Assembly (NCBI GenBank): GCA_025201865.1 | Contig: MU602703.1 | Location: 53,017-79,705, forward strand | Source of the DNA: Ramicandelaber brevisporus | Lineage: Eukaryota; Kickxellomycota; Ramicandelaberales; Ramicandelaberaceae | DNA: 26,689 nt | Direction of reading: 5' to 3' | Shown here: positions 1 through 26,689 of the stretch, one piece after another | Numbering within the stretch: position 1 is the first letter of the stretch | Layout: every line of letters starts with the position of its first letter | Made by a program: the position numbers and the translations under genes | Notes under the pieces: generated by a model | Database searches by the model: none | What the model was told of the DNA's origin: nothing | What the model saw: the letters and a program-made list of their open reading frames with translations, nothing else

Positions 1-944
1 AAGCTGGCCGAGCGGTCGTTGACGTCGGAGGCGGCGACGGTGAGCACGCCGTTGGCCGAGGCTGGCGACACGTTGCAGGCGTTCTGCGACTCGTTGCCGG
101 CAGCAACAGCGACGTGCACGCCAGCAGCAACAGCAGCCTCGGCCGCGGCGTTGACCGACGCCGACTTGCCGCCGCCGAGCGACATGTTGATGACCGAGCC
201 CTTGGCGCCGCCGTTGCCCGACGAGTGCTGCTCGGTGACCCAGTCGATGCCGGCAATGACGCCGGACCACGTGCCGGAGCCGCCGGCGTCGAGCACCTTG
301 ACGGCAACCAGGTCGGCCTTCTTGGACACGCCGTACTTGGAGCCCGCGGACGTGCCGGCGACGTGCGTGCCGTGGCCGTTGCCGTCGGAGTCGTCGCCGT
401 CGTCGGCAAAGTTGGCTCCCCACGTGGCGCGGCCGCCGAGGTCGGAGTGCGTGGTGCGGATGCCGGTGTCGACCACGAAGATCTTGACGCCAGCGCCGGC
501 GTTGCCGTCGTAGAAGTAGGTGGCCGGGTTGGACACCTTGTTGCGGCTGGACACGCGGCCGAGACCCCACGGCGCGCCGCTCTGCTGGTCGTTGATCTTG
601 ACGATGCCGTCCAGCTCGACGTACTCGACGTCGGGGTCGGCGCGGATCTTGGCCAGCATGGCGTCGTCGAACTTGCCGGCGTAGCCGCGCAGCGCGCGCT
701 TGTACACGTGCTTGACGCCGTTTGGCGGAGAGCCGCCCTGCGCCGTCATGAGCTGCGCGTTGTGCTCCTGCACCATGGTCTTGACGCGCGCGACGTGGGC
801 ATCGACGTTCTGCACGTTCTTGCGCAGCTTGACGATGTAGCTTCCCTTAGCCGGCTTGCTGCCCTGCGCCTCGAACTTGAGCGGGGCGAGTGCGTACGCG
901 GCAGAGCTGGCGGCGAGTGCGACAACGGCGACGTTCTTGAGCAT
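1..944 (-). CDS. Secreted subtilisin-like serine protease (proteinase K-like, S8A), 3' end cut by window
   Basis: An open frame from ATG at 944 runs to the window edge (314 codons, no stop). Residues 1-18 are a signal peptide (MLKNVAVVALAASSAAYA). Residues about 33-117 form an I9 propeptide inhibitor domain (GSYIVKL..., then DPDVEYVELDG). The peptidase domain starts near residue 122 (GAPWGLGRVS). Catalytic Asp159 lies in VVDTGI and His191 in NGHGTHVAG; the oxyanion-hole Asn284 lies in AAGNES. The catalytic Ser and the C terminus are outside the window. The family is made as a preproenzyme, secreted, and matures by autocleavage of the propeptide; the usual role is extracellular protein degradation. 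The frame is very rich in C and G at third positions, which makes long spurious antisense frames on the plus strand. A TATA box lies 124 bases upstream of the start. Confidence 0.93.
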   Translation of the reverse strand, partial: MLKNVAVVALAASSAAYALAPLKFEAQGSKPAKGSYIVKLRKNVQNVDAHVARVKTMVQEHNAQLMTAQGGSPPNGVKHVYKRALRGYAGKFDDAMLAKIRADPDVEYVELDGIVKINDQQSGAPWGLGRVSSRNKVSNPATYFYDGNAGAGVKIFVVDTGIRTTHSDLGGRATWGANFADDGDDSDGNGHGTHVAGTSAGSKYGVSKKADLVAVKVLDAGGSGTWSGVIAGIDWVTEQHSSGNGGAKGSVINMSLGGGKSASVNAAAEAAVAAGVHVAVAAGNESQNACNVSPASANGVLTVAASDVNDRSAS

Positions 945-2192
945 TGCGAGATGGGAGAGGTGGATTGTGGTGGTGGTGGTGGTGGTGGTGAGAGCGGTGA
1001 TGGCAATGATGATGATGATGATCTGCTACACTTGAATTGGATGGGGATGGTCTTCGTCGGTGCAGTCTTTATACCCTCCATTCCACTTTATCCGTCGCAG
1101 CGCATCGCATCGCAGCGCATCGAACCGCACTGCAACTCAGAAGACAACACCGCAACACCGCAACACCACCAGAACACGCCGCACCGAACCACACCACGCC
1201 GCAACCCACCGCACCACACTGCACTACATCGCATCGCTCCAAATCCAACGGCGTTTGGCAGCTCGCAACATCCGCCGCTGTGATGGCGAGCTGGCGGTCC
1301 GAAGCGCGGCTGCACGCGGTGGCAGGTGTCGAAGCTCCACAGAAGCGTACCGACATTCGCGTGGACTGTTCTGCGGCGCGTGGAGTGATGTCGCACAGCC
1401 GCCATGTGGAATGCAGCTGTCAGGCCGCTCACACGCTCTCCGCTCGCTCTCCGCACGCGCTTCCATCCACCTACATCATCCACATCCCCACATCGTACAC
1501 CAAAATCGTACACCTACATCACCAACATCACCAACATCATTCACATCGTCCACGTCGCACGCCGCACGCCGCATGGCACGCGAGCCTCGGCCGAGTGCGT
1601 CTTCTTTGTAGAATGCGGCCGCTGCTTCCGTTGCTGTTGTTGTTACTACTGTTGCTGTTACTGTCACTGTCACTGTCACTGTTTTTGCTGGTGCCCTAAT
1701 TGCTGCCACTTTTGGATCTCCCCAATTTCATTGTTTCCACATGGCACATCCGCATGTCAATTGTCAATAAATCCATTTTGAATGGTCAATGTTCTTTAAA
1801 AGGAATGGATGTATCTTAGATTAATTAGAGTCGAGCGGCTCCAGCGGCACCAGCGTCAGCGGCAACATCGATCTTGATGGTCGTAGCGTAGGTGAGGAAG
1901 AACTTCTAGCAAAGCTGGATGGGGGTAGATGAGCTGGAGGATGAAGTGACATTCTGAGCGACCGCCATGCTGATGATTGACCGCCTTTTGATTGACAATT
2001 GAGGTAGCTGATCAGTAGCTGAAGGAGAGGAGCAGGGTCAGACGCTGTGCTTGGCATTGCCGCCGATGTGTCGCAGAGTCTCGTTGCTGACATTGGTTCG
2101 ATGTTTTGGCGCCAAGCATTTCTTTACACTTCCGCCAACAACCACTACTCTTTTTCTTTCTTTCTTTCTTTCTTTCTTCAGTTCCACTTCAG
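945..2192. other. Intergenic region between divergent subtilase and VPS2 genes, low-complexity rich
   Basis: No convincing gene is visible. It holds triplet repeats in the subtilase leader (968-1021), a CA/GC-rich block with CGCATCGCA-type repeats (1095-1240), a CTGTTG/CTGTCA microsatellite (about 1622-1685), and a TTTC repeat just before the VPS2 start (about 2150-2177). A 12-base inverted repeat (1757-1768 and 1991-2002) flanks a short stretch that could encode a terminal exon on the minus strand (1825-1905, ends in TAA after 26 residues, preceded by a pyrimidine tract and TAG). I could not connect that stretch to an upstream exon or a known family. Confidence 0.5.
1067..1074 (-). promoter_or_regulatory. 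TATA box for the subtilase gene
   Basis: Read on the minus strand the site is GGTATAAAGA. It lies about 124 bases upstream of the subtilase ATG, which would leave a leader of roughly 90-100 bases. The leader includes GGT and GAT triplet repeats (about 968-1021). Confidence 0.55.
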
Positions 2193-2912
2193 ATGATTAG
2201 CTGGCTGTTTGGACAAAAGTCGCCTGCCGAGCTGCTTCGCCAGCATCAGCGTTCCCTCAACAAGGCACAGCGAGAGCTCGATCGCGAACGCACAAAGCTC
2301 GAACAGCAAGAAAAGAAGCTCATCAGCGACATCAAGCGCACTGCCAAGAGCGGTAATCGGTCAGCATGCGTCGTGATGGCCAAGGACTTGGTTCGCACTC
2401 GTGCCCATGTTCAAAAGTTTTACAACATGCGCACTCAGCTGCAGGCGGTGTCATTGAGAATACAAACGCTGCGGTCTAATCAGCAAATGGCAGAAGCTAT
2501 GCGCGGAGCAACGAGGGCAATGAAGGCAATGAACAGAGGCATTAACTTGCCGCAGCTACAAAAGATTCTTGTGGACTTTGAGAAGGAGTCGGAGATGATG
2601 GATATGCGTGAAGAGGTGATGGGAGATGCCATTGACGATGCTATGGAGGGTGACTTGGAGGATGAAGAGGAGGCGACCGATAGAATTGTGCAGCAAGTGT
2701 TTGATGAAATTGGTATCACTGTCGATGCGGAACTGAATACGGTTGGCATCAAGTCGGGATCAGTTGCCAATCCAGCAGTGGCTAATGATCATGGCAAGGT
2801 GTCAGTCTCGGCTGATGGAATGGGCGAGCCAATCTTGGCTGGTGGACATGCTGGCGGCAACAATGTTGAAGATGAGCTCATGAAGCGCATTGCTAGCCTC
2901 GGTCGTGATTAA
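2193..2912 (+). CDS. VPS2: ESCRT-III subunit Vps2/CHMP2A (Did4)
   Basis: The product is 239 residues, close to yeast Did4 and human CHMP2A. The start is the ATG at 2193, because MISWLFGQKSPAELLRQHQR lines up with the family N terminus (M-x-x-LFG-x-x-x-(T/S)PxExLR); reading from further upstream only adds a translated TTTC repeat. The basic Snf7 helical core (RELDRERTKLEQQEKKL, MAKDLVRTR, LQAVSLRIQTLRSN) is followed by an acidic stretch (EGDLEDEEEATD). The C terminus carries a MIT-interacting motif (EDELMKRIASLGRD) that would recruit Vps4. The protein acts at endosomal membranes with Vps24 in polymerisation and ATP-driven remodelling during multivesicular-body sorting, and in abscission. It has no intron in the coding part. 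The leader just upstream ends in CAG, so a non-coding first exon is possible. Confidence 0.95.
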   Translation: MISWLFGQKSPAELLRQHQRSLNKAQRELDRERTKLEQQEKKLISDIKRTAKSGNRSACVVMAKDLVRTRAHVQKFYNMRTQLQAVSLRIQTLRSNQQMAEAMRGATRAMKAMNRGINLPQLQKILVDFEKESEMMDMREEVMGDAIDDAMEGDLEDEEEATDRIVQQVFDEIGITVDAELNTVGIKSGSVANPAVANDHGKVSVSADGMGEPILAGGHAGGNNVEDELMKRIASLGRD

Positions 2913-3945
2913 CTTCACAATAGTTGTACTTTTCTACATTTTACATTTTGCATTTTACACTTTACACCTGTTAAATGGGCAAATCCGCCTGGGTCCAGAA
3001 AAGTATCGCTGGAGTGAGTAAACCGCAAATTAAATCGAACCTTTTTGAAATGATTTTAATTCATAATCCTTCTTACCTTCCTCCTTGCTCTCTCCTCTTC
3101 AATAGCATTACTCATTAATCGATATCATCAACTATATTAACTCACATCATTTACCTCCTTCGATTCAGCATCTATCTTCCTCCTTCGCTCCAGCAATAAA
3201 CAATCTATCCACATTCTATATCAGTAGCGAATCTAGGTCGCGTCCTTCGTTCACTTTTGTAGCACTCTCTCTCTCTTCGACAACCACAACACTCCCAAAC
3301 ATACCTCTATTTTCTCTTCGACTTCTCTCAAGCACCCGGCGTTGTTCCCTCGTTGTCCCCAGGTGCTGGCGTGTGCTGGCGCGGTGTTCGGTCCCAGTGG
3401 TGGTTGTCCCTCTGCCGCCAGGTTGGTGTGGCTGGCATCCGGGTTTTCCCAGCGGCATGTTCCATCTGTCCCCCTCCCTCTCTCGTGGTTCGTCCCCTCT
3501 TCCGTTGGCTTTCTCCCCCACCTCTTGCTTGCTGTCGTTGGTCGTTGGTTGTCATCAAGTGAAGGTGGTTGCGTTGGCTGTCAGCACTTGTTCCCCTTGT
3601 TGCTGTCGCCATGCTATGTTTTTTTTCTTGGTTCGGTTCTGTTCGGTATTAATCTTAATTCTTATCCACCTCTACTAGTAATTAGGTCGTTAAGGACGGG
3701 AAATATGTGTCTTCGGACATCCTCCCACTGTGTCTCTTTCGACGACCTGTATCCTAGCACGTCAAGTCCTGGTGCCAGGCGGTGATTTTAAAATCTCACT
3801 GGTTCCAGGCGGATGAGCACAAATGAATCTAACAATAACTACTTGGATATTAAAGACATCGAGGGAAAGAGAAGAGAAAGGGGAGAAAGTAAAAGGGAAG
3901 ATAAAAAAAAGAGTGAGCGAGTGAGCGGAAAGGGGGGTGGAGTAA
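2913..3945. other. Intergenic region with pyrimidine-rich DNA and an 800-bp-spaced inverted repeat
   Basis: No open frame here resembles a protein. The plus strand is strongly C+T rich from about 3070 to 3600. A 16-base inverted repeat with 14 matches (2983-2998 against 3799-3814, core ATCCGCCTGG) brackets most of the region, and the CCAGGCGG core occurs once more at 3774-3781. I see no tRNA-like fold or coding signal. Confidence 0.4.
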
Positions 3946-4605
3946 TTAGAAGAGAGTCAAGGCAACGAGAGCAACTCCGGCCAGCATAGAGCCCGTAAAT
4001 GTGCCGTGAGAGCGAGCAGCAGATCCAGTTAGAGTCTTGATAGGAATGTTGCTGCCGTCGTCGCTAGCTGGACCTTCGGGCCAGCCGAGCGTGATTGGAG
4101 TGGTGGTGTTGGCTGCAGCAATGTTCAAGACAGAGCCGGCCAGGCACTTGCCAACGAAGCACGGGGTGAATCGCTCCGGCCAGTTTGGTGCAGCCTTCTC
4201 TGTAGAATTCAAAGCCGCGCAAAGCTGAGCGCATTGAACCAGCTCGTCAACTTCATCTGGCGTGACATCCGGAGTTCCAAAGCAACCAGCAACGCAATCG
4301 AGCTTCCCCGCTGCATCTGCACCGCACTTGGCATTCACGCACAAACCGAACGGCGCCAGCTGCTCCAAAATGCTCGGAGGGGTGGCCGACGTCGATGATG
4401 ATGGGGAAGGCTGCGAGCTCGGTGACTGAGAAGCTGACGGACTGCCGGTGGCCGGTGGAGCAGTTGTCGGACGCGAGCTGGACTGGGTTGGAGTTGGCGA
4501 GCCGGTTGGTGGAGTCTGCGCAACAACTCCGGTCGAAGACGCTGCTATCAAGCAGCCGACAATGGCAGCTGCCAGCGTTGTGGAGGCCTTTAGTCTGAGC
4601 AGCAT
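3946..4605 (-). CDS. Secreted, probably GPI-anchored Ser/Thr/Pro-rich protein with an eight-cysteine domain
   Basis: The product is 219 residues starting at ATG 4605; an in-frame TTG nine bases upstream is not needed. Residues 1-30 form a signal peptide ending GVVAQ. Residues 31-77 are a Ser/Thr/Pro-rich, probably O-glycosylated stalk. Residues 89-154 carry eight cysteines in four close pairs: C89-x4-C94, C104-x3-C108, C125-x3-C129, C149-x4-C154. Potential N-glycosylation sites lie at N133 and N166. The C terminus (SMLAGVALVALTLF) is hydrophobic without a basic tail, as expected for GPI attachment after a small residue near 195-206. The cysteine spacing does not fit the CFEM consensus as I know it, so no family is assigned. 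A cell-wall or plasma-membrane surface protein is inferred from the architecture alone. Confidence 0.75.
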   Translation of the reverse strand: MLLRLKASTTLAAAIVGCLIAASSTGVVAQTPPTGSPTPTQSSSRPTTAPPATGSPSASQSPSSQPSPSSSTSATPPSILEQLAPFGLCVNAKCGADAAGKLDCVAGCFGTPDVTPDEVDELVQCAQLCAALNSTEKAAPNWPERFTPCFVGKCLAGSVLNIAAANTTTPITLGWPEGPASDDGSNIPIKTLTGSAARSHGTFTGSMLAGVALVALTLF

Positions 4606-5016
4606 CTCTCGCAAGCTGGGGAGTTGTGAAGCTGGTTATTTTTTCTTTTTTGGCTGTTCAGGTGGTGGTGGTGTTGAAGGTTCTGCGGCAAGCTGAGAGG
4701 AAGGAGGAGGTAGACGATGGCCCCGCGTCGAGCAAAGTAAAGTCCTGGACTCCGCCATTGCGACGAATCGAGTCGCTCACCAGCGTGGGGCCAGGAACTC
4801 TACTGAAAAAAACACAAGAAATTAGTTCCTCACTCTCAGACAGATACACAGATACACTTCAATAAGAATACATGAAGACAGATGAATGTTACACTCTAAG
4901 AACCAGACTGTATCAGAAAAAGGATAATGCAGAGTATGCAGATGATCAATTAAACAATAAAAACATAATGATATTAATACGCGAGTTTTAAACGAGAGAG
5001 AAAAGAAGTGAGATAA
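4606..5016. other. Intergenic region between the secreted-protein gene and TSR2
   Basis: It holds the 5' region of the secreted-protein gene (right to left from 4606) and the AT-rich 3' region of TSR2 (about 4860-5016). A GTG-initiated open frame at 4626-4865 has no ATG and no family resemblance, and is not called. Confidence 0.4.
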
Positions 5017-5628
5017 TTAAACACGACGACCGCCTCGCTTCGATGTGACCGCTGTGAAGCCATCGTCGTCAACCACAGGTTCAGACCGCTGTTGTTGCTG
5101 TTGTTGCTGAGCAGATTCTTCTTCCCATCCGTCTTCAGTCACATCCATTGCTTCCTGGCTATCATCATCTTCACTATCACCATCATCGTCATCGTCATCA
5201 TCGTCGTCGACTCCAGCCGTTGTGTCATGAACAGACTGTCTGGTTGAAGTTTGGCCCTGCTGTCTCCGTGCCTCCCTCTTTGCGCGTAATGCTTCAATCT
5301 GACTGAAATCGCCCTTTACACAATCACTGTAGAGCTCTGCCATGCGCTTTGCGACTTCAACTTCACTGTCATCCTCCAAATCAATACCGAAGCAATCACC
5401 CATGAATCCTACCAGCCATTCTTCCAAATCATCAATCTCATATGCGGTGCCATGTTCGTCAAAGTACTCCATGAATGAATCCACCATGAACTCACGCTTC
5501 TCGCTGCTCTCTGCACCGCCCCATTCATTCTCGACCGCCAGGTTCAGCGCAGTCCAAAAGGAGAATAAGCTGACAATTCCATCCTCAAATTGCTCGCGGG
5601 CTGCTTCCGACAGTGTACTCTTGGGCAT
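5017..5628 (-). CDS. TSR2: Pre-rRNA-processing protein Tsr2 (eS26 chaperone)
   Basis: The product is 203 residues from ATG 5628. The N-terminal helical domain (FEDGIVSLFSFWTALNLAVENEWGG, written here in part) contains the family hallmark EWGG at residues 35-38. It continues through a second helical segment (EYFDEHGTAYEIDDLEEWLVGF). A long acidic tract follows (nine consecutive Asp within residues about 140-152), then a seven-Gln run, and the protein ends with the conserved DGF-type motif and a basic tail (KRGGRRV). Tsr2 binds and delivers ribosomal protein eS26 to late 40S precursors; the acidic tail probably shields the basic cargo. The gene is head-to-head with succinyl-CoA ligase beta, with 307 bases between starts. 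Asp and Gln runs are encoded by GAT/GAC and CAG/CAA repeats and may vary in length. Confidence 0.92.
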   Translation of the reverse strand: MPKSTLSEAAREQFEDGIVSLFSFWTALNLAVENEWGGAESSEKREFMVDSFMEYFDEHGTAYEIDDLEEWLVGFMGDCFGIDLEDDSEVEVAKRMAELYSDCVKGDFSQIEALRAKREARRQQGQTSTRQSVHDTTAGVDDDDDDDDDGDSEDDDSQEAMDVTEDGWEEESAQQQQQQQRSEPVVDDDGFTAVTSKRGGRRV

Positions 5629-5935
5629 CTCTCTCTTTCTCTTTCTTTACTTGCTCTTTGTTTTGATCTAGCTGGTCGCTGGTGGTATGAGCTGGTCGGC
5701 TCTTTTATTTTTGCTTGATCTGGCTGTTGTTGCTGTTGCTGTTGCTGTTATTGCTGGTGCGATTGTCGCTGTTGGTGCTGTTGCTGTTGGTGGTGGTGTG
5801 AGCTGATCCAAGCTCAAAATCCGCTCGTCAAAATTTTTTTCTACTTGCATCTTCCTCGTCCAAAGCAGGTTTGACCTTCTTCCCCCCACGTCAACTACTG
5901 ATATCGCTTGCTAACCGCCACCCAGCTCTTCAAAT
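5629..5935. promoter_or_regulatory. Shared divergent promoter region of TSR2 and succinyl-CoA ligase beta
   Basis: The 307 bases between two divergent start codons must contain both 5' leaders and core promoters. They include a GTT/GCT-type triplet microsatellite (about 5720-5800) and no obvious TATA box on either strand. Bidirectional control is inferred from spacing only. Confidence 0.4.
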
Positions 5936-7494
5936 ATGTTCTCGCGCTTCGCCAAGTCGGCTTCGGCCCTGCCATTCGTACGTGCTCAAAGCTCTTATCC
6001 TGCAACGCGCGCGATCGTGTTCTCTCGTCAGACTGCACTGCAAAAATGAGGTCATCTTGACTCGTTGTGCTCACTCCTTTCCGACCGACACCACGAGGCA
6101 TAACACCAGTGCTGAGATCTACTACTTTGCAGAGCCTGAGGAATGATACTGGGCAGATACTGACATCCATATTCGCGCGCCTGTGTACATTGTTGATATG
6201 ATATGATGCAATGATTACTTTGCCTCGTTTTGCTTTGTGACTGTAGTCCCGTAGCACTGCCGTGTTCCCGGCTGCTCGTGCCACTGGCGCTGTCTGCCAG
6301 CAGACCCGCAACCTCAGCATCCACGAATACCTCTCCGTTGAGATCATGCAGAAGGCTGGCGTCAGCACTCCAAAGGGCTTTGCCGCCAAGACTCCTGAGG
6401 AGGCCTTTGCCGCCGCATCAAAGCTCGGTGGCAAGGACTTGTTCATCAAGGCTCAGGTTCTTGCCGGTGGCCGTGGTAAGGGTACATTTGCCAATGGCTT
6501 CCAGGGCGGTGTCAAGCCAGTCACTTCTCCAGAGGAGGCTCGCGAGCTTGCTTCCAAGATGCTGGGCCAGAAGCTCATCACCAAGCAGACTGGCGCCGCT
6601 GGCAAGCCATGCAGCATTGTGTACGTTTGCGAGCGCAAGTACCTCAAGCACGAGTACTACTTTGCCATTCTGATGGACCGCAAGACTGGCGGCCCAATGC
6701 TTGTTGCCTCCAACCAGGGTGGCATGGACATTGAGGGTGTTGCTGCCAAGACCCCAGAGGCCATCATCACTCTGCCAGTCGATATCAGCAAGGGTCTCGC
6801 CAAGGCCGATGCTCTTGGTTTGGCAAAGAAGATTGGCTTCAGCGACAAGACCGCCGACGAGGCTGCCGAGACTTTTGTCAAGCTGTACAACCTGTTCATC
6901 TCCAAGGATGCCACTCTTGTTGAGATCAACCCACTTGCCGAGACTGTTGACGACAAGGTTGTTGCCATGGATGCCAAGCTCAACTTTGACGACAATGCCC
7001 TCTTCCGCCAGAAGGATGTTGCCGCTCTCCGCGATCCATCCCAGGAGGACCCACGTGAAGTCAAGGCCGAGAAGGTTGACCTGAACTACATTGGTCTCGA
7101 TGGCTCCATCGGCTGCCTTGTCAACGGTGCTGGTCTCGCCATGGCCACCATGGACATTGTCAAGCTGAACGGCGGTGAGCCAGCCAACTTCTTGGACGTC
7201 GGCGGTAGCGCCACTGCCCAGCAGGTTACCGAGGCCTTCAAGATTATCAGCGAGGATCCAGCCGTCAAGGCTATCCTGGTCAACATCTTCGGTGGCATCA
7301 TGCGCTGCGATGTCATTGCCGAGGGTATCATCCAGGCCGTCAAGAACCTTGGTCTGAACCTGCCACTTGTTGTGCGCCTGCAAGGTACCAACGTTGATGC
7401 CGCCAAGAAGATGCTTTCTGAGTCTGGCATGAAGATTATCTCCGAGGACAACTTGGATGAGGCTGCTCGCAAGGCTGTCGCCCTCGCCAACTAA
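5936..7494 (+). CDS. LSC2: Succinyl-CoA ligase beta subunit, mitochondrial (two exons: 5936-5977, 6247-7494)
   Basis: Joined exons give 429 residues, close to yeast Lsc2. Exon 1 supplies the start ([14 protein letters not shown]), rich in basic and hydroxyl residues as in a matrix-targeting peptide. Exon 2 continues in frame; the mature protein probably begins near [10 protein letters not shown]. The ATP-grasp domain covers about residues 38-260, with the nucleotide-binding segment [12 protein letters not shown] at 82-93 and the metal/nucleotide segment around VEINPLAE. The ligase CoA domain follows ([49 protein letters not shown]). With the alpha subunit, which carries the phosphohistidine, the enzyme converts succinyl-CoA, phosphate and NDP to succinate, CoA and NTP in the TCA cycle. 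Whether ADP or GDP is preferred cannot be settled by eye. Translation from codons inside exon 2 would lack the presequence, so the intron is needed. A polyadenylation signal lies 20 bases after the stop. Confidence 0.95.
5978..6246 (+). other. Spliceosomal intron in the succinyl-CoA ligase beta gene
   Basis: The 269-base intron has donor TTC|GTACGT and acceptor TTGTGACTGTAG|TCC and lies between codons (phase 0). It contains in-frame stops, so unspliced RNA cannot make the presequence-bearing protein. The nearby alternative acceptor at CCGTAG (ends 6254) would shift the frame. It sits within the targeting-peptide region. Confidence 0.85.
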
Positions 7495-7513
7495 AGAACG
7501 GTAGTAAAAACAC

Positions 7514-7519
7514 AATAAA
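7514..7519 (+). terminator. Polyadenylation signal AATAAA of succinyl-CoA ligase beta
   Basis: AATAAA lies 20 bases after the stop codon and 69 bases before the next gene's ATG, so the two transcription units are very close. Confidence 0.5.
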
Positions 7520-7587
7520 ATAACAACTCATCAAAACCATCTTTGGACTTAACTCAAAAAGTATTAACAACAAAAAGAGACGGCAAG

Positions 7588-8244
7588 ATGAACGACAAAC
7601 ACGAGCCAAACTCTGCATCTGACACGGTCACGACCACGAACACGACCATGGATGAGCAACGCGTGTCCTCGACAGCATCAGAGGCAACACCTGCAGCAAC
7701 AACAGTTGAGATCCAGCAAGCAGCCGAGATTGAGCGAATCTTGAACACTTCACCTCTCGATCCGTATGCTGTTTTAGGATACAAGCTGCCTTACACATCG
7801 ATTGAGCTCACGAGTGTTAAAGCGCAGTATCGCAAGCTATCACGGTATGTTCATCCAGATCGATGCAAACATGAGCAGGCTCGGGATGCATTCGAGAGAT
7901 TGAAGCGAGCCGATGCTGACATTGAAGATGATGAGAAGCGCACTACTTTTCTTGAAGCTGTGGGGGAAGCTTATTTGGAAGTCATTTACCAGAAGAATCT
8001 ATCAGCTCGCAGACTACAGCATGATCAGCCTAGCACAGAAGCAACAGCAGCAGCAACGACAACGACGACAACGGCACAGGCTAGCTCCAAAGGTCCATCG
8101 CTTGCTGCATTGCGACCAGCAAATACAGCGACTAATGGTGCATCATCGCAGTCATTACAGCAACAATTGCGTAACACACAAGCACCAGAGCTGGGAACGG
8201 ACAAAGTGTTTGACAAAATGGTTCTGTTTGTGTTGCTCCGCTGA
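7588..8244 (+). pseudogene. DNAJC8/SPF31-like J-domain protein, N-terminal part, interrupted by a retrotransposon
   Basis: The frame begins at ATG 7588, which I prefer to the in-frame TTG at 7543. It has a Ser/Thr-rich N terminus, then a J domain at about residues 58-130 (DPYAVLGYKLPY..., VKAQYRKLSRYVHPDR) with the Hsp70-activating HPD at 89-91, then TFLEAVGEAYLEVIYQ and a low-complexity Ala/Thr/Gln linker. The order and the following VFDKM match human DNAJC8, a spliceosome-associated Hsp70 co-chaperone. Host-gene sequence stops at 8224, where a repeat copied at 13830 begins. That repeat adds six foreign codons (LFVLLR) and a stop, giving 218 residues in place of the expected longer protein. 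The missing C terminus is recognisable at 14137-14238, beyond the element. The truncated frame could still be translated and would keep an intact J domain. Confidence 0.85.
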
Positions 8245-8318
8245 TGGGCTTCAACGGCGGTCGATAGAATCAGTAAACAATATGTAGAATTTGAAAGATG
8301 GTTGGAAGGTTGAGTTTT
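8225..8318 (-). repeat. 3' LTR copy of the gypsy element (visible identical part)
   Basis: These bases are identical to 13831-13924, and identity extends one base further left at 8224/13830. On the element's strand the LTR ends ...CACAAACA, with the expected CA. Its start is uncertain: one candidate TGTGGG start is at about 8329, just past a purine-rich stretch (GGGCGAGAAAAA) that could alternatively be the polypurine tract. The LTR is therefore about 95-105 bases, very short for gypsy. Confidence 0.75.
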
Positions 8319-8372
8319 TCTCGCCCACAGAGTGGACGAGTTGGAGTGAAAATCAAATACGCAAATAATTTC

Positions 8373-11300
8373 TTACGTGCCGTTCGCTCGTGGCCCCAGC
8401 TCGGCTACACTGCGCGAGGCAAGGTTGACTGGGTTGCTACGCGAGCCGGAGAGCTTGTCTAACATTAGCCTTACTTTGGAGATGGGGCGCCACGATGTGA
8501 CTGCCTTCACAGCGCCTACAATCGAGCGGCGACCGTCCGCGTGATAGGTCACCATGCCTGGGAACATTTGGGGTGGCGCGGCGTCACGCCGTGGTCGGCC
8601 AGCCGGAACGGGCACATCCACGGCCACATCATCGATGATGATGCTGTCATCATCAGCAGGCTCGAGGGCAGGCGATGTGGGAAACGACGCAGCTTGTGGC
8701 GATTGAGGTGCAGACCCGATGATCGGCGACGGCTGCTGAGAGGCAACCAATGAGTCCGGCAGGAGCTCCATGACCGGTGACTCTGGCGGGGTAGCATAAG
8801 CGTCCACGTCATCGGCATCACCCAGTGGCAGTCCAGCAACCGGTGCTGGCGCGCTTGGTGCCTGGACATCAGATCCGCCACCATCAAGCTCCTCGTCATC
8901 GGGTATCAAGTCGCCTGTGGTTGGCTCCAGCTGCTGTTGGTCCGCACTTGTACCGGGTACCGGTCCAAACCAGGGTAGGATCCTGTCGACGTTGACTCTC
9001 TGCTTGAGGTGCTTGTCCGTGGTGGGATCGGCCAGTGTGTACACATCCAGCGCCGTCATCGACACCACTCGGTACGGACCCTCGAACTTGGCATCAAGCT
9101 TCGACTTGGAGGCATGGGCACTGGGCGGCTGCACGGCGATCTTGACGAGTGACCCTGGCGGGTAAACAACGACTCTGCGATGGGTATCGAGATATGCTTG
9201 ACGGCGCTGGTGTACACTCTCCATCGCCATCGCATGAAGATCCTGCACCCACGCAGCCTCCTCCCACGCCTGGCGGTGTTTTGCTGAACGGATAGTCTGC
9301 AACACCTCATCTGAGTCCATAGGCCGGCGACGACCCTCCCAGTCAAAAGGCGCGGTGCGCGCGCGTCCAAAAAAGACATCAGAGCGCGATGGGGATCCGT
9401 GCCGCGGCCGGTTGTTGAGGCGCGACAGAGCCAACGGCAGCAGTTCGGCCCAGTGGCGTGGCGGGTCGGCAGCGCGTTCTGCACGAATGCGAGTCAGCTC
9501 TTCAATCAGCGAGCGGCCGGCGCGCTCGGCCTTCCCATTTGGGGTGCTCCGACGCGGCAAACCGCGGTGGTGTTCGACGCCAATGAAACGGAGCATTGCG
9601 CCGACCAAACCGCCAGTTAGATTGCGGGCATTATCCGAGTGCACTCTGACCGGCCATGGCAAGCGCGCAAAGATGCGGGTCAATGCAGCTGCGATCTCAT
9701 CACCATCTTCACTTGCTAGCGGTTCTGCAGCAATAAAGTCCGAGGCGGCATCGGCTAACACCAAACCAGTCGTCGGCGGGCCAAGTCGGTCCTCGAACTT
9801 AAATAAATCAATGTGGTATCTTTCCGATACACTGACCTGCTTGAGAAAACGCATGCGTCCATGTGGGCGTCGCGTGTTTGGTCGGGTCAGCTGACAGTGA
9901 ACGCACTCTTTGAACACATTATCACAATCCTTCACCATTCCTTCCCAGTAGTAGCGCTTACGCAGCCAGGTTACCATGGCGTGCGAAGAACCACAGCCAG
10001 TAGCCTTGTGAGCGTGCTCGGCGAACACTCGCTGCTGCTTACCCGGCACTACCAGTAACTCGCGGCGCATATAAGGCACCGCCTCGTCAGATGGCAGAAT
10101 GCGCACGATCACTCGTTTCTCAGCGTCGAGCGTGTAGTGCATGTGTGGGAACCGCGTGGGCAGAGAAACGTCGGCTGCCTCTCGCAGTTTACACATGCGC
10201 TCGCGCATCGACGGTGACTGAGCCTGCATCGTGCGAGTGATAGTTGGCAACTGCTCAGAACCGTGAGCGATTGGGGGTGACGACGGCTGCTCCTCAGCAA
10301 CAGTGGCGGCGGCGGCGACAGTGGCTGGCAAGTCCAGCTCCAGTGGCTCGAGGGCAGGAGGCATATCTTCAATTCCCACCTCCGGCAACGGACAGCTGGC
10401 ATCGAACAATTGATCGCCTTGCAGCAGTAACTCGCCAAGTGGCGCATACATCGGGTGATCGCTACCGTGTGGAATGGGTGATTCGCGCGGTGCGACCGCG
10501 GGCAGCCGGCTCAGCGCGTCCACAAAGTTCTTCTCACCACTCACCCACTGTATCTGATCTCCTTTGATACCACGACGAGACAATTCCCGCGCAATAACGG
10601 CTAAATTTCCACGAGTGGGCGGGTGTCTCAAGATTGCACACGCGGTCTGGGAATCGGTGTAGAACGTGAGCCGCTCACTGGGGTGGCCATAGCACACGGC
10701 ATCGGCAGCCATCACAGCCCACAGGATACCCAGACTCTCCAATTCAGGAATAGTCAAGAGTGACTCGGTGCGCTTCCACGCGCGGCTCGCCATCAACAAA
10801 AACCGACGCTTCCCGTCCGCATCATCTTGGACCACTGCCATACCGACACCCGCCTTACTCGCATCCGAATAGCACTTCAGCGGCAGTGCAGGATCGTAGT
10901 TGGCTAGTGTAACGGCGTTGCGCAAGCAGTGTTTGGCGGCCAGCCACGCCTGATCGTGCACTGTCGTCCACTTGCGTGCCAGAATCGTACCCTTCTCAGT
11001 AAGTGCATACAGAGGCTTGATAGCAATGCTCAACGCCGGGACGTGTGCTCCCACATATTGGAACATACCAAGTGCCGTACGCAGCTGGGAGGCATTGGTC
11101 GGCTTCTGGAGACGGAGGAGGCTTTCTTGAAAATCAGGCGCGACAGATACACCGACTCCCGCTTGCCACGAAAAACCAAGTATTCTGATTGGGCCCCGTG
11201 CTGCAATGCACGCCTTCTCTGGTCGACATCGCACTCCCGCTGCCTGCAGTCGTTCCAGCACTGAATCTACAATCGCCAAATGTTCCTCTAGGGACCCTTT

Positions 11301-12836
11301 TGAATGAATGCACATGTCGTCAGCGAATGCTGCTGCAAGCCTCTCCAGTTCGCCAAGTATTTCGGCTACGGCGCGATTCAGGATGGACGGAGAAGCAGTC
11401 CAGCCCATTGGCAAGCTCGCGGGCTCCACTACACCAATCCCATTCACATAATATGCCATAATTGCTGCTAGTTCATCAGTGAGTTTAATGCATCTAAACG
11501 CTGTCGCTAGATCCAAAGTGCTTACCCAATCAGCGTCTTTTACTCTTTCTAACACATCCCGCACAGCCAAACCATCATATTGCACAAAGCGTGTAAGCTC
11601 GTTGACAGTCCGGAGATCAATACACACTCTCCACTTCTTCGCACGCTCACCATCCACACCAGCAGTCACCTGGTGACGCGATTCAAGCAGTACAATAATT
11701 GGATTTCTCCAAAGTGACTTGCTTGGTCTGAGCGATCCAGTTTTCAATTGCTCCATTGTATCCTCCACTAAAGCCTTGCTCGCCTCTGGACTCATCGGGT
11801 ACGACCGCTGCGCAATCGGCACCTTTGACTCGACCCGAACCTCATAAAGCGGCTGCACCTTCCAAGCTGGAGCGATTTCTCCCTTCCGGATATCGAAAAG
11901 CTCCGCATACTTTGCCACGAGTGTGTCCACCGCTTCGTTCTCTTCAGCCGTCGCGTCTACACCGACCAACTTGGCGTAGCCAGTCGGGATCGGTAGTGGA
12001 CGTTGCTCAGTGGCAGAAGTGGATGGTGCCGCAGCCACGGCATTGGAGACACTGTGAGGCTTGGCTTGACTAGCCGTCTTGATCGGCACCGTCTGCCCTG
12101 CCCACGTAACCAACCTCATGCCGCCAATGTCAACAATGGCGAAACGCGCAGCAACTTGAGCGAAAGACATCAGCGCGTCCTCTGTCAGGCCCGAGTCTGG
12201 CACTACATGGAAACGATGTGTGCGCGTCTCACCAAGTACGCTGACAGGCACATCCACCACGCCCAGGGTTCTATACACATCTTCACAACCTGGTGACGTA
12301 TACCGGCGCGTGATTCTGCCATTAATCACTCCGCCACAACGCTTGGCTACACTGCTCCGCATCAATGACAACGATGCACCCAGATCTTGCAGCATTTCCA
12401 ACTGTATGCCATTGATCTTCACATCGATTGTGCACAGTCTGGATGCTGTGAGCTTGTGTGAATGATCTGTGATGACAGCTCGTGCTGTGGCCTTGGCATC
12501 GGCTTTGGATATTATCTCCGCAGCATTCAAGCCCTCGGCGATATCCGCATCAACTGTTGCCATCGTCTGTACTCGTTCTGCTACATCGCGCTCCCGCTTG
12601 CGCAGTCGCTTTCTCTGTTTGCGCTCTTTGCTGCTACGTCTTGGTTTCGGTGACTGTTGTGATTGTGATTGCGATTGCTCTGGCTGCGATGTCGGTCCAA
12701 TCTCATGAGCAGCATCTGCCTTTGCAATTGCTCCTTCTTTTTCTTTTACGTCTGACAACTGACAATCTACATTTTTGGTTGTTAACACATGTGGATTATT
12801 AGATGGAAGGTTACAGACAGTTAGGGAAAATGCCGC
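8373..12836 (-). CDS. pol: Pol polyprotein of the gypsy element (protease, RT, RNase H, integrase)
   Basis: The frame is open from 12836 to its stop at 8373. Residue numbers here count from the GTG at 12788 (1,471 residues); the first in-frame ATG is residue 76 (12563). Protease: DLGAS at 135-139, where the family has D[T/S]G. Reverse transcriptase: about 330-600, with WRVCIDLR, LDLATAF, LPMGWTASP and catalytic FADD at 488-491. RNase H: D642 (YSDAS), E682, D712 (YTDSQ), D757 (VDALSR). Integrase: zinc-binding H925/H927, H936, C962, C965, then D994, D1052 and E1088, exactly D-D(35)-E. A GPY module (KFEGPYRV, GPY at 1237-1239) follows. The last 190 residues are Pro/Asp-rich and unassigned. RT, RNase H and integrase keep all catalytic residues I can see. 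The protein copies element RNA and inserts the cDNA. It is probably made as a Gag-Pol fusion. Confidence 0.93.
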   Translation of the reverse strand, partial: AAFSLTVCNLPSNNPHVLTTKNVDCQLSDVKEKEGAIAKADAAHEIGPTSQPEQSQSQSQQSPKPRRSSKERKQRKRLRKRERDVAERVQTMATVDADIAEGLNAAEIISKADAKATARAVITDHSHKLTASRLCTIDVKINGIQLEMLQDLGASLSLMRSSVAKRCGGVINGRITRRYTSPGCEDVYRTLGVVDVPVSVLGETRTHRFHVVPDSGLTEDALMSFAQVAARFAIVDIGGMRLVTWAGQTVPIKTASQAKPHSVSNAVAAAPSTSATEQRPLPIPTGYAKLVGVDATAEENEAVDTLVAKYAELFDIRKGEIAPAWKVQPLYEVRVESKVPIAQRSYPMSPEASKALVEDTMEQLKTGSLRPSKSLWRNPIIVLLESRHQVTAGVDGERAKKWRVCIDLRTVNELTRFVQYDGLAVRDVLERVKDADWVSTLDLATAFRCIKLTDELAAIMAYYVNGIGVVEPASLPMGWTASPSILNRAVAEILGELERLAAAFADDMCIHSKGSLEEHLAIVDSVLERLQAAGVRCRPEKACIAARGPIRILGFSWQAGVGVSVAPDFQESLLRLQKPTNASQLRTALGMFQYVGAHVPALSIAIKPLYALTEKGTILARKWTTVHDQAWLAAKHCLRNAVTLANYDPALPLKCYSDASKAGVGMAVVQDDADGKRRFLLMASRAWKRTESLLTIPELESLGILWAVMAADAVCYGHPSERLTFYTDSQTACAILRHPPTRGNLAVIARELSRRGIKGDQIQWVSGEKNFVDALSRLPAVAPRESPIPHGSDHPMYAPLGELLLQGDQLFDASCPLPEVGIEDMPPALEPLELDLPATVAAAATVAEEQPSSPPIAHGSEQLPTITRTMQAQSPSMRERMCKLREAADVSLPTRFPHMHYTLDAEKRVIVRILPSDEAVPYMRRELLVVPGKQQRVFAEHAHKATGCGSSHAMVTWLRKRYYWEGMVKDCDNVFKECVHCQLTRPNTRRPHGRMRFLKQVSVSERYHIDLFKFEDRLGPPTTGLVLADAASDFIAAEPLASEDGDEIAAALTRIFARLPWPVRVHSDNARNLTGGLVGAMLRFIGVEHHRGLPRRSTPNGKAERAGRSLIEELTRIRAERAADPPRHWAELLPLALSRLNNRPRHGSPSRSDVFFGRARTAPFDWEGRRRPMDSDEVLQTIRSAKHRQAWEEAAWVQDLHAMAMESVHQRRQAYLDTHRRVVVYPPGSLVKIAVQPPSAHASKSKLDAKFEGPYRVVSMTALDVYTLADPTTDKHLKQRVNVDRILPWFGPVPGTSADQQQLEPTTGDLIPDDEELDGGGSDVQAPSAPAPVAGLPLGDADDVDAYATPPESPVMELLPDSLVASQQPSPIIGSAPQSPQAASFPTSPALEPADDDSIIIDDVAVDVPVPAGRPRRDAAPPQMFPGMVTYHADGRRSIVGAVKAVTSWRPISKVRLMLDKLSGSRSNPVNLASRSVAELGPRANGT

Positions 12837-13783
12837 TTATTGAGAGAGTAGTTGAAGTGATTGATGGCTGTCTTGGTCGCACCTTGTTCTTCCAAGAACT
12901 GACTGAATAGCACAGCATCTTCCTTGGACTTTGCACCATTCACCAGCGCTTCAGCCAACGCAAAACAGCTAACAGTGCTATGACGGGCGCTGCCTTTGTG
13001 GAGCAAACACGTGCCAGTCTGTGTATCCTGCGCATTTGCCGCCACAGCCGTCGGCTCGTTTTCATCATCAGAGTCAATGACATTGTGCACGCGGCCGTGA
13101 CGGCTGGGATAGCGCGTCGATGCAGAGCCAGATGCGCTATTCCTGCGTACAAACACAGCATTGGCGTCCTTGTGCTTGTCGAGCGCGGCTAACTCTTCAG
13201 CAATCTTCTCAGCCGACTTGGCATTATCTCTGAAGCCGTCTTGGATAATGGGCATCACGGCACGAGCAGCATCATTATCCTCCATGTCCTCAAATGCCTT
13301 AGCTAGATGATACTTGGTCCAGCCAGCCTTCACTAGCTTCTTTGCAGCGGCCGCAAATTGTCGCACAGTGTGACCCACAATGAGTGATGCCTTACCCTGC
13401 GACGCCTGCCACAGGAACTCCGGATGCTCATACAAGCTAATGCTGCTTTTGAACGCCGTAATGACTGCCTCGTATCCTCCTTGGATGCGGTGCACCTCGT
13501 CCACCTTAGCCTTCGGGTACTTGTCCACAAGCTTCTTGTAAACAAACTCCTTGAGGTCTTCATCTTCAGTGCGCTTCGGAAAAACACTCGCAATCTCCGC
13601 TGCATAGTACTCAAAGTCGAACAATGGTTTCAACTCCGGCACCTTATCGGCCTGGGGCTTCGGCCGGTTCTGGTCTTTGATAACGTCAGCTACTTTTTCG
13701 AACCCGACGCTCATGACCGTGGCTGCAATGTTCGCGATCTGCTGCTGCAGCGCGATCTGCTTCTGCGACTCTTCGTCTGTCAT
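12821..13783 (-). CDS. gag: Gag-like protein of the gypsy element
   Basis: The product is 320 residues from ATG 13783, about 45 bases after the LTR. A helical, charged N-terminal and capsid-like region (residues 1-210) is followed by a basic, Ser-rich segment (RRNSASGSASTRYPSRHGR) and a zinc-knuckle-like motif C259-x2-H262-x5-H268-x4-C273. This is the C-H-H-C variant found in many gypsy Gag proteins in place of the CCHC knuckle. Gag would form the virus-like particle that packages the element RNA. A frame extending upstream to 14140 runs through the LTR and gap and is not used. The stop (TAA at 12821-12823) is the start of the gag-pol junction. Confidence 0.8.
   Translation of the reverse strand: MTDEESQKQIALQQQIANIAATVMSVGFEKVADVIKDQNRPKPQADKVPELKPLFDFEYYAAEIASVFPKRTEDEDLKEFVYKKLVDKYPKAKVDEVHRIQGGYEAVITAFKSSISLYEHPEFLWQASQGKASLIVGHTVRQFAAAAKKLVKAGWTKYHLAKAFEDMEDNDAARAVMPIIQDGFRDNAKSAEKIAEELAALDKHKDANAVFVRRNSASGSASTRYPSRHGRVHNVIDSDDENEPTAVAANAQDTQTGTCLLHKGSARHSTVSCFALAEALVNGAKSKEDAVLFSQFLEEQGATKTAINHFNYSLNKRHFP
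12824..12838 (-). promoter_or_regulatory. Candidate -1 ribosomal frameshift window at the gag-pol junction
   Basis: The end of gag reads AAG CGG CAT TTT CCC TAA. The pol frame is -1 relative to gag and is closed by a TAA at 12837-12839, so a shift must occur within these five codons. T TTT CCC is a near-slippery string (P-site TTT re-pairs perfectly, A-site does not), not a canonical X XXY YYZ heptamer. Confidence 0.4.
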
Positions 13784-13812
13784 TTCTACTTCAAACAGGA
13801 CTCCAGAAAACC

Positions 13813-13828
13813 CCTGGTATGCTCGCCA
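13813..13828 (-). other. Candidate primer-binding site of the gypsy element
   Basis: Two bases after the LTR's terminal CA the element reads TGGCGAGCATACCAGG. TGG pairs with the CCA end of a tRNA, and the rest would pair with an acceptor 3' strand (TATGCTC) and discriminator G, as in serine-type tRNAs. The matching tRNA is not in this window, so the tRNA identity is inference. Confidence 0.4.
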
Positions 13829-13830
13829 CC

Positions 13831-13924
13831 TGTTTGTGTTGCTCCGCTGATGGGCTTCAACGGCGGTCGATAGAATCAGTAAACAATATGTAGAATTTGA
13901 AAGATGGTTGGAAGGTTGAGTTTT
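13831..13924 (-). repeat. 5' LTR copy of the gypsy element, truncated by the gap
   Basis: It is identical to 8225-8318 over all visible bases and then runs directly into N at 13925. The contig end at this repeat is what a short-read assembly does at identical LTRs. The promoter of the element, if any, would lie here. Confidence 0.75.
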
Positions 13925-14134
13925 NNNNNNNNNNNNNNNNNNNNNNNNNNNNNNNNNNNNNNNNNNNNNNNNNNNNNNNNNNNNNNNNNNNNNNNNNNNN
14001 NNNNNNNNNNNNNNNNNNNNNNNNNNNNNNNNNNNNNNNNNNNNNNNNNNNNNNNNNNNNNNNNNNNNNNNNNNNNNNNNNNNNNNNNNNNNNNNNNNNN
14101 NNNNNNNNNNNNNNNNNNNNNNNNNNNNNNNNNN
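13925..14134. other. Assembly gap (210 N)
   Basis: The gap hides the outer end of the 5' LTR, any target-site duplication, and the central part of the split DNAJC8-like gene. By comparison with DNAJC8 about 40-50 codons are missing. Together with a few remaining LTR bases this roughly matches the gap length, if the length is a real estimate. Confidence 0.95.
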
Positions 14135-14136
14135 TG

Positions 14137-14238
14137 ACAAAACGTAAACAGGACGATAAACAATGGGAAAGCGGACAGGAAGAGCGAGTCAACAATTGGA
14201 GATCATTCCTTACAAAGCGACAGACTAAACGAAAGTAA
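14137..14238 (+). pseudogene. C-terminal end of the DNAJC8/SPF31-like gene, separated from its N-terminal part by the retrotransposon
   Basis: From the first codon after the gap the plus strand encodes TKRKQDDKQWESGQEERV followed by NNWRSFLTKR and a basic end, then TAA. This matches the C-terminal DNAJC8 block (EWQKNFEESRDGRVDSWRNFQ in human). It lies on the same strand as the J-domain half at 7588-8224, in the right order, and is followed by AATAAA at 14263-14268. Transcription from the original promoter would now have to cross about 5.7 kb of antisense-oriented element to reach it. Confidence 0.82.
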
Positions 14239-14262
14239 CATTTAGAGCATTGTTGCTTTTTG

Positions 14263-14268
14263 AATAAA
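14263..14268 (+). terminator. Polyadenylation signal AATAAA of the original DNAJC8-like gene
   Basis: It lies 24 bases after the TAA at 14236-14238, supporting this as the true 3' end of the split gene. It is followed directly by an AAT microsatellite. Confidence 0.5.
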
Positions 14269-14270
14269 AT

Positions 14271-14311
<41 letters not shown>

Positions 14312-14326
14312 TGATGATGATGATGT
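14269..14326. repeat. AAT/GAT triplet microsatellite
   Basis: There are about a dozen AAT units (14270-14309) followed by about six GAT units. It lies between the convergent 3' ends of the DNAJC8-like and SAC3-like genes. Confidence 0.85.
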
Positions 14327-14362
14327 TAATAACAATAAAAGGTGTACAGTATTTGAATCAAG

Positions 14363-15274
14363 TTAGACTCGAGGAGGACGTAGGATGACATCACCTGCGG
14401 GAGAAACTGCTTGGTAGGCTTTGTTGCCACCAGCTGCGGCTGCCAGCTCAGAAAGACTCTTTTGGATGAACTCAGATGCTTCGTGAACGTCGATCATGTC
14501 CAATCTTCTCATCAATACCTTTAGCGGACACTTCAAGTAGGCCGCTTGATGGAAGCGAAGCACCGGATGATGAACAGATTGAACAGCTCGCTCCATCATG
14601 ATCCGTAAACACTGTGCCTTAACCTTGATTTCAACCGAATCATCCTCCAAATCAGAGAGAGCCTGCTTTATCCTCCCACATGCAGTCGATCGAACAGCCC
14701 AGTCCATCAATCGCAGCGATCGGGCCAGCTGTAAAGCAAGAGTCAGCAGTGGGCCACGTTCTTCCAGTTTGAACCTCCGCATGACATTCGCAATTGGTCG
14801 AATCGAGACACGCTGGCTGCTTTTACTGCTGCTTCGGTCAGACGCTGTCCAAAACAGGACGTAGATAGCCAGAATGATGTCATTCTTACTCCCGAGAACG
14901 TCCACCAGATGGCAGATAGCCTTGTGGAGCTCGCCATGGGCATCCGCAAAGATTGCAGCCACAATCGACATCTCGTAAACCTCCTCAACAAACGCTGCAT
15001 CTGCCTTGCCAACAGAGACAATGCCTTCACGCAGCTTCCGCATATAATCGACACATCTCACTACACCGCCTTTATCAATCGGCCAGCCACCAGCTCCATG
15101 CTCTCCATTTGTGACGCATCGAAGCAGATACTGGCGAGTCCTGTTGAACAGCTGCTTCTGGGACTCTAGATCGCGCCTTGCCGAATCATTGCCGCGGCTC
15201 ACAAGTGTGATCCTTGAGAAGATCGCGGCCAGATCGTCCGCGGAGTCCACTTCCCGTTTTGTTTTACTGTTCAT
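14363..15274 (-). CDS. Probable SAC3/GANP-family (PCI-type) protein, SAC3D1-like
   Basis: The product is 303 residues from ATG 15274. It is mostly alpha-helical, with spacing that fits the SAC3/GANP domain: an N-terminal YLLRC segment, VDYMRKLREGI, FVEEVYEMSIVAAIFADAH, then HLVDVL, and IYVLFWTASDR. Next come MRRFKLEERGPLLTLALQLARSL (quoted in part) and a closing winged-helix-like stretch, LKVLMRRLDMIDVHEASEFI, which resembles the family's 'L-gfdd-eea-ef' end. Family members serve in mRNA export (TREX-2) or at centrosomes. It lacks the N-terminal MCP-type motif, so the exact subgroup is open. The assignment is by pattern only. It could be another PCI-domain protein. It is divergent from the first OFA transporter, 557 bases apart. 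Confidence 0.55.
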   Translation of the reverse strand: MNSKTKREVDSADDLAAIFSRITLVSRGNDSARRDLESQKQLFNRTRQYLLRCVTNGEHGAGGWPIDKGGVVRCVDYMRKLREGIVSVGKADAAFVEEVYEMSIVAAIFADAHGELHKAICHLVDVLGSKNDIILAIYVLFWTASDRSSSKSSQRVSIRPIANVMRRFKLEERGPLLTLALQLARSLRLMDWAVRSTACGRIKQALSDLEDDSVEIKVKAQCLRIMMERAVQSVHHPVLRFHQAAYLKCPLKVLMRRLDMIDVHEASEFIQKSLSELAAAAGGNKAYQAVSPAGDVILRPPRV

Positions 15275-15831
15275 CTTGGTTATTTTTGTGTTTGTTTGTC
15301 ACACGTTTTCTTCTGCCTCTTCGTCTTCCGCTTCTGCGTTCGCTCCAGCCGAATCGTCTAGCCTGTCGGAGTTTACCATGCCTCGATCCAATTGTTATCA
15401 AACCTCCCCAAAAATGCACGGACGAATTAACATTACATGCACGCTAGCGATTGTTGGCCAAACAACTTCCTCCCCCTCCCTCCCTCCGTTCGCTCCGTCG
15501 GCTGAGCAAACGACGGTCCTGGACTGCGTCAACTACCACTAGCAAACCAGCCTCGTCCAACTACCACCCGCACGCAACCTGTCACTTTCTTTTTTTGATA
15601 CTCTCACGCGCTCTTGTTGTTGTGTCTTCCTCTTCGTTGTCTTCGTTGTCTTCGTTGTCTTCGTCGTCCTCGTCTTCATTCTCGTTTTCGTATTCTCAAC
15701 TCACCATCATATCGCGCTTTGTTCACTGATTCAATCCACCCACAAGCATAATTCCTCACTTCCTCAGTCTCTTACTCCCTCACTCACTTCCTCCTTCACT
15801 CGCTCACACTCTCGCTTCGTCACACTGTACT
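15275..15831. promoter_or_regulatory. Divergent 5' region between the SAC3-like gene and OFA transporter 1
   Basis: No gene is seen. A TCTTCGTTG-type repeat (about 15630-15672) and a strongly CT-rich leader (about 15745-15825) directly before the transporter ATG are the main features. I see no clear TATA box. Confidence 0.4.
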
Positions 15832-17562
15832 ATGGTCGAGTTTCAAGGAGACTCGAGACCCACGCCAAACTTCTTTGTGCGTGCTCTGCTGCGCCATTAT
15901 GGCAACACCGAGCTGGTCCGCTCAGAATCCGAGGTGCTGGCCGATGAGTGGATCTTTGGCGGCTGCATGCGCTTCCGTCGCGCCTACGTCGTGCCTGTTG
16001 CCGTGCTTACTCAGTTCTGCTGTGGTTCGCTATACGCCTGGTCAGTACTCAACAAGCCCATCGATTCCCTCATCTACGGCAACGAAAAGGCCAACATGGC
16101 ATCCATCACCTTCTTCATTTCGGTCGGCTGCTTCGGTTTCTCTGCTGCACTGTTTGGTCCGTGGATCGAACGTTCGTCGCCGCGTCGTCCATGCACTGTC
16201 GGCGCACTGCTGTTTTTGATTGGTAACTTGATCTCCGCCTTGGCACTCGGTCTGAAGCAAATTTGGCTCTTGTACATCGGCTACGGTATCATTGGATCTG
16301 CTGGTCTCGGTGTCAGCTATGTCGCTACGACTTCACTTGTGCAGAAGTGGTACCCAACTGCTCGTGGTCTTGCTGCAGGTTTTGCCGTCTGTGGCTTCGG
16401 CGGTGGCTCGCTGGCATTTACCAAGGTTCGTGTCACAATTTACAACTCGACCAGCCTGTGGGCAATGATGCTCATCGAAGCGAGCATCTTTGGAGTGATC
16501 ATGCTGCTTGGTGCCCAGTTCCTGAGACCTCCTCCTCCACACTACAACACGGCCGGTCTGGCTCTCGTTGAGGACGACAAGGGTCGTGTCCAGCGTGCCT
16601 TCATGCCAGGCAAGCAGCGTCTCCAAGAAGATACTGAGCAAGGTGTCGATGGATTCAACGACGAGCGTCCCGTTGTCAAGATTACTCTTATCCAAGCCGT
16701 CACATCGCGCGATTACTGGGTCTTGTACTTTGTCTTCTTCTGCAACCAGTTCTTTGGTCTTGTCGTCATTTCTCGTCTGTCCAACATGGCCCAAGATTTG
16801 TTCTACAGTAACGCCAACTCTAGCCAATACGTTGAGGACAAGCGAGAGCAAGAGTCCAAGGGCTCCACTCTGGTCGTCCTCATCGGTCTCTTCAATGCAT
16901 TTGGCCGTCTGTTCATTGCCGCCCTCTCGGATTGGCTCGGCCGCAAGAACACCTTTGTGCTCATGCTTGGCAGTCAGATTGCTCTCATCATTGGTCTGTC
17001 GCTCGCTATCCGCAACAACATTTACTGGGCATTCTTGATGTGCTCCTGGATGGCGACGTTCATGTACGGCGGAGGCTTCGGCACAATCCCCGCCTTCCTT
17101 GCCGACATGTTTGGTCCCAGTAACGTGTCTTCTTGCCACGGTCTCATTCTCACAGCGTGGTCCATTGGCGGTGTCGTTGGTGGCTTGGCATACACTGCCA
17201 TCTTCAACAAAATGGTTGACAGCGGCCGTCATCTCAACGACCCGGCCATTTACACCGACAATTTAATCTGGATTCTTGTAATCATGTGTCTCGGCTTCTT
17301 GTTGATGCCATTCTTGCGCGCCAAACTCAGAGATCGTCTGTTCCCAGAAGCTGACAACCAGCTGTTCCGTGCCCGCGTCTTTGGCAGAATTGTCCGAGTC
17401 ACCACGAAGCCACTCAAGATTGAGATGCTCAGCAAGATCGAAGAGGATACCGAGTGGGAAGAGTTTATGATGATGGCCATTATCAGAATGAGAATGATGC
17501 GACAATCCGGCCCAAGCAATACATACGACGAGAACACCAGTTTACGAATGACTCGTGGTTAG
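15832..17562 (+). CDS. MFS transporter, oxalate/formate antiporter (OFA)-like family, paralogue 1
   Basis: The product is 576 residues with 12 predicted membrane segments: about 51-73, 89-110, 121-140, 144-165, 177-195, 208-231, then 293-315, 346-365, 372-393, 396-420, 433-458 and 476-496. A motif-A-like loop follows TM2 (GPWIERSSPRRP, 109-120), and a second lies between TM8 and TM9 (ALSDWLGRK, 364-372). The long central loop (232-290) and both tails are cytosolic. OFA-related carriers move small carboxylates across the plasma or mitochondrial membrane; the substrate here is unknown. The N-terminal LLRHYGNTELVRS block and the C-terminal EWEEFMMMAIIRMRMM block are shared with the paralogue at 20098-22563, so they are probably functional. 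No intron. Confidence 0.85.
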   Translation: MVEFQGDSRPTPNFFVRALLRHYGNTELVRSESEVLADEWIFGGCMRFRRAYVVPVAVLTQFCCGSLYAWSVLNKPIDSLIYGNEKANMASITFFISVGCFGFSAALFGPWIERSSPRRPCTVGALLFLIGNLISALALGLKQIWLLYIGYGIIGSAGLGVSYVATTSLVQKWYPTARGLAAGFAVCGFGGGSLAFTKVRVTIYNSTSLWAMMLIEASIFGVIMLLGAQFLRPPPPHYNTAGLALVEDDKGRVQRAFMPGKQRLQEDTEQGVDGFNDERPVVKITLIQAVTSRDYWVLYFVFFCNQFFGLVVISRLSNMAQDLFYSNANSSQYVEDKREQESKGSTLVVLIGLFNAFGRLFIAALSDWLGRKNTFVLMLGSQIALIIGLSLAIRNNIYWAFLMCSWMATFMYGGGFGTIPAFLADMFGPSNVSSCHGLILTAWSIGGVVGGLAYTAIFNKMVDSGRHLNDPAIYTDNLIWILVIMCLGFLLMPFLRAKLRDRLFPEADNQLFRARVFGRIVRVTTKPLKIEMLSKIEEDTEWEEFMMMAIIRMRMMRQSGPSNTYDENTSLRMTRG

Positions 17563-18518
17563 ATGAGATCTTTAGAAACGATATACACACTCTTTCACGC
17601 ACATACAGCTACATCCTTCTCAACCTCCCTCCTCCCTCCCTCACCTTCTTAAATGTTATATTTCTTCCCCTCATTTTTATTAAAACCTGTTCTGAATATC
17701 ATATTCATCATCATCATAAAAAGAAAAAGACCAAGTCAAAACCCAAATCCGAAAACTGACAACGAAGGCAACGAAAAAATAAGATAAACGCAAGATCCTG
17801 TCTATGCTAAACGAAATCATCTCCAATTCCAATAAGAGAAAGGCAAACACAGCAAAATCAAAGCCGAGAAAACGAAACTTAATCTGAGAGCAACAAGCCT
17901 CAACCTCAAACCAACAACAGCAGCAAGGCAGGCAGGCAACCAATTCAACTGACGAGTTGCGAAAAGGAAAAACAAAGACACCACAACAGAAAACAGAACA
18001 AAACAAAGGACGCGAAAAAACAAAAGCTGACAGGCCAGAGTGGAGTCTCGGATTAGATCGCCGCTCTGCTCCGCCAACCACCAACCACCAAGCTCCAAGA
18101 GCCACTACTGAACTCTCCACACTTCTTAGTTCTCACCACTCCCCACAGAAGACCACCCACGACAGCAGCAACACAAACTACGACAAAAGCAAAACACACG
18201 AATATTAAAGAGAAACAACCGAATACTACAGAGCCAAAGCGGCATACTCGCATGCGCAACATCCACATCCGCATGAAGCCCATCCCCTTCCTCCACCACC
18301 TATCAACTGGCAACGACCGCATATAAAACAGCCACAAACACCTCGACGGAACAGAAAACCAACTCGCCTGAACAGCCACCCAATTCTCGAGGAGAAACAG
18401 CCGACTCCAAAGGCCAAACAAACTGATCCAAAAGAAAACCAAGCCGAGCACCAAGAACACATCGACCACAACGGCAAGCGCAATCACCACATCCGCATGG
18501 GGTATCACTGCCTCCGCC
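17563..18518. other. Intergenic block, T-poor on the plus strand, with promoter of the ACS-type permease
   Basis: From about 17705 to 18500 the plus strand is unusually poor in T and rich in A and C; 18421-18480 has only three T. The skew produces long hydrophobic-looking but implausible antisense frames. A TATA box lies at 18322-18329. In-frame sequence before the permease ATG (18372-18518) partly resembles the family's TM2-TM3 region. Confidence 0.5.
18322..18329 (+). promoter_or_regulatory. TATA box of the ACS-type permease gene
   Basis: The site reads GCATATAAAACA. Transcription would start near 18350-18360, so the transcript would hold at most about 165 bases before ATG 18519. That leaves no room for an exon carrying the missing first membrane segments unless another promoter lies further upstream. 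Confidence 0.45.
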
Positions 18519-19787
18519 ATGGCATTTTCCCAGTCGTTCCAAGGCTTGCTTGTGCTGCGTGTTCTGCTTGGCTGCGCAGAGGCTGGTCTCGTTCCCGGAT
18601 GCATCTACTACTTGTCGTTCTGGTTCTGCAAAAACGAACAGGCGACTACGACTGCTATATTCATGGCCGCTCCAAGTGTTTCTGGGATTATTGGTGGATT
18701 CCTGGCCAGCGCTATTGGGCACATGCACGGCACGGCCGGGTGGTCAGCGTGGCGATGGCTGTTCCTGCTTGAAGGACTGCCGAGTTTTGTGTTGTGTGCT
18801 GTGGTGCTCATTTGGCTGCCAAATTATCCCGCCACTGCCAAGTTCTTGTCTGAGAAGGAGCGTGCATATGCAGCGAGTCGAATTGAACACGATAGTCATG
18901 GTCAATCCAAAGAAAGGGACAGTGAGAGTGCACCAGTCACCACAAAAGATGATGAAGAACACACAGGTGAGCAACAGTCACAGCTGCAACAACAACAACA
19001 ACAACAACAACACTCGGAAGTTGTGTTGTCAAAAGAGCGTAAGCGTGAATTATTCTGGCAGGAAGTGCGAGCGACTGTGTTTGATTGGTACAATATAGCC
19101 ATTTGCATCTGTAAGTTCTGCTATGTGTTCATTGGCTACTCGTTTACTCTGCTGCTGCCAACTCTGCTGCACAAACTGGGATTCAAGGCGACTGATGCAC
19201 AGCTTCTCACTGTTCCTCGTGCAGCTCTCGCATTGATAGCACTTTTTGTGTTGGCACGTATTAGTGACATCAAAGGCGTTCGAAGCATATACCTCATCAT
19301 TGGCGGCTCACTGAGCTCTGCTCTGTTTTTGGCGTTGACAATCATGGGTGAACATGGCCTGTGGTCAAAGTATGTGCTGCTAATCATATCGTGTGTACCT
19401 ACTGATGGACTCGGTCCCATTATTACCGCTTGGGGAGCGACAATGAACAATCGAAGCGCCACAGTCCCTCTCCCTTCATCCAATGACACCAACGGCCATT
19501 TGGATGAGAAGGACAACCAAGAACGTTTGATCCAGCTTGAAGAATATCGCGAAGCCACCAAAGTGCGACTGGCGACTTTTACGGCGATCATGTTCATGTC
19601 GTCAAACATTGGTGGCATCGTCAGTGGATTTAGCTTTCCTGAATGGGATGCACCCGGATACCGCTTCTCGCAAGGCATCAACGCATCGCTGATGATAGTG
19701 TATACAGTTCTCATTATTGCGATGCACATTTCAATCAAGCGATTCAACAGTCGCCAACCACCATCAGCTTGGACGTATCCAATCTAA
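18519..19787 (+). CDS. MFS permease, anion:cation symporter (ACS; Dal5/Tna1-like) family, N-terminally short
   Basis: From ATG 18519 (GCCATGG) the frame gives 422 residues. It begins at the end of what is TM3 in the family. GLLVLRVLLGCAEAGLVPGCIYYLSFW (quoted in part) is the family TM4 signature, followed by TM5 and TM6, a charged loop with an eight-Gln run (about 150-165), and TM7-TM12 (FCYVFIGYSFTLLLPTLL..., ARISDIKGVRS, NIGGIVSGF). Full-length members (450-550 residues) have 12 segments and start with a D-R-x-N-x-G-x-A motif, which is absent. Sequence just upstream in the same frame (KLIQKKTKPS, TTSAWGITASAM) looks like family TM2-TM3 but has no ATG back to a stop at 18369. Relatives import allantoate, nicotinate or other carboxylates with protons. 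This copy may be a truncated or decaying gene, or use an exon I cannot find. AATAAA overlaps the stop. Confidence 0.7.
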   Translation: MAFSQSFQGLLVLRVLLGCAEAGLVPGCIYYLSFWFCKNEQATTTAIFMAAPSVSGIIGGFLASAIGHMHGTAGWSAWRWLFLLEGLPSFVLCAVVLIWLPNYPATAKFLSEKERAYAASRIEHDSHGQSKERDSESAPVTTKDDEEHTGEQQSQLQQQQQQQQHSEVVLSKERKRELFWQEVRATVFDWYNIAICICKFCYVFIGYSFTLLLPTLLHKLGFKATDAQLLTVPRAALALIALFVLARISDIKGVRSIYLIIGGSLSSALFLALTIMGEHGLWSKYVLLIISCVPTDGLGPIITAWGATMNNRSATVPLPSSNDTNGHLDEKDNQERLIQLEEYREATKVRLATFTAIMFMSSNIGGIVSGFSFPEWDAPGYRFSQGINASLMIVYTVLIIAMHISIKRFNSRQPPSAWTYPI

Positions 19788-20097
19788 TAAACTTATTTCT
19801 TTTCCTCACATCTTTCACACTTTTTTTAAATCAAGCAGATACATTCGGTTAAACAAGTGCCTTCCAAAAGCTGTTTCAGCTTCGATAATGGCAGACAGAA
19901 TAATTCTAAACTATGGCCGTATCTATATTAAGTTGAACTTAGCTTTCACTTCCGTTTGTGCAATTTTAGGACATTAAGGTTATGAAATTAAAAATAATAA
20001 GATAGAAGGAGGAGATGTGGTTTTAGGGTATAAACAACAGGAATTAAAAGGGGGAGGAAGATAGAGAAGAAAGTTAGTGCAATTGTTTTTTTCACTC
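19788..20097. other. Convergent 3' intergenic region between two transporter genes
   Basis: The 310 AT-rich bases hold the 3' ends of the ACS permease and of OFA transporter 2. No gene or structured element is seen. Confidence 0.45.
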
Positions 20098-22563
20098 TTA
20101 GTTACGCTTAGAGTAAGGCACGTAGGTGTTGCGGCTGCCAGATTGATTTGACTGATACTGCTGCTGTTGCAACTGAGGAGGCTGCATGAGATGGCTTGGC
20201 CACTGTGGAGATGTCAATCCATTCAAATCATTATCGATGCGTTGACCCATCTGACCGTACTGGGCCATTCCAAGTGGATCCATATCGTGATTACCTTGGC
20301 GCTGCTGCTGCTGCTGGTGTTGCTGGTGTTGCTGGTGCTGCTGTTGATGCTGCTGAATTTGGTGTTGATAATTTGGTGCGGCCAGCGGTGGAGATGCCAT
20401 GCCAACAGTGTGATATCCAGGTGTGGTCGCAGCTCCAACTCCACCCATTCCGCCAGTACTGGAGCCATTTTGTGAGTACTTTTGCTGATTTGGGAAGCTG
20501 CCATCGTAGTTTCTGCCCATCACGCTGGAGTCAATTCCATGAGCATTGTTGGCACCAGCTTGGGCACGGCTGTTGCTCTCCGCTTCGTTCTTGACAAGAC
20601 GCAGTCGGATAATGCACATCATCAAGAACTCTTCCCACTCAGCCTCTTCCTGAGCCTTGGACAAAAACTCAACATTGAATGGCTTCGTAATACGAACCAT
20701 TCTTCCAAAGAGACGGAGACGGAGCCACTGTCCAGGGACGGCTGGGAACAGACGATCACGAAGCATGGAGCGCATGAAAATGAGAAGGATCCATCCAATG
20801 ATCATTACAGCCAGAATCCAGTACAGGTTAGCATTGTAAGCATATGGGTCATGTTCTTTGAGTGAGGACGAAGTCTGAATGTTACCAACAACGGTCGACA
20901 GAACGAGACCACCAACGACACCACCAATGGCCCAGGCAGTCAACATCAAACCGTGGCAAGCAGAGACATTGTATGGACCAAACATATCGGCAAGGAAGGC
21001 GGGAATCACACCGAATCCACCACCATAGAAGAAAGTAGCAAGCCAGGCACTGGCCAAGAATCCATAGAGCGAGTCGGTGTTGAGCGAAATCTGCAAACCA
21101 ACAGCAACGAGCAAAATCTGAGAAGTCAACATGATAATAAAAGACGTTTTACGACCAATGTGATCAGAAAGGCCAGCCATCAAAACACGTCCCAAAATGT
21201 TGAAAGCACCATCGACAACGACCCACGTGGCAGCATGAGAAGTGGCTTCCTCTGGTTCCATTGTCTTCGTCTGTGCACTGTCCAAATAGTGATATTGGGA
21301 ATGTGGATTGTTGTAGAAAACATCTCTGCAGATGTTACCAATACGCGAAATGACAGCTAAACCAAAGAACTGGTTGGCGAAGAACACGAAATACAACATC
21401 CAAAAGTCACGAGAAGTCAGTGCCTGAATCAGTGTAATCTTGATAGTTGGACGTTCTTCTTCATCTGAGTCTCCACCAAGTCCATTGCTACCATTGTTAT
21501 ATCCACCATTGCTAGCTCTGCCAACTCCAGCCTCGGCATCATCGCTCAGCTCCATTCCACCAGCATATCTCTTGTGATCAGCTTTGTAAACACGGCCCTT
21601 GGAATCTTCTTGCAAGGCAACTCCGTTCAGATTGAGACCAGGAGGAGGAGCACGGAACAATTCACCGCAAACAATCATCAAAACAAAGAACATTGCTGCC
21701 TCAATCAGGAATGTGAAGGCAATTGCACGTCCCTGTTCATCACTGCCTGGGTTAGTGGTCGATGATCCATTCGCTGTTAGCTGCTTTAACATTGACTTAT
21801 AGAAGGCAACACGAACCTTTGTGAATGCAAGTGCACCTCCGCCAAATCCACACACAGCGAAACCAGCAGCCAATCCACGCGCGTTCGGATACCACTTCTG
21901 GACAACCGAGGCAGTGGTGACATACGAGATACCAAGACCAGCTGCACCCACAACGCTATAGCCCACAAACAGTAACCATGGTTGCTGAGTAAAGAACGTA
22001 ACTGCAGTCAAGATATTGCCGAGCAAGAACAGCATTGCACCAACAGATGAGCTGCGGCGTGGAGCACTGCGCTCAATCCATGGACCCATAATGGCTGCAA
22101 CAATGCCGAATGAGCCAACTGCCAGATAGAACGCATTGATTGAATTTTGGCCTTTTGGCTGAAGCGGCCACAAATACTCCTGGAATTTATCAGAAAGACT
22201 GGACCACGAGTATAATGTACCGCAACAGAACTGAGTAATAATGGCTGCGGGAACAATGCCATGCTTTGAAAATGGCAGCAATCCTCCAAACACTCGTTCG
22301 TCTGCTTTGATGTCTTCTGGCGATCTAATGTACTCTGTATTGCCATAGTGCTTGAGAAGAAGTCGAACCAACCAGTTGGCATTCGCTTTACGATCAGCTG
22401 GTTTCGCTTCATTGTGACTGATTGGTTGCTGTGAAGGCGACAGTGCGGCAACTGCAGCTGATGGGGCAGATTGGCCATAGCTGCCATAAAGATGTGGTGG
22501 TTGCTGCTGCTGTTGTTTCTCTGCGCCGTATTGGCGGTTGTAGTTGTTGTTGTAGTCGTTCAT
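20098..22563 (-). CDS. MFS transporter, oxalate/formate antiporter (OFA)-like family, paralogue 2, with long Gln-rich tails
   Basis: The product is 821 residues from ATG 22563. An N-terminal Asn/Gln-rich tail (1-60) precedes the conserved LVRLLLKHYGNTEYIRSP block, and TM1 is at about 102-121 (GIVPAAIITQFCCGTLYSW). The 12-segment core matches paralogue 1, including GPWIERSAPRRSSSVGAMLF, WYPNARGLAAGFAVCGFGGG, AGLSDHIGRK, FYGGGFGVIPAFLADMFGP and SACHGLMLTAWAIGGVVGGL. The shared cytosolic block EWEEFLMMCIIRLRLVKNE follows. The remaining C-terminal tail of about 175 residues is rich in Gln, Gly, Asn and His, with CAG/CAA runs (about 20300-20355), and may mediate trafficking or regulation. The substrate is probably a small carboxylate, by family only. 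No intron. The inverted arrangement relative to paralogue 1 suggests duplication with inversion. Confidence 0.87.
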   Translation of the reverse strand: MNDYNNNYNRQYGAEKQQQQQPPHLYGSYGQSAPSAAVAALSPSQQPISHNEAKPADRKANANWLVRLLLKHYGNTEYIRSPEDIKADERVFGGLLPFSKHGIVPAAIITQFCCGTLYSWSSLSDKFQEYLWPLQPKGQNSINAFYLAVGSFGIVAAIMGPWIERSAPRRSSSVGAMLFLLGNILTAVTFFTQQPWLLFVGYSVVGAAGLGISYVTTASVVQKWYPNARGLAAGFAVCGFGGGALAFTKVRVAFYKSMLKQLTANGSSTTNPGSDEQGRAIAFTFLIEAAMFFVLMIVCGELFRAPPPGLNLNGVALQEDSKGRVYKADHKRYAGGMELSDDAEAGVGRASNGGYNNGSNGLGGDSDEEERPTIKITLIQALTSRDFWMLYFVFFANQFFGLAVISRIGNICRDVFYNNPHSQYHYLDSAQTKTMEPEEATSHAATWVVVDGAFNILGRVLMAGLSDHIGRKTSFIIMLTSQILLVAVGLQISLNTDSLYGFLASAWLATFFYGGGFGVIPAFLADMFGPYNVSACHGLMLTAWAIGGVVGGLVLSTVVGNIQTSSSLKEHDPYAYNANLYWILAVMIIGWILLIFMRSMLRDRLFPAVPGQWLRLRLFGRMVRITKPFNVEFLSKAQEEAEWEEFLMMCIIRLRLVKNEAESNSRAQAGANNAHGIDSSVMGRNYDGSFPNQQKYSQNGSSTGGMGGVGAATTPGYHTVGMASPPLAAPNYQHQIQQHQQQHQQHQQHQQQQQRQGNHDMDPLGMAQYGQMGQRIDNDLNGLTSPQWPSHLMQPPQLQQQQYQSNQSGSRNTYVPYSKRN
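20300..20355 (-). repeat. CAG/CAA-type Gln/His-coding repeat in OFA transporter 2
   Basis: Imperfect CAG/CAC/CAA units encode a run of mixed Gln and His in the C-terminal tail. Replication slippage could alter its length without frame loss. Confidence 0.7.
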
Positions 22564-24797
22564 TTCGAGTGAATGTGTGAATGAGTGAATGCGTGAGTGA
22601 GACGAAGAAACAACCTACAAAGGGGAAAAAATATAGAGAAAGTGATTAATCTGCTAAGGAAGAATGATCAACAGGCTGTGATTGACTGATTTGTTGACTG
22701 ATTGGAAAGAGACTCGTTTGTAAAGAACAAAGAGGAAGGTTGACTGGTAAAGCCACACACTGGAGAGGGATTATAGAAGGAAGATTGGAGAGAGAGAGAG
22801 ATGCCCGATGTAAAAAAAAACAATGGACAGTTAGAGTGTGGAGCAAGAATAAGAGTTATAAAGTCTTGCGGCGTTAATGAATGAGTGTGTTTGTGTGACT
22901 GAATAGGAGTGTGCTTGTGGCGATGATTTGTGATTGGAGAGAGTGAAGGAAGGGCGGAGGGGACGGAAAGGGAAAAGAAAAGGGAGGGAGGAGGAAAGGG
23001 TAGATTTGATAGATTTGAAGGATTGACGCGTGGAGAGAGGGGGACTGTTGGCTGATCGACTATGGATTGACGTCAAATCGGGTCCGGAGCAGAAGGAGGA
23101 AAGGGTATCAAATACAAACTCTCGCAGAGCACGGCTTCTTGGTCGGTCACTCTGTCGGCGAAACTGCTGTGCAGACTGATTCGTAATGCGCGCTATTGCT
23201 GACAGGAGTAGCAAGAGTAGTAGTAGTGGGTCGTAGCAGTAGACGATGAGAAGACTTGCAGTTGATGATGATGATGTGTGTGTGTGTTTGTGTGTGGAGA
23301 GAGTGAGTGTATCACGGCACACAGGAGTCAATATCAAATCGAAAAACAAGTGTAATGTAATATACTGTACTGTACCGTACTGTGTTAGATCCGAGGGAAA
23401 ATGGATGCACTATAGCGATAGCGTGAGTTCAAATCGATATTCTTTGCTGCCACTGCGCCACGAATAGCTCGATGAAAGAGAAGTGATGCGTGTGTGCAGT
23501 CGCCAAATGAAGTGATGAGCGGGCGGGGGGTGTGAACAACCAGCAACAAGAGGCGAGTGCAGCAAAAGAATGATGTGTATGTACAGAACTACTGATTGGA
23601 CTTGTTGCAATGCGACGCACAACACGACTGACTGCGAAATAGGAGTAGTAGTTGTAGCTGTTGTTACTGCTGTTGTGGTAGTAAGTGGGAGTCGCAAGCG
23701 AGAGAGAGCACCAAGTCAATTGAGCTAATAATGGAATGCGACAGAAACAATTGGGGTAGTGAGTTGAGCTGCACGAGATGACCAACTGCAGAGACCTAGT
23801 AAGTAACTGACGACAACAACGAAAACAACAACGACAGACCAGCCTCGCGTTCAAGAACCGATGGTAGTAGTAGTGATGGTAGTAGTGGTAGTAGCAATAG
23901 CACAGTCAGGCAGATAGTAAAAGTAGTATGAGTACGTATACGTGCGTAAGTGTGCGTAAGTGTGTGTAAGAGTGTGTGCGGAGGTCGATGGATAGCGTGG
24001 AAAAGTAACTTTTACTTTCTCTCCTTTTCTGCTTCTGTCTCAAAGCGCTCCAGCCCTCAACTTGTTCCTTTGTGGCGACACCAGGTTTACTATCCTCAGC
24101 GGAAACCAAAAGAACAAAGAAGGACAGAAGTGCTTTTGGCGATGGGCGGGTGGAAGGATGAATGCAGTGAAACGGACGTATGACGGCAGCAACAAAAAAA
24201 GAGAGACACTTGATGAACACAAAGATACAAAGCACGAAGCAAAGGAGAGTGCGATTCAAGTACGAATGCTGGCGAGGAGAGAGAGAGAGATAGACAGAGG
24301 TGAATCGAAGGCTGTTGTGTCACGATGGCGGCAGAGGTCAAACGTTGACGACGGCGGCGGCCTTCTCCAAAACACTTCACTCGGAGAAAGCACGGCCCAA
24401 CCTTCACAGAAACACACCACACACAGCACACACTCTGCACACACATACACACACTGTGGTAACCCGGTCCTCGATTAAAAAAGTCAGGCGCGACTCGGGT
24501 GACTCTTTTTGTGTGTGGGCCAACGAGAGAGAGCATAACTAAACGGGTAAAATTCGCGGTGTGAGTAAATGTCGGGGTAGCCAGCATTGGTCAGAGTGCG
24601 CGATATGAAAGAGTGGTGACAGGACGGGGGAAGACCATTGGCAGGCGACATCCAATGATTTGTTCGACGATAAAATAAAAAGAAGGAACAAAGTTCAGTT
24701 TAATCGAGAACGACGACGACAATTCCTACAAATTAAAAAACAAAAATGAGAATGATATTTGTACTATGCAAAGGATGCTACAATGTGCATAATCCGC
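22564..24797. other. Long (2.2 kb) non-coding interval upstream of OFA transporter 2
   Basis: This holds the 5' region of OFA transporter 2 (reading right to left from 22563) and the 3' region of the Hop1-like gene. Many short purine-rich and GT- or TAG-type repeats occur: GA-rich 22785-22800, GT about 23273-23296, TACTGTACTGTACC about 23362-23380, TAG/GTAG about 23861-23900, and GTGCGTAAGTGTG units about 23942-23980. Open frames are short, low in complexity and unlike known proteins. No tRNA-like structure is seen. Confidence 0.5.
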
Positions 24798-26609
24798 TTA
24801 ATCGGTGGTAACGGCGACCTGTGTGCGCGAGACCTTGCAGCGCTGCATTGGACGCGAACTGACAGTTGACTCATCTTCTTCAATCTCGACGGCACGGCGT
24901 TTGTTGCGAGTTGGCTGAATCTGAACCTGAGCTTGAGCTTGAACCTGCATCTTCTGCAACACGTCCACCATGTCGCGATCGAATGCTGCAATCTCTCGGA
25001 TCGCTGCTCCGTGGTCATAGCTGAGAATGGTCAGCATCTTCGTCAGCGCGGACTCGCTCGTCGTCAGCTGGTACGGTCCCTTTGGAAACACCAGCTTCGC
25101 AATCTTCTGGCTCGGACTGGCAAGAGCCGTGCAGGCTGCATCCACAAATGCCGCTCGGATGCCATCGCTCTCAAACTGCAGCAATCCACCCTGTGCCATT
25201 CTGCATATCACTGGACGAAGCACCTCCGCCTTCTGCCTGGAAGTGGCGCTGGCTTTGGACAGGTCCATTGAAGGCTGCTTCCAGAATGAATACACCACCG
25301 TGCGCCACAGCGTCAGAACTGCGCCGGCCATCTTGACATCGGCGTCACGGAGTGCTGGTGTCAGAGAACACTTGATGCACTTGCCATGTGTCTGAAACTC
25401 AGCCGCCTTGGCCGCAATGAGCTTATCTGGACGCGGATGGATGCTGCCGAGATTGTGCAGCGTGGCTGGAGTCACACCGATGCACAGCCAGTGGAGCTGT
25501 CTGCTACAAGATGGACAAGTGACATAAACTGTGGACTTTGTGCCAACCTGGCCATTGCATGCACACTCGATGTCCGTTTCATTGCCACGGGCATTCTTGC
25601 TATTGTTCTCGATGAGACAGTTGTTGTTATTTGAAGCCAGTGGCAGAATCTGCGTGTTTGGGAGGATCTGCGTTGGCTGAGTCAGCTGAGCCAGCTGCGA
25701 TGGCAATGTCTCGATCGCTGATACTGTCTGCTGCTGATGCTGCGCTTGTCGATGAGTCAAGCTCTCGACGCACGAAAACAGACCAACACCGACGCTGTGA
25801 TGCTCGCTCTCAACCTGACCGACCGACAGTGGCTCGCCAGCTCCGCTCAGCCGATACATCGAGCCATCCTCGGTGTCCGCACAGAACTGCGGTGGCTCGT
25901 AGTCAGCCGGCGTGTGTGGATAATACGAGAGCTTCATGGAAAGGACGCGGCCAGATGGCAGCGGTGGCAGGCTCTGGGTGAGCACCAGAAGTCGGCGCAA
26001 CAGCTGCTGCGTGATCGCCTTGACCTCGCTGCGGCTGTGTGCGGCAGGCGGACCGGTCTTTGCAGCCGTCGCGGCTGTGGTTGTCGACAGCGTGCCGTTT
26101 GGATTCACCAGTGGAATGCCAGCTTGCTCAAGATCCTCGCCAGCACCGACAACCACAGTGGTATCTTCGCTGTTACTGCTGCCACTGTAGCGGATGTGGA
26201 ATGTGTAGCACTCGACAATCAGCCACGGCGTGTGTGGAGTCACGGAGATGCCCACGGTTAGCGAGCGCAGATACTTCTTCGAGATAGGCTCGCCGCAAGC
26301 ACTCTCGATCCAGCTCGCGATCGTAGCGGCTTGATCGAGCTGCCGCGTCGCCTTGGCATCGGTGGCAGTCCTGCTGTGAGTGTCAGCGCTGCTCTTCTTC
26401 TTGAGGTGCTTGACGGTGAGCCCGCCAACAGACTCTTCGGTGTAGCAGCGCTCGTCAAACAGCCCGCGCAGATACAGAATCGACGAGATGCCCGCCTCGA
26501 CCAGTCGGCGGACAAGCGCGCTGCTCTGAGTGGCTGTCGGCAGCTGCATGTCGAGCGAAGCGGCGGAGCGAGTTGCCAGAGCAGTTCCAGAGTGCATTTG
26601 AGCTGACAT
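24798..26609 (-). CDS. HOP1: Meiotic HORMA-domain protein Hop1/HORMAD with PHD finger
   Basis: The product is 603 residues from ATG 26609; an in-frame TTG upstream adds 18 doubtful residues. The HORMA domain covers about 29-290 (VRRLVEAGISSILYLRGLF, KKYLRSLTVGI, ECYTFHIRYSG, LSMKLSYYPHTPADYEPPQF), with a 50-60-residue low-complexity insertion (about 144-195). A linker with clustered SQ/TQ sites (S304, T310, T313, T319) follows. A C4HC3 PHD-type finger lies at 347-416 (C349, C351, C365, C368, H373, C376, C411, C414), then a helical segment (about 425-510) fitting the winged-helix part of the Hop1 chromatin-binding region. The basic C terminus (RNKRRA, RPMQRCKVS) could hold a nuclear signal and closure motif. 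Hop1 coats meiotic chromosome axes, promotes double-strand breaks and inter-homologue repair, and relays the meiotic checkpoint. Its presence implies a sexual cycle, at least historically. Confidence 0.92.
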   Translation of the reverse strand: MSAQMHSGTALATRSAASLDMQLPTATQSSALVRRLVEAGISSILYLRGLFDERCYTEESVGGLTVKHLKKKSSADTHSRTATDAKATRQLDQAATIASWIESACGEPISKKYLRSLTVGISVTPHTPWLIVECYTFHIRYSGSSNSEDTTVVVGAGEDLEQAGIPLVNPNGTLSTTTAATAAKTGPPAAHSRSEVKAITQQLLRRLLVLTQSLPPLPSGRVLSMKLSYYPHTPADYEPPQFCADTEDGSMYRLSGAGEPLSVGQVESEHHSVGVGLFSCVESLTHRQAQHQQQTVSAIETLPSQLAQLTQPTQILPNTQILPLASNNNNCLIENNSKNARGNETDIECACNGQVGTKSTVYVTCPSCSRQLHWLCIGVTPATLHNLGSIHPRPDKLIAAKAAEFQTHGKCIKCSLTPALRDADVKMAGAVLTLWRTVVYSFWKQPSMDLSKASATSRQKAEVLRPVICRMAQGGLLQFESDGIRAAFVDAACTALASPSQKIAKLVFPKGPYQLTTSESALTKMLTILSYDHGAAIREIAAFDRDMVDVLQKMQVQAQAQVQIQPTRNKRRAVEIEEDESTVSSRPMQRCKVSRTQVAVTTD

Positions 26610-26689
26610 GGCGAGTGTTTGAATGATGGAGATTGACTTGTTGATTGATTGTGGTAAGAACAAGCTTCCCTGCCAATGTGCGATCGATG

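What the first reader, a model, noticed from the sequence alone, without database searches (positions are those of the whole stretch)
7588..14268. A DNAJC8/SPF31-like spliceosomal co-chaperone gene is split by a gypsy retrotransposon
The J-domain half (7588-8224) and the conserved C-terminal block (14137-14238, with AATAAA at 14263) are on the same strand and in the right order. They are separated by an intact minus-strand element whose terminal repeat starts exactly where host coding sequence stops. The left half now ends with six repeat-derived codons and a stop. DNAJC8 is broadly conserved, so loss would be notable; the insertion could be heterozygous, or a second copy may exist.
Basis: partly seen in the sequence, partly recalled or inferred. 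Interest (0 to 1): 0.75.

Follow-up and report, generated by a model that had tools for sequence, protein, structure and literature searches.

The report
Jumping element splits a splicing-helper gene
In this soil fungus a recently inserted jumping element sits inside the only copy found of a gene for a splicing-machinery helper protein and cuts off its conserved end; gene-splitting insertions are common, so the interest lies mainly in which gene was hit.

Summary
The window lies on contig C37 of a 17.9-Mb fungal assembly, very probably Ramicandelaber brevisporus (neighbouring succinate-CoA ligase 100% identical to its NCBI protein). A + strand J-domain frame (7588-8224) stops exactly at an LTR. 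A C-terminal block with an RVxxWRxF motif, as in DNAJC8, (14137-14235) follows the element. Between them is a minus-strand Ty3/gypsy element with open gag and pol, a tRNA-Arg(ACG) primer site and 185-bp LTRs. Two solo LTRs elsewhere set the LTR at 8225-8409 with 4-bp target duplications. The two LTRs are identical over the 94 bases visible, so the insertion looks young. The 210-N gap fits 91 nt of LTR, 4 nt of duplication and about 115 nt of hidden coding. Neither half was found elsewhere in the assembly. Most likely a recent insertion truncates the only assembled DNAJC8/SPF31-like gene, leaving a 218-residue J-domain protein. Not shown: right-hand junction (in the gap), allele status, RNA. 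Ordinary mechanism, mildly notable target.

The parts
7588..8224 (+). 5' part of the host gene: 212 codons plus one base; J domain at residues 58-120
   Evidence: ORF; PF00226 E 1.2e-09, above its cut-off; single copy in the assembly as DNA
8221..8224 (.). Expected left copy of the 4-bp target duplication, GTTC
   Evidence: Two solo LTRs elsewhere have 4-bp duplications; the right copy here is in the N gap, not seen
8225..8409 (-). 3' LTR of the element, 185 bp, TGTTTG...GCTACA on the + strand
   Evidence: Borders set by solo LTRs L006 (183 of 186 columns identical) and L007 (175 of 186)
8225..8242 (+). LTR bases that end the truncated reading frame (LFVLLR then TGA; first codon begins with host C8224)
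8373..12836 (-). pol: protease (weak), reverse transcriptase, RNase H, integrase; open, 1487 codons
12821..13783 (-). gag-like frame, open, overlapping the start of the pol frame; no recognised domain
13811..13829 (-). Primer binding site, about 19 nt complementary to the 3' end of tRNA-Arg(ACG) with its added CCA (length counted by eye)
13831..13924 (-). Visible part of the 5' LTR, 94 of 185 bp, identical to the 3' LTR
13925..14134 (.). Assembly gap, 210 N: expected rest of LTR (91), duplication (4) and hidden host coding (about 115)
   Evidence: arithmetic from the 185-bp LTR
14137..14238 (+). 3' end of the host gene: 33 codons with RVNNWRSF and TAA; AATAAA at 14263

Best explanation
A Ty3/gypsy LTR retrotransposon primed by tRNA-Arg(ACG) integrated recently, antisense, into the coding sequence of the only assembled DNAJC8/SPF31-like gene of Ramicandelaber brevisporus. 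It made (expected, not seen) a 4-bp duplication of GTTC and moved the last 70 or so codons about 5.8 kb downstream. The gene now encodes a truncated protein of 218 residues: an intact J domain and linker, six codons (five wholly LTR, the first a hybrid) and a stop, without the conserved C-terminal RVxxWRxF block. In the sequenced nucleus the protein should be unable to do whatever needs that C-terminus. Shown: left junction, LTR borders, open element frames, primer site, order and strand of the halves, single copy in the assembly. Inferred: right junction, target duplication, DNAJC8 identity (likely), loss of function, absence of another allele.
For: Exact LTR border in continuous sequence. 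Solo LTRs with 4-bp duplications. Open gag and pol and a primer site matching 3 tRNA-Arg(ACG) genes. LTRs identical over the 94 visible bases. Halves on the same strand and in order, and too little host DNA between LTR and right block for any but a very short separate gene. Gap size as expected. Right block aligns with human DNAJC8 202-235 (score 53; 10 of 2000 shuffles reach it) and with a recalled plant DNAJC8-like sequence (72; 0 of 5000); the left half with the plant sequence scores 124 (0 of 5000), and the plant query ranks C37 first of 12 matches. No second copy found.
Against: Right junction and right duplication are inside the N gap. If the gap length were exact the frame would be off by one base. 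Human DNAJC8 ranks C37 only 17th of 20 J-domain matches in the genome; generic J domains outscore DNAJC8 among solved structures; the linker does not align with either comparator. No fungal orthologue could be retrieved.
Confidence: 0.8

Rival explanations
1. The insertion is real but present in one allele or nuclear type only; an allele without the element keeps the gene working and the assembler kept the inserted version.
For: Very young insertion (LTRs identical over 94 visible bases); both host halves are still open. The NCBI contig with the same ligase is 82,540 bases while C37 is 79,705, so another assembly may exist.
Against: No haplotype contig carries either flank. No intact protein turned up in the protein database, although the neighbour did; annotation may have missed it.
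Confidence: 0.2
2. Scaffolding artefact: the right-hand contig was joined across the gap wrongly, so the C-terminal block belongs elsewhere.
For: The contig break falls inside a repeated LTR and the right junction was never assembled.
Against: The block is same-strand, in order and DNAJC8-like, and the gap length fits. A chance join to the right C-terminus of the same gene family is unlikely. The left junction is in continuous sequence and would truncate the gene anyway.
Confidence: 0.05
3. The element lies in an intron, or is spliced out with flanking host sequence, so a working message is still made.
For: No RNA data; a hidden acceptor in the gap cannot be excluded.
Against: Of six GT sites in the last 137 bases of the left half none matches GTAAGT at more than 4 of 6 positions. 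The gap fits uninterrupted coding. An intron of about 5.8 kb would be far longer than is usual in fungi (general knowledge).
Confidence: 0.05
4. The gene is a different J-domain protein, not DNAJC8.
For: Human DNAJC8 ranks C37 only 17th of 20; generic J domains outscore DNAJC8; the linker does not align.
Against: C-terminal RVxxWRxF block; the recalled plant comparator ranks C37 first (E 9.1e-9 against 1.3e-6). The one other candidate spanning human residues 35-212 (C92, L028) lacks the block.
Confidence: 0.13

Closest known systems
DNAJC8 / SPF31 (human chain in 7vpx)
   Same: J domain followed by a C-terminal basic block ending RVxxWRxF and a Lys/Arg-rich tail
   Different: Long Thr/Ala/Gln-rich linker that does not align; about 38 residues hidden in the gap; the gene is interrupted
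Ty3/gypsy LTR retrotransposons (Ty3, solved RT-RNase H 4ol8 and polyprotein 7q5b)
   Same: TG...CA LTRs, gag then protease-RT-RNase H-integrase, tRNA primer site next to the 5' LTR, short target duplications at solo LTRs
   Different: Primer tRNA-Arg(ACG); 185-bp LTRs; pol ends inside the 3' LTR; no clear polypurine tract; gag without a recognised domain

Membership tests
DNAJC8 / SPF31 | J domain with HPD | tested here: met
   PF00226 at residues 58-120; VHPD in the translation
DNAJC8 / SPF31 | C-terminal RVxxWRxF block with basic tail | tested here: met
   Score 53 with human (10 of 2000 shuffles reach it); 72 with the recalled plant sequence (0 of 5000). That the motif defines the family is recalled plus the human sequence
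DNAJC8 / SPF31 | J domain closest to DNAJC8 among J proteins | tested here: inconclusive
   First of 12 with the recalled plant query; 17th of 20 with the human query
DNAJC8 / SPF31 | Association with U2 snRNP / SF3B1 / SF1 | not testable with these tools
   Reported for the human protein (passages seen)
Ty3/gypsy LTR retrotransposon | Protease, RT, RNase H, then integrase in pol | tested here: met
   Order by Pfam; protease and rve matches are below their cut-offs; RT and integrase pieces match solved enzymes
Ty3/gypsy LTR retrotransposon | Paired LTRs and tRNA primer site | tested here: met
Ty3/gypsy LTR retrotransposon | Polypurine tract before the 3' LTR | tested here: not met
   By eye...CCTTGCCTCGCGCAG before TGTAGCC; no polypurine run. 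A lesser feature; the family call rests on pol
Ty3/gypsy LTR retrotransposon | Target-site duplication at this insertion | not testable with these tools
   Right flank is N; two solo LTRs have 4-bp duplications

The most novel reading that the evidence does not exclude
The sequenced R. brevisporus strain is a recent natural knockout of a branch-site-recognition factor: it grows without a full DNAJC8, either because the J-domain half still works or because this lineage no longer needs the factor. That would make it a natural test of what DNAJC8's C-terminus does.
Probability: 0.45. Interest if true: 0.4.

Novelty: new member of a known kind. Interest (0 to 1): 0.27.

Why it matters
Retrotransposon insertions that break genes are common in fungi (general knowledge). 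This one is of some use because the likely target is a single-copy spliceosomal co-chaperone whose role is poorly understood, and because the event looks young, so strains with and without it may exist and be comparable.

Tried and rejected
Second copy of DNAJC8. C92 (L028) matched human residues 35-212 at E 0.011, but it is another J protein: by eye like DNAJC17/Cwc23; Pfam found DnaJ and one sub-threshold match; no RVxxWR block in the locus. C50 (L035) matched the human C-terminus at E 0.06, but it is a 48-residue frame without RVxxWR: chance. C48 and C377 are weak J-domain or low-complexity matches. The codon pattern for RVxxWRxF has 25 matches genome-wide against 15 for the reversed control. 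Read by eye, 16 of the 25 give Ser at an Arg site, 2 hold a stop, and 7 read RVxxWRxF. Of these 7, one is the window's; the other 6 lie in frames of 13 to 96 codons without its surroundings. Introns could hide a real one, so this is not exhaustive.

Protein database: the left half (E up to 0.001) and the joined halves (E up to 10) gave no hit among 1212 and 1100 candidates, so no fungal orthologues could be aligned. The neighbour search worked and named the organism.

Human DNAJC8 right block against solved structures: no match up to E 10.

Papers: searches on DNAJC8 with spliceosome, U2 snRNP, SF3B1, fungi and fission yeast, and on spf31, listed no title about this gene in Kickxellomycotina; one search listed 20 of 36 papers. 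A Ty3/tRNA-Arg search was seen as a listing only. Passages by term were read of PMC11482624 (one), PMC4666396 (one) and PMC5285503 (two); the rest are listings.

Full report
Where it is. The window is C37:53017-79705 of a 17,887,837-base, 510-contig assembly. The gene just upstream of the finding, a succinate-CoA ligase beta subunit, is 100% identical over 386 residues to an NCBI protein of Ramicandelaber brevisporus; the next best of the 120 listed hits are 70%. The fungus belongs to Kickxellomycotina. The finding lies between that ligase gene (+, ending 7494) and a minus-strand frame at 14363-15298.

The left half. ATG 7588 opens a frame of 212 host codons with a J domain at residues 58-120 (PF00226, E 1.2e-09). 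It meets an LTR at 8225 and goes on for six codons, LFVLLR, before TGA; the first of the six takes its first base from host C8224.

The element. Minus-strand pol (8373-12836) and gag (ending 12821) are both open. Pol carries, in order, sub-threshold aspartyl protease matches, RVT_1, RNase H, an integrase zinc-binding domain and a sub-threshold rve match. The RT-RNase H piece matches Ty3 RT (4ol8, E 3.2e-20), with chains named Pr125Pol slightly better (8.3e-21). The integrase piece matches retroviral integrases. The LTR query has five matches in the genome: the two here, full-length ones on C174 and C44, and a partial one on C75. The C174 and C44 copies are solo LTRs, flanked directly by CATC/CATC and GGAG/GGAG. 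This sets the LTR at 185 bp (8225-8409) and the duplication at 4 bp. The pol search found this copy and three distant elements (24-25% identity) on other contigs (counts are lower bounds). Next to the 5' LTR is a stretch complementary to a tRNA 3' end. Its 14-base core occurs four times in the genome (reversed control: none): once in the element and three times in genes that ARAGORN calls tRNA-Arg(ACG). Counting by eye with the added CCA, 19 nt match. A polypurine tract is not evident.

Age. The two LTRs are identical over the 94 visible bases. By the rule of three the true divergence is probably below about 3%; no better dating is possible because the rest of the right LTR is in the gap.

The right half and the gap. 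N runs from 13925 to 14134. A 185-bp LTR starting at 13831 would end at 14015. That leaves 119 nt, or 115 after a 4-bp duplication, for hidden host sequence before 14135. Human DNAJC8 has a stretch of the same order there (about 34 residues by eye, on a non-significant alignment). If the gap length were exact, the frame would be off by one base; gap lengths are usually estimates. After the gap come 33 codons ending ERVNNWRSFLTKRQTKRK and TAA. Because so little host DNA lies between the LTR and this block, its gene must begin on the other side of the element unless it is a very short gene.

Is it DNAJC8? For: the C-terminal block aligns with human DNAJC8 202-235 (score 53; 10 of 2000 shuffles reach it), and the left half with the human J domain (85; 0 of 2000), which any J protein might do. 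Against: human DNAJC8 ranks C37 17th of 20 matches, generic J domains outscore DNAJC8 among solved structures, the right block alone finds no solved chain, and the linker aligns with neither comparator (437 of 2000 and 2723 of 5000 shuffles reach its scores). I judge DNAJC8 identity about 0.85 likely. The plant comparator is a lead, not a verified sequence.

Is there another copy? Left-half DNA: one match, itself. Left-half protein: itself and two weak matches. Right-half protein: one match, itself. Human C-terminus as query: one chance match elsewhere, and it missed the window's own block, so this query is not sensitive. Codon pattern for RVxxWRxF: 25 matches against 15 in the reversed control; 7 of the 25 truly read RVxxWRxF, and the 6 others lie in short frames without its surroundings. 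In the protein database the neighbouring ligase is present at 100%, while neither the left half nor the joined gene has a match. So no annotated intact R. brevisporus copy of roughly 130-370 residues seems to be deposited there. This is an argument from absence.

What it does. Most likely the insertion leaves a truncated J-domain protein. [quoted passage not shown] Which part of DNAJC8 makes these contacts I did not see. By recall, budding yeast lacks the gene and fission yeast has spf31, so loss in a fungus is tolerable in principle.

Verdict. The mechanism is ordinary; the target and the youth of the event give it modest interest.

Noticed in passing
12821-12839: The pol frame opens just before the gag stop, one base back relative to gag (by ORF coordinates), which suggests a -1 frameshift; no classical slippery heptamer in the right phase was seen by eye.
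   Followed up: no
8395-8460: No polypurine tract before the 3' LTR; pol runs into the LTR. How second-strand synthesis is primed is unclear.
   Followed up: partly
15730-22614: Two major-facilitator transporter frames (15730-17562 + and 20098-22614 -; Pfam MFS_1) face each other as 71-75% inverted repeats, with a third transporter-like frame at 18372-19787 between them (not scanned).
   Followed up: no
P0001 record versus C37: NCBI's R. brevisporus contig holding the identical ligase is 82,540 bases, while C37 is 79,705 and ends where the window ends; possibly two assemblies, whose comparison might show an allele without the element.
   Followed up: no
14363-15298: Open minus-strand frame of 311 codons next to the split gene, with no Pfam or NCBIfam match.
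   Followed up: partly
14263-14338: AAT/GAT microsatellite directly after the split gene's stop.
   Followed up: no
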